Assembly: GCF_003610355.1 (NCBI RefSeq)
Contig: NZ_RAPY01000003.1
Span: 434,001 to 498,000, forward strand
Length of the DNA: 64,000 bases
Source: Sphingobacterium detergens
GTDB lineage: Bacteria > Bacteroidota > Bacteroidia > Sphingobacteriales > Sphingobacteriaceae
Reading direction: 5' to 3'
Shown here: one piece after another, positions 1-64,000 of the stretch
Position numbering within the stretch: the first letter of the stretch is position 1
Layout of the letters: each line of letters starts with the position of its first letter
Notes under the pieces: generated by a model
What the model was told of the DNA's origin: nothing
The model's input: the letters and a program-made list of their open reading frames with translations, nothing else
Databases searched by the model: none
Translations under genes and position numbers: made by a program

Positions 1-529
1 ATGCATTTGTACCCTCAGCACCCATGGATGCCATCAGTTTATCGTATTCATTGGCGATAGCATACTTAGCGGCTTCGCCAGAAACACGGTCAATTTCCTT
101 GTATATCGCTTTCCGTTGTACTTCATCGGTCGTGCCGTTGTACTTTTCATAAAGTGCATCAATCTGATCCAGCAAAGGCTTTTCCTTGGCCCAATCTTTG
201 GATCCAAATTTATCTGTCCCCTTGAAGAGCATATGTTCCAGATAGTGTGCCAAACCTGTATGATCTTTTGGATCGGTTTTACTTCCGGCTTTTGTCGCGA
301 TGTAAGTTTGGATACGCGGTTCTTTTTTGGTTGGACTTAGGATAACGGTTAGACCATTTTTGAGTTTGTAAAACCTCGAATGGGTAGGGTCATTAGTCAC
401 ATACTTGTAGGTATACCCGCCTTCAGAAGATTCTTTCCAGTCAAATTTGGCGTTCTGGGCAAACAAAGTACCCCCCGCTGTTGTTAGAGCAAACGTAACA
501 GCAGTAATTTTAAATAGATTTTTAATCAT
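1..529 (-). CDS. M16 family zinc metallopeptidase, 5' part only
   Basis: The reading frame starts at an ATG (complement of 527-529) and runs off the left edge, giving about 176 residues. It begins with a signal peptide ending near Ala24. The inverted zinc site HxxEH is visible as HYLEH at residues 95-99, preceded by the AGSKTDP and GLAH segments typical of the catalytic half of insulinase/pitrilysin-like M16 enzymes. It is therefore likely a periplasmic peptidase. The C-terminal part, including the third zinc ligand and any second M16 domain, lies outside the window. A good TTG-N20-TAAGTTTG promoter lies just upstream. The family call is firm; the substrate is unknown. Confidence 0.9.
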   Translation of the reverse strand, partial: MIKNLFKITAVTFALTTAGGTLFAQNAKFDWKESSEGGYTYKYVTNDPTHSRFYKLKNGLTVILSPTKKEPRIQTYIATKAGSKTDPKDHTGLAHYLEHMLFKGTDKFGSKDWAKEKPLLDQIDALYEKYNGTTDEVQRKAIYKEIDRVSGEAAKYAIANEYDKLMASMGAEGTNA

Positions 530-550
530 ATTTCCTTTTTCTTTTCAGCT

Positions 551-581
551 CAAACTTAGATAAATTGCTGTGGATATGCAA
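551..581 (-). promoter_or_regulatory. Bacteroidota-type promoter of the M16 peptidase gene
   Basis: On the minus strand a TTG (579-581) is followed after exactly 20 nt by TAAGTTTG (551-558). This matches the Bacteroidota sigma-ABfr consensus TTTG-N19/21-TAnnTTTG. It lies 22 nt upstream of the M16 peptidase ATG. Confidence 0.65.
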
Positions 582-695
582 TATAATTACGTAGATATAA
601 AAACAATTTATTGCGGCCGGTCGCTGTTGCACTTTCTTCTTTGTAGCTGAAGTACGGCAATTTGTCATCTGTATTTCCCATATGCTTAATGAATA

Positions 696-726
696 TTGTT
701 ACAATGGTTTATCATTCTTATTTTTG
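696..726 (+). promoter_or_regulatory. Bacteroidota-type promoter of the lipid A deacylase gene
   Basis: TTG (696-698), 20 nt, then TATTTTTG (719-726) matches the phylum consensus. The element ends 33 nt upstream of the ATG at 760. The leader between them holds AAAACG-CAAA-CGTTTT, a short inverted repeat of unknown role. Confidence 0.65.
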
Positions 727-759
727 CAAAAATTTTAAAAAACGCAAACGTTTTATTTC

Positions 760-1956
760 ATGAGATCAAGCATACTTGTTTTTGTGATCTTCGCGCTTCT
801 TTCCTTTCATACACATGCGCAGGTCACTCCCAGAATAGAAAATCAGAAAGACACATCAAACAACCGTACTCCAGCAAAAACAAGGTTAATATTTCAACTT
901 GAGCATGAAAGTGGAGGCGAGCTCAAATTTAACGAACGTTCGAAGCAAACCCTGGAAGACTCCTATTACAGTGGCCTTAATTTTCGCGTTGGTTTCCAAA
1001 CACAATTTCAGGATTCATTAAAAAGCATTTACAACGAAATATACAACTATCCCATTTATGGTGTCGGCATCTATAGCAGCACTTTTGGCCAGGAACACCT
1101 GGGCCAACCTTTTGCTTTCTATGGCTTTGTTGCGATTCCTATAAAACCGAAAGTCAACAGCCGATGGAACTTCAACTACCGGATTGCATTGGGACTTTCC
1201 GGCAGGTTCAACCCTTACAATGAGCAAGAAAACCCCTTCAACCTCCTCATCGGAAGTAAAAACAATGTATTTATCGACTTTGGGCTTCAGGCCAATTACC
1301 GGTTAAGCCAGAAATTCCAGATTGGTGCCGGTGTGGCGTTCCACCACTTTAGCAACGGAGCATTAGCTTTGCCAAACACAGGAATAAATCTGCTACCATT
1401 GAGCTTATCCGTTTCTTACACACCATCAAGCAAACCGTTTGATTTCAGAAAACGCACGGTTCCAAAAATGGAAGAAACGGAAGAACTACATTTTAATTAT
1501 GCTTTTGGATTTAAACAGATCGATCGCGAGCATGATGGTCAATATTTCAAATCAACCCTGGGGGCCTATTATAGCAAGCATTTTGGGTACAAATGGCGTC
1601 TTGGCGCTGGAATGGATGCATTCTATTCAGCAAGTGGTAACGACGAAAAAGTCGCTGGGGATAAAGCCGGTAAATTCTCCGCATTATTTTCTTATGGCCC
1701 CGCTTTCTATATTGACCATGTGTTAAATTCCAGGCTGTATATCAATGGAAATGTTGGCGTATACTTACACCGTAATAAATTCAATGGAGAAAGTACACCC
1801 GTATACCTAAGAGCAGGTGTACGCTATAAAGTGTATAAAGATTTCTTTGCTGGAGTTTCTATTAAAGCACATGGTGGTAAAGCAGACTTTATCGAATGGA
1901 CAACAGGCTATGGCTTTAAGTTAGGTAAAAAACGGGGGACTCCAACCAGCAATTAA
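760..1956 (+). CDS. PagL-like lipid A 3-O-deacylase / acyloxyacyl hydrolase family outer-membrane protein
   Basis: 398 aa with a signal peptide ending near Ala20 (HTHAQ). The sequence is rich in alternating aromatic/hydrophobic beta-barrel strands. Residues 194-210 carry the PagL signature: FHHFSNG (His196, Ser198, Asn199) followed by NTGIN. His and Ser of the HxSN motif are the known catalytic pair of PagL, which removes the 3-O acyl chain of lipid A at the outer membrane. The protein is about twice the size of Pseudomonas PagL; residues after about 240 form a second beta-rich segment, a length common for Bacteroidota members of this family. It has its own promoter at 696-726 and a terminator after it. 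The family is firmly supported by the motif; activity on this organism's lipid A is inferred. Confidence 0.82.
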   Translation: MRSSILVFVIFALLSFHTHAQVTPRIENQKDTSNNRTPAKTRLIFQLEHESGGELKFNERSKQTLEDSYYSGLNFRVGFQTQFQDSLKSIYNEIYNYPIYGVGIYSSTFGQEHLGQPFAFYGFVAIPIKPKVNSRWNFNYRIALGLSGRFNPYNEQENPFNLLIGSKNNVFIDFGLQANYRLSQKFQIGAGVAFHHFSNGALALPNTGINLLPLSLSVSYTPSSKPFDFRKRTVPKMEETEELHFNYAFGFKQIDREHDGQYFKSTLGAYYSKHFGYKWRLGAGMDAFYSASGNDEKVAGDKAGKFSALFSYGPAFYIDHVLNSRLYINGNVGVYLHRNKFNGESTPVYLRAGVRYKVYKDFFAGVSIKAHGGKADFIEWTTGYGFKLGKKRGTPTSN

Positions 1957-2026
1957 TACATGTGCTCTACGGATCCGATAACAGAGACAAATACATTGGT
2001 ACTATAGAAAGCCATTTTAACAGCAT

Positions 2027-2055
2027 AAAAAAAGCGTTCATAAGAACGCTTTTTT
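2027..2055. terminator. bidirectional Rho-independent terminator
   Basis: The stem AAAAAAGCGTTC / GAACGCTTTTTT with loop ATAA has T-runs on both strands. It can end the deacylase gene on the plus strand and the tRNA-Val cluster on the minus strand. Confidence 0.85.
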
Positions 2056-2059
2056 ATTG

Positions 2060-2134
2060 TGGGGATTACTGGGTTCGAACCAGTGACCCCTACCTTGTCG
2101 AGGTAGTGCTCTAAACCAGCTGAGCTAAACCCCC
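2060..2134 (-). tRNA. tRNA-Val (anticodon GAC), with C at position 33
   Basis: The 75-nt cloverleaf folds completely: acceptor GGGGGTT/AATCCCC, D stem GCTC/GAGC, anticodon stem CTACC/GGTAG and T stem ACTGG/CCAGT with loop TTCGAAC. The seven-base anticodon loop is TCGACAA, giving anticodon GAC (Val). Position 33 is C rather than the almost universal U. CCA is not encoded. It is the last member of a four-gene tRNA-Val array. Confidence 0.88.
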
Positions 2135-2169
2135 TAACGAAAAAAAAGCACCATTTATTGATGCTTTTG

Positions 2170-2244
2170 TGGAGGCTACAGGATTCGAACCTGTGACCCT
2201 CTGCTTGTAAGGCAGATGCTCTGAACCAGCTGAGCTAAGCCTCC
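2170..2244 (-). tRNA. tRNA-Val (anticodon TAC)
   Basis: 75 nt with acceptor stem GGAGGCT/AGCCTCC, anticodon stem TCTGC/GCAGA and loop CTTACAA, so the anticodon is TAC. It is identical to the copy at 2344-2418, so one of the two arose by recent duplication or conversion. Confidence 0.95.
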
Positions 2245-2256
2245 GTTTTGGATTGG

Positions 2257-2331
2257 TGGAGAATACTGGATTCGAACCAGTGACCCTCTGCTTGTAAGGC
2301 AGATGCTCTGAACCAGCTGAGCTAATTCTCC
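2257..2331 (-). tRNA. tRNA-Val (anticodon TAC), variant acceptor stem
   Basis: It has the same anticodon arm as its neighbours (loop CTTACAA), but the acceptor stem is GGAGAAT/ATTCTCC and the T stem is ACTGG/CCAGT. It lies between the two identical copies. Confidence 0.95.
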
Positions 2332-2343
2332 GACTTTGTATGG

Positions 2344-2418
2344 TGGAGGCTACAGGATTCGAACCTGTGACCCTCTGCTTGTAAGGCAGATGCTCTGAAC
2401 CAGCTGAGCTAAGCCTCC
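2344..2418 (-). tRNA. tRNA-Val (anticodon TAC)
   Basis: This is the first gene of the minus-strand tRNA-Val array and is identical in sequence to the copy at 2170-2244. Spacers between the tRNAs are 12 to 35 nt, so the four are probably processed from one transcript. Confidence 0.95.
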
Positions 2419-2557
2419 ATACTTTTTTAAAGAACGCCGTTCCCTAATTGCGTGTGCAAATATAGCTTAAAAATTCTATTCTCAAAATTATTTTCAAAGA
2501 TTTTCTACATTTAAAACCGCAACAAGCTAAAAAACACCCACATAATTTTCATAGCTA

Positions 2558-4627
2558 TTAATCGTAGAACTTCCATGAAATACCAAATCTAAAGTTGGCC
2601 GTATTCATTGGATAACGTCGCACAGTATAATAACCATTCGGGTAGAAATTCTGATTTAGGAAATTATAACTTAAAAACATATTGACCCGCTGTATATTGG
2701 CGGTGATCCATAAATCCATAATCGGATAAGTAGAAAATTCTATCTGCTGATAAGCGTTATAAAACTGTCCTGTTCCTATCGAATAATTTGGATTGGCATA
2801 AGGTGTATTAAATTTAGCATCAATACCTATACTATAATCAATGACTTTATAAAAGAGATTGCTATAATAGAGACTATGCCAAGTATAAACCTCAGGAATA
2901 GCCAAAACGCTCTGTTGATCAGTTTTTTGATAAACCACCAAGTTATCAAGTGTAAAATGATTGAGTTTAAATTTCTGGCCCACACTCACTTTCAATAAAT
3001 TGGCATTATCCAGTTGCGCTGGATTAATCCATTTATCCTTCCTACGGTCGTTTTGCGGATTCGGCAGCTCTTCAAAATAAGTATAGTTATTCATCAGAAA
3101 ATACTCAACTTTTCCGTTGAAACCCAATGTAGGGTTACGGTATTGAAAAGCGACATTTTGAATTTTGGTCTTTTTCAAGCCCAGATCATTCCAGTTGCCA
3201 TAAGTATAGTTCAGGTTCTCAAAAATCATTTCAGGAGATTTGTTCTGCGAATAGGCCGAAAGAGTCACCTTTCCGATTTTATCCCCCATGGAGATATCCG
3301 CCTTTGCTTCATAGAGGAAATCCCCTATATTATGACCAAAAACAATCTGATTGGCTTTTAAGCTAAAATCTAACCGATCTGAAAATTTGTAACCCAACTC
3401 TCCCTTGACAATTCCATTTTGATAGAAACGATCAAAAGTTGTACTATCTGGCAATTTCTTAAGCGGTTCAGGATACGCGGTCTGATTACTATAGTAACGC
3501 ATTGAGTCTACCTGACTCTGCTCCACCCAGTTCATATCATGTTGAAAAGCGAGGTTCAGCTTAGCTTCATTTTTAAAGATTGATTTACCGCGCAGAAAGA
3601 AATTATACTCAAACTCATTGGAAACATTAGTGATCGCTGTTTTATCATTATTCAGCGCAAGTGCTTTATTATTGTAAGGCATTGCAGCAGCCCGGTCGTT
3701 CATGTTCTTGAAGAAGTTATAAGTCTGCCTTCTTACCCGGGTGTTATGAGCCATACTGTTTGTCGGATAGATCTGCATGGTCGGCTTACCCTTATCTACG
3801 GTATCAATCCGACCTACATAGAGTGACTGACGCAGAAACAGCGAGTTGTCCCACCATTTTGATCTTGGCACAGTAGCATTACTAGCATCCTGAAATTTGA
3901 CAGGAAACCGATCCGGAGACTGTTTGTTTTCGGGAGCAAATGGACGATCTTCAATAGTAGAGCCATTTTCCATTGCATCTAAGCGGTTAAAAACGGCGTT
4001 GATCAATAAATTATAACGATTATTTTTAGACTCGTACCACGATGCAATGGATGCCTTCAGATCCGAATAATTCTGATTAAGATAAAATCCATCTGTTTTC
4101 GTCGAATGGAAGTCAACATTCATGTTCCATTGCGAATTGATGTTCTGCGCTACCCGGGCCCTAAAAACTTGATCATTGAAAAAGAACCCCACCGCTGACA
4201 GTTCGGAATAACGCGCCCGAGCCCTAAAATATTGAACAGAGTCAGGATTTAACAAATAACGTTCTAAGGCAGTGAATCCAGACTGAAATCCAATTGTCTT
4301 TTTGGGTTGGAATAACAAGTCACGTGTAGCAAGACCATATGACCCTAGATTCACACTGGGATTCCAGGGTAGATTTTGGGGATTGTAATATTGATAATTA
4401 CGATGTGATGTATCTATTTGCCTTGTGTAAGTTCCCTTTTTAAGCATATCCAATGTCGCATAACGGATATACTTCGCAGAAAGGATAACCGAATCTTTTT
4501 TCCCATCTTCTTTGGCTCTCGCCGAATCCAATGCGCTGCTCCACTCTTCTTTGCTTTGCGCAATAACATCCATGGAACAAACAAGTAAGACACACAGTGC
4601 GGCTAATACGCGTACGATCAACTTCAT
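2558..4627 (-). CDS. putative porin (Bacteroidota Porin_10-like outer-membrane barrel)
   Basis: 689 aa with a signal peptide ending near Ala23. The body is beta-barrel-like (alternating aromatic and polar residues throughout) and ends in an aromatic-rich C-terminal strand (FGISWKFYD), as expected for BAM-inserted outer-membrane proteins. It has no plug domain and no TonB box, so it is not a SusC protein. Size and pattern fit the putative porin family found beside PNP genes in this phylum. It starts 23 nt after the purine nucleoside phosphorylase stop and is probably co-transcribed with it. The substrate cannot be told from the sequence. Confidence 0.75.
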   Translation of the reverse strand: MKLIVRVLAALCVLLVCSMDVIAQSKEEWSSALDSARAKEDGKKDSVILSAKYIRYATLDMLKKGTYTRQIDTSHRNYQYYNPQNLPWNPSVNLGSYGLATRDLLFQPKKTIGFQSGFTALERYLLNPDSVQYFRARARYSELSAVGFFFNDQVFRARVAQNINSQWNMNVDFHSTKTDGFYLNQNYSDLKASIASWYESKNNRYNLLINAVFNRLDAMENGSTIEDRPFAPENKQSPDRFPVKFQDASNATVPRSKWWDNSLFLRQSLYVGRIDTVDKGKPTMQIYPTNSMAHNTRVRRQTYNFFKNMNDRAAAMPYNNKALALNNDKTAITNVSNEFEYNFFLRGKSIFKNEAKLNLAFQHDMNWVEQSQVDSMRYYSNQTAYPEPLKKLPDSTTFDRFYQNGIVKGELGYKFSDRLDFSLKANQIVFGHNIGDFLYEAKADISMGDKIGKVTLSAYSQNKSPEMIFENLNYTYGNWNDLGLKKTKIQNVAFQYRNPTLGFNGKVEYFLMNNYTYFEELPNPQNDRRKDKWINPAQLDNANLLKVSVGQKFKLNHFTLDNLVVYQKTDQQSVLAIPEVYTWHSLYYSNLFYKVIDYSIGIDAKFNTPYANPNYSIGTGQFYNAYQQIEFSTYPIMDLWITANIQRVNMFLSYNFLNQNFYPNGYYTVRRYPMNTANFRFGISWKFYD

Positions 4628-4650
4628 CTAAAATTGTATATAGTCTAAAT

Positions 4651-5466
4651 TTACTGCAAAGCTATCAATTCTTTCAAAATTAATGTCATCTTAGGTTCCG
4701 CTTTCTCAGCGACAGCGACGATTTCCTGCAAAGACACAGGTTTTAACACATCGTGAAAGCCCTCATCCGTAACAACAGAGATCGCGAACACGGGAAGAGC
4801 CATATGATTGGCAACAATCACCTCTGGTACTGTACTCATGCCGACTACATCCCCACCAATAATTCGCATAAAGCGGTATTCAGCTTTTGTTTCCAGGTTT
4901 GGTCCCTGCGAGGAGACATATACAACTTTTCGTGCTGTAATTCCATGCTTTGTGGCAATTTCAAGAGCTTGTTCAATCATTACCCGATTATACGGTTCAC
5001 TCATATCTGGAAAACGAGGCCCAAATTCAGTCAGGTTTTGCCCACGCAAGGGATTGTCAGGCAAGAGATTGATATGATCTTCAATAATACCTAGATCTCC
5101 ATTCCTGACCTCAGGATTCAGCGATCCCGCTGCATTTGATACAAAGAGCTTTTTGACGCCCAGTACTTTCATGATCCGAATAGGAAAAGTAATCTGCTGC
5201 ATATCATAACCCTCATAATAATGAAGCCGTCCCTGCATGGCAACCACATTCTTACCATTTAACTTTCCAAAAATCAATTTACCGGAATGGAATTCTACAG
5301 TAGAGATGGGGAAATTAGGAATATTGGAATACATCAGCTGATATTCGATCTCTATCTCATCAACCAATTTACCTAAGCCAGTACCTAGGATGATACCGAA
5401 TTCTGGAGTAAAATCTCCAATTTTTCTACGGATAAATTCCGTAGTCTCATTTATGCTATGATACAT
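4651..5466 (-). CDS. punA: purine nucleoside phosphorylase (trimeric PNP)
   Basis: 271 aa, the normal length for trimeric PNPs that cleave inosine or guanosine with phosphate to a base and ribose-1-P in the cytoplasm. Visible family motifs: the GTGLG phosphate loop near residue 30, HSGKL and GRLHYYEGY, SNAAGSLN with a following GDLGIIEDHINL, GPNLETKAEYR, GMSTVPEVIVANH (purine/ribose site) and VTDEGF near the C terminus. It sits between the symporter and porin genes on the same strand. A hairpin fills most of the short leader up to the start codon. Its place beside the amino-sugar genes may be coincidental. The gene symbol is by family; the enzyme assignment is very secure. Confidence 0.95.
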   Translation of the reverse strand: MYHSINETTEFIRRKIGDFTPEFGIILGTGLGKLVDEIEIEYQLMYSNIPNFPISTVEFHSGKLIFGKLNGKNVVAMQGRLHYYEGYDMQQITFPIRIMKVLGVKKLFVSNAAGSLNPEVRNGDLGIIEDHINLLPDNPLRGQNLTEFGPRFPDMSEPYNRVMIEQALEIATKHGITARKVVYVSSQGPNLETKAEYRFMRIIGGDVVGMSTVPEVIVANHMALPVFAISVVTDEGFHDVLKPVSLQEIVAVAEKAEPKMTLILKELIALQ

Positions 5467-5516
5467 ACGTACAAAAAAACTAAGTATCTCAAACTTAACT
5501 TAATTTTTTTGTACGT
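5467..5516 (-). promoter_or_regulatory. inverted repeat occupying the PNP leader
   Basis: The arms 5467-5485 and 5498-5516 (ACGTACAAAAAAA..AAGT type) pair over 19 positions with one mismatch around a 12-nt loop. The repeat ends directly at the PNP ATG and begins 19 nt after the symporter stop. It could be an intergenic attenuator or terminator, or a translational control hairpin. The pairing is seen; the function is inferred. Confidence 0.5.
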
Positions 5517-5535
5517 ACAAATCAAATATCGCAGC

Positions 5536-7026
5536 TTAGTTATGCGAAAGCGCCTTTTCACTCGCCTTGCCAGGAGAACTGACCAAAAGCATCAAGAAAG
5601 TGATAAAACCATTGATGATAATCAGGTCCAGCCCGATCACATATGGCGTATAAACCTCAATCACATAAGTTTTCAGTAAATACAATATAGTTGGTGAAAG
5701 CACACAGATATAAGGCACCGCTTTGTCCCGAACAGCAGATTTTGTGAAGATTCCAAAAACAAACAATCCCAGCAATGGACCATAGGTGTAACTCGCTGCC
5801 GTAAATATCGCATTCACTACCGAGTCATCATTGATCAACTTAAATACGAGTATCACCAATAGCATCACAATCGAAAAACCGAAGTGTACATAATTACGTT
5901 TTTTGACAAGAGCGGGATCATTTGGATTTTCCTTTTTATTGAAGTTCAGGAAATCCACACAGAACGAAGTTGTCAATGCTGTAAGTGCACTATCGGTTGT
6001 TGCAAATGTAGCCGCTGTCAGCCCCATCATAAAGATGATTGCCGGAACGATAGCCAGGTGATTCAATGCAATCTCTGGGTAGAGGTAGTCGCGTGTCGCC
6101 AGTTGTGACACGTCAATACCGTTTTTGGCTGCATAGATATATAACAGGGCGCCCACTGCCAAAAAGAAAATATTGATCACCACAAATACACTTGTGAATG
6201 TAATCATATTTTTTTGCGCTTCTTTGATCGTTCCCATTGACAGGTTCTTTTGCATCAGGTCCTGATCAAGTCCCGTCATGGCAATAGTCACAAAAATTCC
6301 ACCCAAGAATTGTTTCCAAAAATTTGCTTTACTGCCAACAAAGTCATCCCAAAAGAAGATTTTGGAATAGCTGCTTTCTTTGACTGCCTCAAAGGTATCT
6401 ACTATTCCAAAATCCAAGCCCTTAGCCATAAAATAGATCGAAAGGATAACGGCTGTTACTAAAAAGGTAGTCTGTAGGGTATCTGTTACAATGATGGTTT
6501 TTAATCCTCCTTTATTCGTATATAGCCAGATAAGCACCAGACAGATCACTACCGTGATCGCGAAAGGCACATTCCAGGCATCAAAAATAAAATGCTGCAG
6601 GACAATTGCAACCAGGTATAAACGAAAGGCTGAACCAATGGTACGGGAAATCAGAAAAATAGCGGCACCGGTTTTATAGGTTGTGTGCCCAAAACGTTCT
6701 TCCAGATAGGTGTAGATGGAGGTCAGGTTCATCCGGTAGTAAAGCGGAAGCAATACATAAGCGATGATAATGAAGCCAACAGCATTCCCTAGCACAAATT
6801 GAAAATAGCTAAATTCCGAAGCGCCAACAGCACCGGGAACAGAAATAAAAGTTACACCGGAAAGCGCTGTACCGATCATCCCGAAAGCGACCATATACCA
6901 TTTCGAATTTCGGTTAGCGACAAAGAAGGTAGAGTTGTCGGAAGATCCTTTTGAAGTGAAGTGCGCTACTGCGAGTAAGACCGCAAAATAGATCACAATA
7001 AAGGATAATAATATAACTGGTGACAT
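5536..7026 (-). CDS. sodium:solute symporter (SSS family), candidate amino-sugar importer
   Basis: 496 aa made of about 13 hydrophobic segments, beginning with an N-out hydrophobic helix. The SSS hallmarks are visible: the unwound first-core-helix region GMIGTALSGVTFISVPGAVG (residues about 50-70), the YRMNLTSIYTYLEERFG segment after TM3, and a later TM with GLTAATFATTDSALTALTTSF that carries Na+-site Ser/Thr residues. It lies 37 nt downstream of murQ on the same strand, and Tannerella forsythia is known to have a transporter gene next to its MurNAc kinase and etherase genes. I therefore infer uptake of MurNAc or a related sugar across the inner membrane. The family is certain; the substrate is inferred from neighbours. 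Confidence 0.85.
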   Translation of the reverse strand: MSPVILLSFIVIYFAVLLAVAHFTSKGSSDNSTFFVANRNSKWYMVAFGMIGTALSGVTFISVPGAVGASEFSYFQFVLGNAVGFIIIAYVLLPLYYRMNLTSIYTYLEERFGHTTYKTGAAIFLISRTIGSAFRLYLVAIVLQHFIFDAWNVPFAITVVICLVLIWLYTNKGGLKTIIVTDTLQTTFLVTAVILSIYFMAKGLDFGIVDTFEAVKESSYSKIFFWDDFVGSKANFWKQFLGGIFVTIAMTGLDQDLMQKNLSMGTIKEAQKNMITFTSVFVVINIFFLAVGALLYIYAAKNGIDVSQLATRDYLYPEIALNHLAIVPAIIFMMGLTAATFATTDSALTALTTSFCVDFLNFNKKENPNDPALVKKRNYVHFGFSIVMLLVILVFKLINDDSVVNAIFTAASYTYGPLLGLFVFGIFTKSAVRDKAVPYICVLSPTILYLLKTYVIEVYTPYVIGLDLIIINGFITFLMLLVSSPGKASEKALSHN

Positions 7027-7063
7027 AGTTTGTTTTTAATAGGTGATTGTGATGCTGATAGTT

Positions 7064-7876
7064 TTAATGTGTCGCCTGGTAGGCTTCGATCGCTTGCCTT
7101 ACATTGCCAAATTGTTCCAACAAAGCTGCTGCATCCTCTTCAGTTGCCCCAGTCTGATCCATAATAATGCGCACACCCCGGCCGACCAATTTATGATTTG
7201 ACAATTGCATGTCAACCATTTTATTCCCCTTAACTCGGCCCAGCTGAATCATTACTGCGGTACTGAACATATTTAATACAAGCTTTTGTGCTGTACCAGA
7301 CTTCATACGAGTAGACCCGGTCACAAATTCTGGCCCTACAATGACCTCAACAGGATATTGTGCAATTTCAGCAATCGGAGAACCGCCATTACAAACGATA
7401 CAACCTGTTATCAGCCCTTTTTCATTTGCAGTCTTCAAGCCACCAATGACGTAAGGCGTAGTACCCGAAGCGGCAATACCGATCACGACATCATTCTCAT
7501 CAATATCATAAGCTTCCATATCCTTCCAGGCCTGCTCCAGATCATCCTCAGCAAATTCCACAGCCTTACGGATCGCGGTATCCCCACCAGCAATTAACCC
7601 AATGATCCACTCAAATGGCACACCATAAGTCGGAGGCAATTCAGATGCATCTAAAACCCCCAGTCGACCACTTGTACCAGCTCCGATATAAAATGTCCGA
7701 CCACCAGCCTTCATTTTCTCTACCGTAACCTTAACCAATGCTTCGATCTGAGGAATAGACCTTTCAACAGCTAGTGGCACAGATTTATCCTCGTTATTGA
7801 TATTAGTCAATAACTCATGTACAGACATCTTGTCCAAATCCTGATAATTCGAATCTTTCTCCGTTGTATTAACCAT
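7064..7876 (-). CDS. murQ: N-acetylmuramic acid 6-phosphate etherase
   Basis: 270 aa of a SIS-fold enzyme that cleaves the lactyl ether of MurNAc-6-P to give GlcNAc-6-P and D-lactate in the cytoplasm. The signature GAGTSGRLGVLDASELPPTY spans residues 66-85, with Glu79 matching the catalytic Glu83 of E. coli MurQ. AVEFAEDD near residue 106 matches the second catalytic Glu region, and GPEFVTGSTRMKSGTAQK is the C-terminal SIS signature. It is slightly shorter than the usual 298-305 aa because the C-terminal helical tail is reduced. It is 21 nt downstream of the deacetylase gene and 37 nt upstream of the symporter gene, so an operon is likely. This is the gene that marks the locus as muramic-acid related. 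Confidence 0.96.
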   Translation of the reverse strand: MVNTTEKDSNYQDLDKMSVHELLTNINNEDKSVPLAVERSIPQIEALVKVTVEKMKAGGRTFYIGAGTSGRLGVLDASELPPTYGVPFEWIIGLIAGGDTAIRKAVEFAEDDLEQAWKDMEAYDIDENDVVIGIAASGTTPYVIGGLKTANEKGLITGCIVCNGGSPIAEIAQYPVEVIVGPEFVTGSTRMKSGTAQKLVLNMFSTAVMIQLGRVKGNKMVDMQLSNHKLVGRGVRIIMDQTGATEEDAAALLEQFGNVRQAIEAYQATH

Positions 7877-7897
7877 TCTTAATATATATTGTATTTC

Positions 7898-8542
7898 TTA
7901 ATTCAATAAACTAGGGATATCCACGATTTGATAACCCTTCTTTTTTAATATCTTAATTATATCGTCCAAATAACGATATAATTTATCTTTCCGTCTGTCA
8001 TCCGTCCCCATATGGATTAGTACCATAAAACCATTCAGGCCAGATTTCGCTTCATAAGACCAAAGGCCTTCCAAAATTGCGGCAGAAGACAGATAACGTT
8101 TCCCCATTTCGGGATACGTGTAATCTGCAGCGGTCCGTATTCCGGGTGTATAATTGATTGAAGACAACCCTACTTCTTCTGCCCACGCTACCGTCTGGCT
8201 ATTATACCATTCATAAGAAGGAATATAATAGTGTAGCTTGCTTGTATCCACCCCCGAAAGCGCCAATTCAATCCGATTAGCCTTCAAATCCCGCAGGAAC
8301 GAATCCCGGCTGATCAGCAAATTATCCCGGCTCCCCCAGTCACTGATCAGGAGATGCTTATCTGAATGTCCTGATACCAAATGTCCGTCTTTCAACATCT
8401 GCCGGATATAAGGCTTGAAACTTGCATTCCGCAGATAATCTCCTGTTAAGAAAAAATTCCCCTTCACATGATGATGCGTCAAACTTTTCAAAACCACCGC
8501 TGTTCCTTCTGACAAATCATGCCCTGTAAAAAGCAAGGCCAT
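7898..8542 (-). CDS. polysaccharide deacetylase-like (NodB-fold) protein, N terminus probably supplied by frameshift
   Basis: 214 aa from the only ATG in frame. Core motifs: LFTGHDLSEG (residues 4-13) at the place of the NodB TFDDG motif, HSDKH (His59, His63), the metal-binding H-S/T-x2-H motif, PSYEWYN, and HMGTDDRRKDK near the end. The catalytic first Asp of TFDDG is not retained in standard form. There is no signal peptide, though the substrate should be periplasmic. The open frame continues upstream of the ATG for 18 codons, encoding a plausible FGAVVRGDSTTKK lead-in, back to the last codon of the GH9 gene. See the slippery site at 8596-8602. Alternatives are a truncated gene or a sequencing indel. 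It lies 21 nt before murQ. Confidence 0.8.
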   Translation of the reverse strand: MALLFTGHDLSEGTAVVLKSLTHHHVKGNFFLTGDYLRNASFKPYIRQMLKDGHLVSGHSDKHLLISDWGSRDNLLISRDSFLRDLKANRIELALSGVDTSKLHYYIPSYEWYNSQTVAWAEEVGLSSINYTPGIRTAADYTYPEMGKRYLSSAAILEGLWSYEAKSGLNGFMVLIHMGTDDRRKDKLYRYLDDIIKILKKKGYQIVDIPSLLN

Positions 8543-8592
8543 TTTTTTTGTTGTCGAATCGCCACGGACAACAGCACCAAAGACATCCCTGA

Positions 8593-10419
8593 TTACTTTT
8601 TTCCAACAGGCTCCTCCAATGCCTTTCCTTCTTTAGCCGCTAGCAAGTAGATCAATGAAGCTGTTCCATCCATGGTGGGTTCATTGGTACTGTAGTCGCC
8701 ATAATCATCATGGTAGACAGCCAGATCACTCTGAAAGTCCGCATAGCTATCAGGGTTGTTTAGTTTAATACCGATCAAATTACGGTAGGTAGAGGCCATT
8801 ATTGGACCATCTACCAAGCCACCATCAATCGGATGTTTACCCAAATAGGTAAAAGCAGAATGTGGATCAACTGGTGTATCGCCCCAAGATGGGAGACCAT
8901 AGACCATACTTGTTCCCCATGGATTGGCACCAAAGAGCCAATCGAAATTTGCTTGCTCCAGTTCGTCAAACCGATTATCCCCTGTCAGCTCTTTATACCA
9001 AAGGCATTGCATTGCGAAAGAAGCCGTTAGATTGTTACTGCACCAGATAAAAGGAACTCCTCTTAAAAATGCATTTTGCTCCGCACGTTTATTGACCTCT
9101 TCAATACCTTGTCTATAATATGAAACAATCTCCTCGCGATCCTGTCCTTTCAATTTTTTTGCCAATTCATAATGTCCCAAGTTGATAAAAGGATACCACT
9201 GATAATGTGCAGCAGTATCTGTTATCATCCAGGGTGTTACTTTTTCTTGTCTGGCATACTGCATAGCTTCTTCGGCAAACTTGTTTTTCTTTGTTACCGA
9301 AAGTCCCATTGCCGCTGCCAGCTGCATATCATCCACCCAATTGTCTTCGGCATAGATATAAGGCGATTTGACCGAAACCGTCTGTGTCACCCCGGGCTTT
9401 ATATTTGCATACGCATAGGCTGTCTCCGCTTTCTGTGACAGCAATTTTGCATATTTTTTATCCTCTTTTCCAAAAAGCACAGATCCCAAACGGAAAGCAC
9501 TGCTAAATTTCCCCGCTGTAGAACTTGTTCCGGTGGTGTTATTCATAAACTTTCCCCTTTGTTGCGGCTCGCCATCTATGAAATACACTGGGCGTTCAAA
9601 TCCACGACCATAATAAGGATCCTCCTTGGGCATGCGCATACTTGCATGATCTCGGTCGTCCGCAATCTGATTATACATCTGATTTGCTTTGGGATGCATC
9701 TTCAACAACCAGTCCAGTCCCCATTTAGCTTCATCCAATATATCAGCACGGCCGTTCTTCCCATCCAGACCATTTGCCTGCTTTTGATCTGCAAACACCT
9801 TGGGAAAGTCCCGATAAGCCGCCAGCAGATGAAATGTTGCATTTGCCGAAGTCGTCGCGTATTGCAAATAATCAGAAGCATCATGCCAACCTCCGCCAGC
9901 ATCAATATGCGAGCTATCCGCTACACCCACTTTACCTGCATACAATGTAAAGCCATCATGTGTATGACAACTGTCCTTTAAAAAAGGATTGAACAATGTC
10001 CGTTGTTGACGCATATACCGCAATACAAAGTCCGCGGCACCCTTATAGACATCGCGGGCTATCCTAAAATGAGGAGATTTGATTTCTCCCACCTGGATAA
10101 AAAACCTTCCCGTATCCTGTAAAGCCGAGAAATCGAATCGAAAACTCTGCACAAAAGGGCCGTAATCACCATAATCCTTCCCTACGGGATGAGCATACAC
10201 TGTCTTACCTGTCTTTGCATCTTTAATCTCAAAAGAACGAAGCTGCCTGATTGATTTCCCGCCCCATACCGCGACCTTTTTACCTGCCGGAGTATAGCCT
10301 AATTGGTTTATTCGAATCCAAGCATTTTGCTGTGCTTCCGCAAAGTTACAAACAAAACATGCAAAAACAAGCAAAAAAGCTTGACGTAAATTTAAGAAGT
10401 TTAGACATTCTTTTATCAT
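8593..10419 (-). CDS. glycoside hydrolase family 9 enzyme with N-terminal Ig-like (CelD_N) domain
   Basis: 608 aa. A signal peptide ends at about AEA29. Residues 33-120 form the CelD_N-type Ig-like domain (WIRINQLGYTPAGKK..). The GH9 (alpha/alpha)6 barrel follows: GGGWHDASDY at 175-184 carries the two conserved Asp (180, 183), DILDEAKWGLDWLLKMHP follows, then GANPWGTSMVYGLP, and the proton-donor region DYSTNEPTMDG with Glu580. GH9 enzymes cut beta-1,4 glucans, and some act on glucosamine-containing chains; beside murQ and namZ an amino-sugar polymer is more likely than cellulose, but this is inference. The gene ends in GGA AAA AAG TAA, which may allow a -1 shift into the deacetylase frame. 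It begins 42 nt after the phosphoesterase stop. Confidence 0.9.
   Translation of the reverse strand: MIKECLNFLNLRQAFLLVFACFVCNFAEAQQNAWIRINQLGYTPAGKKVAVWGGKSIRQLRSFEIKDAKTGKTVYAHPVGKDYGDYGPFVQSFRFDFSALQDTGRFFIQVGEIKSPHFRIARDVYKGAADFVLRYMRQQRTLFNPFLKDSCHTHDGFTLYAGKVGVADSSHIDAGGGWHDASDYLQYATTSANATFHLLAAYRDFPKVFADQKQANGLDGKNGRADILDEAKWGLDWLLKMHPKANQMYNQIADDRDHASMRMPKEDPYYGRGFERPVYFIDGEPQQRGKFMNNTTGTSSTAGKFSSAFRLGSVLFGKEDKKYAKLLSQKAETAYAYANIKPGVTQTVSVKSPYIYAEDNWVDDMQLAAAMGLSVTKKNKFAEEAMQYARQEKVTPWMITDTAAHYQWYPFINLGHYELAKKLKGQDREEIVSYYRQGIEEVNKRAEQNAFLRGVPFIWCSNNLTASFAMQCLWYKELTGDNRFDELEQANFDWLFGANPWGTSMVYGLPSWGDTPVDPHSAFTYLGKHPIDGGLVDGPIMASTYRNLIGIKLNNPDSYADFQSDLAVYHDDYGDYSTNEPTMDGTASLIYLLAAKEGKALEEPVGKK
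8596..8602 (-). promoter_or_regulatory. candidate -1 ribosomal frameshift site (A-AAA-AAG)
   Basis: The last two sense codons of the GH9 gene, plus the preceding base, read A AAA AAG in the zero frame, directly followed by TAA. This heptamer is the strongest known bacterial slippery sequence (as in E. coli dnaX). A Shine-Dalgarno-like GGAGGAG (8611-8617) sits 8 nt upstream, close to the dnaX spacing. A -1 slip continues as GTA ATC AGG GAT and stays open into the deacetylase ORF (8596 is in phase with 8542). A weak stem GTTGTC/GACAAC lies further downstream. The arrangement is seen; frameshifting is inferred. Confidence 0.5.
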
Positions 10420-10461
10420 AATAAGGCATTTATTTTTAATAAAATCAACTCAAACGGTTGT

Positions 10462-12318
10462 TTAAAACCTCAAAGAAACTATTTTACCGTCCATCGTGCT
10501 TGCAACAACCTCATTACTACCGTTTACAGCAACAGGATTGAGCATTCCATTGGAAATTTTATATTGCCACATTATATCGCCTGTTTTTGCATCAACAGCC
10601 GAAAGCAAACCCGAATGACTCGGCACAAACACCAATTTGCGATTTGTTTTTATCGCTGATGGAGTCAATTCATAAGGCAATTTTAGTTTTGCTTTCCAAA
10701 TTACATCCATTTTCTCACCTGAAGAAGAAATCCCCAGCAAATCGCCATCCATTGTCTTCACGTAAACCTGTTTTTTATTTACAGCCAGTCCCATAGACTC
10801 CCGCACACGTATGCTGTCTTTCTTTTCTCGCCAGACCACAGCCCCATTCTTTGCATCCAATGCCGTCATAAATCGATCCGGCGCAACAACAAATACGCGA
10901 TTATTTATCCCAACGGGATTGCAGGCAGCAGCCGAAAACATCCGGTTGGCATGACCATTGTTCCATTGCCAGGATAGTTTTCCAGTTTTGGCATCCAATG
11001 CATAAAATCCATTTCCCCAAGAACCGAAGATGATATTACCCAAATAATACGTTGGCAAAGTAGACACAAACCCTTTGACCTGATCAAAACTCCATCTTAA
11101 TTTACCAGTCTTTATATCCAAGGCCCTAAATTTACCATCCGAACCACCAATAAAAGCGACACCATCATGCAGCAGTGGCGAACCCAATACTGCCTTATCT
11201 GTCTGCACCTTCCAGAGAAGTTTTCCATTTTCCGCATTGACAGCATATATAAAGTGATCCGAAGAACCGGCTACAACGATACCCTTCCAAACCGCTGGCG
11301 TGGAGTACACTTTCCCTCCCGTCCTATAAGCCCAAAGTTTTTTACCGGATTTAAGATCCAGCGCAAAGATATCCCCCGCAGTATTGGAGGTAACAACCTT
11401 GTTTTTATAGATTGTCAGTCCTGCACCAATATCGCTAGCATCTTCAAAAGTCCAATTCACATGAACAGCACTTGCATACTTTTCATTGACCGCATAACTC
11501 GGCCGTGGATAAGTCGCAGTTTCGCGGTCATAGTGATGATCAAACAAAGGCACTTCTAACCAAGGTTTTTCTTGTGTACCAATTCCTGGATTACGCTCTT
11601 GATAAGTCGCTTTTCCATCGGCGATGGTTACAATATTATAGCCACCGACAGGTTTATTTGCACGTAGATTGGATCGGCCCATCACACCCGGAATTCCCTC
11701 CCAGTCGTAGGCCTTGTTCGCATGTCCATGTCCGCAGAAGGCCAATTGCACATTACGTGTTTTAACGCGCTTCAATGCATCAAACCAATTGTTCAGGGAG
11801 GAGTCTTGTGGATAATGGTTAATATAAATTAGCGGTGTTTGCCTGTCAGGATTCGCAGCAAAGATGGAATCCATCCACACCAGATTTTCACGTGGTATCT
11901 GTCCGGGACTCATGCGCATATTCGGCCCAGAGTTTGTTCCGATAAATTCATAACCCTTATGTTTAAAGAAAAAAGTCTCCCCACCAAAAACAGTACGAAA
12001 GGTATTGGCTCCATTTTCAGACCAATTCCCATCGTGGTTACCAGGAATGACATACCAGGGCAGCTGCAGGCTATCCAAAATCCGCTTTGCCAATTTCAGT
12101 TCCTGATCAGCCCCAAATTCAGTGATATCTCCTGAGAGAATAACAAAATCGATGTCTTTCAATGTATTAAGATCCTTTACTGTACGTCGCAGATCTTCCT
12201 CCCCTGTTGCACCACCAACGTGTGTATCCGTGACATGGGCAAACTTAAATGACTGCGCAAAGGAAATATTGATAATGCACAATAATGCACTAATAAAGGC
12301 TATAAGCTTCGGTTTCAT
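10462..12318 (-). CDS. secreted metallophosphoesterase fused to a PQQ-type beta-propeller
   Basis: 618 aa from the ATG at 12318; an upstream ATG at 12408 is in frame but would put 30 unrelated residues before the signal peptide (MKPKLIAF..FAQ, cleaved after Ala21). The calcineurin-like phosphoesterase motifs follow in order: DTH (Asp31, His33), SGDITE, PGNHDGNW, NHYP and GHGH. From about residue 320 there are at least six propeller blades of the outer-membrane BamB/PQQ type (WAYRTGGKVYSTPAV, LLWKVQT, LRWSF, LSWQWNNG, IMWQY). The enzyme part would remove phosphate mono- or diesters in the periplasm; the propeller may bind substrate or partner proteins. It is the first gene of the phosphoesterase-GH9-deacetylase-murQ-symporter run and has two copies of the shared operator-like motif directly upstream. 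Confidence 0.85.
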   Translation of the reverse strand: MKPKLIAFISALLCIINISFAQSFKFAHVTDTHVGGATGEEDLRRTVKDLNTLKDIDFVILSGDITEFGADQELKLAKRILDSLQLPWYVIPGNHDGNWSENGANTFRTVFGGETFFFKHKGYEFIGTNSGPNMRMSPGQIPRENLVWMDSIFAANPDRQTPLIYINHYPQDSSLNNWFDALKRVKTRNVQLAFCGHGHANKAYDWEGIPGVMGRSNLRANKPVGGYNIVTIADGKATYQERNPGIGTQEKPWLEVPLFDHHYDRETATYPRPSYAVNEKYASAVHVNWTFEDASDIGAGLTIYKNKVVTSNTAGDIFALDLKSGKKLWAYRTGGKVYSTPAVWKGIVVAGSSDHFIYAVNAENGKLLWKVQTDKAVLGSPLLHDGVAFIGGSDGKFRALDIKTGKLRWSFDQVKGFVSTLPTYYLGNIIFGSWGNGFYALDAKTGKLSWQWNNGHANRMFSAAACNPVGINNRVFVVAPDRFMTALDAKNGAVVWREKKDSIRVRESMGLAVNKKQVYVKTMDGDLLGISSSGEKMDVIWKAKLKLPYELTPSAIKTNRKLVFVPSHSGLLSAVDAKTGDIMWQYKISNGMLNPVAVNGSNEVVASTMDGKIVSLRF

Positions 12319-12339
12319 GGATAAAGTTTTCTTAAAAAT

Positions 12340-12386
12340 AGCGTTTTTATGCGTAAACATAAAATATAAATGCGTTTTTATGCATG
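12340..12386 (-). promoter_or_regulatory. two operator-like sites upstream of the phosphoesterase operon
   Basis: GCGTTTTTATGCG (12341-12353) and ATGCGTTTTTATGCAT (12370-12385) are copies of one AT-rich near-palindrome, starting 30 nt apart and within 70 nt of the start codon. The same motif occurs upstream of namZ and three susC genes. No clear TTG/TAnnTTTG pair is seen here. Confidence 0.6.
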
Positions 12387-12437
12387 ATATTTTTGATACA
12401 ACAAACATATTACCTATTTCTTTTCCAATAGATTTAC

Positions 12438-12470
12438 AAAAAAGCCTTGTCTAATTCCTAGACAAGGCTT
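12438..12470 (-). terminator. Rho-independent terminator after the SusC/SusD operon
   Basis: A perfect 12-bp stem AAGCCTTGTCTA / TAGACAAGGCTT with a 5-nt loop, followed on the minus strand by a run of T. It lies 20 nt after the SusD stop at 12490. Confidence 0.9.
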
Positions 12471-12489
12471 AATAGTATTAAGAATCGAA

Positions 12490-14349
12490 TTACCAGCCCT
12501 TTGTTTGGGTCAGTTTATAACCTTTCGAAGCATATTCATTTATCTGCTCAAGACCAACGGGAGCCATATAGGAGCGATCTGAGAAAGACTCACGGTTTCG
12601 TACGGTTTCGACAAGATAGAAGCCAACCATCTGACTAGAGTTCTTACCATCATAAGTGATGACTTTATTCGTAGCATCCACCACTTTAAGAATTCCCACC
12701 TTCGAAGGATCCAGCAAAGCCGGAATATCTTTCTGAACATCAATCCAAGGACCACGGTAATAATCCTGATTTTTGTCAAAATTCATATAATCCAGTTTTT
12801 TCCAGCGTTTAATATCCAACAGGCGAAGTCCTTCATAAACAAATTCCATGCGGCGTTCGCGGCGGATTTCCCAAGTTAACGGAGACACATCAGCATCTCT
12901 TGCAGGGTCATTTGCGATAGCTCCTATTTGCAATGGCGCTGTTTTCTGCACACCTTTCGATGCAGCTACAGCATCTATAGGACGATTACGTATTGCATTG
13001 ATAGATTTATCAATATCGCCTTGCGTTACAGCCGCCCCTCCAAATCCTTCAGCCAAAATCTGCTTCGCTTCGACGAAATTCAGCACAACCTCCGCTAAAC
13101 GGATAACCGGCGCGTCTGATGTATTCGTCATACCACCCCAGGCTGCCGGATATTTGCCACCGATATAAGTCATAGCCTCCCTTGATGCAAACTTAAATGC
13201 ATAGAACAATGTCGACGAGGAAGTTAATGGCTTCTCATAAAATGAAGCCTCAAAACGAGGATCTCTTGTAACGGCCAAATCTTTAATAGAGAAACTGCTC
13301 GCATTTGCTACAGATGAGTTTTGCCAAGGTTTTCCATCATTACACAGAAACGACTTGACTAGAACAAGGTTGGATGCATTATCCTGACGCTCTGTACCAT
13401 TGCTATATGAACCAACACTGTGCGTTACATTTTTAGTCGCGTCATAAGCACGATACATGATCACTTCCTGATTGGCGCTTAAATCCTCTGATGCAAAAAG
13501 GCTCTTAAAATCACTTGTAAACTTATAAGCTCCAGAATTCATGACGACTTCAGCCGCCTTCTGTGCCAATTCCAAATATTTCTTCGCTCTTTCTTTATCT
13601 ATATTATGATAATATAAATAAGATCCTTCGAACAACATGTAACGGGAAATAAAAGATGCCGCAACATATTTATTCAGGTATTGTTTCCCGTCATTTGTAC
13701 GCATGTTATCCAATACATATTGAAAATCCTCGTACACACGATCCATAACCACACTACGATTATCCCGGTCTTTATACAAAAGATCTGTTTCAGTATCTTT
13801 CAGTTCTTTATCATAATAAGGAACATCACCAAATACCTCTACCAAACGACTATACTCCGAACCTCTGAAAAAACGGGCCACAGCCATCCAATGACGATAG
13901 GTCTCATCATTAATATTGGGTTTGGTCACACGCTCAATGCGGTCAACAAAAATATTTGCCTTTCTAACATAAACAAAATTCCATGTCGGACCTGAATATT
14001 CCCGCAACATTTGCGGGGTCTCCATCAAAGCAATTGTACTTGCATATTCATTCTTGCGGGTAGAAGGAACAGTATTTTCAAAATTATCCTGAATATTTCT
14101 CTTCGTCAAATCGTCAGAAAAATTATAACCTGTTACGGGAGCATAGGCAGTTGCATAACCCGAATTATTCCCTGTAAAAAAATTGGGATAGAATCCATTC
14201 GCATAAAGACGCAAAGCCAGCTCGTTTCCCCAGCTATTTTGATCTTCGATACTCGTTAACTGATCACGATCCAAAACATCTTTATTACAGGAAGACAATA
14301 AAACTGTTGCCCCCAGCGCCAAAAAAGCTATTTTCTTTGTAAGTTTCAT
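12490..14349 (-). CDS. RagB/SusD family nutrient-binding outer-membrane lipoprotein
   Basis: 619 aa. Lipobox LLSSC gives an acylated Cys21. Residues from about 30 show the SusD N-terminal pattern (LDRDQLTSIEDQNSW), TPR-like helices in the middle (EYSRLVEVFGDVPYYDKEL, typical 'GDVPY' SusD motif), and the C-terminal region with RLAEVVLNFVEAK and WEIRRERRMEFVYEGLRLLDIKRW, the standard SusD ending. It is the surface lid that binds the glycan for the SusC channel encoded 11 nt upstream. It is the last gene before a strong terminator. The ligand is not deducible; the position between namZ and the murQ operon suggests muropeptide or wall glycan. Confidence 0.95.
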   Translation of the reverse strand: MKLTKKIAFLALGATVLLSSCNKDVLDRDQLTSIEDQNSWGNELALRLYANGFYPNFFTGNNSGYATAYAPVTGYNFSDDLTKRNIQDNFENTVPSTRKNEYASTIALMETPQMLREYSGPTWNFVYVRKANIFVDRIERVTKPNINDETYRHWMAVARFFRGSEYSRLVEVFGDVPYYDKELKDTETDLLYKDRDNRSVVMDRVYEDFQYVLDNMRTNDGKQYLNKYVAASFISRYMLFEGSYLYYHNIDKERAKKYLELAQKAAEVVMNSGAYKFTSDFKSLFASEDLSANQEVIMYRAYDATKNVTHSVGSYSNGTERQDNASNLVLVKSFLCNDGKPWQNSSVANASSFSIKDLAVTRDPRFEASFYEKPLTSSSTLFYAFKFASREAMTYIGGKYPAAWGGMTNTSDAPVIRLAEVVLNFVEAKQILAEGFGGAAVTQGDIDKSINAIRNRPIDAVAASKGVQKTAPLQIGAIANDPARDADVSPLTWEIRRERRMEFVYEGLRLLDIKRWKKLDYMNFDKNQDYYRGPWIDVQKDIPALLDPSKVGILKVVDATNKVITYDGKNSSQMVGFYLVETVRNRESFSDRSYMAPVGLEQINEYASKGYKLTQTKGW

Positions 14350-14360
14350 TTTTGTAAATT

Positions 14361-17300
14361 TTAGAAGTTAACTTGGACACCAAACGAAACCGATTTGAAC
14401 ATTGGTGTACCAACCCCTGTTCTACCCGAGTTATAATTCTTGTCATTGAATATAGAGAAGCCATTGATTGCTTCAGGATCCACAGGTAAGCCTTTCAGTT
14501 TATCAAACGTAAAGAAATTCTCCAAAGAAGTATATATTCTCGCCGTTTTTATATACGCTTTATTTGTCAGAGACGAAGGCAAAGTATACCCCAGCGTAAT
14601 ATTCTTAATACGCATATAAGACATATCCAACAAATAGCGCGATTGTTTTACCATATTATTCGCGTCATTGCTCGCAGCATTGTTATATGCCGCTGGATAG
14701 AAGGCATCTGTATGATCTTTTGTCCAGAAGTTATCCGCAATAGCAGCAGGCATCGCACCGTCCGAAGAGTTATAACCAGGGATAGTCAAGAACCCATTCC
14801 CCCAAAGCTGGCGTTTACCCACACCTTGTAGAAATGCCGAGAAATCAAAACCTTTATAATCAAGCCCGAGACGAAAACCATATTCATAACGTGGAGTTTC
14901 ATTACCGATAATTTCCAAATCACCATGGTCACTTAATGTCTCAGCACCTTTGTCTATCTTACCGTCACCATTTAGATCCACAAATTTCACATCACCGGCC
15001 CCAAAGTTAAACTTACTATCCGTTGAGAATGTATTGTACGCTCCATTTGGGTCAGATAGCTTATTCATATCTTTTCCGTTCACTTTAATTGGCACATAAT
15101 TACCTTTGGAATCATACTCAAAATCAGACGCCTGATACAATCTATCTGTACGATAACCCCAAATTTCACCAACATCTTTACCAACGTAATAATCGGAAAT
15201 CACTTTAGTATCCGTATACTTCAAGATAGTTGATTTGGCATCCGACAATGTTCCACGAACATTGAATCCAAGCCCATTCTCAAAACGGTGATTGAAATCC
15301 ATCGCCAACTCCCAACCCTGCGTACGCAATGCACCAAAGTTCCCTTGTGGCGGCGGAGCACCAAAAGTCGCACTGACATTACCACTAGGAACAATCATAT
15401 TTTTTGTATCACGACGGTACCAGTCGAACACCACGCCGAATTTATTTTTGAACATCCGCATATCCAAACCAATATCTGTGGTTTCGATTCGCTGCCAGCC
15501 CAAACTACTTAGTACTGCTGATGGCGTCCCAATATTATAATAACGGCTTCCATCTGCACCCAACCAGCTGATATCACCCGGAATCATCGTCGAAGTATAT
15601 AAACTTGGCAGCACCGTCTGATCACCGATAGAACCCCAAGACCCCCTAAGCTTCAATTGATTCAATGTCGGTTTTGCCCATTCCATAAAACTTTCCTCGG
15701 ATGCTACCCAGCCTGCAGAGAAGGACGGAAACCATTGCCATTTTAGGTTTTTTGGAAATTTCGACGAGCCATCATAACGGATATTAGCCTCAAATAGGTA
15801 CTTATTTTTGTACGCATAGTTTACACGACCAAAATAACCCAGCTGGGCTTCCCACAAAGCATCCCCCTTGGCTTGCTGCGACGATGTATTCACACCAAAT
15901 CCCAACTGCGGATTTTTAATATCAAGCAAATTGAAAGTTTGTGAAGAATTCATATCATAATCCAAGGTTACGCGGTTGATACCTGCCAAAAACTTGAATT
16001 CATGATCATCATTAAGATTCAGATTATACGTTGTGACAGCATTGATCGTATTGTTACGACGGTTGCCCGCTGCACGCAGAAAATGATCTGGATTCGCGCC
16101 ATTCGCTGTATACATATAGTAATTCAGATCATAAGCTGCCGAAGCACCCAGCGTACCAGCAGGCACGACCTGACCATCTGAATTAACATAAACCGGAGCT
16201 CCGGCCGCATCCTTACGAGCCACACCTGCGATCCAAGAATCTGCAGCGGTAAAACGTGTACCTGGTTGTGTTGTGATTTCTTCTTGATTGGAGAAAGTAT
16301 AATCAAAATCCACCTTCCAGTTTTTCATGATATTTACAGTAGCCCCCAAATTCAAATTCAGATAATTATTTTGGAAACTAGCCGTATTCGCTGAAGAAAC
16401 TTCACTCCATGGACTCCGGATCATCTTACCATTTTCATCGTAACCCATCGGATATAGCGAGCTCCAGCGGTATAAGTACAACCAAGGATCGGCAGTTGTT
16501 GAATTTGTCGTATACGGATACTCCTTTTTGCGGCGTGACACAATTGCCCCACCACGCACAGTCAGGTATTTATTCAATTCCGTAGACAAACGTAAAGCAG
16601 CATTTGTCCGTCTGAATTGATCGTGATCCGTAGGCTTCATCATTCCGGATTGATTCAACAGACCCATGCTTAGATTATAATCCGTTTTTCCCGAAGTACC
16701 AGAGATACTTAGATCATGCTGTGAAGTAGGCGCTGCCTTGCGAATCATATAATCCTGTACGTTATACGTACGGACACCATATTTTTTTGTCGGTTCAGCG
16801 GGATTAACATACCAGTCACGACCATAAACAGTCGGATCGTTAACGCCTATTGTACCACCGTATTTCTCCTTCCATTTGACGGCTAAATCATAACTCTGTC
16901 TATTGACTTTATAGAAAGCTCCGGCTTCAGTTTCACCAATTCTTTCCACCGCCTCAAGTGAATACTTAAGCGCATTCACGTCCCCCATATTATAATCAAC
17001 CGCCGAGTTTTGAAAAGAAAAGTTATTATTGTAGCTAATATTGAAGGTATCTCCCCCTTTAGCACCCTTCTTTGATGTGATCAGTACCACACCAAATGCA
17101 GCTTTCGCACCATAGATAGAGGCTGCTGCCGCATCTTTTAACACAGTAATGGATTCCACGTCGGCCGGATTAACCAATTGAATACTTGGAATCTCCACGT
17201 TATCTAATAAAATCAAGGGATTAGACTGTCCAGCGATCGAGCCTATCTGACCTCTAATTTTCATCACAGGATCAGAACCGACCTCTCCACTCGGTACCAC

Positions 17301-17822
17301 GACAGTCAAACCCGGTGTAGTACCCTGTATACCACGACCGATATCCGCAATCGCACGCCCCTGTAAATTATCTTTGACATTAATTGTCGAAACCGCACCT
17401 GTCAAATTACCTTTCTTTTGTGTACCATAACCGACAACAACAACCTCTTCCAAGGATTGATTATCATCCACCAACGTCACATTAACTGTATTTGACGTAA
17501 CGGTAACATCTTGCGCAACATACCCAATGGATGAAAAACGCAGCTTACTCCCAACAGCAGCCGTAATCTTGAAATGCCCCTGTGCATCGGTTTTAGTAGA
17601 CGCGGTCCCGCCAATGACAGAAACGCTTACTTCTGAGACTGGGCCTTTTCCATCCGTTACAGTACCTTGCACCGTATTTTGAACCGAAGTCTTCGATGAA
17701 GAGCGAAGAAGAGCACTTGTCAAGTTAGCATTGCTCAAAGCGCCCTCTTTCTTTACGAAAGAATAGGATTCAGAAGGAAAACTCAATCCAAGAGCAACAG
17801 AAAATAGTACAAATTTTCTCAT
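14361..17822 (-). CDS. SusC/RagA TonB-dependent outer-membrane transporter
   Basis: 1153 aa, the largest SusC here. After an N-terminal hydrophobic segment there is a carboxypeptidase-regulatory-like domain (about 48-118), then the TonB-box/plug start SLEEVVVVGYGTQKKGNLTG (123-142), plug motifs (LILLDNVEIP, ITVLKDAAAASIYGAKAAFG) and the 22-strand barrel ending in SFGVQVNF. It imports glycan or peptide fragments with the SusD protein encoded right downstream. It lies 71 nt downstream of the namZ stop on the same strand, so the muramidase and this transporter may share a transcript. Direct repeats lie in the short leader. Confidence 0.96.
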   Translation of the reverse strand: MRKFVLFSVALGLSFPSESYSFVKKEGALSNANLTSALLRSSSKTSVQNTVQGTVTDGKGPVSEVSVSVIGGTASTKTDAQGHFKITAAVGSKLRFSSIGYVAQDVTVTSNTVNVTLVDDNQSLEEVVVVGYGTQKKGNLTGAVSTINVKDNLQGRAIADIGRGIQGTTPGLTVVVPSGEVGSDPVMKIRGQIGSIAGQSNPLILLDNVEIPSIQLVNPADVESITVLKDAAAASIYGAKAAFGVVLITSKKGAKGGDTFNISYNNNFSFQNSAVDYNMGDVNALKYSLEAVERIGETEAGAFYKVNRQSYDLAVKWKEKYGGTIGVNDPTVYGRDWYVNPAEPTKKYGVRTYNVQDYMIRKAAPTSQHDLSISGTSGKTDYNLSMGLLNQSGMMKPTDHDQFRRTNAALRLSTELNKYLTVRGGAIVSRRKKEYPYTTNSTTADPWLYLYRWSSLYPMGYDENGKMIRSPWSEVSSANTASFQNNYLNLNLGATVNIMKNWKVDFDYTFSNQEEITTQPGTRFTAADSWIAGVARKDAAGAPVYVNSDGQVVPAGTLGASAAYDLNYYMYTANGANPDHFLRAAGNRRNNTINAVTTYNLNLNDDHEFKFLAGINRVTLDYDMNSSQTFNLLDIKNPQLGFGVNTSSQQAKGDALWEAQLGYFGRVNYAYKNKYLFEANIRYDGSSKFPKNLKWQWFPSFSAGWVASEESFMEWAKPTLNQLKLRGSWGSIGDQTVLPSLYTSTMIPGDISWLGADGSRYYNIGTPSAVLSSLGWQRIETTDIGLDMRMFKNKFGVVFDWYRRDTKNMIVPSGNVSATFGAPPPQGNFGALRTQGWELAMDFNHRFENGLGFNVRGTLSDAKSTILKYTDTKVISDYYVGKDVGEIWGYRTDRLYQASDFEYDSKGNYVPIKVNGKDMNKLSDPNGAYNTFSTDSKFNFGAGDVKFVDLNGDGKIDKGAETLSDHGDLEIIGNETPRYEYGFRLGLDYKGFDFSAFLQGVGKRQLWGNGFLTIPGYNSSDGAMPAAIADNFWTKDHTDAFYPAAYNNAASNDANNMVKQSRYLLDMSYMRIKNITLGYTLPSSLTNKAYIKTARIYTSLENFFTFDKLKGLPVDPEAINGFSIFNDKNYNSGRTGVGTPMFKSVSFGVQVNF

Positions 17823-17854
17823 TGATTATAGAGTTTTAAAAATAAATGATTCTA

Positions 17855-17883
17855 GTTAGTATTGTTTATTCGTTAGTATTGTT
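17855..17883 (-). repeat. direct repeat GTTAGTATTGTT in the SusC leader
   Basis: Two identical 12-nt copies at 17855-17866 and 17872-17883 start 17 nt apart, between the namZ stop and the susC ATG at 17822. The spacing is close to 1.5 helix turns. They could be activator half-sites; nothing else supports this. Confidence 0.4.
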
Positions 17884-17892
17884 CGCAATAGG

Positions 17893-19137
17893 TTATTCAA
17901 AATCGCTATACAACAGGTACTTTTTGCGCATTTGCTTGTAAACCTTCAAATCTGCAGCCCAAGAAGCGCGAATCTGCCCCTCGGACTCTCCTGCTATAAT
18001 TTGTTTGCGCAATTGATCTGTCCCGGCTAGCTTATCAAAAAATTCCGGTCGAGCAAAAAAAGTAGTCTTATCCGGTGTCTTATTATAAAAATCCAGCAAA
18101 TATTTTAGTGTAAATTTCTGTTTATCAGGATCCAGATTACGTAGGTCGACACCATAATTCATAGCCCCCTTTCCCTCTACATGCTTTGACATACCATGAC
18201 GTTCACCCGGAGTAAACGTAAAAGATCCATAAACAGGATTTGTATATCCCAACACCTGAAAAGGCCAGTCTGTACCGCGACCTACCGAAATATCTGTACC
18301 CTCAAACAAACAGAGGGAGAGATATAAGCGTACCGAAAGCTGATTGGGTAAGCTTGGCGATGGAATAACAGGTAGATCATACATCTTAGTATGATCCCAG
18401 TTCTGCACTTTTACAACCTGCACATCAGCCTGACGACCATTCTCCAGCCATCTCTCGCCATTAATCATCTGCGCGAGTTCACCAATGGTCAATCCATGAA
18501 TCATGGCAATTTTATGCCAGGAAACATCTGACTTAAATTTATCATCATGGCGCACGGGCCCATCTACCTGATCTCCGTTTGGATTAGGGCGATCCAAAAC
18601 AATAAGTTTTTTATTATGCTTCGCACATAATTCCATGACACGGTGTAAAGAAGTAATGTACGTATAGAAGCGTGCTCCCACATCCTGTAAGTCAAAAATC
18701 ATCACATCGATGGAATTGACAATCGAATCTTGTTTTTTATTACCGCCGTAAAGAGTAAATAAAGGTAATCCAGTTTTTTGATCAATATCGTTTCCAAATT
18801 TCTCTCCACGCTCAACATTCCCACGAAAACCATGTTCCGGAGCGAAAGCAAACTTCAGATCTACTTTATTTTCAAGCAAAACATCCACTAAATGCTTTTT
18901 ATCGTCCCCTACAATGGAAGTTTGATTCCCCATAATACCAACTTTTTTGCCTTTTAGTTGCGGCAAATACAGCGACAATTGATCCGCCCCAGGAATAATA
19001 GTAGCACCGACACTCCCTTTCACATCATCCATAGCATTCGTTTCGTTCAGGACAACGGTTCTTCGCGCATAACCACAAGAAGCCAGGGAGAGAAGAGAGA
19101 CCACGAAGGTTAATCTTAGTAAGGTATGTTTCATCAT
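17893..19137 (-). CDS. namZ: exo-beta-N-acetylmuramidase NamZ-like (GH171, DUF1343) lipoprotein
   Basis: 414 aa from the double ATG at 19137/19134; the longer in-frame ORF adds 54 residues with no homology-like character ahead of a clear lipoprotein signal (LLSLASC, Cys21). DUF1343 signatures are plain: GIMGNQTSIVGDD, FAPEHGFRGNVERGEKF, GLPLFTLYGG, MIFDLQDVGARFYTYITSLH, VLDRPNPNGDQVDGP and EGTDISVGRGTDWPFQVLG. Bacillus subtilis NamZ removes MurNAc from the non-reducing end of glycan strands and is encoded with murQ, as here. It is likely anchored in the periplasm or on the surface. It is followed by a SusC/SusD pair and preceded by a palindromic operator-like site. The assignment is strong by family; the enzyme specificity is inferred. 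Confidence 0.93.
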   Translation of the reverse strand: MMKHTLLRLTFVVSLLSLASCGYARRTVVLNETNAMDDVKGSVGATIIPGADQLSLYLPQLKGKKVGIMGNQTSIVGDDKKHLVDVLLENKVDLKFAFAPEHGFRGNVERGEKFGNDIDQKTGLPLFTLYGGNKKQDSIVNSIDVMIFDLQDVGARFYTYITSLHRVMELCAKHNKKLIVLDRPNPNGDQVDGPVRHDDKFKSDVSWHKIAMIHGLTIGELAQMINGERWLENGRQADVQVVKVQNWDHTKMYDLPVIPSPSLPNQLSVRLYLSLCLFEGTDISVGRGTDWPFQVLGYTNPVYGSFTFTPGERHGMSKHVEGKGAMNYGVDLRNLDPDKQKFTLKYLLDFYNKTPDKTTFFARPEFFDKLAGTDQLRKQIIAGESEGQIRASWAADLKVYKQMRKKYLLYSDFE

Positions 19138-19154
19138 AAATAGACCATTAGACC

Positions 19155-19179
19155 ATGCATAAAATGCAGTTTTATGCAT
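19155..19179 (-). promoter_or_regulatory. 25-bp near-palindromic operator-like site upstream of namZ
   Basis: Two overlapping motif copies, ATGCATAAAATGCA (19155-19168) and TGCAGTTTTATGCAT (19165-19179), make a 25-bp near-palindrome ending in ATGCAT on both sides, 18 nt upstream of the namZ start. A weaker GCATAATAACGCAC is at 19422-19435. Confidence 0.6.
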
Positions 19180-19215
19180 GAATAATTGAAAATCAGGATA
19201 AAAGTAAGTAGATTT

Positions 19216-19234
19216 TTTCGTTTTATAAACGAAA
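19216..19234. promoter_or_regulatory. perfect inverted repeat in the namZ upstream region
   Basis: TTTCGTTT-TAT-AAACGAAA is an 8-bp perfect inverted repeat about 80 nt upstream of namZ. It is a possible second regulator site. The surrounding 19138-19515 stretch holds otherwise only AT-rich sequence, the operator-like sites and a terminator; I see no gene in it. Confidence 0.4.
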
Positions 19235-19460
19235 CAAATTAAAAAACGCAAAATAAAGTAAGTGTTCACTAAGTATTCTACCCAAGCCTCCAAGATCAAA
19301 AAGCCTTATATTAGGCTAAAAAATAAGAAAAAAGACATTTTCACAAACAAAAAACACCTCAAATATATTTTTAAAAAAAACACACGCATTAAACAGGCCA
19401 TAAAAAAACACTCACAATAAAGCATAATAACGCACTCCTTTATCCTAACCTCACCCCAAT

Positions 19461-19493
19461 AAAAAAGTCGGAAGGTTTTCTTCCGACTTTTTT
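19461..19493 (-). terminator. Rho-independent terminator of the four-gene SusC operon
   Basis: The stem AAAAAAGTCGGAAG / CTTCCGACTTTTTT with a 5-nt loop lies 22 nt after the stop of the phosphodiester-glycosidase-like gene. T-runs exist on both strands. Confidence 0.9.
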
Positions 19494-19515
19494 ACACAAT
19501 CTATTTTAATTGATA

Positions 19516-20508
19516 TTACTTCATTTTCACAAAACCAACTCCATTTAAACTACCAATCATACTCACAGGTGGCTTATTCACAACGTTCCACGACGCCAGC
19601 CCGACCGAACCTGCAGAAAGCTGCCGCTGAGCCATCACACTAGCAGCACCGCTATTAACCACAAAAGCATCATAAGAGCCGATTGCCTTCATTATCCGAG
19701 CCAAATCATTAAAAGTGACACCCACTGAAAAACTACTATTTGCCCCATCTACAACAACAGCATATAAGGTAGATCTATCAGAAGATAAGCCAAGAGCTGT
19801 ATTTGCCTGCACCACTGCCGAAGTAGACACAATAACTCCTCCTCTATACTGCAGCCAGCCTGTCCCAGAAATCAAACCCTTAAATTTATTTATATCATAA
19901 GGCTCAAAATTAAACTGCAAAGTATCAAAACAATTTCCAATATACGCAGCCCCGTCAGATTGAACAGCAAAGAACGGCCTGGTCTTTTCCTTTCCTGAAG
20001 TGGTAGAAATATTGATCTTACGCCCATTTTTTATATAGGAATAAGTAGCAGTAGTAGCCCCATTAATCGCAGCCAGGATCTCGCCGCCAGATGAAACCTC
20101 ATTATATTTAGCCATATCCGAAACCGGCTGCGCGACATAAAGATGATCATCGAACGAACTCATCACATAAGGAACAATCTTCTTCTTGAGATCTATTTCT
20201 AAGATTTGAATGCTCGTCGGTTGATTTAATTTATTGAGAAACCGAATATGAGTCCTTTCTAATCCATCAGCCAGACTAACTGTAGAATCCATCTGAAAAA
20301 CCCCAACCACATCAGCCTGATCCATAATTTTCTGGGTAATTTTTTCGATTTTATCGTCTGGAGGAATAACATCTTCTGGCACAAGCCCTTCTTTTTTGTC
20401 ATCAAATTTAGGATAATCATCCCTTTTCTTACAGGAAACAAAAGAGATCAAAAACAAGACAAACATCAAGCTGATCTTAATTGGGCAATATAATATATTC
20501 TTTTTCAT
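19516..20508 (-). CDS. phosphodiester glycosidase (NAGPA/DUF2233)-like lipoprotein with degenerate active-site motif
   Basis: 330 aa. Lipobox SFVSC gives Cys26. The fold is recognisable by AAINGATT (146-153), RPFFAVQSDGAAYIG (177-191) and TALGLSSDRSTLYAVVVDGA (237-256), followed by the helix ARIMKAIGSYDAF. The family's conserved ALNLDGGGSST motif is here AFVVNSGAASV (281-291), losing the Asp and two of the three Gly. Active relatives remove GlcNAc from GlcNAc-1-phosphodiesters. The altered motif suggests changed or lost catalysis, perhaps a glycan-binding role. It is the last gene of the operon susC-susD-DUF4397-this gene, 2 nt after the DUF4397 gene. Confidence 0.82.
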   Translation of the reverse strand: MKKNILYCPIKISLMFVLFLISFVSCKKRDDYPKFDDKKEGLVPEDVIPPDDKIEKITQKIMDQADVVGVFQMDSTVSLADGLERTHIRFLNKLNQPTSIQILEIDLKKKIVPYVMSSFDDHLYVAQPVSDMAKYNEVSSGGEILAAINGATTATYSYIKNGRKINISTTSGKEKTRPFFAVQSDGAAYIGNCFDTLQFNFEPYDINKFKGLISGTGWLQYRGGVIVSTSAVVQANTALGLSSDRSTLYAVVVDGANSSFSVGVTFNDLARIMKAIGSYDAFVVNSGAASVMAQRQLSAGSVGLASWNVVNKPPVSMIGSLNGVGFVKMK

Positions 20509-20510
20509 AA

Positions 20511-21314
20511 CTATCGGACTAAGAAAAATGAAAGATAAGGCTTCATAATCGCCGTCGTAAATCCATTATACCCCAACGCATACACAGTATAGGACCTTCT
20601 ATCAAGAACAGCACCCGCATTCGAATAGAATGCAATAACCGAAGCATTTGTAACTGGAGCACCGGCAGGCCGGATCTTCCAGGTCCTCGTCGCAATACGA
20701 TTCAATTCAAAATAAGGGCTACTCTCAAGGTATTGGATATTTTTTGCGACCAAAGAATCTTGGGTCGGCTCTGCGGTAGTTGCCGCCGCTCCATAGTACA
20801 AGTCTATCGCAGGAACATTAGGCATCAGATTCGTGAATCGATAACGAGCCTGCGTAGAGTCTGGCCGGGACAAATCTTCTTCATTCAAAATCATCTTGGT
20901 ATTATTAGCTGTATCGGTCACATGTAATGTATACCTTTTCCCTGCTTCGAAATTCACCTGCGTTTCATACAAAACTATTGAGTCCCGACCATCATCTATA
21001 CGATAAGGAAGCCCCACCTGAACCTTAATATTACCAGCCTTATATTTCAAAAAATCAGGCCGAGAATCCCCTCTTGTATTATAACCACCACCCGGAAATG
21101 GCTCTCGACCCCTGATTAGCGAAGTAACCCGTTGTCCATCAAATTTAACATACATATAGCGATCATCAGGATAAATTGAAGCCATATTTATTTTAACGAT
21201 AACATCACTACTACCCAAGAACTCCACTTGACCGAAGTCTTGAATAGATTTTTTACAAGCGACCATTCCGAATGCCGCTAGCCCAAAAAATATAGTTTTA
21301 TATAAAAATCTCAT
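20511..21314 (-). CDS. DUF4397-like surface lipoprotein
   Basis: 267 aa from the ATG at 21314; the longer ORF would overlap the SusD gene and lacks a signal, whereas this start gives MRFLYKTIFF..VAC with acylated Cys20. The middle is beta-rich, and residues from about 150 show a DUF4397-type Ig-like segment (RYRFTNLMPNVPAIDLYYG.. then YTVYALGY). It takes the operon position usually held by SusE/SusF-like surface glycan-binding proteins, directly after susD (20 nt) and before the phosphodiester-glycosidase-like gene. The likely role is binding the imported polymer at the cell surface; this is inferred from position. Confidence 0.75.
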   Translation of the reverse strand: MRFLYKTIFFGLAAFGMVACKKSIQDFGQVEFLGSSDVIVKINMASIYPDDRYMYVKFDGQRVTSLIRGREPFPGGGYNTRGDSRPDFLKYKAGNIKVQVGLPYRIDDGRDSIVLYETQVNFEAGKRYTLHVTDTANNTKMILNEEDLSRPDSTQARYRFTNLMPNVPAIDLYYGAAATTAEPTQDSLVAKNIQYLESSPYFELNRIATRTWKIRPAGAPVTNASVIAFYSNAGAVLDRRSYTVYALGYNGFTTAIMKPYLSFFLVR

Positions 21315-21333
21315 AATATTCAATCTATTTTCA

Positions 21334-22902
21334 TCAATTCTCAGCAGTAACAAACCAGGTTGGTTTAGTGATATATTCAGGTTCCAATGCACCCCAACGA
21401 TCCAATTCTTTTTCATTCCAGACATATTCTGAATTATAACGCGGTCGCACCCTGTAACAATAATCATTATAAGTAAGCTGACTGCCACTTAATGGAATAT
21501 ACTGTCTAAAGACATCTGGACTGTAACGATATTTCCTAAGATCACACCATTGCTCTAAGCCTCCCCATCCCCATTGCACAATATATTTCTGTCCCATAAT
21601 ATCAGCCAAAGTCAAGTCCGCAGCAGATTTTGCAACTTCCCCTCCTTCCAGATAAGCCTTCATATCATTCAGCGAAATCGCAACTTCTTTGTTATCTATA
21701 TATTTATTCACAAAGTTCATATGTGCCACAATTCCTTTTTGATAAGCATCATAAGCTCCAGATTTGTCTCCTTTAACAAACAGCGCTTCGGCTTTCACCA
21801 ATTGCAATTGCGCATGTGTCATTAAGGGAAAATCGACCGTATTTCTAAAGATAAATTTCCCCTGATAGGTATTGTTGACAAATTCTCCAAGAATATTTGG
21901 CACGGTACTATTTGTAACATTTGGCTCCCCGCCGATATAAATACTATCCCTCACATTATTTATCATCAGCATGCGGGACAAACGAGGATCAGTAGATGAT
22001 TTTGGATTCTCAATTGGCGTACCACGAAGTCCTCCCGTAAGGTAACTGACAATAGGCTTCCCTGCACGGTTATAATAGGAAGTTGTATAGATCCCAAACA
22101 AAGCACTTACCACATTCGCATTCGCAGACTTATCTCCAGTAAACTTGACTCCTGCATCGTCTGCGATAGATTGAAAGGACAGGTCAACAAATTTTGCCAC
22201 AGAATCGGCATATTTAGTTTTAAAATCCTGCTTATTGACCAAATGAATATATTGTATCGCTTTCAAACCATACACAAAACGCCGCCACTGCTCCATATTA
22301 CCCCGATATAAATTATCTCCTTTTATAGAATTCAATGAAGCACTATAATCTATCGGACTCTTTTTATCGAGGTATAACAATGCCGAATCACACCATTGCC
22401 TTACTTTTGCATAGACCTCCGGCTGGTCATTGTATTTGAACGAAAGTTGGTTTGAGCGAAATGCCTCATCTAGGATAACCGGCCCATGATAGTCCGTCAG
22501 AGATTGGTACCCCCAAGCTTTTATTGCATAACCAATCGCCGCATACTCATATTTTTCATTCTCCAGCGCATCTTTTATCATACGCTCCAGATTCAATCCC
22601 AGATCAAAATATACCATACGCCACATGACACCCCCAACATCACTTCTTTCCGGGAAACCGTGTTTTTCCCAAATTTTGGAAGAAACATCACTACTCCCAC
22701 CAAGAATTGTCTGATTAAATTTATTCATCTGACGCTGATCCTGCGAATATCCACTTGCCATTTGCGCTATAATAGGCGCTAATAACAACTCAGCTTTCAC
22801 CAACTGAGGATTAGACGGATTTTCATTTATATCCAGGTATTTTCTGCAACCACTCATCAGCATGAGTACGGCAACAACGATTATATAGAAATGTTTACGC
22901 AT
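21334..22902 (-). CDS. SusD/RagB-like outer-membrane lipoprotein (SusD-like 2 type)
   Basis: 522 aa. Lipobox LMSGC gives Cys19, followed by RKYLDINENPSNPQ, the opening typical of the 'SusD/RagB 2' branch (also seen in the genes at 27005 and 45309). The helical core contains YAAIGYAIKAWGYQSLTDYHGPV and QLQLVKAEALFVKGDKSGAY, with the C-terminal IVQWGWGGLEQWCDLRKYRY. It pairs with the SusC gene 12 nt upstream. DUF4397 and glycosidase-like genes follow in the same operon. Confidence 0.93.
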   Translation of the reverse strand: MRKHFYIIVVAVLMLMSGCRKYLDINENPSNPQLVKAELLLAPIIAQMASGYSQDQRQMNKFNQTILGGSSDVSSKIWEKHGFPERSDVGGVMWRMVYFDLGLNLERMIKDALENEKYEYAAIGYAIKAWGYQSLTDYHGPVILDEAFRSNQLSFKYNDQPEVYAKVRQWCDSALLYLDKKSPIDYSASLNSIKGDNLYRGNMEQWRRFVYGLKAIQYIHLVNKQDFKTKYADSVAKFVDLSFQSIADDAGVKFTGDKSANANVVSALFGIYTTSYYNRAGKPIVSYLTGGLRGTPIENPKSSTDPRLSRMLMINNVRDSIYIGGEPNVTNSTVPNILGEFVNNTYQGKFIFRNTVDFPLMTHAQLQLVKAEALFVKGDKSGAYDAYQKGIVAHMNFVNKYIDNKEVAISLNDMKAYLEGGEVAKSAADLTLADIMGQKYIVQWGWGGLEQWCDLRKYRYSPDVFRQYIPLSGSQLTYNDYCYRVRPRYNSEYVWNEKELDRWGALEPEYITKPTWFVTAEN

Positions 22903-22914
22903 CTCTTTTTCCTC

Positions 22915-25900
22915 CTATAATTTTAAAGTAAGACCAAAGTTAAAACCCCTAGGTTTCGCCATGTTTCCAAAGTCGATACCATAACCACCAATACCACCTA
23001 AGCCAGGGGTATTCATATTACTTTCAGGATCTAATCCTGTATAATTTGTAAACAAAAAAACATCAGTAGCTGTAAAAAACACGCTCAGACCAGCTTGTGC
23101 TCCAATTTTTCGTGTCAGATGCTTCGGCAGGTTATACCTCAACGTAACATCACGTAAACGCACCGTATAGATATCCTTTTCTATAAACATCTGCGGCTCT
23201 GTATTGACCGTATAATACCCAGAAGAAGAATAAGGAGTCACAGCAATCCGATTGATTGTTGGATTTTCGCTATTCTGCAAACCATCCTCCAACACCCCTG
23301 CAATCACCCTTGGCTCCTCTCTATTCAGCGTTTTAGAGGACATACCATTGATATACAACCTATAATCCAAACCATTCAATACATCTCCACCTTTCCGCCA
23401 GTCCCACAAAAATGTAAGGTAAAAATCTTTATAGGTTAATTTATTGACTATTCCAAGCGTAAAATCAGGGATTCGATCTCCAATAGGATAATAACGATCC
23501 GTACCCGCTATTGGCAAGCCTGTTTGCGCATTGATCAAAACATCTCCACGATCATTTCTTTTGAATCGAGTGCCCGTCAAAGTACCGATACTATATCCAG
23601 GAACCACGCCAGAGCGAACACCACCCAATACCTGCGTATCCGATTCATAAAGCTCCGGAAGGTCCTCCGCCAGCGACAGCACCTTACCTTTATACTGTGT
23701 AAAGTTGAACGTTAGATCCCATTTTAGATTATCCCTACGGATCGGGTTAATCGTTGTCTGCAATTCCGTACCATAAGTTTTCACCTCGCCTCCATTCATC
23801 ATGCGCAGTACAAATCCGGAACCATAACTCAATCTAGGCATAATAATCTGGCCGGTACTTAACCGATTAAAATAACTAAAATCAAAGGTCAACCTACGAT
23901 CCAACAACGCCAGCTCTAAACCTGTTTCAAAATCCCTCGTTTTTTCCGCCTTCAGATTAGGATTCCCGCCATTGACGCCATAAGCAAACCCGCCCCCTGT
24001 CGTATTCTTTGGTTCGAAATTTGAGAGTGTATAGTAACTCTTATAAGGCGCTTTTCCTGTAGTACCTACTGAAATCCGATACTTTCCATTGGTCATCCAA
24101 GAAACCTTATCCTTGAAAAAATCCAGATCAGTAAAATTAAAAGCTAATGAAGCAGAAGGATAGGCAAAATATGGATTATTAGGCATCATACGCGAGGCCG
24201 CATCCAAACGCCCCGTCAAATTCAGGTAAACCATATCGTCTAAATATCCAAATCCGGTCTGCGCCATAAATCCTACTGTTCGAAAATTTGCTGCAGCACT
24301 CCTTACGAGTCTTGAACTTGGAAATGTATTATTAATACTATAAAAATCCGGATCATAGAAATCCTCACCATATTGTGAATTTGTCAAAAAGTCATAGTCT
24401 TTAAATTCAGCACCTAGATTTGCACGAAAAGAAAAATCCTTTGATAAATTCTTTTTTACATTTGCCATGAACGAGCCCGAAAGAATACGTCCGTTTACAG
24501 TGTATTCATTAATAGAACCATTCCTCATAGCCGTACTGGAACCAGAACCCGAAAAAGATTGTGGATGGTACACACTCTGCCCTAGTGTATTTGAAAAATC
24601 GATACCGATAATCCCATTCAAGCTCAACCAGCTGTTTGCACGATAGGAGATATTGGAAGTCGCAAGCACACGATTAACGACGTCATACGCTGTATTCCGA
24701 TAAACATCCCAAAAAGGATTATCTCTTTCATTAAAAATATCGGAATTATGAAGCACCCGATTGCCTTTATCATCTATCCAATCACGTACATCAAAAATCG
24801 GATTGAAACTCATTAATGTCATCAGATAGCCAGAAGCCCCCCGTCTAACCTTATCATTTTTTGAATAAATATAATTCAATGAGGTATTGAACTCTAATTT
24901 ATCACCAAACTTAGCCGTGCTGTTTAACCGCGTTGAAAAACGTTTGTACAAGGTATTGGGTACTACACCAGTATTGTTATTATATTCATTTGACCAGCGA
25001 TAAGTTACTTTTTCGGTTCCTCCTTCAAAAGCCAAACTATGTTTTTGGTTATAGCCTGTGGTGAAGAAATTTTTCACATTATCTTCATAGATATGAACAC
25101 CTTCGGGATAGCGCGGACCAAGTGCAGTCGACGCTGTTCCATCATAGGAGCCATTCAACCCTTGCGCATACACATACTGTCTTTCAGGAAATTTATTAAC
25201 GCTTTCAACACGTCCCGAGAAGGTATAATTCGCAGTAAACTTGCCAGCTTTTCCTTTTTTTGTGGTAATTAAAATTGCGCCACCAGCACCTTGACTACCA
25301 AACTGAGCTGTAGCTTCAGGCCCCTTCAAAACGGTATAGGTCTCGATATCATCTGGATTGATATCCATAGCTCTATTGGAATAATCCAAACTCTGGTTAG
25401 CCCCATTACTTGCAAGATCATTCTCATTGATGGTAGAATTATTGATCGGTATCCCATCTACAACAATAAGCGCATTATTATCTCCTGATATGGATGCAAA
25501 CCCTCTAAGTACAATTTGCGCGGAAGCACCGGGCAAACCGCTTGTACTATTAATAGATAAACCCGGGACACGACCTTGGAGGCCTTGAAAAAAGGATTCC
25601 CGTTGGGTATCTGAGACATCCTCACCAGAAACAATTGGCGTTGAATACCCTAAGGACTTTCTATCCCTCTTGATACCATAGGCAGTCACGATGACCTCGT
25701 CTATTGCAGCACTGTTATCAGAGAGAACAACATTAATTACCGATCGACCCTGAATATTCTCTTCGGTAGACGTATAGCCTACAGATCGAAAAATCAATGT
25801 CGCACCGTCACTTACTGTAATTTTGTAAGCACCGATAGAACTGGTAGCAGTTTGCGTGTTCTTTCCTTTTTCTTGAACAGTAACGCCTTTTAACGCTTCA

Positions 25901-25998
25901 CCTTTTGTATCAGTCACTTTACCTGTAATGACTTTTTGGGAAAAAGCAGTACAGTACATACATAGTAAGCTCATTAGCAAGAGCAGACTTCTTTTCAT
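22915..25998 (-). CDS. SusC/RagA TonB-dependent outer-membrane transporter
   Basis: 1027 aa. Signal peptide to about FSQ21, a carboxypeptidase-regulatory-like domain (about 23-92), the plug opening AAIDEVIVTAYGIKRDRKSL, plug motifs ALIVVDGIPINNS and YTVLKGPEATAQFGSQGAGG, and the barrel ending in GFNFGLTLKL. It is the first gene of a four-gene operon that ends at the terminator at 19461-19493. A promoter with an abutting operator-like site lies about 150 nt upstream. Confidence 0.96.
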   Translation of the reverse strand: MKRSLLLLMSLLCMYCTAFSQKVITGKVTDTKGEALKGVTVQEKGKNTQTATSSIGAYKITVSDGATLIFRSVGYTSTEENIQGRSVINVVLSDNSAAIDEVIVTAYGIKRDRKSLGYSTPIVSGEDVSDTQRESFFQGLQGRVPGLSINSTSGLPGASAQIVLRGFASISGDNNALIVVDGIPINNSTINENDLASNGANQSLDYSNRAMDINPDDIETYTVLKGPEATAQFGSQGAGGAILITTKKGKAGKFTANYTFSGRVESVNKFPERQYVYAQGLNGSYDGTASTALGPRYPEGVHIYEDNVKNFFTTGYNQKHSLAFEGGTEKVTYRWSNEYNNNTGVVPNTLYKRFSTRLNSTAKFGDKLEFNTSLNYIYSKNDKVRRGASGYLMTLMSFNPIFDVRDWIDDKGNRVLHNSDIFNERDNPFWDVYRNTAYDVVNRVLATSNISYRANSWLSLNGIIGIDFSNTLGQSVYHPQSFSGSGSSTAMRNGSINEYTVNGRILSGSFMANVKKNLSKDFSFRANLGAEFKDYDFLTNSQYGEDFYDPDFYSINNTFPSSRLVRSAAANFRTVGFMAQTGFGYLDDMVYLNLTGRLDAASRMMPNNPYFAYPSASLAFNFTDLDFFKDKVSWMTNGKYRISVGTTGKAPYKSYYTLSNFEPKNTTGGGFAYGVNGGNPNLKAEKTRDFETGLELALLDRRLTFDFSYFNRLSTGQIIMPRLSYGSGFVLRMMNGGEVKTYGTELQTTINPIRRDNLKWDLTFNFTQYKGKVLSLAEDLPELYESDTQVLGGVRSGVVPGYSIGTLTGTRFKRNDRGDVLINAQTGLPIAGTDRYYPIGDRIPDFTLGIVNKLTYKDFYLTFLWDWRKGGDVLNGLDYRLYINGMSSKTLNREEPRVIAGVLEDGLQNSENPTINRIAVTPYSSSGYYTVNTEPQMFIEKDIYTVRLRDVTLRYNLPKHLTRKIGAQAGLSVFFTATDVFLFTNYTGLDPESNMNTPGLGGIGGYGIDFGNMAKPRGFNFGLTLKL

Positions 25999-26144
25999 AC
26001 TTAAACAATTTAATTCGTTAACTAGGTTTTATAACTTTAAAACTCCCCTTCTCAGCAAGTAGCTTAGATTGGGAAATTTCTCAAATCCTCAATTATTTAC
26101 AAAATGAATCTCAGGCAAAATATTGGTTTATATATTTCTTTAAT

Positions 26145-26178
26145 CAAATATAGCATAAAAACGCATATATTAAAACAA
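26145..26178 (-). promoter_or_regulatory. promoter with abutting operator-like site upstream of SusC (25998)
   Basis: The minus strand reads TTG (26176-26178), 23 nt, TATATTTG (26145-26152). The spacer is longer than the usual 19-21 nt. The shared motif ATGCGTTTTTATGC (26153-26166) directly touches the -7 element, so a bound protein would block or remodel this promoter. Confidence 0.55.
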
Positions 26179-26205
26179 AAAATAGTTTTAAAACGCGCAA
26201 TAACG

Positions 26206-26238
26206 AAAAAAGCCGAATAAACAGGATTTATTCGGCTT
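26206..26238 (-). terminator. Rho-independent terminator after the amidase gene
   Basis: A perfect stem AAGCCGAATAAA / TTTATTCGGCTT with a 5-nt loop and a T-run on the minus strand, 20 nt after the amidase stop. Confidence 0.9.
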
Positions 26239-26257
26239 AATAACGTAAAAAAATAAC

Positions 26258-26908
26258 CTACGGCATTTTATTTAATTGCAGATCAACTAAACGTCCCCTC
26301 AGCGCATGCATAAATTTATCTCCTGGATCATCTTTACCAGTGATATATTTAGGATCAGTTTCCTTCCACCAGGAAGTTTTTTTAAAGCGTTGATATTCAT
26401 GGTGCCCGATCACATATTCAATAGGGTATTTTTTACGAAGGTAGCGGATCAGTTCTTCATTTGCTTTCAACTGCGCATCCGTCAAAGGATTCTGGCGGCT
26501 GCCTATATTTTCGATACCAATTGCACAATAATTGAGACCAATAGTATGTCGGGCAAAGATAGTATCGGGCAGAAATTGATAGATTGTTCCATCACGGTCG
26601 ATTACAAATTGAGAAGATACATTCAAGGGACTCGCCTTTGTCAGTTCAGGTCTGCCCGGCAGTTTCACAGGATTGAAGGTGTTGAATGTTGCTTTTACAC
26701 TGTTGTTAGCCGTCCAATGCACAACAACCATCTTAGGCTGTATCGTTGGTGTAGCTTGACTTAGCCCATGTCTATTTTTCAGATAATCCAGAGACAGCTG
26801 TATGCGCTCTTGATTCCAGGTGATAGGCTTTTGAACAATCTTGGGTGATTGAGCAAATAAAACTGTCACAAACAGACAGTGAACAAATAACAAAAAAGAT
26901 CTCATCAT
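26258..26908 (-). CDS. secreted N-acetylmuramoyl-L-alanine amidase (Amidase_2 / AmpD-PGRP fold)
   Basis: 216 aa. Signal peptide cleaved near Ala19. The zinc-amidase motifs are in order: VVHWTAN (His64), SSQFVIDRDGTIYQF, RHTIGLNYCAIGIENIG (His121, Glu133), VIGHHEY (His169 or His170 as ligand) and KDDPGDKF (Asp194 in the DPG motif). The family hydrolyses the bond between MurNAc and L-Ala in peptidoglycan or in anhydro-muropeptides; with a signal peptide it acts outside the cytoplasm. It is a single gene between two terminators and two SusC/SusD operons, which supports a wall-fragment substrate for the locus. Confidence 0.93.
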   Translation of the reverse strand: MMRSFLLFVHCLFVTVLFAQSPKIVQKPITWNQERIQLSLDYLKNRHGLSQATPTIQPKMVVVHWTANNSVKATFNTFNPVKLPGRPELTKASPLNVSSQFVIDRDGTIYQFLPDTIFARHTIGLNYCAIGIENIGSRQNPLTDAQLKANEELIRYLRKKYPIEYVIGHHEYQRFKKTSWWKETDPKYITGKDDPGDKFMHALRGRLVDLQLNKMP

Positions 26909-26955
26909 ACAAATCTAACAATTTTAACATTTAGACCAATAAACACGACAGCAGT

Positions 26956-26986
26956 AAAAAGGCTTGAAGGAAAACTTCAAGCCTTT
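26956..26986 (-). terminator. Rho-independent terminator after the SusC/SusD operon
   Basis: The stem AAAGGCTTGAAG / CTTCAAGCCTTT with a 5-nt loop lies 18 nt after the SusD stop at 27005, with T-runs on both sides. Confidence 0.88.
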
Positions 26987-27004
26987 AAAAAGACAAATTC
27001 AATA

Positions 27005-28564
27005 TTATTTCTTATCCCAAAACACTGGTTTAGCCGTATAGGTTACATTCTGCACATCTGGATCTGCAGCAATCACTTGAGCGTAATTATATTGAATCCC
27101 ATATGTGGGCACATTAAATCGTCTTGGCCATAAATCTTGAGTAGGAAACGCAACTGTATACGCAAAACCAGGACGAATAAAGCCTTTATAAATACCTTGA
27201 GTTTCGTTATAGGCACCGGATGCATCCGTACAATAATCCAAACGTCGTACATCATTGAACATTTCAGGCGAATAGGATAAAGCAATGTATTTTTGAATCA
27301 TTATATGGCTCAATGTCAACACATTTACATCTTGAACAACAGATGAGCTCGCTAAAAATGCGACAGAATTAACACCAAGCAAGTCACAATGTGCTTTGAT
27401 GCCATCTTTATATGCTTGAAGCGCTTGAACTTTATTTCCCTGTCTAAAATAAACCTCCGATTTGACAAAGAACATTTCAGCATTCGTCAACAAAAGACCT
27501 TTTGCGCTTTTAGTTGTATACCAAGTTCCGGTACTTGTAGCAGAAGATCTTAAAGCGCCATATTTAGGCTCAGAAGAAGGGAAACCATTAGCAGATAAAG
27601 TCGACAGATCTACCCCCGCTGTACGAGACTGAGCACCATTTGTGATAATATTAGGTATCAATAAAGAAGCCCGGGGATCCTCTACATTATTATTTCCTTT
27701 CGGTGCACCAGTATAGTTATTCAAGATATAATTGAGATACAACTGACTTAAACGATTTGTATTATTATTCGCATATTGCAATGAATTTGTTGCGGCATTC
27801 CCTGAAACAGCTTCATCCTGATATTGGTATATAGCAGATTCGGCCGTCGTTTTAGGCGCTTTTTCAATATTTGCCAATATTGCAGTCGGATCGTATTTAT
27901 TAGTTTTAGACAAATGATTTAACATTCTTACCTTTAAACCATAAGCCAACTTAATCCACTTTTGAACATCCCCTCCATACAGATAATCTCCCTTTGCAAG
28001 CTCAGGAGCTCCTTCATTTTGACTTTTTTGCAAATATTCGATCCCTAGATCCAATTCCTTCAACGCTTTTTCATAGATATATTCACCTTGATCATATTTA
28101 GGCGTCATATTTCCCCCAACAAATGCCTCATCATAGGGAACCATTCCATACATATCCGCTAGGTTAGCAAAACCCCAAGCCCACATGACTTTTCCCACGC
28201 CATAATAGTGATTCGCTCCAGCTTTCTCCGCTGCTTTTAACATATCAGGGATATTCACCGCGCAATAGACATACCACGATTGATAAGGCCAGTTAATGGA
28301 TGCACTGGTAATATTCCACTGCGTCAAATTCCAGTTATTAGCTGAATTATTGGCCGAAACAAGTTGTTGCGATAAAATTGCGCCCCGAGTTCCTGCACTC
28401 TCATAACCGTCCACAAACTGAGCTAAAATTGGAGGAAGCCTAAGATCGGCAGTGGGAACAGAAGTATTTGGATTATTCGGATTATCATTTACATCCATCC
28501 AGTCTTTACATGAAGTAATCAAAGCCCCGCCAATCGCTATAAATAACAATATTTTACTTTTCAT
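27005..28564 (-). CDS. SusD/RagB-like outer-membrane lipoprotein (SusD-like 2 type)
   Basis: 519 aa. Lipobox LITSC gives Cys19, followed by KDWMDVNDNPNNPN. The helical SusD core is recognisable by MLKAAEKAGANHYYGVGKVM, DMYGMVPYDEAF and LLTNAEMFFVKSEVYFRQG; the end is MIQKYIALSYSPEMFNDVRR. It starts 4 nt after the SusC stop and is the last gene before a terminator. The ligand is unknown. Confidence 0.93.
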   Translation of the reverse strand: MKSKILLFIAIGGALITSCKDWMDVNDNPNNPNTSVPTADLRLPPILAQFVDGYESAGTRGAILSQQLVSANNSANNWNLTQWNITSASINWPYQSWYVYCAVNIPDMLKAAEKAGANHYYGVGKVMWAWGFANLADMYGMVPYDEAFVGGNMTPKYDQGEYIYEKALKELDLGIEYLQKSQNEGAPELAKGDYLYGGDVQKWIKLAYGLKVRMLNHLSKTNKYDPTAILANIEKAPKTTAESAIYQYQDEAVSGNAATNSLQYANNNTNRLSQLYLNYILNNYTGAPKGNNNVEDPRASLLIPNIITNGAQSRTAGVDLSTLSANGFPSSEPKYGALRSSATSTGTWYTTKSAKGLLLTNAEMFFVKSEVYFRQGNKVQALQAYKDGIKAHCDLLGVNSVAFLASSSVVQDVNVLTLSHIMIQKYIALSYSPEMFNDVRRLDYCTDASGAYNETQGIYKGFIRPGFAYTVAFPTQDLWPRRFNVPTYGIQYNYAQVIAADPDVQNVTYTAKPVFWDKK

Positions 28565-28568
28565 TCTA

Positions 28569-31500
28569 TTAGAATTTTAAATTAACACCAAACGTCACAC
28601 TCTTCGTATTAGGCACCCCAGCATAATCCACCCCAACAGAACCGGAGCCCCTTACACCAGCACCAGCAGCGCTGACCTCTGGATCCATACCTGAATAATT
28701 CGTAAACAACAATAAATTAGTCGCATTCAGTGTAAAGTTCGCCCCCTTGATCCACTTCACGCTCTGGAAGACAGAACTTGGCAAATCATAAGACAAGTTA
28801 ACAGAACGTAAACGCAACCAGTTCACTGTTTCGACAAAATTCGCGGTTTGTTGTGCATAGATATTTTGATAATAATATTGGTCTAAAGTAATCTCCCGCG
28901 TAACTTGCTCGAGTTGTTTTGTTGCCGGATTAGTAGCAACCCCAGTTAGCAACATTTTATCACCTCTATTTTCAGTATTTTTACTCAGACCGTAGTACGC
29001 TAGCTGATATTCTGTTCCATTCAATATATCTCCCCCTTTTCTAAAATCAAATAAAAACGAAAGGTTCCAATTTTTATATGTGAAACTATTATTCAATCCG
29101 CCCAAGAATTTAGGTTCACGATTTCCAACCTGATAAGTTGCATTCCCATCCGATGACGGATATCCTGTAGTCCAATCTAACAATAATTCACCATTTTCAT
29201 TTGTTCTCCATTTTTTACCACTTATCCCCATGAAGTCACCATCATTAAAGGAAGCTGCTTTACCATCAGCAACCTGAACATCCGTTACATATAATATGGA
29301 TAATCCTCCAGGTAAAGCATTTACTTTGCCTTTATTATGAGACATATTCAATGCTAGATCCCACGAAAAATTTTCTCTTTTTATTGGTGTAGCATTGATT
29401 GTCAGCTCTAAACCTTTATTCTGCAAATTACCTGCATTTACATATTGAAAGATACCCCCAGTAGCATTATCAACTCTTGGAGACAGGATCTGATCCACGG
29501 ACTTATTATTGTAATAAGTAAATTCAACACCCAAGCGATTGCGCAAAAATTTCAAGTCAGTACCGATCTCAAAAGATTGTGTTTTTTCAGGCTTAAGATT
29601 AGAATTCCCTAAAGTCCATGAGTTACGGAAACCTCCTCCTATAGTATTCTGTGGAATCTCAAGATAAGAGTTTGTTTGATAAGCTGGCGCATCCTTACCT
29701 ACTTCTGCCCAAGAAGCCCTTAACTTACCATATGTAAAAACATCATTTTTTGGCAGTAATTCAGAAAAGATCAAACTTCCACTAAAAGAAGGATACATAA
29801 ATGACCGATTCTGTACTGGCAAGGTTGAGGACCAGTCATTCCTCAGCGTCGCACCTAAGTACGCAAAATTTTTATAGCCAACCTTAAAATCTCCGAATAC
29901 CCCCAATCGGCGAATTTGGGTCAGGTTATCATAAACAAATTTGTCTTTATCGGCCGCATTATTAAACGCATAAAAGTTCGGCAAAATAAACCGTTGCGCT
30001 TTAGTCGCATTAGTTTTAGTATTTAAGTCTTCTGTAGCAGCCCCCAGTAATAAACTCAAATCCCAATCTTGGGCCACTACTTTATGCGCATTCAGCAAGA
30101 AGTTATGGTTTGTAAACGTATACTGGGTAATATTTTGTGACAACATCCCTTTTTGATATTGTTCCACAACAGATGATCCCGCTGAAATTTTTGAAGTATA
30201 GGTTGAGGTATAATTATCCAATCCTAACCGATAGGTAAAATCTAACCAATCGGTGAATTTAGCATTCGTATAGAAAGTTCCCAGAAACCTGTTTGTTTTA
30301 TCCGTTTGGGGATTCATATTAACAGTCCAATACGGGTTATCAATATTTGCTTCCAGGGAGATCGCGGGAAGCAATAAATTTTGACTACCGTCAGCGTTCT
30401 GCCAGTTCTTCATATTAGCATTACGTGGATAAGCAATAATAGATTCCAAATAACCATTACCTCCTGTTCCCCACAGCCCCGTCCCAGTCAAGGTTTTAGT
30501 TGTTTTACTCTGTGAGAAAGCCGCATTACCTCCAAAAGTCATTATCCCTAAACGCTGTTCTCCGTTTAAACGAAAGTTTGTTCGATCATAATCTGTTGTC
30601 GGAATAATTCCCGTCTGTTTGAGATTACCTCCTGACAAATAAAAGTTACCATTTTTATTACCACCGGTTACATTAAAATTGTTGTCATAGGTATAACCAG
30701 TCTTAAAGAAGTCACGTAAATTATCATAAACTGTTTCACCATCAGCAAATTTATTCCCCCAAGAAAAGTTACTATTTGGATCGACAGTTCCGGACAAACT
30801 AGTCCCCTGTTTGTAAATTCCTTGTTGTTTCGGTAATTTATTTACCCAATTTGCACTTACACGCGAGTTTACCCCTATTGAAACGGCACCATCTTTACCT
30901 TTTTTTGTCGTAATCACTATCGCTCCGGCCGCTGCTCGAATACCGTACAAAGCCGCCGCAGTCGGCCCTTTGAGAACAGAGATAGATTCAATATCTTCTG
31001 GATTTATATCCATCGCCCTATTTCCTGAGGTTGTCGAAATATTCGTTGAACCATCAAATGCAGACATATCTCCGACACCTGTCGAATTGTCTATCGGCAT
31101 ACCATCAATGACAAATAAAGGTTGATTATCTCGCTCTAGGGAAGTTCCCCCACGGATAATAATAGAAGCTGAAGCTCCCGGGGCGCCCCCAGAATTCGTA
31201 ATATTTAAACCAGCAATCTTTCCATTTAATGAATTGATTACATTCGGATTCTTATTCTTCATCAATTCATCCGACTTGATATCCTGAACAGCATAACCTA
31301 AGGCTTTCTTCTCCTTCTTAATCCCCATTGCCGTGACAACAACCTCCTCTAAAGCTTCTTCACTGCCTGACAAAGCAATATTGACAGTAGCATCCGTACC
31401 AACAGCTTGTTGTTTTTCTTTAGAACCCACAGCCCTAAAGATCAAAATATCCCCGGGCTCGGCTTTAATCGTAAAACTTCCATCTGGATTAGTTTGTGTG

Positions 31501-31652
31501 CTGACAGGTTTACCTTTGATGCTGACAGTAACATTTGCCATAGACCCACCATCTGAGGCATTCGTCACCTTACCTGTAATCGTTTTGGTCTGTGCCCATA
31601 AACTGGTAGATAGCATCACTCCTGAACAGAATAAGAGTAATTTTTTATTCAT
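28569..31652 (-). CDS. SusC/RagA TonB-dependent outer-membrane transporter
   Basis: 1027 aa. Signal peptide to about WAQ21, a carboxypeptidase-regulatory-like domain, the plug start EEALEEVVVTAMGIKKEKKA, then LFVIDGMPIDNST and ISVLKGPTAAALYGIRAAAG, and the barrel ending in SVTFGVNLKF. It is divergent from the SusC gene at 31966 across a 313-nt region that holds operator-like motifs. Its promoter (31724-31754) overlaps one of them. Confidence 0.96.
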   Translation of the reverse strand: MNKKLLLFCSGVMLSTSLWAQTKTITGKVTNASDGGSMANVTVSIKGKPVSTQTNPDGSFTIKAEPGDILIFRAVGSKEKQQAVGTDATVNIALSGSEEALEEVVVTAMGIKKEKKALGYAVQDIKSDELMKNKNPNVINSLNGKIAGLNITNSGGAPGASASIIIRGGTSLERDNQPLFVIDGMPIDNSTGVGDMSAFDGSTNISTTSGNRAMDINPEDIESISVLKGPTAAALYGIRAAAGAIVITTKKGKDGAVSIGVNSRVSANWVNKLPKQQGIYKQGTSLSGTVDPNSNFSWGNKFADGETVYDNLRDFFKTGYTYDNNFNVTGGNKNGNFYLSGGNLKQTGIIPTTDYDRTNFRLNGEQRLGIMTFGGNAAFSQSKTTKTLTGTGLWGTGGNGYLESIIAYPRNANMKNWQNADGSQNLLLPAISLEANIDNPYWTVNMNPQTDKTNRFLGTFYTNAKFTDWLDFTYRLGLDNYTSTYTSKISAGSSVVEQYQKGMLSQNITQYTFTNHNFLLNAHKVVAQDWDLSLLLGAATEDLNTKTNATKAQRFILPNFYAFNNAADKDKFVYDNLTQIRRLGVFGDFKVGYKNFAYLGATLRNDWSSTLPVQNRSFMYPSFSGSLIFSELLPKNDVFTYGKLRASWAEVGKDAPAYQTNSYLEIPQNTIGGGFRNSWTLGNSNLKPEKTQSFEIGTDLKFLRNRLGVEFTYYNNKSVDQILSPRVDNATGGIFQYVNAGNLQNKGLELTINATPIKRENFSWDLALNMSHNKGKVNALPGGLSILYVTDVQVADGKAASFNDGDFMGISGKKWRTNENGELLLDWTTGYPSSDGNATYQVGNREPKFLGGLNNSFTYKNWNLSFLFDFRKGGDILNGTEYQLAYYGLSKNTENRGDKMLLTGVATNPATKQLEQVTREITLDQYYYQNIYAQQTANFVETVNWLRLRSVNLSYDLPSSVFQSVKWIKGANFTLNATNLLLFTNYSGMDPEVSAAGAGVRGSGSVGVDYAGVPNTKSVTFGVNLKF

Positions 31653-31723
31653 GGTATTTAGTTAGTTGTTAATAACTGATCATAACGGGAGGTTCCAGCC
31701 CGAGGTTTACACCAATTATAATA

Positions 31724-31764
31724 CAATACTATAAAAAGCAGTTTAGTTATGCAAGTTTATGCAT
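31724..31764 (-). promoter_or_regulatory. promoter and overlapping operator-like site for SusC (28569-31652)
   Basis: TTG (31752-31754), exactly 20 nt, then TAGTATTG (31724-31731), one base off the consensus TAnnTTTG. The shared motif, here ATGCAAGTTTATGCAT on the plus strand (31749-31764), covers the -33 TTG. Confidence 0.6.
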
Positions 31765-31846
31765 AAGTATTTGAAAAAGAATTAAAAATAATCGAACTAC
31801 CGCATCCTCAGACAGCAAAACACCCCAGCAATACACTTAAAAAACA

Positions 31847-31859
31847 CATAAAAACGCAA
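31847..31859 (+). promoter_or_regulatory. operator-like site upstream of SusC (31966)
   Basis: CATAAAAACGCAA is an 11-of-13 type match to the shared motif, about 105 nt upstream of the plus-strand susC ATG. A small inverted repeat AAACAGC/GCTGTTT (31880-31901) follows. A similar AAAAACGCAAAATA stretch occurs upstream of namZ (19242 region). Confidence 0.45.
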
Positions 31860-31965
31860 AATATAGCAAGAAAATTACAAAACAGCATAGACAAGCTGTT
31901 TAAAATCCTATATTTATATCAAATAAGACCACAATAGGCATTCTATTGGCTTAAAATCTGAATTT

Positions 31966-34900
31966 ATGATAAAACACTTACTAACCAGCAAAGCACCTTA
32001 TCGCTATTATGCGCTTTTAATGCTGCTCGGAGCAAGCTCCGCCGCATTAGCACAGCAAAAAAATTACACGATCAAAGGTAAAGTGACAGATTCCCGCACC
32101 GGACAATCTGTCCCCGGAACAACCATTAAACTCAAAGGAACTAACCAGTCCGTCAGCACCAATGCCAATGGAGAGTTTACATTAACCACATCCATCAATC
32201 CTGGAAAGTACGATCTTGTATTATCCAATGTAGGCTATGCTCCGACTACGACCAGTATCGAGCTAGGAAACCAGACAACCCTTACCCTCGCTCCAAGTCT
32301 CCAAGAGGATTTAGTGCGGATGAATGAGGTAATTGTTATCGGTAATGCTGTTGGAACAAGCCGTAAAGTATTAGGTAATGCCGTATCGACCGTCAACGCC
32401 AAGGATATTGCCAATAGTAATGCAACCTCCATTGACCAGGCCTTAACCGGAAAAGTCGCCGGCGCACTAATCTCTCAAAACTCCGGGAACCCCGCCGGCG
32501 GTATCAGCGTGCAATTACGCGGCCCTAGTTCCATCGTTGGGAGCGGCAGTCCACTGTATATTGTGGATGGTGTTATTGTCAACAACTCTTCTGCGGAGCT
32601 ATTGGACCTAGGTGGATATAGTCAAAACAGATTGGTCGACATCAATCCGGCTGACATTGAAAACTTTGAGATTATCAAAGGTGCCGCAGCGGCGGCCATC
32701 TATGGATCCCGGGCCAGCAATGGTGTCGTGCTGATTACAACAAAAAAGGGAAAAGAAGGAAAACCTACTTTTACCTTTAGCTCAAGCCTGAAAACCTCTT
32801 CTTTACGAAAAAAACTTCCGTACAACACCTATAACAAAACATTTGTCAATACAACCGCTACCGATCTGACGCAAACTGATGTCACAAGATACGATTACCA
32901 GGACAAAATCTTTCAGACCGGTATTGGTACAGATAACAACATGTCTATTTCAGGTGGAACCGCCGGCACAAAATACTATATCAGTGGCACTTACCTCAAT
33001 AACCAAGGAATTATTAAGAATACGGATTTTACCCGTGGTGGACTCCGCGCTCGTTTGGACCAGGATCTCAACCCCTGGCTGAAACTTGGTGCAGGGATGA
33101 ATTATGTGTATAGCCATTCTAACGAAATGCCCAATGGTGGCATGACCGAGGCTTATGGTGCATTAACCGGGTTTATCTTCAGCAATAATTTTATTAATCC
33201 CGAAAAAGACCAAAATGGGAAATACCCTTCCACAACACCTGTCGCTGTTGTAAAACGTACCAACCCATTAGAAGCGATTAACAACTTCAAGTTTGCACAA
33301 CGCACAAGTCGCTTTATCGGAAATCTTTCCTTACAAGCAAATCCGCTCGAGGGCTTAACATTAAATTATGTGCTTGGTTTTGACAACACCAATTCGCTCG
33401 GGACAGCCTACATCCCACCAGGGAACACAACACCATCTTACGAGCAGGGCTACGCACAGCGTGCAGATATCAGCACCTTCATGCTAAACAACGATTTCAA
33501 CGCCTCCTATCAGACAAAGATTGGAGACTGGCTGGAGTCGACTTCCGGTGCGGGTCTAACTTTTCAAACTGAAAAAAACATGTCGACCAACATGAAGGCC
33601 ACACAAATGGGATATGGCGGTGAAACAGTCAATAATGGCGTCGTTGTACCGACAGAACTCCGCTCCGATATGAATATTTTCGGGGCCTTCTTCCAACAGA
33701 CATTCGGGATCAAAGAGAAACTGTATCTAACAGGTGCTATTCGCTATGATATGTCCTCTGTTTTTGGGAGCGAGAATCGTAGCCAATTCTATCCAAAGGT
33801 AAGCGGAAGCTATGTCTTATCCAATGAACAATTCTGGCAGAATTCGGCCATCAACAATGTTTTCTCAAGTTTTAAGATCCGGGCCTCTTATGGTCAATCG
33901 GGAAACCTTACCGCATTGAGCCCCTTCAGTAGATACACCAACTATTCGCCGCTGAACACTGGCGGCATTAATGGAATTATTCCCACGGACCTCATGGGCA
34001 ATGAAGGTGTAAAACCCGAACGTCAGGAAGAGTTCGAAGTAGGGACAGACCTCAGCATGTTCCATGATCGTTTAGGGCTAGAGTTTTCCTATTATCGAAA
34101 AAATGTCAAAGACCTCCTTATGAACATCAACTTGACACCTTCCACAGGTTATATGTCCCAATACGCAAACATTGGCACAATGACCAACCGGGGAATGGAG
34201 TTTCTATTACGTGGGGTTCCTGTATTAAAAGAAAACTTCAAATGGAATATTACGGCTGTTTACTCCCATAACAAAAACGTCGTCAATAATGTCCCAGGAG
34301 GAATATTAATGTACACTGCCGGATTCGGACAAGTTGCAGCAGTCAACGGATCCCCCTTGGGTGCCTTTTACGCAACTTATTTTGCCCGCAATGAGGATGG
34401 ATCCATTTATCACAATGCTGCTGGCCTTCCGACAACAGCCAAAGTTGGAAAAGACAACAATGGTGTCCCTACAGGCGCCACACTTAAAAAAGTCATTGGT
34501 GACCCTAATCCAGACTGGACTGGATCCTTGATCAACGAAATCAATGTCGGATCAAAATGGACTTTTAGAGCTCAATTGGATGCCGTCGTCGGACAGGATG
34601 TCTTTAATTTCACCAGACGTGTTGGTGACCGTGACTTATATGGTGGTCTTGCAGGCTATGAACCAGAGCTACGTGGCGAAGTCCCCAAAGGCACCTCCGC
34701 AGCATTATTCTCCATTATGGAAAACTGGATTGAAAAAGGATCCTTTGTCAAAGTAAGAGAAGTGTCCGCATCTTACAATTGGGCACGTCCAAACTCAAAG
34801 ATTAAAAATATCCGTTTTTCTCTTGCTGGCCGCAATTTATTCTCTTTCGACAATTATAGCGGCTGGGATCCTGAAGTTAATGCTGCAGGCCAGAGCAATG

Positions 34901-34974
34901 CTGTCCGTGGATTCGATTTCGTTGAAGTCCCACTACCAAGACAGGTTATTGCAGGAGTTAATCTAACATTTTAA
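31966..34974 (+). CDS. SusC/RagA TonB-dependent outer-membrane transporter
   Basis: 1002 aa. Signal peptide to about LAQ30, a carboxypeptidase-regulatory-like domain (about 35-110), then EDLVRMNEVIVIGNAVGTSR as the plug opening, PLYIVDGVIVNNSS and FEIIKGAAAAAIYGSRASNG in the plug, and the barrel ending in QVIAGVNLTF. It is transcribed away from the other pairs of the locus and followed by its SusD partner at 35073 and a bidirectional terminator. Confidence 0.96.
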   Translation: MIKHLLTSKAPYRYYALLMLLGASSAALAQQKNYTIKGKVTDSRTGQSVPGTTIKLKGTNQSVSTNANGEFTLTTSINPGKYDLVLSNVGYAPTTTSIELGNQTTLTLAPSLQEDLVRMNEVIVIGNAVGTSRKVLGNAVSTVNAKDIANSNATSIDQALTGKVAGALISQNSGNPAGGISVQLRGPSSIVGSGSPLYIVDGVIVNNSSAELLDLGGYSQNRLVDINPADIENFEIIKGAAAAAIYGSRASNGVVLITTKKGKEGKPTFTFSSSLKTSSLRKKLPYNTYNKTFVNTTATDLTQTDVTRYDYQDKIFQTGIGTDNNMSISGGTAGTKYYISGTYLNNQGIIKNTDFTRGGLRARLDQDLNPWLKLGAGMNYVYSHSNEMPNGGMTEAYGALTGFIFSNNFINPEKDQNGKYPSTTPVAVVKRTNPLEAINNFKFAQRTSRFIGNLSLQANPLEGLTLNYVLGFDNTNSLGTAYIPPGNTTPSYEQGYAQRADISTFMLNNDFNASYQTKIGDWLESTSGAGLTFQTEKNMSTNMKATQMGYGGETVNNGVVVPTELRSDMNIFGAFFQQTFGIKEKLYLTGAIRYDMSSVFGSENRSQFYPKVSGSYVLSNEQFWQNSAINNVFSSFKIRASYGQSGNLTALSPFSRYTNYSPLNTGGINGIIPTDLMGNEGVKPERQEEFEVGTDLSMFHDRLGLEFSYYRKNVKDLLMNINLTPSTGYMSQYANIGTMTNRGMEFLLRGVPVLKENFKWNITAVYSHNKNVVNNVPGGILMYTAGFGQVAAVNGSPLGAFYATYFARNEDGSIYHNAAGLPTTAKVGKDNNGVPTGATLKKVIGDPNPDWTGSLINEINVGSKWTFRAQLDAVVGQDVFNFTRRVGDRDLYGGLAGYEPELRGEVPKGTSAALFSIMENWIEKGSFVKVREVSASYNWARPNSKIKNIRFSLAGRNLFSFDNYSGWDPEVNAAGQSNAVRGFDFVEVPLPRQVIAGVNLTF

Positions 34975-35072
34975 CTTAACAATTTAGGATAACCATGATG
35001 TTTAGAGACCCTCGAATCGTTGAATTAATAAAACCATTCGCAGGTATTATATCATCCTTAAAAAATATCTCA

Positions 35073-36368
35073 ATGAAAAAGATTTTCAACTATAAATTAT
35101 TCCTATTTGCAGCACTGGCCATGAGCCTTAATAGCTGTAAAATGGATGTCCCAAATATAAATCAACCAAGTGGAAGTGCTGTTCCAACAACTCGGGAAGG
35201 GATTATTGCCATTAGCGCGGGTTTACAGATGTACTATTCGACAAATGGGATAGCCGCAACTTATTTTTACCCCGCAGTCACAGCGCGTGAACTCAAAGGC
35301 GTTGCCACATTTACCAACACGTTAGAACTCGAAGCAGGGGGCACCGAATTACCCACTGCAAACGGAAATATTCTGACATTATGGTCCAGTATGCAAAAAC
35401 TCCTTGGTATGAGTGAAAGCGTGCTGAACAATGCTTCTTCTATCAGCACCTTAACGGGCGGAACACTATCTGGCACATTGGCAAATGCTCATTTATACAG
35501 AGCAATAGCGCTTGGCGCACTGGCAACAAGTTTTGAGAAAGCGAATACACAGACTCAAAAGGATGGCAAAGTAGCCTTCGTTGATAGACAAGCTGTTCTT
35601 GCGGAAGCAATCAAATCCTTGAACACGGCAATTGCCCTGGTGCAACAAACTCCTATATCATCGGAATTTACATCGACGGTAACCGGCTCAACCATTAACT
35701 TGCTGAATTGCCTACACGCCTTCAATGCTCGCTTCAACCTCATGGCCGGAAATTACCAGCAGGCCTATAGCGAAGCTAACCTTGTTGATTTAACGAAGAA
35801 AAGTACGTTCACCTATACAGCAATAAGTGTTAACCCCCTTTGGAATCAAACCAGTATTTTGAAATATTACGTTGTTAGGGAAAACTTAGGCCTCCCGACA
35901 GGTCTATTTGAAACTGGCGATAAACGTCTTGACTTCTACACTAAACTTAATGGCGCAACACTCCAGCTTAAAGGCTTTTCGGAGACACAGAATGGAGAAG
36001 TTCCCGTTTACTTACCCGACGAAATGAAACTGATCAAAGCCGAAGCCTTATTACGCAACAACGGTTCATTGACCGAAGCACGCGATCTGATCAATGAAGT
36101 TCGTACTCAAACGGCTAGCGATCTATTCAATGTCAATGCCGGGCTGCCCGCATATGCTGGAGCCATCAACAAAAATGATCTACTGCTCGAAGTCTATAAA
36201 CAACGCTGTGCAGAATTATTTATGTCAGGCTTACGACTGGAAGATAGCAGACGGTTTGGTCGCCCTGCTCCACCGCAAAACACAGCGGAACGCAACCGGA
36301 ATTTCTATCCTTACCCGGATCAGGAAAGAATCGGTAATCCGAACACACCTGCAGATCCAGAAATCTAA
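35073..36368 (+). CDS. RagB/SusD family outer-membrane lipoprotein
   Basis: 431 aa from the ATG at 35073. An in-frame ATG at 34995 would add 26 residues ahead of a clear lipoprotein signal (MKKIFNYK..LNSC, Cys22), so the later start is preferred. It is short for a SusD protein. Typical parts: MDVPNINQPSG after the lipid anchor, ALNTAIALVQQ-type helices, LPDEMKLIKAEALLRNNGSLTEARDLINEVR, and the C-terminal LLEVYKQRCAELFMSGLRLEDSRRFG. The end NFYPYPDQERIGNPNTP is the usual SusD tail. Partner of the SusC gene 98 nt upstream. Confidence 0.93.
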   Translation: MKKIFNYKLFLFAALAMSLNSCKMDVPNINQPSGSAVPTTREGIIAISAGLQMYYSTNGIAATYFYPAVTARELKGVATFTNTLELEAGGTELPTANGNILTLWSSMQKLLGMSESVLNNASSISTLTGGTLSGTLANAHLYRAIALGALATSFEKANTQTQKDGKVAFVDRQAVLAEAIKSLNTAIALVQQTPISSEFTSTVTGSTINLLNCLHAFNARFNLMAGNYQQAYSEANLVDLTKKSTFTYTAISVNPLWNQTSILKYYVVRENLGLPTGLFETGDKRLDFYTKLNGATLQLKGFSETQNGEVPVYLPDEMKLIKAEALLRNNGSLTEARDLINEVRTQTASDLFNVNAGLPAYAGAINKNDLLLEVYKQRCAELFMSGLRLEDSRRFGRPAPPQNTAERNRNFYPYPDQERIGNPNTPADPEI

Positions 36369-36410
36369 AAAAATAGCGGGCTATCACAACAAGATAGCCC
36401 GCTATTTTTT
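36367..36410. terminator. bidirectional terminator between SusD (+) and thioesterase (-)
   Basis: The stem AAAAAATAGCGGGCTATC / GATAGCCCGCTATTTTTT has T-runs on both strands. Its right arm overlaps the last codons of the thioesterase gene (stop at 36402). Confidence 0.9.
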
Positions 36411-36956
36411 TAATGCAATCTTGACATCATAATGCGCCCTGATATAAGCCTGCTGCTCTAGGGAGTCCCGCTCCAGATCATGAATCGCACGATCACGTTC
36501 TTTATCAACCTCCATCTTTACCACACAGCGATAAAATCGAAACACGTCTTTCTCATTCTCTAAAATCAACCGAGGCACCCGCGCAGGTTTACCCGTTTCA
36601 TCTTTAGCGACCATGGTAAAATAAGAGGAATTGCAATGTTTTGTTTCACCCGTTTGGATGTTCATCGCCTCCACCCGAATCCCCACCTCCATAGACGAAT
36701 TGCCCACGTAATTAACTGAAGCGATCAAGGTCACCAGCTCCCCCACCTCAATCGGCTTCAAAAAATCAACCTTACCAACAGAAGCCGTCACACAATAATG
36801 TGCCGAAAACTTAGAGGCCACCGCAAAGGCTATTTGATCCATCAAGGACAAAATATAGCCTCCATGGATCTTTCCGCCAAAATTGGCATTGGATGGTAAC
36901 ATCAACTGTGAAATTCGGATCACCGAATCACTAACGGTTTTATATATCTCTTCCAT
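36402..36956 (-). CDS. acyl-CoA thioesterase (hotdog fold)
   Basis: 184 aa. The hotdog motif GGKIHGGYILSLMDQIAFAVA (split around residues 26-46, with the catalytic Asp in LMDQ) and the following SVGKVDFLKPIEVGELVTL match cytosolic acyl-CoA thioesterases of the YciA/BACH type. A C-terminal acidic/basic helix (VDKERDRAIHDLERDS) extends it. There is no signal peptide. It is a single gene bounded by terminators and has no evident link to the glycan genes. Confidence 0.9.
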   Translation of the reverse strand: MEEIYKTVSDSVIRISQLMLPSNANFGGKIHGGYILSLMDQIAFAVASKFSAHYCVTASVGKVDFLKPIEVGELVTLIASVNYVGNSSMEVGIRVEAMNIQTGETKHCNSSYFTMVAKDETGKPARVPRLILENEKDVFRFYRCVVKMEVDKERDRAIHDLERDSLEQQAYIRAHYDVKIALKK

Positions 36957-37104
36957 ATCCCTAAATTTACCCTAGACAGATTGAAATTCAAAACAAAATC
37001 ACTGTGTTTCAGCAAATCCCACTATTTCTGATCAAAAAAAGACAAATCATCCCCGATCAACCGAAATGATATCCGAAGATGAGGGTTTAACTATGCACAA
37101 AAGA

Positions 37105-37142
37105 AAAGAGGGCTATCTGAACAGATTCAGATAGCCCTCTTT
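37105..37142 (-). terminator. Rho-independent terminator after the GHL10 gene
   Basis: A 17-bp perfect stem AAAGAGGGCTATCTGAA / TTCAGATAGCCCTCTTT with a 4-nt loop, 20 nt after the stop at 37163. Confidence 0.9.
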
Positions 37143-37162
37143 GAAGTCATATAAAAATACCG

Positions 37163-38794
37163 CTATTTTACTTTTTCAGCAATATAAGGACTTTCATTGC
37201 TCAAACGGTCGATCGCTTTAACCGCAACATATTGCAATTTTTTATTATTCAATGTCGTCGGCACATCTTTCGTTGTTACGCCTGGTTCCAAGATCTCATA
37301 CGTCCATTGACCACCATAGTTCAGGTATAACACCCATTTCGCCACCTGGTCAACTTGCTGGTGTTGCCATTTTAAGAAAATATTATTCCCCTGTGGCGTC
37401 AACAATAAGCTCGGTTTCAACAACGGATTCGCATTGAGCCATGGTGTTGTTGGTACCAAGGCTTTAGTTTGATAAGGCCCATCCACAAGCGCCTGCGTCA
37501 TTGCCGGATTTTTTGTTAGACCAGCCAAACTCCAATGGATAACACCATCGCGATTATCTGGCAAAATATTCCGGGCCGCAGCAACCTGATTGACAATCTC
37601 CTGTACATATTCCGGACCACGTCTCCCAACGGTATTGATACCCGGCCAAAGGTGACGACCCATTGTATTTTCACTTTCCCACCATTTCAACAAAGCCGTA
37701 TAACTTTGCTTTGCCGGTTGGATAGGCCAATAAAGCTGTGGTGCAAAATAATCGATCCAGCCTTTATTCAACCACAGTTTAGCATCAGCATATAACATAT
37801 CGTATTGGCTTGATCCTTGTATTCCCGCAGGATAACCTGGTTTCCAGATCCCAAAAGGACTGATCCCAAATTTCACAAAGTTCTTTTCCTTTTTGATATC
37901 CTTGTAGATGCGTTCGATAAAGGTATTCACGCTGTTTCTTCTAAAATCACCACGCGACAGGGTGCCACCATTACGTTTAAACTCATTATAGCTATCTGAA
38001 TCCGGAAAGTCCTGGCCACCATTGTATTCAGCATAAGGATAGAAATAATCATCAAAATGCACCCCATCAATATCATAGCGCTTAACAATATCCATGACCA
38101 CACGGGCAGCATGATCCTGTGTCGACTGTTTCGATGGGTCAAACCAGTAGTACCCCTGTTTTAATTTCACAACAGATTCAGGCATCTTGCGTGCCATTGA
38201 AGCCGAAGTCACTGCACCACCGGCGGTATGGTGCGCACGATAAGGGTTTAACCAAACATGAAGTTCGATTCCCCGCTTGTGTGCCTGTTCAACCCAAAAT
38301 TCAAGTGGATCATAATAAGGTGACGGCGCCTGACCTTCAGTTCCCGTCAAAAAATAAGACCACGGTTCAAGATCACTTTTATAAAAAGCATCCGCTGAAG
38401 GACGTACTTGGAAGACAACCGCATTAAAATTGTTGTTTTTTAAAAAATCTAAAATACCGATCGCTTCCTGCTGCTGCTCAGCAGTACTAAGGTAATTTTT
38501 GCTCGGCCAGTTGATATTCGCAACGGAAGCAACCCAGGCAGCACGAAACTCGCGTGGCACAGCTGGAAGTTCAACAACGATATCCTTCTTCTTTTCAACA
38601 GCAGGCTGTTCTTTAGTCTCTTTAGTTTCGATTGTATTTTTCATCCGCTCTCTTTTTGGAACCGAAGGCGGATCTTTTTTTACAATTTCAACATTGGTCT
38701 TCGTATTAACAGGTTCTTCCTTTTTATTTTTCTTGGATGAACAAGAAGACAAAAGAAAGACTGCCGTAGCTAAAAATAATAAGGAACGTTTCAT
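37163..38794 (-). CDS. GHL10-family glycosyl hydrolase-like lipoprotein (DigH/YngK-like)
   Basis: 543 aa from the ATG at 38794; a longer in-frame ORF adds 20 residues ahead of the lipoprotein signal (FLLSSC, Cys18). A Lys/Glu/Pro-rich linker (about 20-70) precedes the GHL10 (PF02638-type) barrel: EFRAAWVASVANINWPSK, NNFNAVVFQVRPSADAFY, GIELHVWLNPYRAHH, DIDGVHFDDYFYPY (likely catalytic Asp region) and FGISPFGIWKPG. The last about 90 residues are fibronectin type III-like. E. coli DigH of this family cuts peptide-free (denuded) peptidoglycan strands, which fits the amidase and muramidase nearby. Anchored facing the periplasm or surface. Single-gene unit. Confidence 0.9.
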   Translation of the reverse strand: MKRSLLFLATAVFLLSSCSSKKNKKEEPVNTKTNVEIVKKDPPSVPKRERMKNTIETKETKEQPAVEKKKDIVVELPAVPREFRAAWVASVANINWPSKNYLSTAEQQQEAIGILDFLKNNNFNAVVFQVRPSADAFYKSDLEPWSYFLTGTEGQAPSPYYDPLEFWVEQAHKRGIELHVWLNPYRAHHTAGGAVTSASMARKMPESVVKLKQGYYWFDPSKQSTQDHAARVVMDIVKRYDIDGVHFDDYFYPYAEYNGGQDFPDSDSYNEFKRNGGTLSRGDFRRNSVNTFIERIYKDIKKEKNFVKFGISPFGIWKPGYPAGIQGSSQYDMLYADAKLWLNKGWIDYFAPQLYWPIQPAKQSYTALLKWWESENTMGRHLWPGINTVGRRGPEYVQEIVNQVAAARNILPDNRDGVIHWSLAGLTKNPAMTQALVDGPYQTKALVPTTPWLNANPLLKPSLLLTPQGNNIFLKWQHQQVDQVAKWVLYLNYGGQWTYEILEPGVTTKDVPTTLNNKKLQYVAVKAIDRLSNESPYIAEKVK

Positions 38795-38842
38795 TAAGCG
38801 ATAAAGTATAGTGTTTTTCTTCAAAATAACCCCCAAAACTAA

Positions 38843-38871
38843 GCTAAATTTCAATAGAAAAGAAATTTAGC
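38843..38871. promoter_or_regulatory. inverted repeat upstream of the GHL10 gene
   Basis: GCTAAATTTC (38843-38852) and GAAATTTAGC (38862-38871) form a perfect 10-bp inverted repeat. On the minus strand a TAGTTTTG -7-like element directly follows it, so it would lie in the promoter spacer. Confidence 0.4.
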
Positions 38872-38967
38872 GTTCTTTCATCCTTCTTAAAAATATATTT
38901 CTATCAGATGAAAATCACATCATATAGTCAATTTCAGATTACAAGGTAATCTTCCCGAACAGGCTCA

Positions 38968-40074
38968 TCAATAGCGCAATTCCCCTTTAAAGACAACATG
39001 CTCCAACTTGAAATCATCTGTAAACACGATGACATTGGCCATACTTCCTGCATTCAGGTTTCCGATATCGCTTCTTCCTAGTAGATTCGCTGGGTAAGTT
39101 GTCGACATCCGGATCGCTTCGTCCAACTGAATCCCTACCTGCTCTACACAGTTTCGGATTCCTTCAAATAGGGAAATTGCTGCCCCCGAAATCGTGCCAT
39201 CCGGCAAGGCGTAATAACCATCATTCAACACATGCTGATAGATCCCCTTATCGCATGCTGCAACAGCGTCAGTAATCATAAATAAACGGTCGCCCATTTG
39301 CTTTTTAGCAATTTTCACCGCTTCAAAGCTGACGTGATGTCCATCGACAATAATACTCGAACAGGCTTTGTGATGGTTAAAAACAGCTCCGACCAAACCC
39401 ACCTCGCGATGATGCAATGGTGACATGGCGTTAAACAGATGTGTGCTTGTCGGAATTCCCGCATCATAGCCATGAGTCCCTTCGGCAAAAGTAGCATTAC
39501 TATGCCCTGCACTCAGCAACAACTGATACGTTTGCAAATACTTCAGCACCTCATCCGAAATACATTCAGGAGCAATTGTCATCATTTTGACAACCTGCGT
39601 TCCCCCGAGCAGATCTTCGATCCGTTCTTTCGTCGGTGTTATAATCAGTTCTTCAGGATGAGCACCTCGTTTTTTTGCATTCAAAAATGGACCTTCCAGA
39701 TGCAGTCCCAAAAATGCGTCATGATGATAATCCTCAGCAATGCGAATAGCTTCTTTAAATACTGGAATAGTATTCGTCGCCAAAGTCATCATATAAGAAG
39801 TCGTCCCTTTATCAATCAATCCATTGGAGATCCGTTCCAATGACGCGAGGCTAAGTTCAGCAGAATAAAGATCCGAACCATCGCCATATAGCTGCAGATC
39901 AACCAATCCGGCACAGATATTAGCACCTTTGACGTCTAGCGACTGATATCCCGCTGGGATATCCTTATCATCGACCGTCCCGGCTATTACCCCACCATCC
40001 AAAAGCAATGCTTTATGTGTTATAATTTCATTCCCGGTATAGATCTTACCACCTATTAATGCTGTTTTCTTCAT
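38968..40074 (-). CDS. nagA: N-acetylglucosamine-6-phosphate deacetylase
   Basis: 368 aa from the ATG at 40074 (MKKTALIGGKIYTG); the ORF's earlier ATG adds 18 basic residues without similarity. NagA motifs of the amidohydrolase fold: GLVDLQLYGDG, GLHLEGPFLNAKKRGAHP (metal-binding Glu), TIAPE, SAGHSNATF (His), THLFNAMSPLHHREVG, IIVDGHHVS and MITDAV (catalytic Asp), GTISGAAIS. It turns GlcNAc-6-P into GlcN-6-P and acetate in the cytoplasm, the step after MurQ. nagB is not in the window. A weak hairpin AGATTAC/GTAATCT lies just past the stop. Confidence 0.95.
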   Translation of the reverse strand: MKKTALIGGKIYTGNEIITHKALLLDGGVIAGTVDDKDIPAGYQSLDVKGANICAGLVDLQLYGDGSDLYSAELSLASLERISNGLIDKGTTSYMMTLATNTIPVFKEAIRIAEDYHHDAFLGLHLEGPFLNAKKRGAHPEELIITPTKERIEDLLGGTQVVKMMTIAPECISDEVLKYLQTYQLLLSAGHSNATFAEGTHGYDAGIPTSTHLFNAMSPLHHREVGLVGAVFNHHKACSSIIVDGHHVSFEAVKIAKKQMGDRLFMITDAVAACDKGIYQHVLNDGYYALPDGTISGAAISLFEGIRNCVEQVGIQLDEAIRMSTTYPANLLGRSDIGNLNAGSMANVIVFTDDFKLEHVVFKGELRY

Positions 40075-40359
40075 CAAAATATTTTTTACATTTTTCCTTT
40101 TCAACGCTTCAAATGGGATACTTTTCATGCTGAATATATTGACTTACAATCCTCCCAAAAAGCTTCCGATATGAAATTCACTGTAACAATCCGCACTGTA
40201 ACATCTGTAGGCCTTTTCGGTCTTTCCTTTCCTTGTAGGCTTAACAGCAAATTTTACACAGCATGCTTCTATTACTAAAGTTAGGATTTGTCTTCACGCT
40301 ATCCCAAAGTTTTTACTTTTTAATTTTAACTTTTTAATTTACTGTCGTAACTTAGTTCC

Positions 40360-40491
40360 ATGTACTTTTTCAGAAAGCGCAACGCTGACCGACCAACCAA
40401 TGGCAGTATCAAAGCCATGCATATCATTAATGCAACGGCTATTATTGTCTTTTTATTGGGGTTGATCTATAAAATATTTTTTTCATCCTAA
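40360..40491 (+). CDS. small single-span membrane protein (DUF6728-like)
   Basis: 43 aa. A basic N terminus (YFFRKRNADRPTNG) is followed by AMHIIN and one hydrophobic helix (ATAIIVFLLGLIYKIFF). The pattern of R-K-x-N-x-D-R-P-T, then MH-x-IN, then a single membrane helix resembles the small DUF6728 proteins of Bacteroidota; I recall this from memory and could not search. It ends 10 nt before ridA, in the same direction. Its role is unknown. Confidence 0.65.
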   Translation: MYFFRKRNADRPTNGSIKAMHIINATAIIVFLLGLIYKIFFSS

Positions 40492-40501
40492 ACAAGCGAC
40501 C

Positions 40502-40888
40502 ATGTCAAAAAAAGAGATCTTAAATACAGACAAAGCTCCAGCAGCGATCGGCCCCTATAATCAAGCAATCAAAGCGGGAAATACCCTCTATGTATCCGGA
40601 CAGATACCACTTGTTCCTGAAACCATGGAACTGATATCTTCAGGCGTAAAAGATGAAGCACATCAGGTTTTGAAAAATGTGGAAGCCATCTTAACAAATG
40701 CAGGATATACATTTCAGGATGTTGTCAAGGCCTCAATTTTTTTAAGTGACATGGGTAATTTTGGCCTTGTAAACGATGTTTATGCCGAATATTTCAAGGA
40801 CGCACAGCCAGCACGTGAGTGTGTCGCAGTGAAGACATTACCAAAGAATGTCAATGTCGAAATTTCGGTCATTGCCTGGAAAGATTAA
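40502..40888 (+). CDS. ridA: RidA family reactive intermediate deaminase
   Basis: 128 aa, standard RidA length. Motifs: PAAIGPYNQAIKAGNTLYVS, the GQIPL loop, NVEAILTNAGYTFQDVVKAS, and QPARECVAVKTLP with the conserved substrate-binding Arg (PAR). It hydrolyses enamine/imine intermediates such as 2-aminoacrylate in the cytoplasm. The preceding small membrane protein and the following EamA transporter (3 nt gap) form a tight operon with it. Confidence 0.95.
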   Translation: MSKKEILNTDKAPAAIGPYNQAIKAGNTLYVSGQIPLVPETMELISSGVKDEAHQVLKNVEAILTNAGYTFQDVVKASIFLSDMGNFGLVNDVYAEYFKDAQPARECVAVKTLPKNVNVEISVIAWKD

Positions 40889-40891
40889 TCC

Positions 40892-41803
40892 GTGGAAAAT
40901 AATAACGAAACTGTAAGCCGCGGAAAATATCTTTTCGCGGCTTTTTTGGCACCCTTTATTTGGGGCTTCATGTCCATTCCTGTTCGGTGGATACGCGAAT
41001 ATCCTGCCGAAGACATTCTATATTTTAGGATCGTAACAGCCTTAGCGGTGCTCTGGCTCTATCTCCTATTATTTCAAAGAAAGATGCTGCGTGCAGATAT
41101 TCAAAAATTCAAAGACCTCCCACGGAACCGCAAAATTCAACAGACCGGTCTCACTATTCTCGCATCGCTATTGATCTTCGGGAATTGGTTTACCTATATC
41201 TATGCCGTCAATCACATCAGCATCCAATCCGCGGCATTGGCCTATCTCACCTGCCCATTGATCACCGCGGCAGCAGCCTATTTTATCTTAAAAGAAGAAC
41301 TGCGCCCCTTGCAAAAGCTAGCCTTGCTCATTGCCTTTGGCAGTGTTTGTCTACTGGCCAAGGGCTCATTGAATGATGTTTTATGGGCTGCAACCATCGC
41401 GACCTGCTACGCCTTCTACCTTATTGTACAGCGCATATCGACAGGTTTCAACAAACTCAACCAGTTGGTTCTCCAATTGAGTATATGTGCATTATTTGTT
41501 GTCCCGAAGCTGATCTATAATCACCACGACATCCCCACTGACCCTATTTTTTGGGGTACAATTTTACTGATCGCTGTTGTATTTACCATTATCCCGCTTT
41601 TCCTGAGCATGTATGCTTTGATCGGTATTTCCTCAACCACAACAGGTGTCCTATTATACATCAATCCAATCATTGCTTTCACATTGGCCGCGACGTATTT
41701 TCAGGAACCGGTTCCTTTTGTCAAGTATGTCGCTTATAGCATTATATTGATGGCAATTGTACTTTTCAATAGTAGCAATTTCCGACAGATCAGGAAACAT
41801 TAG
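40892..41803 (+). CDS. EamA-family (DMT superfamily) transporter
   Basis: 303 aa starting at GTG, 3 nt after the ridA stop, which argues for translational coupling. It has ten hydrophobic segments in two EamA repeats; the first repeat ends with SAALAYLTCPLITAAAAYFILKEELRPLQK and the second with TTGVLLYINPIIAFTLAATYFQEPV, the conserved end-of-repeat pattern. It shows the features of RarD-like family members (PFIWGFMSIPVRW near the start). Likely exports or imports a small metabolite at the inner membrane; substrate unknown. Confidence 0.9.
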   Translation: MENNNETVSRGKYLFAAFLAPFIWGFMSIPVRWIREYPAEDILYFRIVTALAVLWLYLLLFQRKMLRADIQKFKDLPRNRKIQQTGLTILASLLIFGNWFTYIYAVNHISIQSAALAYLTCPLITAAAAYFILKEELRPLQKLALLIAFGSVCLLAKGSLNDVLWAATIATCYAFYLIVQRISTGFNKLNQLVLQLSICALFVVPKLIYNHHDIPTDPIFWGTILLIAVVFTIIPLFLSMYALIGISSTTTGVLLYINPIIAFTLAATYFQEPVPFVKYVAYSIILMAIVLFNSSNFRQIRKH

Positions 41804-42238
41804 GCTAGGCTCACTAAAACTACACTTCATCTAATATCCAAAGGCTTCGACTATAAAATTTTGAGGCCTTTTGGTATTTATATACCCCAAAAAAAGATAC
41901 ATTTTTGGCAGAGCACAAAAAATTACAAAACAACAAATTACTAAAAATCAATTAATTAACATAAATAAGCCCAGTTTTGTATCAATTTTGTTTCTTAAAA
42001 TTTTTGATTTTTAATCAACAGTAGTAAATTAGTACTAATTAAAGGAAATCACACTTTCCCTCACTCCTATCAATTGGGGTATTGAATAACATACAATAAT
42101 CATTTATTTCGCTCTCCAGCTCTATTCAATATCGTTTTCCCTAACCGACATGCTAAATGGAATTAGCCCATTACCGTGGAAAATAACTTCTGTTGTGAAA
42201 ATATGTATATAAAAAACTGAATATAACACATATACTAC
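41804..42238. other. intergenic region, leader of the fifth SusC/SusD pair
   Basis: No gene is seen. 41838-41873 holds an imperfect hairpin (CCAAAGGCTTCGA / TTGAGGCCTTTTGG) that may end the ridA-EamA operon. The rest is AT-rich leader with several TTTTG stretches around 41976-42006 but no convincing TTG-N20-TAnnTTTG pair. The ATGCGTTTTTATGCAT-type motif of the other susC genes is absent. Confidence 0.5.
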
Positions 42239-45200
42239 ATGAATAACAAATTATACACTACACTGAAGATGTTGAGTATTGTTCCGACAATGCTTTTTTC
42301 AGCATCTTTACTACATGCGCAAAGCAGCCAAGTGAAAGGAACGGTTGTCGACGCAAAATCAAAAACTCCACTCGTGGGCGCTACCATTAAGGTATTGGGA
42401 ACGTCAACAGCAAGTTCCACAGACAGTAAGGGAACATTTCAGATCAATGTAGACGATAAAAATCGTGTCCTGAATATCAGCACGATTGGCTACGAAAATA
42501 AGACGGTTACACTCGGACCTGGAGAAACAACGGTTACAATAAGCCTAGATGAGCAGACGCAACAGCTTGAAAGTGTTGTCGTGACCGCGCTGGGTATTAG
42601 CCGCGCACAGAAATCACTGACCTACTCTACCCAACAGGTTAGTGGAGATGAACTGAACAAGGTTAAAAGCACCAACTTGGCCAACAACCTGAATGGTAAA
42701 GTAGCAGGGGTTAATATCGCTTCCAGCTCCTCAGGGCCAGGCGGTTCCGCAAAAGTAGTTTTACGTGGTAACAAATCTGCCTCCGGCAATAACCAAGTCC
42801 TTTATGTTGTCGACGGTGTACCGATCAATAACCAAACTTTAGCCGGCCAACCAGATAATGTGTTCGGTGGTCAACGCGATGGTGGCGACCCAATAGCTAT
42901 GATTAACCCTGAAGATGTAGAAAATATCTCCGTACTAAAGGGGGCTTCAGCAGCAGCATTATATGGTAGTCAAGCCGCCAATGGTGTCATTTTGATTACA
43001 ACCAAATCTGGAAAGCAAGGCCGTACAACAATTAACTTTTCATCAAGTGCCCAAATCGAACAAGCTGTATCAACACCGAAGTTCCAGAGCCAATATGGTC
43101 AAGGTTCTAAAGGCAAAAACAGTAATACAAGTGTATTTAGTTGGGGTGATAAAACGAATGGCGCTAACTACGATAATGTAGGTGAATTCTTCCGTACGGG
43201 AAGTAATTTCACAAATTCACTAACGCTATCTGGTGGTAATGAAAAAAATCAAACCTACTTTTCTTATGCCAATACCCTTGCAAAGGGAATACTACCAGAA
43301 AATGACCTGATGCGTCACAACTTCAACCTCAAAGAGAGTGCAACATTCTTTGATGATAAATTGACGGTTGAAGCAAGTGCAAACTACATTACACAAAAAT
43401 TGGATAATGCACCTACTTCGGGCTTTTACTACAGTCCTTTAGTCGGCCTTTATCTTTTACCTCGAAGTTTGAATATTGCGGATTATAAAACTTACGAAAA
43501 ATTTAATCCAAGTCGTAGTCTCAATGAACAGAATTGGTTTACACTTTCGGATGATGAAACCACACAACAAAATCCCTGGTGGATTGCAAACCGGAATTCG
43601 ACAAGATCGACCAGAAATCGCTTATTGTTGAACGGAAGTGCAAAATACAAAATCGCACCATGGATCAGCGTGCAGGCACGTGGTAGTGTAGACCGGACGA
43701 GTGAAGTTTGGGATAGAAAAGCATATGCCGGTACACAGAAAATTCTTGCCCGCGAAAATGGTGCATATAGCTACACAAATACCACCATTACACAGCAGTA
43801 TGGTGATGTCGTTGCTAATATGAACTTTAATGTAAGCGACAAACTGCAGATCACAGGATTGGTCGGTACAAGTATCACCGATTGGAAAACAGAAGGAACA
43901 GATTTCACGACAGGAAAAGACGGCTTGAAGGTTCCAAATCAATTCTTTATCCAAAATACAACCACACCTGTCACTTCCACATTATCTGCCAACCGTAGAC
44001 AATTACAATCGGTGTTTGCCTCGGCCAATTTAGCCTATGACAATTGGATCTATTTGGATCTGACAGCTCGTAATGACTGGTCAAGTACACTGGCTTTCAC
44101 TGGTACAAAATCCTTCTTCTATCCTTCAGCAGGTCTAGGTATCGTACTGAATGACAAGTTGAACCTACCTGAATTTGTCAATATGGCCAAGATCCGCGGT
44201 TCTTATGCAGTCGTGGGTAACGACCTTCCGCCTTATACAAGTTTGTTAACAAATACCGTGAATCCTTATGCGGTATTAACCGTTAATGATATCGCTTTTT
44301 TGAAAACTTTAAAACCGGAAAAGACGAAGTCATTGGAAATCGGTACAGAATGGCGTATGTGGAATAATCGTTTGAATGTCGACGTGACCTACTACAAAAC
44401 CAATACAACAAATCAGTTCTTTAAGGTAGCAGCAAGTCACGCTTCACTGAACAAACAATATGCGATCAATGCTGGAAATATCCAAAACCAGGGTATCGAA
44501 GCGTTGGTTTCATTGGATGCTATCAAGAATGATAATTTTACTTGGAACACAAGTGTAAACTTCACCTACAACAAAAACAAGATTATTGAACTTGCGGATG
44601 CTGTCCCTGAATTTAACCTGACCGGAGAAGGTAGAAATAACTTTGCTTCCAAATTGGAAGTTGGAGGATCTTTCGGTGATATCTACGGACAGGATTTTGT
44701 ACGCGATAACCAAGGTCGCATTATTATTTCTGCGGACGGAATTCCACAAAAAAACAACGTTTATACCAAACTTGGAAATTCCAATCCAATTTGGCAAATG
44801 GGCTGGAACAACAGCTTTAACTACAAGAACTTCAATTTAAGTTTCCTCATCGATGGCAAGTTCAACTATGACGTCATGTCGGTGACACAATCTTTACTTG
44901 ACGGTTATGGTGTATCGAAAGTAACTGGTGATGCACGTGCAAATGGTGGTGTGATCGTCAATGGTGTAACACCAGATGGTAAAGCAGTCACAAAAGTGGA
45001 TGCAGAGCAATGGTACACCTCAACTGCCGGTATGGGGCCTGTGAGTAGCCAATATATCTATGACGGAACTGTAGTGAGATTGCGTGAGCTAACCTTTGGC
45101 TATGATTTTAACATTAAAGATAGCTTCTTCAAAAAACTTCGTGTCAATGCTGTCGGAAGAAACCTATTCTATATCTCCAAAAAGGCACCTTTCGATCCTG

Positions 45201-45298
45201 AAGTGACCATGTCTACTGGCAACGCGCTAAGTGGTGTTGATATCTTTATGATGCCAGCAACACGTAACTACGGTCTAACATTAAACGCAACGTTCTAA
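42239..45298 (+). CDS. SusC/RagA TonB-dependent outer-membrane transporter
   Basis: 1019 aa. Signal peptide to about LHAQ27, a carboxypeptidase-regulatory-like domain (about 30-105), plug opening QLESVVVTALGISRAQKSL, VLYVVDGVPINNQT, ISVLKGASAAALYGSQAANG, and the barrel ending in YGLTLNATF. Partner of the SusD gene 10 nt downstream. No enzyme, sigma factor or two-component gene is next to this pair, so its substrate cannot be inferred; it seems separate from the muropeptide locus. Confidence 0.96.
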   Translation: MNNKLYTTLKMLSIVPTMLFSASLLHAQSSQVKGTVVDAKSKTPLVGATIKVLGTSTASSTDSKGTFQINVDDKNRVLNISTIGYENKTVTLGPGETTVTISLDEQTQQLESVVVTALGISRAQKSLTYSTQQVSGDELNKVKSTNLANNLNGKVAGVNIASSSSGPGGSAKVVLRGNKSASGNNQVLYVVDGVPINNQTLAGQPDNVFGGQRDGGDPIAMINPEDVENISVLKGASAAALYGSQAANGVILITTKSGKQGRTTINFSSSAQIEQAVSTPKFQSQYGQGSKGKNSNTSVFSWGDKTNGANYDNVGEFFRTGSNFTNSLTLSGGNEKNQTYFSYANTLAKGILPENDLMRHNFNLKESATFFDDKLTVEASANYITQKLDNAPTSGFYYSPLVGLYLLPRSLNIADYKTYEKFNPSRSLNEQNWFTLSDDETTQQNPWWIANRNSTRSTRNRLLLNGSAKYKIAPWISVQARGSVDRTSEVWDRKAYAGTQKILARENGAYSYTNTTITQQYGDVVANMNFNVSDKLQITGLVGTSITDWKTEGTDFTTGKDGLKVPNQFFIQNTTTPVTSTLSANRRQLQSVFASANLAYDNWIYLDLTARNDWSSTLAFTGTKSFFYPSAGLGIVLNDKLNLPEFVNMAKIRGSYAVVGNDLPPYTSLLTNTVNPYAVLTVNDIAFLKTLKPEKTKSLEIGTEWRMWNNRLNVDVTYYKTNTTNQFFKVAASHASLNKQYAINAGNIQNQGIEALVSLDAIKNDNFTWNTSVNFTYNKNKIIELADAVPEFNLTGEGRNNFASKLEVGGSFGDIYGQDFVRDNQGRIIISADGIPQKNNVYTKLGNSNPIWQMGWNNSFNYKNFNLSFLIDGKFNYDVMSVTQSLLDGYGVSKVTGDARANGGVIVNGVTPDGKAVTKVDAEQWYTSTAGMGPVSSQYIYDGTVVRLRELTFGYDFNIKDSFFKKLRVNAVGRNLFYISKKAPFDPEVTMSTGNALSGVDIFMMPATRNYGLTLNATF

Positions 45299-45308
45299 CA
45301 GAAATACA

Positions 45309-46979
45309 ATGAAATTTACAATAAAAAATATATCAAAGTTCTCTCTTGCTCTATTAATTTTAGGAGGCGCTATGACGAGCTGCACCAAAAATTTTGAAGA
45401 GTACAACAAAAACAATATTGGCGTTACAGATGAGGACTTAAAAGGAGATGGACAAGATCTTGTCATTTTCCTACGGAACGCTCAAATGTCTATTTATAAT
45501 TTTTCAGGTGCTGGCGATCCAAACTCATACCAGGTACAACAGAATCTGAATGCGGATGTTTATTCAGGCTTCTTTATGTCGCCAACACCGTTCAATAGTG
45601 GACAGAACAACCTCAATTATGCTATGGTAAATGGCTGGAATGGCGAGCCTTTCCAAGTATTATACCTCAATGTCATCAAGGCGATCGATAAATTGAAAAA
45701 GAATGGTCTTGCAGAAACATATCCAGCATTATGGGGTTCGGCGCTGGTCATCAAAGTAGAAGCGGCAAGCCGGGTTACGGATATCTATGGCCCCATTCCT
45801 TACAGTCAGGTAGGTACATCCAATACAATTCCGTACGACAAACAGTCGGATGTGTACAATAGCTTCTTTAAAGAACTTGATGAAGCGGCAACAGTACTGA
45901 AGGCCTATAAAGCAGATAGTCCAATGGCGGCAAAAATCGACCAGATTGATTTGGTTTTCCCAAATACCGATAATCAGGTAAGATTTAAAAATTGGTTGAA
46001 AATTGCCAACTCCCTGCGCTTACGCCTTGCGATGCGCTTGGTTAAAGTTGACCCACAGCTAGCAAAAACACAGGCAGAAAAAGCATTGGATCCTGCAAAT
46101 GGTGGTGTTTTGGAAAGCAATTCCGATAATTTCAAGGTTACCGTACCAACAGACGGAACCTATAGCAATCCACTTTGGTTTATCGCCAAAAACTGGGCCG
46201 ATACGCGTATCAATGCAACCCTTTCGTCCTATATGGTCGGACTGAAAGATCCTCGGATCTCGAAATACATGTCCCCCGTTTCAAACGATCCTACACTGAC
46301 AGCAGTGGCAGGCCAATACATTGGTATTCGTACGGGTGCAGAGGGTATTGAAAAAGACAAATATCAAAAACTTTCAGCACTGAATACGGAAGGTACCACA
46401 CCAACCTTCACCGCAAGTACAGCACCGATTCTAATGACGGCTGCAGAAGTTTACTTCTTACGTGCCGAAGCAGCTTTAAGAGGCTGGGGAAATACAGGCG
46501 GAACAGCGCAGTCACTTTATGAGAAGGGCGTGGAGACTTCATTCGCACAATGGGGTGTCAGCTCCGGCTTGAGTGCATACTTAAATGACAATACAAGCAA
46601 AGCGGCGGCCTATAAGGACCCATTCAATGCGGAAAACGACGCCGTTTCACCTAGTGCGCTAACCATCAAGTGGAACGATGGCGCCACGAATGAGGAAAAA
46701 CTGGAACGTATCATTACCCAAAAATGGTTGGCAATCTTCCCAGAAGGACAAGAAGCATGGAGTGAATTCCGTCGTACCGGATATCCACGTTTATTTCCTG
46801 TGGTTGTCAATAACAGCGGTGGACTGATCGACACCAAAATACAGATCCGTCGTTTGCCGTTCCCACAGAACGAATACAACACCAACAGAGCTGAAGTACA
46901 AAACGCAATATCACTTTTAGGTGGTCCTGACAATGGCGGTACCCGCCTTTGGTGGGATGTTGCGAAAGGAAATTTCTAA
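45309..46979 (+). CDS. SusD/RagB-like outer-membrane lipoprotein (SusD-like 2 type)
   Basis: 556 aa. Lipobox AMTSC gives Cys25, followed by TKNFEEYNKNNIG. Core motifs: EAASRVTDIYGPIPYSQVG, IANSLRLRLAMRLVKVDPQL, LMTAAEVYFLRAEAALRGWG and the end IITQKWLAIFPEGQEAWSEFRR with RLPFPQNEYN. A complete member of the second SusD branch, followed by a strong terminator. Confidence 0.94.
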   Translation: MKFTIKNISKFSLALLILGGAMTSCTKNFEEYNKNNIGVTDEDLKGDGQDLVIFLRNAQMSIYNFSGAGDPNSYQVQQNLNADVYSGFFMSPTPFNSGQNNLNYAMVNGWNGEPFQVLYLNVIKAIDKLKKNGLAETYPALWGSALVIKVEAASRVTDIYGPIPYSQVGTSNTIPYDKQSDVYNSFFKELDEAATVLKAYKADSPMAAKIDQIDLVFPNTDNQVRFKNWLKIANSLRLRLAMRLVKVDPQLAKTQAEKALDPANGGVLESNSDNFKVTVPTDGTYSNPLWFIAKNWADTRINATLSSYMVGLKDPRISKYMSPVSNDPTLTAVAGQYIGIRTGAEGIEKDKYQKLSALNTEGTTPTFTASTAPILMTAAEVYFLRAEAALRGWGNTGGTAQSLYEKGVETSFAQWGVSSGLSAYLNDNTSKAAAYKDPFNAENDAVSPSALTIKWNDGATNEEKLERIITQKWLAIFPEGQEAWSEFRRTGYPRLFPVVVNNSGGLIDTKIQIRRLPFPQNEYNTNRAEVQNAISLLGGPDNGGTRLWWDVAKGNF

Positions 46980-47000
46980 AAGAATTCCCTGCAATACCGA

Positions 47001-47034
47001 ATCGGCTTAACCATAAGGTTAAGCCGATTTTTTT
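47001..47034 (+). terminator. Rho-independent terminator after SusC/SusD
   Basis: A perfect 12-bp stem ATCGGCTTAACC / GGTTAAGCCGAT with loop ATAA and a T-run, 21 nt after the SusD stop. Confidence 0.92.
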
Positions 47035-47186
47035 ATCGTTCTGATTCTGCTTTGCGCTAAGGCTCCCCCCTCCTATGGTCAGCACAAACCACAGTCTTAA
47101 AAAATCGCAGTCATGAGAAATTTTCAATCCTCTCTGTAGCACCAGCACAAAATTCTTCGTTCAGTCAGAAAACCAAATACGCTATT

Positions 47187-47597
47187 ATGAAAAATCTGTC
47201 CGTTCTAGGCATTACCTCCCTGCTCGCATGTACTATGCTATTTGTTGTTTGTAAATCCGAATCCCATCTTGAAAACCCCTATAAAGAAAAAACCGAAAAG
47301 GAATTGGAAACACTTTCAAATGAAAAATACAGTAAAATTATAGCGCTTGCCAGCCCAAAAGAATGTTCCCATGCCGATGACTGGAAAATCATAGATATCC
47401 AGACCGTATGTGGTACCAATCATATCGCCTACCACCACTCCGTTGATAAGACCATCTTACAGAACATGATCAATGACTATAATAAGCTCATGGAAATATA
47501 CCAGCCCATGATGGCGCCAAGAATCAATTGCACGCCCTATCGAAAACCGCTAGATGTCATTTGCAAGGAAGGAAAGGCAACGATTAAATACGAATAA
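47187..47597 (+). CDS. small secreted protein, one copy of a Cys-rich module
   Basis: 136 aa. N-terminal hydrophobic signal with Cys15 and Cys22 (possible lipobox FVVC). Residues 60-83 read ECSHADDWKIIDIQTVC with a later AYH, and the end ICKEGKATIKYE. The same pattern, Cys-x4/5-DW..., then Cys-x2-GK near the end, occurs twice in the neighbouring 237-aa protein, so the two genes are related. No known family is recognised. The module looks disulfide-stabilised (even number of Cys). Function unknown. Confidence 0.75.
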   Translation: MKNLSVLGITSLLACTMLFVVCKSESHLENPYKEKTEKELETLSNEKYSKIIALASPKECSHADDWKIIDIQTVCGTNHIAYHHSVDKTILQNMINDYNKLMEIYQPMMAPRINCTPYRKPLDVICKEGKATIKYE

Positions 47598-47666
47598 ACC
47601 GATTCAAAATATAAACATTAAACAGATTAAAAATTTAAAAGTACCAAAAGCCCAATTTAACCAAAC

Positions 47667-48380
47667 ATGAAAAAAATAATATTTACACTCCCGATTATTG
47701 GGTTTCTACTATTTATAGCCTGCTCAAAAGACAGTTCTAAATCATATGATTATTGGTCTGAGCTAGCTAATAAAAAAGCGGAGGAGATAAGCACCCTGCT
47801 CCAATCTGTTCCCTGCACAAGTATTGAAGAGTTTGAAATTATACAACGTCCCTACTATACCTATTATCTGGTACATTCGTCACTGAAAAGCCAATTTGAA
47901 AAATTGCAGCAGGAACTGGATTATCTGCACGATGAACGGAATAAAGCGGCCGAACGCGAAGGTAAAATTTTCTATGATACACAACAATTTTCGATGCCAG
48001 TGCCCAACCCGCCCCTAGGGAAAGTCTGTGACAACGGGAAACCCAAACTCCGTTTTGCACATAACCTTTCCCTCGAAGAAGTCAACGTGGAATTACCAAA
48101 AAAATACAAAGAGCTTCAGGAATTCTATAAAGACGTTGCCTGCAGCAATCCAAACGATTGGCAAAGTCATTTTTTACGAACAGGCTGTTGTATGGAAGGA
48201 ATCGCCGTACACAAAACCCTCCGATCCAATGAGATGATAGAAAAAATCCAACTATACAATCGTCTTACCGAAAGAAAACTCAGTCTGGAAAAAACAAGCT
48301 GTCAGGGGGAATGTCCAAACATGGCAAGGCCAGTTCAATGCAGGGATGGAAAGCCATTTGTAGAAGTATTTAAATCGTAA
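47667..48380 (+). CDS. lipoprotein with two copies of a Cys-rich module
   Basis: 237 aa. Lipobox LFIAC gives Cys19. Two related halves: residues 50-130 (PCTSIEEFEIIQ, YYLVH, ending VCDNGKPKLRF) and 159-236 (ACSNPNDWQSHF, GIAVH, ending QCRDGKPFVEV). Both match the 136-aa protein encoded 69 nt upstream, so these genes arose by duplication. The first half carries a charged helix (LEKLQQELDYLHDERNKAAERE type). Not a recognised family. It ends 36 nt before recG. Confidence 0.78.
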   Translation: MKKIIFTLPIIGFLLFIACSKDSSKSYDYWSELANKKAEEISTLLQSVPCTSIEEFEIIQRPYYTYYLVHSSLKSQFEKLQQELDYLHDERNKAAEREGKIFYDTQQFSMPVPNPPLGKVCDNGKPKLRFAHNLSLEEVNVELPKKYKELQEFYKDVACSNPNDWQSHFLRTGCCMEGIAVHKTLRSNEMIEKIQLYNRLTERKLSLEKTSCQGECPNMARPVQCRDGKPFVEVFKS

Positions 48381-48416
48381 AAATTAAATTTTTCGTATTT
48401 TAGCCATTCGAGAAGA

Positions 48417-50522
48417 ATGGCTGAATTAAGTTTAATTACCCCGATAGAATACCTCAAAGGTGTAGGTCCCCAAAAGGCAGATGTGCTCAAGAAAGAGTTA
48501 CAGGTATTTACCATTGGTGACCTATTAACCCAATACCCTTTCCGTTATATCGACCGCACAGAATTCCACAAGATCCGGAAGCTGCACCCCGATATGATGG
48601 CCGCACAGGTTTTGGGACGGCTGGTTTCACTACAGCTCGTGGGAGAGAAAAGGACTAAACGGCTCGTCGGCTCATTCAAGGACGAAACCGGCTCCATGGA
48701 GCTCGTCTGGTTCCAGTCTATTCCCTGGCTCCAAAAGTCTCTGAAAGTAGGTTCAGCCTATATCATTTATGGCAAGCCCAGTGAATTTAATGGGCAGCTA
48801 TCCATCACCCATCCTGAAATGGACCTGTACAATCCGCAGGTCAAACAGGCGGGCAACATGAGCTTACAGCCCGTCTATTCCTCCACGGAGAAACTCAAAA
48901 AATTCAATTTAGACACCAAAGGCATCCAACGGTTGCAGCAGACCGCATTGGAGACTGTATTTCGGAGTATCGGAGAAACGATCCCCCAGGAAATAATGGC
49001 AAAACACCAACTGGTTTCCCACCAGCAGGCTTTAGCGTCCATTCATTTCCCGAGCAACCAAAAGGAATTGAACCAGGCAATCAAAAGGATCAAATTTGAG
49101 GAACTGTTTTTCATCCAGCTCAAACTGCTCAACAACAAACAACTGAACACCCAGAAATTCAGGGGCCAGCGCTTCAATAAGGTAGGCGAAAAGTTCAACA
49201 CTTTTTTCAATGAGCGACTTCCATTTCCGTTGACAGGTGCACAGAAACGTGTTGTTAAAGAAATCCGTATCGATACCAATACCGGCGCGCAGATGAACCG
49301 TCTTGTGCAGGGCGATGTAGGCTCCGGTAAAACGGTGGTTGCCCTGATGAGCATGCTGCTTGCAGTTGATAATGGCTTTCAGGCCTGTATGATGGCGCCG
49401 ACGGAGATCTTGGCTACACAGCATTACCATGGACTCAAACAGCTCGTCGGTGATGATCTTGTCAGCATCAAGCTGCTCACGGGATCGACCGGCACCAAAG
49501 AACGTCGGCTGATCCATCAGGCCCTCGAAGAGGGAACACTCGACATCCTGATCGGGACCCATGCATTGATTGAAGATAAGGTGCAATTCAAGAATCTTGG
49601 CTTCGTCGTTATCGATGAACAACATCGTTTTGGTGTAGAGCAGCGCGCCAAGCTCTGGCGCAAGAATGTCATCCCACCGCATATGCTGGTCATGACAGCT
49701 ACGCCCATTCCACGGACGCTAGCGATGACCATGTATGGGGATCTCGATATTTCGGTGATCGACGAACTTCCGGCAGGACGTAAACCGATTAAGACTGTAC
49801 ATTTCTTTGAAAGCTCCCGTCTGCGGATGTTTGGCTTTATGCGTGAAGAAATCGCCAAAGGCAGACAGGTCTATCTGGTATATCCCCTGATCAAAGAAAG
49901 TGAAAAACTGGATTTGATCTATCTAGAAGCAGGGCTGGAAAATTTGCAACGCGAATTTCCCCTCCCACAATATAAGATCAGTATTGTCCACGGCAAGATG
50001 CCCGTGAAGGATAAGGATTTTGAGATGCAACGCTTTGTGAAACACGAAACACAGATCATGGTGGCAACGACTGTGATTGAAGTTGGTGTCAATGTGCCTA
50101 ATGCCTCGGTCATGGTCATTGAAAACTCCGAACGATTTGGTCTCTCCCAGCTGCATCAATTACGGGGACGTGTGGGGCGTGGAGCCGAGCAGTCCTTTTG
50201 TATCCTGATGTCCGGCAATAAGCTCAGCAAAGAAGGACGCCTCCGACTGGATACCATGGTACGCACCAATGATGGCTTTGAGATTGCCGAAGTTGACCTG
50301 GAATTACGCGGTCCCGGGGATATCTCCGGTACACAACAATCCGGTGTCCTCGACCTTAAGATGGCCAATCTGGCAACAGACCAGGCCTTATTGACCGAAT
50401 GTAGAAACACTGTGATTGCCATATTCAAAGAAGACCCCACGCTTCAGAGCGAAAAAAATTATCTACTCAGAAGCTTTTTGGCCCGAAAATCAGATGGCAT
50501 TGCCTGGGACAAGATATCCTGA
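48417..50522 (+). CDS. recG: ATP-dependent DNA helicase RecG
   Basis: 701 aa, full family length. An N-terminal wedge/OB domain (GVGPQKADVLKKEL at about 16; VGSFKDETGSMELVWF) precedes the helicase motor: Walker A GDVGSGKT (about residue 299), MAPTEILATQH, DEQHRFG (motif II), TATPIPRTLAMTMYGDLD (motif III), VATTVIEVGVNVPNA and QLRGRVGRG (motif VI), then the RecG TRG region LELRGPGDISGTQQSG. It remodels stalled replication forks and Holliday junctions. Housekeeping gene. Confidence 0.97.
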   Translation: MAELSLITPIEYLKGVGPQKADVLKKELQVFTIGDLLTQYPFRYIDRTEFHKIRKLHPDMMAAQVLGRLVSLQLVGEKRTKRLVGSFKDETGSMELVWFQSIPWLQKSLKVGSAYIIYGKPSEFNGQLSITHPEMDLYNPQVKQAGNMSLQPVYSSTEKLKKFNLDTKGIQRLQQTALETVFRSIGETIPQEIMAKHQLVSHQQALASIHFPSNQKELNQAIKRIKFEELFFIQLKLLNNKQLNTQKFRGQRFNKVGEKFNTFFNERLPFPLTGAQKRVVKEIRIDTNTGAQMNRLVQGDVGSGKTVVALMSMLLAVDNGFQACMMAPTEILATQHYHGLKQLVGDDLVSIKLLTGSTGTKERRLIHQALEEGTLDILIGTHALIEDKVQFKNLGFVVIDEQHRFGVEQRAKLWRKNVIPPHMLVMTATPIPRTLAMTMYGDLDISVIDELPAGRKPIKTVHFFESSRLRMFGFMREEIAKGRQVYLVYPLIKESEKLDLIYLEAGLENLQREFPLPQYKISIVHGKMPVKDKDFEMQRFVKHETQIMVATTVIEVGVNVPNASVMVIENSERFGLSQLHQLRGRVGRGAEQSFCILMSGNKLSKEGRLRLDTMVRTNDGFEIAEVDLELRGPGDISGTQQSGVLDLKMANLATDQALLTECRNTVIAIFKEDPTLQSEKNYLLRSFLARKSDGIAWDKIS

Positions 50523-51096
50523 TTATCAACCAATCAGCACTGGCGCATTCAAATTCAAAACAAAAAGTGCTATATATTCGGTACAAACCAGATGATGGCA
50601 CTTTCAGTGCCCACAAAAATGTTCCATAAGTTGGGCATTCAATAAACTATTGGCGCAATCCAACTCCCAATATCCTCCAGGGGAGACTATCAACAGGGTT
50701 CCGCGGAACTACAGCATATCGCATGCAAGCTTTTAAGTACTATTTCACTTCCCCTGAGACCAGATGATCAAAAATAAAGTAAACAGATCGTCATAAATAA
50801 CTTATGGGTGAACAGCGCTCAATTCATTTGTATATAAAATCAAAATTATTTATTTTTGCATCATTATGAACATGATATAGAAAATATCCCCTTCTTTTAC
50901 TAGGCAAAAGATGGCGACTGACCGCTTACTTATTTTGAGTTGCCCTGGTAAGCAAATCACAAAAAACTTATTGGTTTTTCTTAAATTCACCTTTTTCAAA
51001 ACAAAAATTAAAAGTGGAAGTATGATAAGAGGCAGACGATCGCTATGAACATAGCTGAACGCGCTCCATACGCTACAATATACTTAATAGTACAAA
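50523..51096. other. intergenic region between recG and hflX
   Basis: 574 nt without a convincing gene on either strand. A short palindrome GGCACT-TTC-AGTGCC lies near 50598-50612. The right part holds the likely hflX promoter, listed separately. An unannotated small RNA is possible but nothing specific supports one. Confidence 0.5.
50828..50858 (+). promoter_or_regulatory. Bacteroidota-type promoter, probably for hflX
   Basis: TTG (50828-50830), 20 nt, TATTTTTG (50851-50858) matches the phylum consensus exactly. It would give a leader of about 230 nt before hflX, unusually long here, so a second product or a regulated leader is possible. Confidence 0.6.
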
Positions 51097-52287
51097 ATGG
51101 CCAGAATTAAAATACACGATACAGCAATAAAACCCGAAACAGCCGTCTTGGTCAGTGTGATCACCCAAGGCGTGACTGAGGCAAAAGCAAGGGAATATCT
51201 GGAAGAACTTGAATTTCTCGTACAGACAGCCGGTGGAGAGACCAAAGGCATGTTTACACAGAAATTAGCTTTTCCGGATAGAGCGACATTTGTCGGTAGC
51301 GGAAAACTTGAAGAGATCAAAGCCTATGTCGAAGCCGAAGAGATCGACATCGTTGTCTTTGACGATGAGTTATCCCCATCCCAATTACGTAACATCGAGA
51401 AAGAACTCCAACGCAAAGTCTTAGACCGTTCCAATCTGATCCTGGATATCTTTGCCCGACATGCGAAAACTGCACAGGCAAAAACCCAGGTGGAACTGGC
51501 GCAATTGCAATACCTCTTACCACGATTGACCCGCTTGTGGACTCACTTGGAGCGTCAACGCGGGGGTATCGGTATGCGTGGTCCCGGTGAATCGCAGATC
51601 GAAACCGATAGACGGATTATCTTGGACAAAATTTCGCTGTTCAAGGAAAGACTGAGAACGATTGACAAGCAGAATGAAACCCAGCGCAAAAACCGTGGCG
51701 AGATGATCCGCGTAGCTCTGGTAGGTTATACGAACGTTGGTAAATCAACGATCATGAATATGATCTCCAAATCTGACGTATTGATCGAGAACAAACTTTT
51801 TGCAACGCTGGACACTACGGTACGTAAGGTCGTTATCGACAATCTTCCGTTCCTGTTGTCCGATACGGTAGGTTTTATCCGCAAATTACCGCATCACCTG
51901 GTGGAATGTTTCAAATCTACATTGGATGAAGTCAGAGAAGCAGATGTGCTGATCCACGTGGTGGATATCTCACACCCTAACTTTGAAGACCATATTCAGG
52001 CGGTGAATGAGACATTGAAAGATCTGAAAGCTTTAGATAAGCCCGTTATTACAGTGTTCAACAAAATTGACTTGTACAAACCGGCTGTTGAAGAGGGACA
52101 CGATGGTGAAGAGGTAGAGATTACATTGGATGATTTCCGCAATTCATGGATGGCGAAAAATTCCGATCCGGCGATCTTCCTATCTGCAACAAACAAGACA
52201 AATATCGAAGAGTTCAAACAGAAACTTTACGATATCATCGTGAAGATGCACAATGAACGTTATCCATACAACAACCTGTTGTATTAA
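51097..52287 (+). CDS. hflX: ribosome-associated GTPase HflX
   Basis: 396 aa. The N-terminal HflX domain contains DDELSPSQLRNIEKEL, DRSNLILDIFARHAKTAQAK and the glycine-rich GGIGMRGPGESQIE linker. The GTPase domain has G1 GYTNVGKST (about 209-217), G3 DTVGFIRKLPHHLVE and G4 NKID. HflX splits stalled 70S ribosomes under stress. A hairpin separates it from lipB. Confidence 0.97.
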   Translation: MARIKIHDTAIKPETAVLVSVITQGVTEAKAREYLEELEFLVQTAGGETKGMFTQKLAFPDRATFVGSGKLEEIKAYVEAEEIDIVVFDDELSPSQLRNIEKELQRKVLDRSNLILDIFARHAKTAQAKTQVELAQLQYLLPRLTRLWTHLERQRGGIGMRGPGESQIETDRRIILDKISLFKERLRTIDKQNETQRKNRGEMIRVALVGYTNVGKSTIMNMISKSDVLIENKLFATLDTTVRKVVIDNLPFLLSDTVGFIRKLPHHLVECFKSTLDEVREADVLIHVVDISHPNFEDHIQAVNETLKDLKALDKPVITVFNKIDLYKPAVEEGHDGEEVEITLDDFRNSWMAKNSDPAIFLSATNKTNIEEFKQKLYDIIVKMHNERYPYNNLLY

Positions 52288-52302
52288 TTTGACAAACATG
52301 AG

Positions 52303-52327
52303 GGCGGATCGTTACTGACGATCCGTC
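52303..52327 (+). terminator. hairpin between hflX and lipB
   Basis: A 10-bp stem GGCGGATCGT / ACGATCCGTC with a 5-nt loop and a weak T-tract (CTTCTT). Probably a partial terminator within the hflX-lipB run. Confidence 0.55.
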
Positions 52328-52345
52328 TTCTTAAAAAAATAAGCA

Positions 52346-53041
52346 ATGAATAAAGTGGTGCAGTTCCAAGATTGGGGACTTGTAGACTATCAGGAAGCCT
52401 GGGACAGACAAGAGTCCATCTTCAAGGGTGTATTAGACGTCAAACACGACAATCGGGTCAATGCGACAACGACAGACACGCCAAACTACCTGATTTTCAC
52501 AGCCCACCCCCATGTCTATACCTTAGGAAAAAGCGGACACGAAGAATACCTGCTCCTGGATGAGAAAGGCCTGGAAGAAAAAGAAGCGAAGTTCTATAAG
52601 ATCAACCGTGGCGGTGATATCACCTACCATGGACCGGGTCAGATTGTGGGATATCCGATTCTGGATCTCGACAACTTTTTTACCGATATCCACCTTTATT
52701 TAAGGACATTGGAAGAAGCGATCATCCTGACCTGCGCCGATTATGGTGTTCCGGCGGGGAGATACCCCGGATTTACGGGGGTCTGGATCGAGCCAGACAA
52801 GCCCACGGCCCGCAAGATCTGCGCGATGGGCGTGCGCGCCTCACGCTGGGTCACCATGCATGGCTTCGCCTTTAACGTCAATACAGACCTGGATTATTTC
52901 AGCAATATCATCCCCTGTGGTATCGACGACAAAGACGTGACCTCATTGAAGCGAGAACTTGGTCAAGAAGTCGATATGGATGAAGTGAAGGAAAAACTTC
53001 GCGGACACATTGCCAGACTTTTTGAAATGGAAGTAATCTAG
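52346..53041 (+). CDS. lipB: octanoyl-[acyl-carrier-protein] transferase LipB
   Basis: 231 aa. The LipB signatures are clear: HPHVYTLGKSG, RGGDITYHGPGQIVGYPI, ARKICAMGVRASRWVTMHGF (catalytic Lys) and NIIPCGIDDKDVTSL (catalytic Cys). It moves octanoate from ACP to lipoyl domains in the cytoplasm. Normal length for the family; followed by a strong terminator. Confidence 0.97.
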   Translation: MNKVVQFQDWGLVDYQEAWDRQESIFKGVLDVKHDNRVNATTTDTPNYLIFTAHPHVYTLGKSGHEEYLLLDEKGLEEKEAKFYKINRGGDITYHGPGQIVGYPILDLDNFFTDIHLYLRTLEEAIILTCADYGVPAGRYPGFTGVWIEPDKPTARKICAMGVRASRWVTMHGFAFNVNTDLDYFSNIIPCGIDDKDVTSLKRELGQEVDMDEVKEKLRGHIARLFEMEVI

Positions 53042-53058
53042 CATTAGAAATCATAGAA

Positions 53059-53096
53059 ACGAACAAGGACCTGTTTTGAGCAGGTCCTTGTTCGTT
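53059..53096. terminator. bidirectional terminator after lipB
   Basis: A perfect stem CGAACAAGGACCTG / CAGGTCCTTGTTCG with a 7-nt loop between lipB (+) and the SH3 gene (-), 70 nt before the latter's stop. The flanking T-run is short. Confidence 0.75.
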
Positions 53097-53165
53097 TATG
53101 CTATCCTTAAATACAGAGAACCTCTGTAGAATACGTTTCTTTATTTAGCGTCTTACTGTGGTCGA

Positions 53166-54386
53166 CTAACAATAGTACATACAGTCGTAGCTATACAATT
53201 TACCATCTTTAAAGGTAATGATCAGTTGACCTGCATCGCCATTTTGAAGACGGTATACATGCGGCTCCTCGATCATATTTGCAGAGACCATATCGCCAAA
53301 ATGATTGATAAAATCCCTTTCCGTGTAATTGGCGTCCATACGCTCATTGCCTATCACCAAAATCTCACCATCCGTAAAGTATAGCTTATAGACCGTTCCG
53401 ACGATCTTCTTTTTGTAATTTTCTTCGAATGCCACGATCATATTCGGGGTTTTATAAAAATAACGCGGTTCCCAGCCACATTCGGGCATATCCGGTATCT
53501 CAGCCACACGCTGCATCTTCAATTGGTTCATTTGCGCATCCTTGATCTCTCCGTCCACGAGCGACACCCCTTTCCAGATAAAATGCAAATTCAGCGCCTT
53601 CATTTTCTTTTCATAGGCTTCAAAATCAGGCTTTTTATCCAGTTTACTGGCCAACAGCAATTCAAAATCAATATCGACTTTCGGATTTTCCACCCCATAG
53701 GCGGCATAAGATTCCTTCCAATAGGAAAAGGCCTGTTTTAAGTTTTTCTCCTCCCGCCAGGCCAGCTCCCGCAATCTTCCAACCTGAACCAGTTCTTTTT
53801 CTTGATCCTTACCTTTTACCGCCAAATAATCTTTCAGTACTTTATCGTAGGTCAGGACGGAACCCAAAAATTTCAATTGAACATATTCAGGGTTCTCATG
53901 AAAATGATCACCGATATACACCCAGCCATCAGGATATAAAGGAACATAATCAATGCACAGTAACTCATTGAGCGGTGCGCGGCGCACAGCGGTACTTGTC
54001 GTTGACGGCGCTTTACGGACACGTAATTCGGACACCTGCACATAATAGTGCGGGCACTGGTACCCTTCGACTCCCCGATAGAAATACTTAGCGGGCTCAC
54101 CAGCAGATTTTTTTCCGTCCATGAATTTCTTCAGCGGTTGTCGGTCGATAAATCCGATATCGCCGTTGCTGACCTGCACCTTATACTGCATGTTTGTCGA
54201 GTCGAGCAGATAAATCGGCGCTTCGGTAATAAATACCCCCAAAGGATCATTGTTATTTCCAGCCTCCCGATAGAGATAGCCCCACTTGGATGTATACACA
54301 GGCCGTTCACCCGCTGGCTGCGCCATGCTTCGGTTCACAAAACAACTGTATAGGATACAGCACAGGAGTAATACTTTTCTAAACAT
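53166..54386 (-). CDS. secreted SH3-like domain protein, function unknown
   Basis: 406 aa with a signal peptide ending near Ala22 (SMAQ). Residues about 110-175 form a bacterial SH3-like domain (YYVQVSELRVRKAPSTTSTAV.. then PDGWVYIG). An N-terminal segment (YREAGNNNDPLGVFITEAPIYLLD) may be a second SH3-like unit. The C-terminal half (MQRVAEIPDMPECGWEPRYFY onward) is a mixed alpha/beta region I do not recognise. No catalytic motif is seen. Periplasmic by its signal. Single gene. Confidence 0.75.
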   Translation of the reverse strand: MFRKVLLLCCILYSCFVNRSMAQPAGERPVYTSKWGYLYREAGNNNDPLGVFITEAPIYLLDSTNMQYKVQVSNGDIGFIDRQPLKKFMDGKKSAGEPAKYFYRGVEGYQCPHYYVQVSELRVRKAPSTTSTAVRRAPLNELLCIDYVPLYPDGWVYIGDHFHENPEYVQLKFLGSVLTYDKVLKDYLAVKGKDQEKELVQVGRLRELAWREEKNLKQAFSYWKESYAAYGVENPKVDIDFELLLASKLDKKPDFEAYEKKMKALNLHFIWKGVSLVDGEIKDAQMNQLKMQRVAEIPDMPECGWEPRYFYKTPNMIVAFEENYKKKIVGTVYKLYFTDGEILVIGNERMDANYTERDFINHFGDMVSANMIEEPHVYRLQNGDAGQLIITFKDGKLYSYDCMYYC

Positions 54387-54586
54387 ATAGCTTTATTTCT
54401 TTAAATAGCGATGCAGATATTCATCAAAGTCGGCTAAATCCCTTGAACCCCATCCCTAAGGGCAGCTCAGCATTTTTAACATAACAACAGCACCTCTGAT
54501 ACCTAACAAAAATAGGCAAAAAGAAGGCCAAGGAAATCGCTATAATCAGCTATTTAGCGAACGAAGGGTTGATCTTATTTTGGATT

Positions 54587-54958
54587 TTATTTACGATTCA
54601 GCAGTACCACCTGTCCCTCCAAAGCGGAAATTGTTTTTTCCTGCGCTTTGATCGTCTGTTCTAGCGCAGCGACCAATTGTTTGGAAACGGACGAACCTTC
54701 GGAACTGCTCGCGGCCATCTGTGGTTCAGGGCTAACGGTTTCCGCAGCGCGCATCATTTTGCCTTCGCCCATCAATAACCAAGCAGGGCTAATATCCGGA
54801 TGGCGAGTCAATATCGCAATCATTGCATCCGAACTCAGCGCTGTATTTTTCTGACCGCCCTTAAAATTGGCATAGGAGAGCCCCACATCTTTAAAAAATT
54901 CAGTTTTACTGATGCCCTTTTTTTCAGCGATCAGCAATACGCGTTCTTTTACGTTCAC
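54587..54958 (-). CDS. phage-repressor-like HTH DNA-binding protein with coiled-coil tail
   Basis: 123 aa with a GTG start (complement 54956-54958). Residues 1-65 are a lambda-repressor-like HTH: VKERVLLIAEKKGISKTEFF then VGLSYANFKGG, and DISPAWLLMGEGKM, the 'P-x-WLL-x-GEG-x-M' mark of Bacteroidota HTH proteins of this class. Residues 88-123 form a predicted coiled coil (LVAALEQTIKAQEKTISALE). It shares architecture with the protein at 55161. Upstream at 54990-55010 is AAACCAAACAACAAACCAAA, a possible autoregulatory site. Confidence 0.85.
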   Translation of the reverse strand: MNVKERVLLIAEKKGISKTEFFKDVGLSYANFKGGQKNTALSSDAMIAILTRHPDISPAWLLMGEGKMMRAAETVSPEPQMAASSSEGSSVSKQLVAALEQTIKAQEKTISALEGQVVLLNRK

Positions 54959-55160
54959 AATTATTCTACTTTTAAGACGCTATTATTTTAAACCAAACAA
55001 CAAACCAAATCTCCCGTTTGCGCAGGAGCTTATCTCTGCAAAAAAGCGAGACCCGCTAATTCCTATTGATCTCACAGCGATTGAACAACTTATTCCCATG
55101 CAAACAATAACCAAGTAGCTTCCCGTCTCGGATAAGAAAACAAAAATTTATGGTTAGAAT

Positions 55161-55574
55161 CTATTTGTTCCGTAGCGATTCAATCTCACGCTCCAACGAC
55201 AATAATAATCGCTCCAATGATATAATTGTCTTTTCTTGAGATTTAATAGTGATATTTTGTGACGAAATCAATTGCTTTAACGTATTAATCTCCCCGTTTG
55301 TGATTCTTTCCAATTCAGGAGTTAGATACGTTTCTTCATCTTCCTTAGCTAAAACAGGCTTAAGCATTTCTCCTTCTCCTTTCAATAACCACTCGGAGGA
55401 ATATTCCGGATATTTTTCGACAACACTAATCAGCCATTTAGCCTGAACATCAGTATTATTGCTAAGTGCACGTGTAAATACGCCTCTACTGGCTCCAATA
55501 GCCGATTCAAATGCTGTTACACTTAACCCCTCCCTATCAGCAATAACCTTAATTCTCGTTAAAAAAGAACTCAT
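55161..55574 (-). CDS. phage-repressor-like HTH DNA-binding protein, divergent to the HEPN operon
   Basis: 137 aa from the ATG at 55574; the longer frame begins with TTG at 55580. HTH: FLTRIKVIADREGLSVTAFE then IGASRGVFTRAL, and YSSEWLLKGEGEML as in its neighbour. The tail is a long coiled coil (ITIKSQEKTIISLERLLLSL). It is divergent from the 411-aa/HEPN operon across 107 nt that hold a 12-bp inverted repeat. Likely the local repressor or activator of that operon; inference from position. Confidence 0.85.
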   Translation of the reverse strand: MSSFLTRIKVIADREGLSVTAFESAIGASRGVFTRALSNNTDVQAKWLISVVEKYPEYSSEWLLKGEGEMLKPVLAKEDEETYLTPELERITNGEINTLKQLISSQNITIKSQEKTIISLERLLLSLEREIESLRNK

Positions 55575-55579
55575 AATCA

Positions 55580-55648
55580 ATAATTATCAATACAAAATTT
55601 GTTTTATCGAAAATTAGTGCTTAAATTAGCTTTACCATTGATAATTAT
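55580..55648. promoter_or_regulatory. inverted repeat in the divergent HTH / HEPN-operon region
   Basis: ATAATTATCAAT (55580-55591) and ATTGATAATTAT (55637-55648) are perfect inverted copies, 45 nt apart, next to the HTH start and in the promoter zone of the 411-aa gene. They are good candidates for the binding sites of the adjacent HTH protein. Confidence 0.5.
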
Positions 55649-55681
55649 AAACACATTATTTAACCAAAAAACATTCCTAGC

Positions 55682-56917
55682 ATGAAAAATACGCAAAAGA
55701 AACTAAAAGCGAAACATTTTCGCTATTTAAGCAAGAAGTATATTGAAGATCCGCTGAAATATCTTATTGAATTTTTTGAAAACGAAACGGATATAAGTAG
55801 TTGGTTAGCCGACCTAAATATGTTAATTAACGCGGCTTCAAATTCAAAAATGAACCCTCCAAATTCCTCTTTCGGATATCTTACCAAAAAGTTAATTGAA
55901 CAGGTAGAACTTGCGTATGTCATTTTTAGGAAATGCAAACTAAAAAAAATAAAACAACCTTTGAAATTCAACAAATGCGATTCAGACTACTGGAATTACA
56001 AATTAGCAGCAGACTCATCGGTAAGCAATATTGAATCACCGACAGGCGGTATTCGTCGATTTTTTTCTTATCAATCTCTACAAAAATGGTACAAAATTCT
56101 AGATGATTTATGGATAAGTTTAGGAGACAGAGATAACGGATTTCTAGGCAATAACGGCAATGAAATCTTAGCTATAAAAGAATTTATTATGCTTTTGGCG
56201 ATTTCTCTCGAAAAGATCTACGAAGATGGAACTCTTCTAAGTACCCCAGAAACTCACGAAGAAGAAAATGTAAATAACGAAATTCCCGAAAATTTGACGG
56301 CAGAGGCCTCAACCTCAAAAAAGATCAACATACTTCCCACTGAAATTGAGAAAAGTCCACATCAGATGAAAACCATCCAAAAAATCAAAAACATTCTGGG
56401 TGGGGAAGATTTGCATGACTGGCAGGCCTTCATTAACGGTTTATATGTTTCAGCAGAAAAAAACTTTAAAAACTGGGATAAGGCATTCGAAGTATATATT
56501 CCAGAAAGTAGGTTTTGGCTATTCACGCAATCGATAACACTCCTAGATATTTTATATGAGGAAATTTTTGGGTTTGTTGATAGAGATGCCGAAATGACAT
56601 TAACTCCACATCAAGAGGTTTCCTCATATTATTTGTTCCGGGATAAAAATAGAACTGGAAATTTCACTGCTCTATCACTGCTCGAAACGAGTTATCCAGA
56701 GTATCATCTCATTAAAATGCTATTTACCTATCCAATTGTTGATTGGCGCGACAACATTACAGATCTTATTCAAAGAGGATTTATATTGGATAAAGGCAAT
56801 TTATACTATGGGGAGTTGGATATCCGTGAATTCCTCTTCAACTTTCAAAAACTGATTGAACTTTGCTATCTCCTCGCCAATAAAGATGAGATAATATTCA
56901 CCAAGTCGATTGCTTAG
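55682..56917 (+). CDS. unknown protein made of two tandem related halves
   Basis: 411 aa, no signal peptide, mostly helical. Not a recognised family. Reading it against itself shows an internal duplication at an offset of about 206-219 residues: ISSWLADLNMLINAA (38-52) with LHDWQAFINGLYVSA (244-258), FGYLTKKLIEQVELAYVIF (64-82) with FWLFTQSITLLDILYEEIF (278-296), KWYKILDDLW (135-144) with DWRDNITDLI (354-363), and AIKEFIMLL (164-172) with DIREFLFNF (380-388). An acidic linker (183-227) joins the halves. It is co-oriented with the HEPN gene 43 nt downstream. AT-rich relative to the housekeeping genes. Confidence 0.8.
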   Translation: MKNTQKKLKAKHFRYLSKKYIEDPLKYLIEFFENETDISSWLADLNMLINAASNSKMNPPNSSFGYLTKKLIEQVELAYVIFRKCKLKKIKQPLKFNKCDSDYWNYKLAADSSVSNIESPTGGIRRFFSYQSLQKWYKILDDLWISLGDRDNGFLGNNGNEILAIKEFIMLLAISLEKIYEDGTLLSTPETHEEENVNNEIPENLTAEASTSKKINILPTEIEKSPHQMKTIQKIKNILGGEDLHDWQAFINGLYVSAEKNFKNWDKAFEVYIPESRFWLFTQSITLLDILYEEIFGFVDRDAEMTLTPHQEVSSYYLFRDKNRTGNFTALSLLETSYPEYHLIKMLFTYPIVDWRDNITDLIQRGFILDKGNLYYGELDIREFLFNFQKLIELCYLLANKDEIIFTKSIA

Positions 56918-56960
56918 GAAATTCGTAAGAATAAATACAACTATTAATTAACACCTAGTT

Positions 56961-58649
56961 ATGATTACTACACTCACACCTATTATCGAGGCAATACTTT
57001 GTATCGTCCCCGTTGATGAAATCTATCAATGGACCTATGCCCACGATGGCAAAAAATATCAGATGCTACAGATCAATCTTTCATCAGATTCAGGTATCCA
57101 TTTTGACAAAGCACGTAATCTAATTAAAAAGGCAATTGGCTGCTACCCCAATCTTTATTTCAATTTACACTTCCCTCGTGAGATACAAAAGAAAATCACC
57201 CAAGGACTGGGGCGAACCTACCTCATCTGTCAACCCCGGAACCGCATTTATCAAAATCCAGCACAGGAAACAAAACTTGTAGTACCCAATGATTCTGCCG
57301 AGCAAATCATTGAGAAGACTAAAGTGTATATCACGAAAGAGAAAACCAAGATCCAGTCTTTTATTGATGGCTATAACTTTTATCTGGAGCAAAAAGACCA
57401 TCCACATGCAGCATTTATGCTCCATCAAGCTATTGAACTTTCACTCCGAGCAGCAGAAAACATGTTGATAAGTGATGAAAAAAAATCACATTCGCTTAAA
57501 GTAAATATCAATTATCTCAAAACGTTTGATTCCAAATTAGCCAACTTAGTGGATACGGACGAAAAAAAACGAGCGCTTAATAAGATTGAGAAAGTCTATA
57601 TTCAATACCGCTATAATCAGAACTATACCATCAACAAAGACGTACTAGAAACAGCTTATCAAATTGCTATAAATGCATTAAACTGGATCTACGATTATTC
57701 CAATCTTTTATTCGAAGAAATTAGAGAACAACTTAGCCCAAAACAAATCCAGCACAGGAAGATTGAAAAATCCAAAAATAACACTGTTATTTACAACACA
57801 AATCAATGTAACAGCAACTACCGCGATCTAATCTTAAATACGCTGGAGTTACACTGCACCCCTTCGTTGGTTGCCTGCTTCGGTTATCATTCCGATCAAC
57901 ATAAGTACAATAGTCTGCTCCAAAACAATAAAAAAGATCAGATAACGCATGCTTATTACCTCTTTATTGCATATGATAGCCTAAATACAGACCTCGCCAA
58001 CCTACAACAGAAGACAATGGATCTCCTGCCGAAAAATGTGTCACTGACCTTGGTCACTGAAGAAACAACACATTTTATCAAAAAACTTTCCAAAGGCAAT
58101 CCTTTCTTTCTATCGCTAATAAAAGTCGGTGATATCTGGTTTCAAAATGCGATAATTGAAAATATCAAACCTGACAGCATCACTGCTCCTCAACTCGACC
58201 TGGATTATGCTCGTCAACAATGGCGAAACCGCTACAATAACGCCCGCTGCATCTACAATGCTTTTGAAGACAATTGGCTTTTTTGCATCGAAGGTGGATA
58301 TCATTCGTTATCACAAGTTTTAGAACAAACCTGTCTCGGTGTTATCAGTACTGTTCTACAATACAAACCTCAAACTGTTGGGCTCCACTTTTTAATGAAC
58401 CTATGCCGATTAATTGTTCCCGAAGCGCACGCGACCTTTTGTCTCAACAACAGCGACCATGTCAAACTGTTTAAAGAAATTATCAAAGCCCAGCAGGAAT
58501 TTAGGTATAACGCCAACTATAAGGGAGATCCATTCGCCATTATAAGATTACAGGAACTTACAAAGTTATTTATCGAAAGATGTAACCAAGAGATGGAAGA
58601 TTACTTTGGGAAAATAGCAAGTGCTATTCAGGTCGAGAAAATAGAGTAA
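56961..58649 (+). CDS. double HEPN-domain protein (two NTase-like plus HEPN units)
   Basis: 562 aa, cytoplasmic. Two HEPN-like helical domains: residues 146-250 (AAFMLHQAIELSL at 150, HSLKVNINYL at 177, YIQYRYNQNY at 213) and 445-545 (LSQVLEQTCLGVI at 450, YIQY-equivalent QQEFRYNANY at 511), offset by about 298. Each follows an alpha/beta segment; the second (ACFGYHSDQHKYN, ITHAYYLFIAYD, LSKGNPFFLSLIKVGDIWF) resembles the degenerate nucleotidyltransferase domain seen before HEPN in other Bacteroidota proteins. The Rx4-6H RNase motif is replaced by RYNxNY, as in many non-toxin HEPN proteins. Function unknown; a piece of its 3' end is duplicated at 59416-59575. Confidence 0.82.
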   Translation: MITTLTPIIEAILCIVPVDEIYQWTYAHDGKKYQMLQINLSSDSGIHFDKARNLIKKAIGCYPNLYFNLHFPREIQKKITQGLGRTYLICQPRNRIYQNPAQETKLVVPNDSAEQIIEKTKVYITKEKTKIQSFIDGYNFYLEQKDHPHAAFMLHQAIELSLRAAENMLISDEKKSHSLKVNINYLKTFDSKLANLVDTDEKKRALNKIEKVYIQYRYNQNYTINKDVLETAYQIAINALNWIYDYSNLLFEEIREQLSPKQIQHRKIEKSKNNTVIYNTNQCNSNYRDLILNTLELHCTPSLVACFGYHSDQHKYNSLLQNNKKDQITHAYYLFIAYDSLNTDLANLQQKTMDLLPKNVSLTLVTEETTHFIKKLSKGNPFFLSLIKVGDIWFQNAIIENIKPDSITAPQLDLDYARQQWRNRYNNARCIYNAFEDNWLFCIEGGYHSLSQVLEQTCLGVISTVLQYKPQTVGLHFLMNLCRLIVPEAHATFCLNNSDHVKLFKEIIKAQQEFRYNANYKGDPFAIIRLQELTKLFIERCNQEMEDYFGKIASAIQVEKIE

Positions 58650-58708
58650 ATATCTGTATACATCAGGCTACATTTAATCAATCTCGGAATCCAAATCCTA
58701 CCACCCCG

Positions 58709-58768
58709 TTCACTGAAAGTAATGCTTTTTAGTGAATGAACTCACCAAAAAGCATTACTTTTGGTGAA
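58709..58768. repeat. 60-nt near-perfect hairpin
   Basis: Two 27-nt arms (TTCAC..AAAGTAATGCTTTTT..GTGA) around the 6-nt loop ATGAAC; the inner 15 bp (58716-58730 / 58747-58761) are perfect and the rest pairs with few mismatches or G-T pairs. It lies between the HEPN gene (+) and the toxin gene (-). It could be a bidirectional terminator, though it is longer than any other here, or a small repeat element. Confidence 0.7.
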
Positions 58769-58829
58769 TAGCATGATTCTTACTGAGTTTCGTCAAGCAC
58801 TGGAAGCTCGCTCGCGACCAATCCCAACC

Positions 58830-59120
58830 TTATATTATCGGCTCTCTACTGGTATGAAATATAGAAACAACATAAATTATTTTCATACCTTCATCAAACC
58901 AATATATAACCACAAAAGGAAACTTCTTCAAAGGTGAGAACCTCAAATTTCCTTGGCCTTGAATTTGATATAGTTCAGGATTTTTTACGATAAATTTGAA
59001 CTGCAAATCTAGTTCTTTGAGAAACTGTCTTGCCAATCCTCGTTTTTGAGAATCATACCACTCACATGAATGATGTAGTTCATCTTCAGCCCGCTTTAAA
59101 AGTTTAAGCGTATAGGCCAT
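58830..59120 (-). CDS. ParE/RelE-superfamily toxin
   Basis: 96 aa. The fold signature is visible as LLKRAEDELHHSCEWYDSQKRGLARQF (helical part, split near residues 8-33), then NPELYQIQG, LRFSPLKKFPFVVIYWFDEG and IIYVVSIFHTSREP, the beta-sheet end with the conserved H-x-x-R. Family members are gyrase poisons (ParE) or ribosome-dependent mRNases (RelE); this one cannot be assigned between them. It overlaps the antitoxin gene by 17 nt. Confidence 0.92.
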   Translation of the reverse strand: MAYTLKLLKRAEDELHHSCEWYDSQKRGLARQFLKELDLQFKFIVKNPELYQIQGQGNLRFSPLKKFPFVVIYWFDEGMKIIYVVSIFHTSREPII

Positions 59121-59334
59121 CTAGATTTTTTTTGATGTCTTTCCAATCTCTCGCAGAAGATTTTCCATCTAAAAATTCCTTTTGAGATTTTTCAAAAGAT
59201 GCTATTTGTTCAGCAGAAAAAGTATTTGTCCCAGACTCCTCATTAATTTGATATTTAATACCAAAACGATCAAGAATCTCCCTTAGCACCTTGACATCCT
59301 TCTTATTCGATATTTCAGCAGTAATAGTCGTCAT
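59104..59334 (-). CDS. antitoxin partner of the ParE/RelE-type toxin
   Basis: 76 aa, highly charged. N-terminal beta-helix segment TTITAEISNKKDVKVLREIL, C-terminal helices with FSAEQIASFEKSQKEFLDGK and SSARDWKDIKKNLDG. The layout (antitoxin first, 17-nt overlap with the toxin) is standard for this type II system. The DNA-binding class is not obvious from sequence. Confidence 0.88.
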   Translation of the reverse strand: MTTITAEISNKKDVKVLREILDRFGIKYQINEESGTNTFSAEQIASFEKSQKEFLDGKSSARDWKDIKKNLDGLYA

Positions 59335-59415
59335 TCGTATAAAAATTAAACACTTAACTCAAATATACGACTAAATTTCCAAAATCTATTTGCGATCATA
59401 ATACGACTTTTATAT

Positions 59416-59575
59416 ATACAAACCTCAACCTATAGGGATCCCCTTTTTAATGAATCTCTGCCGATTATAAAGGAGGTCGATCCGCTATTATAAGATTACG
59501 GAACTTACAAAGCTATTTATCGAAAAATACAACGAAGAGATTGAAAATTACTTTGGAAAAATAGTAAGCTGTTAA
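59416..59575 (+). pseudogene. decayed duplicate of the 3' end of the HEPN gene
   Basis: 59416-59467 matches gene positions 58361-58413 with several substitutions (both share TTTTTAATGAA and GCCGATTA). It then jumps about 105 nt and 59468-59575 matches 58519-58624 (shared CTATTATAAGATTAC-type and GAACTTACAAAG runs). One base is missing at 59499 relative to the gene (TTACGGAAC against TTACAGGAAC), so the frame is broken. No start exists. The toxin-antitoxin pair and the hairpin lie between the gene and this copy. Confidence 0.8.
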
Positions 59576-59598
59576 AAAGACATGTCAAATTATTTGCA

Positions 59599-59623
59599 GA
59601 TAATCGGAAATATTCCGATTATC
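59599..59623. repeat. perfect inverted repeat upstream of the YcxB-like gene
   Basis: GATAATCGGAA-ATA-TTCCGATTATC is an 11-bp perfect inverted repeat, 24 nt upstream of the ATG at 59648. It may be an operator or a leader hairpin. Confidence 0.5.
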
Positions 59624-59647
59624 TCATCAATTTAATACATTTACGTC

Positions 59648-60196
59648 ATGAAAGAACTTCAACTAACCCTTTCCGAGCAAGATCAACTGGATGCATTGCT
59701 GTTCAGCATGTCCAAATCACCCCAAATAATTAAAGCACGCAAAAAATCACGTTTCATGTTTATGCTGCTTATGCTGATACTTGCCGTCCCGTTTTTCTAT
59801 TATGAACGTCAACTGGCCATTCTGATTATCGTAGTCAGCATAATCGCATTTCTGTTTTTCCCAAAATATCTTGGGATATACTACAAGCGCTATTTCACCA
59901 AATATGTCAAAAGTCCCGAATTTCAAAATCGGATCGGCATTTTACACACAATCAGCTTTGAAGATAATTATCTCCAGATCAAAAGTACACAAATGGAGTC
60001 CAAATATCAATACGATCAGTTTGAATATATCACTGAAACGACCTTCGCATTTTTTATCAAACTAAAAATGGCCGATCAACTGTTTTTTCCAAAACAGCAG
60101 ATCGAAGATACAGCCAAATTTAAAGCTTTCCTGGTAGAGCTTAGCCAACGCCTTCATATCGCCTATCAGGAAGAACTAGACTGGAAATGGAAATAA
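59648..60196 (+). CDS. YcxB-like membrane protein
   Basis: 182 aa. A basic region (KARKKSRF) precedes two adjacent membrane helices (about 35-50 and 57-72), and the C-terminal soluble beta-rich part (ILHTISFEDNYLQIKS, ESKYQYDQFEYITET, FFIKLKMADQLFFPK) matches the YcxB-like domain. Members have no well-defined role. The gene is preceded by an inverted repeat and converges with the epimerase gene. Confidence 0.8.
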   Translation: MKELQLTLSEQDQLDALLFSMSKSPQIIKARKKSRFMFMLLMLILAVPFFYYERQLAILIIVVSIIAFLFFPKYLGIYYKRYFTKYVKSPEFQNRIGILHTISFEDNYLQIKSTQMESKYQYDQFEYITETTFAFFIKLKMADQLFFPKQQIEDTAKFKAFLVELSQRLHIAYQEELDWKWK

Positions 60197-60226
60197 CGAT
60201 CGAAAGACCCCATGTCCATGCCTAAA

Positions 60227-60865
60227 CTAAGCCAAAGCCCTGATATCCTTGATTTCCAATATATTTTTCACATCGTCCCGCTCCACAGCATGAATCATCG
60301 CCCGCCCCACCTCATGTAGGGACAACACCGCCGAAGGGGCAAAGAATTTTATAATCTTGGCAACAAATGAAAATGGATTGGCATGTTTCTGTCCTGCAAC
60401 GGTGGTCATTCCGCCCGGCCGGAAATTGTATTCCTTCTTAAACGGCAATTTCGCCAGATCATTCTCCGTCTTGCCCTTCACTCTTGCCCACATCACCTTC
60501 CCCTGCTCGGTACTATCCGTACTCCCCCCGGACACGTAGATAAAGCTGATTTCGGGATTGATCTTCAAAAGCGATTTTGCAAATGCCAATGTCGTATCAT
60601 AGGTGATATAGCGGTATTTATCTTCTTTCATGCCAACGGAACTGACACCTGCGCAATAAAAACAGGCATCATAGCCCCGTATCTCCGCCTCAACTTCGGA
60701 AAGATCCGTGAAATCCTTCACCAAAAGCTCCTTTAGCTTTGGATGTGGTATATCAGCAGTACGACGTGAAATGCTCAATACCGCCTCTACTTTATTATTT
60801 TGAAGACATTCCAATAAAACACCTTCTCCGACCATTCCGGTGGCCCCTGTTATTATAACTTTCAT
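60227..60865 (-). CDS. NAD(P)-binding epimerase/oxidoreductase (atypical SDR)
   Basis: 212 aa. Rossmann start VIITGATGMVGEGVLLE with the atypical-SDR TGATGxVG motif, then FYCAGVSS, the helix YRYITYDTTLAFAKSLL and YVSGGSTDSTEQGKVMWARVKGKTEND, where the usual YxxxK is not in standard form (VKGKTE). RPGGMTTVAG follows. Belongs with small SDR-like proteins of the HTATIP2/YwnB kind; no substrate can be named. 76 nt downstream of the antiporter gene on the same strand. Confidence 0.85.
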   Translation of the reverse strand: MKVIITGATGMVGEGVLLECLQNNKVEAVLSISRRTADIPHPKLKELLVKDFTDLSEVEAEIRGYDACFYCAGVSSVGMKEDKYRYITYDTTLAFAKSLLKINPEISFIYVSGGSTDSTEQGKVMWARVKGKTENDLAKLPFKKEYNFRPGGMTTVAGQKHANPFSFVAKIIKFFAPSAVLSLHEVGRAMIHAVERDDVKNILEIKDIRALA

Positions 60866-60941
60866 CGCAATTCAACTTATGTACCAAGCCCAAAGGGCTA
60901 CAATTATTATTATTTATTCAGATCAATGGGATACCATGGCA

Positions 60942-62522
60942 TTATATCATGCGCAAGCGCTCTTCCTCCAAATCAATCTGATAGAGCTGCGAACGGATGA
61001 GATCCTCATCAATCTCCGACTCACAGTTCAATTTTTCCAGATATTCGCGCTGCACATCCAACAATTCAATGAAAATCACTTTCGTGCGTTCATTCATCCA
61101 CGAATCATCTGCAGCATTGACTTTTTCCTCCCAATGTCGCAGGATCCTCTCCATTGCCTCCCGATTATGTTCTTCTTTCTCATATTTATCTTTGAGAAAC
61201 TGATAGACATGCTGTTTTAAGCCTTGCTTCATCTGCTGTTTGGCCACCTCTTCGGGCGCCTCAGCAAGAACGATATCAAAGAGCTTCGTTCGCTTGATCA
61301 GATAGGGTAAAGTGAGTCCCTGAACCAAAAGGGTTGAGAGAATGACGACAAAGGTGATAAATAGAATCAGATGTCGCTGCGGAATCACAGTACCATTCAT
61401 GACCAAAGGAATGGAAAGCGCAGCTGCCAAGGAAACCACTCCCCGCATTCCTGTCCAGCCCAGTAAAAGTGGCATAAAGAAACGTTGTTTTGAAGACCGT
61501 GCCCTAGGTGCAACACTTGGGCGAAAGATAAGTGTCGCAATCATTGCAGCATAGGCGCTGATCACGCGGGCAAGGATAAGGACTGCCGTCACCAAAAGAC
61601 CGTAACCGATCGCCTCCCGCAGCGAAGTGCCATTTGCACGCAAGCCGGCCACAATCTCTGGGAGATCAAGACCGATAATAAAAAATACAATCCCATTCAG
61701 GATAAACACAAAACTCTCCCAGACACTCAGCCCCCGCACACGACTGGTACTGTTCAGAAATTTAAGCCGCTGGTTGGACATCAACAGACTTCCCGCAACC
61801 ACAGCCAGCACCCCAGAACTGTGAAACTGCTCCGCAATCCAGTACATAAAATAGGGTTCGATCAAGGTCAGTGCGATATCCGAAGGTGCATCCGTCGGTA
61901 AGCGTTTATGTGCCTGAATAAAAAACCAACCCAACAGAACACCGATACCTACTCCACCGATCAACATCCAGATAAACGATACCGCTGCCTCCTGCCATAC
62001 AAACTGCCCCATACCCACGGCTATCAGTGCAAAACGGACAATAATCAAAGAGGAAGCATCGTTCAGCAGACTCTCCCCTTCCAGGATTGCAGAAGTAGAT
62101 TTTGGAACTTTCACAAACTTCATAATGGCCCCCGTACTGACCGCATCTGGCGGGGAAACAATACCCCCCAACAGAAATCCCATTGCGAGCGTGAAACCAG
62201 GAATATAATGATTGGCAACTACCGCAACAGATAGTGCGGTGAAGAAAACCACCAAAAAGGCAAAACTTCCAATAATACGCCACCATTTCTTCATCTCCTT
62301 ATACGAAATCGACCATGCAGCCTCACATAGCAAGGGTGGAAGGAAAATCAGAAAAATAACATCCGGGTCGATCGTAACAACGGGTAATGTTGGAATAAAA
62401 CTGACAATCAAGCCCGCCAAAACCAGTAAAATGGGATAAGCAACCCGAAGTTTCGTTGCCAGCATTTCAAGTAGAACGATGGCCGTAATCATGGCGATAA
62501 ATAGCGGGAACAAGTTATGCAT
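60942..62522 (-). CDS. Na+/H+ antiporter (CPA1 family)
   Basis: 526 aa with 12 or so membrane helices. Hallmarks: FLPPLLCEAAWSISYKEMKK, GGIVSPPDAVSTGAIMK (ion-binding Asp in PPDAV, family PTDPVA), STSAILEGESLLNDASSLII (conserved GESLxND), and GWTGMRGVVSLAAALSIP. About 120 cytosolic C-terminal residues with charged helices (YQFLKDKYEKEEHNREAMER) follow, as in NhaP/YjcE-type exchangers. Exchanges Na+ or K+ for H+ at the inner membrane. Divergent from the 122-aa/MocR operon. Confidence 0.94.
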   Translation of the reverse strand: MHNLFPLFIAMITAIVLLEMLATKLRVAYPILLVLAGLIVSFIPTLPVVTIDPDVIFLIFLPPLLCEAAWSISYKEMKKWWRIIGSFAFLVVFFTALSVAVVANHYIPGFTLAMGFLLGGIVSPPDAVSTGAIMKFVKVPKSTSAILEGESLLNDASSLIIVRFALIAVGMGQFVWQEAAVSFIWMLIGGVGIGVLLGWFFIQAHKRLPTDAPSDIALTLIEPYFMYWIAEQFHSSGVLAVVAGSLLMSNQRLKFLNSTSRVRGLSVWESFVFILNGIVFFIIGLDLPEIVAGLRANGTSLREAIGYGLLVTAVLILARVISAYAAMIATLIFRPSVAPRARSSKQRFFMPLLLGWTGMRGVVSLAAALSIPLVMNGTVIPQRHLILFITFVVILSTLLVQGLTLPYLIKRTKLFDIVLAEAPEEVAKQQMKQGLKQHVYQFLKDKYEKEEHNREAMERILRHWEEKVNAADDSWMNERTKVIFIELLDVQREYLEKLNCESEIDEDLIRSQLYQIDLEEERLRMI

Positions 62523-62628
62523 AGGCTGTCATAATTTATTGGTCTTGAGACATATCATTAACTCTTGTAAATATCTTAAATGGAAATTAAAAACCACCAA
62601 CTCCCGGTCATATTTTTTACTTTTTCAT

Positions 62629-62680
62629 CTGTACCCTAGTTTTACCCTAATTCTGTACCTCAAATTCGGCCTGTACCCTT
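62629..62680 (+). promoter_or_regulatory. four TACCC/T repeats upstream of the MocR operon
   Basis: CTGTACCCT (62629), TTTTACCCT (about 62640), CTGTACCT (62653) and CTGTACCCT (62671) lie in the same direction; the TACC cores start at 62632, 62643, 62656 and 62674. MocR-type regulators such as GabR bind repeated ATACCA-like boxes, so these may be the operator of the regulator encoded at 63080. Confidence 0.45.
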
Positions 62681-62708
62681 CTTAAATTAGCAAAAAAGAT
62701 TTATTGCC

Positions 62709-63077
62709 ATGTCGACTTCAACACATCAATCGTATTCCATCAGACAGGTTGATCTCTCTGATCTCTCCCTACTAAAAAAGGTTCAGTCCGAAGTGAGCAA
62801 CAAAAACTTGCTGCACATGCCCTTTCTCTTGCTTGCGCAAAACGAAGAAATAGCAGCTGTTTCTTCTGCTACGGTCTCCGAAAACAACAGCCTTACTGTT
62901 GAAATTTCTTATCAAACTGAAGTTTCGGAAGACTTATCAACGGTATTTAAGCGCAAAGCGCAGGCTTATTACGAACAACAACTTCTAAATATGTTTGGCG
63001 ACGAGGAAGCACTAAAAAGGGGAATCCGTCATTTCCATAATTGGGTAAATCCAAAGGGAAACAGTAAATTAGTATAA
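62709..63077 (+). CDS. uncharacterised small cytoplasmic protein upstream of a MocR regulator
   Basis: 122 aa, no signal peptide. Residues 10-70 look alpha/beta (VDLSDLSLLKKVQSEVS, then FLLLAQNEEIAAVSSATV, SLTVEISYQTEV); the C-terminal half is helical (VFKRKAQAYYEQQLLNMFGD). It shows no motif I recognise. The stop is 2 nt before the ATG of the MocR-type gene, so the two are translationally linked. Confidence 0.75.
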   Translation: MSTSTHQSYSIRQVDLSDLSLLKKVQSEVSNKNLLHMPFLLLAQNEEIAAVSSATVSENNSLTVEISYQTEVSEDLSTVFKRKAQAYYEQQLLNMFGDEEALKRGIRHFHNWVNPKGNSKLV

Positions 63078-63079
63078 GT

Positions 63080-64000
63080 ATGGAGCAGCAACAATTGTAT
63101 AAAAAAATTGCAAACATCGTAGAGAACCAGATCAAAAATGGCTCTTTGACCTACGGTGACCGCCTTCCTTCTGTCCGTAGCGCACAAAAATTGTATAATG
63201 TGAGCTTAAATACGGCAAAAAGCGCCTACATGGAACTCGAGAGCAGATCGCTGATTGAGTCTCGCCCCAAATCTGGCTTTTTTGTCAGTCTGGCCGGCCA
63301 ACGCCGGATGTCCATACCGTCGATCTCAACATTTAAGATTGACGAAAAGAAGCAAGATCCCGCGGCATTGATTGATAAAGTTTTTCACTCGTTGGAGGAT
63401 AAGGAAATTACGCGATTCTCTTTGGGACTGCCCAGTCCTTCTTTGCTCCCCATTCAAAAGCTCAATAAATGTATCCTGGAGACAGTACACGAACTGCACG
63501 ATTACGGCGATCAGTATGGACAGGTACAGGGTAGTCCGACTTTACGTAAAGAGATTGCCAAATGGTCGCTCGTACTGGAAGGAAAAATAAGCGACGAAGA
63601 TCTGATTATCACTTCGGGTGCCATGAATGCCATTTATAGCTGTCTCCGTGCGGTTACAAAACCCGGTTATACCATTGCCGTGGAAAGTCCCCTCTATTTT
63701 GGCTTTATTCAGGCATTTCAGGTATTGGGATTGAAGACAATTGAGATTCCGACACATCCCATTACAGGTATTGAACTGGACGCCCTGAAAAAAGTAATCC
63801 ATAAAATCGATGTATGCTGCTTTGTCTCCAATTTCAGCAATCCTTTGGGTGCGCTGATGCCCGATGAACATAAAAAAGAACTTGTCAAGCTCCTCGCTTT
63901 CCATCATATTCCCTTGATCGAAGATGATCTTTATGGAAATATTTATTTCGGAAGCTCAAGACCCAAGCCCTGTAAATACTTTGATGAGGAAGGCTTAGTC
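63080..64000 (+). CDS. MocR-type regulator: GntR winged helix fused to PLP aminotransferase domain, 3' part missing
   Basis: 307 residues in the window; the frame continues past the right edge. Residues 1-72 are a GntR winged helix (YGDRLPSVRSAQKLYNVSLN, SLIESRPKSGFFV). From about 115 a fold-type I aminotransferase domain follows: FSLGLPSPSLLP, YGQVQGSPTLRKEIAKW, IITSGAMNAIYSCLRAV, VESPLYFGF and FVSNFSNPLGALMP (Asn-Pro of the PLP site), IEDDLYGNIYF. The PLP-binding lysine lies past the window. Such proteins regulate genes by sensing PLP or an amino compound. Possible own operator at 62629-62680. Confidence 0.93.
   Translation, partial: MEQQQLYKKIANIVENQIKNGSLTYGDRLPSVRSAQKLYNVSLNTAKSAYMELESRSLIESRPKSGFFVSLAGQRRMSIPSISTFKIDEKKQDPAALIDKVFHSLEDKEITRFSLGLPSPSLLPIQKLNKCILETVHELHDYGDQYGQVQGSPTLRKEIAKWSLVLEGKISDEDLIITSGAMNAIYSCLRAVTKPGYTIAVESPLYFGFIQAFQVLGLKTIEIPTHPITGIELDALKKVIHKIDVCCFVSNFSNPLGALMPDEHKKELVKLLAFHHIPLIEDDLYGNIYFGSSRPKPCKYFDEEGLV

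Follow-up and report, generated by a model that had tools for sequence, protein, structure and literature searches.

In a stretch of 64,000 nucleotides from Sphingobacterium detergens (the window), a glycoside hydrolase (GH9) ORF stops just where a polysaccharide deacetylase (CE4) frame, displaced by -1, is already open, and the question raised is whether these are two genes or one that some ribosomes read through by slipping back a base. Frameshifting of this kind is familiar from transposons and from a gene for DNA polymerase, but has seldom been seen in ordinary bacterial enzyme genes. The answer favored here, with a probability of about 0.88 on comparative sequence evidence, is that programmed -1 ribosomal frameshifting yields both GH9 alone and a secreted GH9-CE4 fusion. 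The original prediction of a frameshift is thus largely supported by the sequences compared, and many Bacteroidota appear to obtain from a single gene both a short secreted enzyme and a longer one with two domains.

The junction in the window

Table 1. Features of the GH9-CE4 region, in window positions
Feature	Positions	Strand	Remarks
Purine nucleoside phosphorylase	4651..5466	-	in 9/10 genus regions
SSS-family sodium/solute symporter	5536..7026	-	in 10/10 genus regions
murQ, MurNAc-6-phosphate etherase	7064..7876	-	in 10/10 genus regions
CE4 (NodB-type polysaccharide deacetylase) domain, -1 frame	7898..8596	-	232 aa
-1-frame linker VIRDVFGAVVRGDSTTKK	8543..8596	-	18 codons without a start codon; resembles plain-fusion linker
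Zero-frame stop TAA	8593..8595	-	abuts heptamer
GH9 ORF, zero-frame product	8593..10419	-	608 aa; signal peptide (by eye); CelD_N + GH9
Slippery heptamer A AAA AAG	8596..8602	-	zero phase; conserved in orthologues
SD-like stimulator GGAGGAG	8611..8617	-	8 nt 5' of heptamer
Metallophosphoesterase + PQQ-propeller protein	10462..12408	-	in 10/10 genus regions
SusD-like protein	12490..14349	-	in 10/10 genus regions
SusC-like TonB-dependent receptor	14361..17822	-	in 10/10 genus regions
NamZ exo-beta-N-acetylmuramidase	17893..19299	-	in 5/10 genus regions

Read on the minus strand, the GH9 ORF ends GGA AAA AAG TAA, and the window sequence confirms what had been claimed of it: a zero-phase A AAA AAG preceded by GGAGGAG (the 8-nt spacer is 8610..8603), and a -1 frame (GTA ATC AGG GAT ...) that runs 18 codons to an ATG at 8542 and stays open to the CE4 end at 7898. 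Between the upstream stop of the CE4 frame and that ATG, no ATG, GTG or TTG was found. The ATG at 8542 is present, as had been stated, but it does not hold up as a conserved start, close relatives having GTG or other codons there. The predicted fusion of 608 + 232 = 840 aa agrees with the size of about 840 aa first proposed. Since there is no start 5' of the CE4 core and CE4 has no signal peptide of its own, a slip would be the only evident route to its synthesis and export from this locus. Zero-phase A AAA AAR heptamers occur 18 times in the 38 window ORFs of at least 150 aa, and the one at the end of GH9 is alone among them in opening a long -1 frame (234 codons, versus 3-63).

The proposed course of events is as follows. 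A ribosome translating GH9 would arrive at A AAA AAG with the stop codon next; pairing of GGAGGAG with the 16S anti-SD would place it under strain, aided in the Pedobacter group by a hairpin, and the lysyl-tRNAs would re-pair one base upstream. Ribosomes that did not slip would terminate, giving secreted GH9, and those that slipped would continue into CE4, giving the secreted 840-aa GH9-CE4 protein. We infer that slippage takes place at useful rates, that the ratio of the two products matters, and that selection acts on a fixed ratio. If the reading is right, standard ORF calling gives two genes, or a start-less fragment, for what is one fusion. Four tRNA-Lys(UUU) genes, which favor the proposal, and one tRNA-Lys(CUU) gene were found in the genome, in a scan of 68 family matches that covered the fetched loci and, outside them, matches of under 80 bases, tRNA-Lys being shorter than that. 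The tRNA-Lys(CUU) gene counts against the proposal, since by analogy with dnaX it would reduce slippage on AAG.

Related loci and their shared signal

Within the genus, 61 of 62 matches were classified (G112, a partial match, being left out). Outside it, 39 of the 67 family matches were taken: every one of the 25 whose CE4 frame is short, plus 14 in frame. Split genes are therefore over-represented in this part of the sample. From 544 relatives the best 80 were added. With loci that share identical CE4 starts counted as one, 168 distinct loci result, in which CE4 lies in the -1 frame behind GH9 in 86 and in a plain fusion in 61. The plain fusions indicate that the split form is dispensable. 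Among the Sphingobacterium loci 43 of 61 are split, every one of them -1, and none of the split genes among the 168 requires a +1 shift; a +1 mechanism was accordingly rejected, the two loci scored as +1 or separate (L231 and L279) showing by eye an N-terminal signal of their own. In 85 of the 86 -1 loci, the heptamer A AAA AAG or A AAA AAA stands in zero phase within the region that is open in both frames. The sole misfit, L146, has a partial CE4 and no A AAA AAR heptamer in its 442-nt overlap, and was excluded from the groups described below. Both outcomes that had been proposed as support for a joined product were therefore seen: the heptamer and -1 phase are conserved, and relatives with a plain in-frame fusion exist.

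In 66 of these loci, from Sphingobacterium, Pontibacter, Parapedobacter, Pedobacter and others, the run is A6-A7 followed by G (the A6G class), with six A in 64 and seven in 2. A stop, UAA or UAG, abuts the heptamer in 63 of the 66, and UGA is found as the post-heptamer stop in none of them; the next zero-frame stop lies a mean of 15.4 codons further and follows immediately in 11. GGAG or GAGG is present within 25 nt 5' of the A run in all 66, and the anti-SD pairing averages -10.1 kcal/mol, versus -2.8 in frame-matched GH9 windows. Called strong where at most 2% of frame-matched GH9 windows equal it, the SD-like element is strong in 61 of the 66 and in 2 of the 19 other run-bearing -1 loci. 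The counts vary with a fixed cut-off: at -8 and -9 kcal/mol respectively, the passing loci number 63 and 61 in the A6G class, 2 and 2 among the 19, and 11 and 10 among the 61 in frame. In-frame loci can thus also have a strong anti-SD match by the junction (11 of 61), a point against the frameshift reading. Phylogenetically independent pairs for SD against A6G are few (6 supported) and the comparison is underpowered, a mean of 3.5 agreeing and 0.1 opposing (median p 0.125).

It had been feared that weak SD use in Bacteroidota would disable the stimulator. This concern is eased, since the CCTCC of the S. detergens 16S tail is intact, the element is strong in the A6G class, and SD-containing +1 prfB frameshift sites occur in all Sphingobacteriales analysed, according to the portion of PMC8710568 available.

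The Sphingobacterium A6G clade comprises 28 loci with no other junction state within it, and here the signal codons are synonymously frozen. The first SD codon is GAG in 26 and GGG in 2, and the second is GAG in all 28; codon -3 is NNA in 28 of 28, for five amino acids, followed by AAA in 28 and AAG in 28. Elsewhere in the GH9 gene both synonymous codons are used for Glu and for Lys. A nine-codon window at the site ranks among the 2.9% of windows with the least synonymous change, and is not an extreme outlier.

Beyond the slip site, differences in the linker fall on CE4-frame codon positions 1, 2 and 3 in the proportion 130/71/267 (32 disjoint pairs; P 7e-26 with sites taken as independent), and selection on the CE4-frame protein is apparent from directly past the site. 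Both frames, that of GH9 and that of CE4, show protein-level selection up to the junction.

A hairpin, in the Pedobacter group 5 nt 3' of the site, is confined to six loci, five of that group and one from a Chitinophagaceae MAG, with 97.2% of cells paired and two pairs showing compensatory change (n=6). A generally conserved downstream structure was rejected, folding outside the Pedobacter group being no stronger than in in-frame controls: against shuffles that preserved single-base composition only, the mean z is -0.6 in the Sphingobacterium clade and -0.66 in a comparable window of in-frame loci, and even of the 5 Pedobacter loci only 2 have z below -1.5.

Other explanations for the junction

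The most serious competitor is programmed transcriptional realignment, in which slippage of RNA polymerase along the A run gives some mRNAs an extra A, so that they encode the fusion directly. Of the 85 run-bearing -1 loci 19 are outside the A6G class; the run is A9-A10 in 18 of the 19, the SD-like element is mostly absent, and A runs longer than 7 have been tied to such realignment (in part of PMC3711429). For the A9-A10 loci this is therefore probably the better account. Such a run is found in 18 of those 19 loci, and neither in the window, with its six A, nor in any of the 66 A6G loci. In the 28 Sphingobacterium loci the last Lys is never encoded by AAA, a codon that would extend the run. 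The SD-like element has been retained throughout the A6G class, and no role for such an element in transcription is known. As an account of the A6G junctions, polymerase slippage is therefore improbable.

Still less likely is that CE4 is translated separately, by internal initiation or by reinitiation past the GH9 stop, with the open -1 frame incidental. In its favor, an SD-like element lies 5' of the junction, a rare start codon (CTG, ATT, ATC or ATA) lies at SD spacing in 7 of the 66 A6G loci, and a GTG, TTG or ATG lies at least 5 codons 5' of the CE4 core in 16 of 65 (L230 and L280, without the short motif used, are excluded from this count); in the window an ATG adjoins the core. However, no canonical ATG, GTG or TTG is found in the CE4 frame 4-15 nt past the element in any of the 66, which led to rejection of an internal CE4 start, and 49 of the 65 have none at least 5 codons before the core. 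The codons from slip site to core, moreover, change in the manner of protein-coding sequence and are similar to the plain-fusion linker, and the product would lack the hydrophobic N-terminal signal seen by eye in 20 of 21 CE4 relatives without an upstream GH9. Deacetylases with their own signal, which had been named as evidence against a fusion, do exist, but among those seen by eye only where CE4 does not lie -1 behind GH9.

That the split is an indel, a sequencing error or a decaying gene, at most tolerated through a leaky A run, is barely credible. On the GH9 tree (built with FastTree; several branches are long and one join drew a warning) there are at least 17 changes between split and in-frame, as homopolymer indels would give, and an A10 and an A11 sister locus differ, the A11 sister being in frame. 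But the split recurs in 86 distinct loci and always as -1, the CE4 frame shows a purifying pattern, and the SD-like element is strong in nearly all of the A6G class. An indel error in this one assembly, raised in the original prediction, is unlikely given that 85 further loci are split and that 84 of those have a heptamer that fits; sequencing error and pseudogene formation were rejected on these grounds, the orthologues largely refuting them.

A bolder reading, more doubtful than probable, starts from a secreted-enzyme family that in Sphingobacterium stands beside genes for cell-wall sugars: a frameshift that adds a domain would have been retained in several Bacteroidota genera, and the junction solved in at least three ways. 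These are plain fusion, SD-driven A6G slippage (accompanied in one group by a hairpin) and, for the A9-A10 runs, probable slippage of the polymerase. The enzyme ratio may then follow the speed of termination by RF1 or the state of lysyl-tRNA, since the stop next to the signal is UAA or UAG and never UGA, and the site would be a sensor and not a fixed setting.

Known systems and the setting of the enzymes

In the IS3 family of transposable elements the shift joins on a second catalytic part, encoded in the -1 frame. Both IS911 (A AAA AAG, SD-like GGAG and a stem-loop) and GH9-CE4 have an SD-like element, and their -1 heptamers are of one class (PMC4066793, in part); the IS3 elements are mobile, whereas GH9-CE4 is a chromosomal secreted glycoside hydrolase in a genus-conserved operon, usually without a stem-loop. 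With E. coli dnaX (tau/gamma) it has in common A AAA AAG and the upstream SD-like element, a hairpin being present here in one group. The dnaX shift leads to a shorter product, while that in GH9-CE4 would lead to a longer one and add a whole enzyme domain; the zero-frame stop abutting the heptamer is also unlike dnaX. The A9 realignment of Thermus dnaX is comparable to that predicted for the A9-A10 loci, though in a different gene (for both dnaX systems, part of PMC3711429). The +1 prfB shift of Bacteroidia likewise involves SD-anti-SD pairing on an elongating ribosome, in the same bacterial class (PMC8710568, in part), but differs in direction, in slip site and in being autoregulatory.

Among chromosomal bacterial genes outside mobile elements, -1 frameshifting that is well conserved seems to be rare: an E. 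coli survey found synonymous constraint at the site in 2 of 56 non-mobile candidate clusters (PMC4066793, in part). In open-licence main texts no report of frameshifting in the GH9-CE4 gene was found, and the gene goes unmentioned in the available parts of PMC3711429 and PMC5009743; an earlier listing, for example among GeneTack clusters, is possible. The gene offers dozens of natural variants, with plain-fusion sisters as natural controls, in a phylum in which SD sequences generally go unused by the ribosome at initiation (PMC8710568, in part), so that the availability of the anti-SD during elongation in Bacteroidota could be addressed directly. The same variants let one ask what is gained from GH9 with and without a deacetylase domain.

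The GH9 ORF matches Pfam CelD_N and Glyco_hydro_9 (the latter at 226.5 bits, cut-off 27.7), and a natural in-frame fusion from a relative has a fold that matches GH9 structures. Given the NamZ, SusCD and MurQ neighbours, the GH9/CE4 pair presumably acts on peptidoglycan-derived sugars; in the part of PMC10465942 available, NamZ appears in the reference list only. The deacetylase frame matches Polysacc_deac_1 at 33.3 bits (cut-off 23.1). The 23-row CE4 alignment retains HSxxH and has F[TS][GA][DH][DE] in the place of motif 1, which in canonical CE4/NodB proteins is TFDD, with the catalytic Asp, and was not found in any row; this CE4 may use other residues, or may be a non-catalytic module.

Anatomy and frame states of the GH9-CE4 junction

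The two frames for which programmed -1 ribosomal frameshifting has been proposed match Pfam CelD_N plus Glyco_hydro_9 (GH9) and Polysacc_deac_1 (CE4, a NodB-type deacetylase). The 38 window ORFs of at least 150 aa contain 18 zero-phase A AAA AAR heptamers; only the one ending GH9 is followed by a long -1 frame (234 codons), the remaining 17 having 3-63 codons. The 184-aa ORF in the table lacks GGAG and GAGG in the 25 nt 5' of its A AAA AAA.

Features of the GH9-CE4 junction and other window features (window numbering)
Feature	Position	Strand	Details
GH9 gene	10419..8593	minus	608 aa; 3' end GGA AAA AAG TAA
GGAGGAG	8 nt 5' of heptamer	minus	sequence
CE4 frame	open 8632 to 7898	minus	earliest ATG/GTG/TTG is the ATG at 8542
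184-aa ORF	36402-36956	minus	A AAA AAA adjoining stop; -1 frame open 63 codons
tRNA-Val genes	2060-2418	minus	four in tandem (three TAC, one GAC), near left end

CE4 was matched at E <=1e-20 in 62 of 93 Sphingobacterium genomes; the 61 classified genus loci comprise 43 in which CE4 is split from GH9, every one at -1 (29 with the A6G slip site, 14 with A10), and 18 plain fusions. The family search found matches in 109 of 301 genomes, 67 of them outside the genus, from which all 25 loci with a short CE4 frame and 14 in-frame loci were fetched; 23 of the 25 are split with a zero-phase heptamer, while L118 has no GH9 match and L146 is partial. A class-level search gave matches in 19 of 395 genomes, and the best 80 of 544 relatives in a scan of named genomes comprise 34 split loci, 29 in-frame loci, 15 that have no GH9 upstream and 2 given another score. 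In Pontibacter all 15 distinct loci are A6G. Identical sequences supplied names for G029 (Sphingobacterium mizutaii), G158 (Parapedobacter composti), G134 (Arcticibacter svalbardensis), G187 (Daejeonella oryzae), G151 (Olivibacter sitiensis) and G211, of the Pedobacter group g37 (Pedobacter ureilyticus).

The 168 distinct loci are split at -1 in 86 cases and in frame in 61, with 19 lacking GH9 upstream and 2 having separate genes. Of the 86 split loci, 85 have A AAA AAG or A AAA AAA in zero phase within the stretch open in both frames. In 66 of these the site is A6G (exactly six A in 64, seven in 2), and the other 19 have A9-A10 (18 loci) or A AAA AAA preceding TAA (one).

The following comparisons support use of the -1 frame. 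From slip site to CE4 core, differences at CE4-frame codon positions 1/2/3 number 130/71/267 over 32 disjoint nearest pairs (P 7e-26, sites treated as independent), and this stretch, like the linker of the plain fusions, resembles V..D.[FY]GAI.RGD. Judged by eye, a hydrophobic N-terminal signal is present in 20 of 21 CE4 relatives neither fused to GH9 nor at -1 behind one (L208, L220, L231, L237, L253 and L276 among them), L118 being the exception. In L272 and L275, from MAGs labelled Acidobacteria and Aminicenantes, a 769-aa ORF begins with a CE4 relative that has, again by eye, its own N-terminal signal.

Elements around the slip site

Several features favour a ribosomal mechanism at the A6G loci. 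Just 5' of the A6G site, mean pairing with the anti-SD is -10.1 kcal/mol, versus -2.8 in windows matched for frame within the same genes; in 61/66 A6G loci, versus 2/19 of the other run loci, no more than 2% of those windows pair as strongly. Over one fixed stretch with a cut of -8, a strong match is seen in 63/66 A6G, 2/19 other run and 11/61 in-frame loci. The 3' end of the window genome's 16S includes CCTCC. Between element and heptamer, 30 loci have a spacing of 8 nt and 17 one of 10 nt, the two commonest values. No CE4-frame ATG, GTG or TTG lies 4-15 nt 3' of the element in any of the 66 A6G loci, and 7/66 have a start there when CTG, ATT, ATC and ATA are also counted; on this count the element is unlike a site of initiation.

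PMC4066793 ranks A_AAA_AAG among the most efficient heptamers in E. coli, given stimulators. The signal codons of 28 Sphingobacterium A6G loci read, in order, GAG (26) or GGG (2), GAG (28), NNA (28, encoding five amino acids), AAA (28) and AAG (28), a constancy that partly follows from the definition of the A6G class, yet the Sphingobacterium A6G clade contains no locus in another state. Elsewhere in these genes Glu is GAA 284 times and GAG 261 times, and Lys AAA 488 and AAG 333. The synonymous rate in the nine-codon window at the site is 0.212 versus 0.435 gene-wide, 2.9% of windows being equally low. The stop adjoins the heptamer in 63 of the 66 A6G loci. Zero-frame stops in these loci, counted with kinship ignored, are TAA 41, TAG 25 and TGA 0, and TGA ends CE4 in 8/66; avoidance of UGA at the zero-frame stop is possible. 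The window genome has four tRNA-Lys genes with UUU and one with CUU, and this single CUU gene could reduce slippage.

Five g37 loci have a linker of 29 codons instead of 21-22, and in them a five- to six-pair hairpin begins exactly 5 nt 3' of the heptamer; the Chitinophagaceae MAG locus L258 has the same hairpin. In the six-sequence alignment from which the structure was itself derived, 97.2% of cells are paired, versus at most 58.3% with a slid partner, and two pairs show compensatory change; among 500 shuffles, 15 matched the covariation score and 47 the count of two-sided changes. The folding energy of the five g37 loci is unexceptional (z < -1.5 in 2/5), and the folding-energy comparison found no excess downstream structure in other clades.

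Changes of frame state, CE4 catalysis and gene neighbourhood

On the GH9 tree of 146 loci, built with FastTree and having several long branches, the three states require 18 changes and A6G alone 9, of which 6 are forced by starred branches; as read from these sequences, split and fused forms do interconvert. L143 (genome G002), with A11, is a plain fusion and its sisters L105 (G035) and L106 (G064), with A10, are split, a sequence difference by which one base is predicted to switch the decoding mode. An independent-pairs test of the SD-like element against A6G agreed in direction without reaching significance, the sample being too small. The A9-A10 loci probably operate by transcriptional realignment.

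The model of the in-frame fusion from G033 (mean pLDDT 82.9) has GH9 endoglucanases as its best structural matches, with GH9 exo-beta-D-glucosaminidases lower down, and its CE4 part matches a peptidoglycan GlcNAc deacetylase and a CE4 pseudoenzyme. The canonical CE4 motif 1 is TFDD; in the 23-row alignment A1 (L097, L047 and others) it reads F[TS][GA][DH][DE], a departure that makes CE4 activity uncertain, and this branch may be non-canonical or non-catalytic.

The neighbourhood was compared across 20 regions of 18-20 kb, of which ten come from Sphingobacterium (4 A6G, 3 A10, 3 in frame). MurQ, a symporter, a metallophosphoesterase-PQQ protein, SusC and SusD each occur in 10/10 genus regions, purine nucleoside phosphorylase in 9/10 and NamZ in 5/10, several regions stopping within the block; the block is therefore retained regardless of frame state. 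The NamZ and MurQ neighbours point to MurNAc or peptidoglycan sugars as the likely theme in Sphingobacterium. Outside the genus, NamZ, MurQ, the PQQ protein and the symporter are all retained in Parapedobacter L290, while L291 has some of the set. MurQ, NamZ and the PQQ protein are all absent from the other eight extra-genus regions (L292, five from the Pedobacter group and two class-level), so the gene pair occurs in other settings too.
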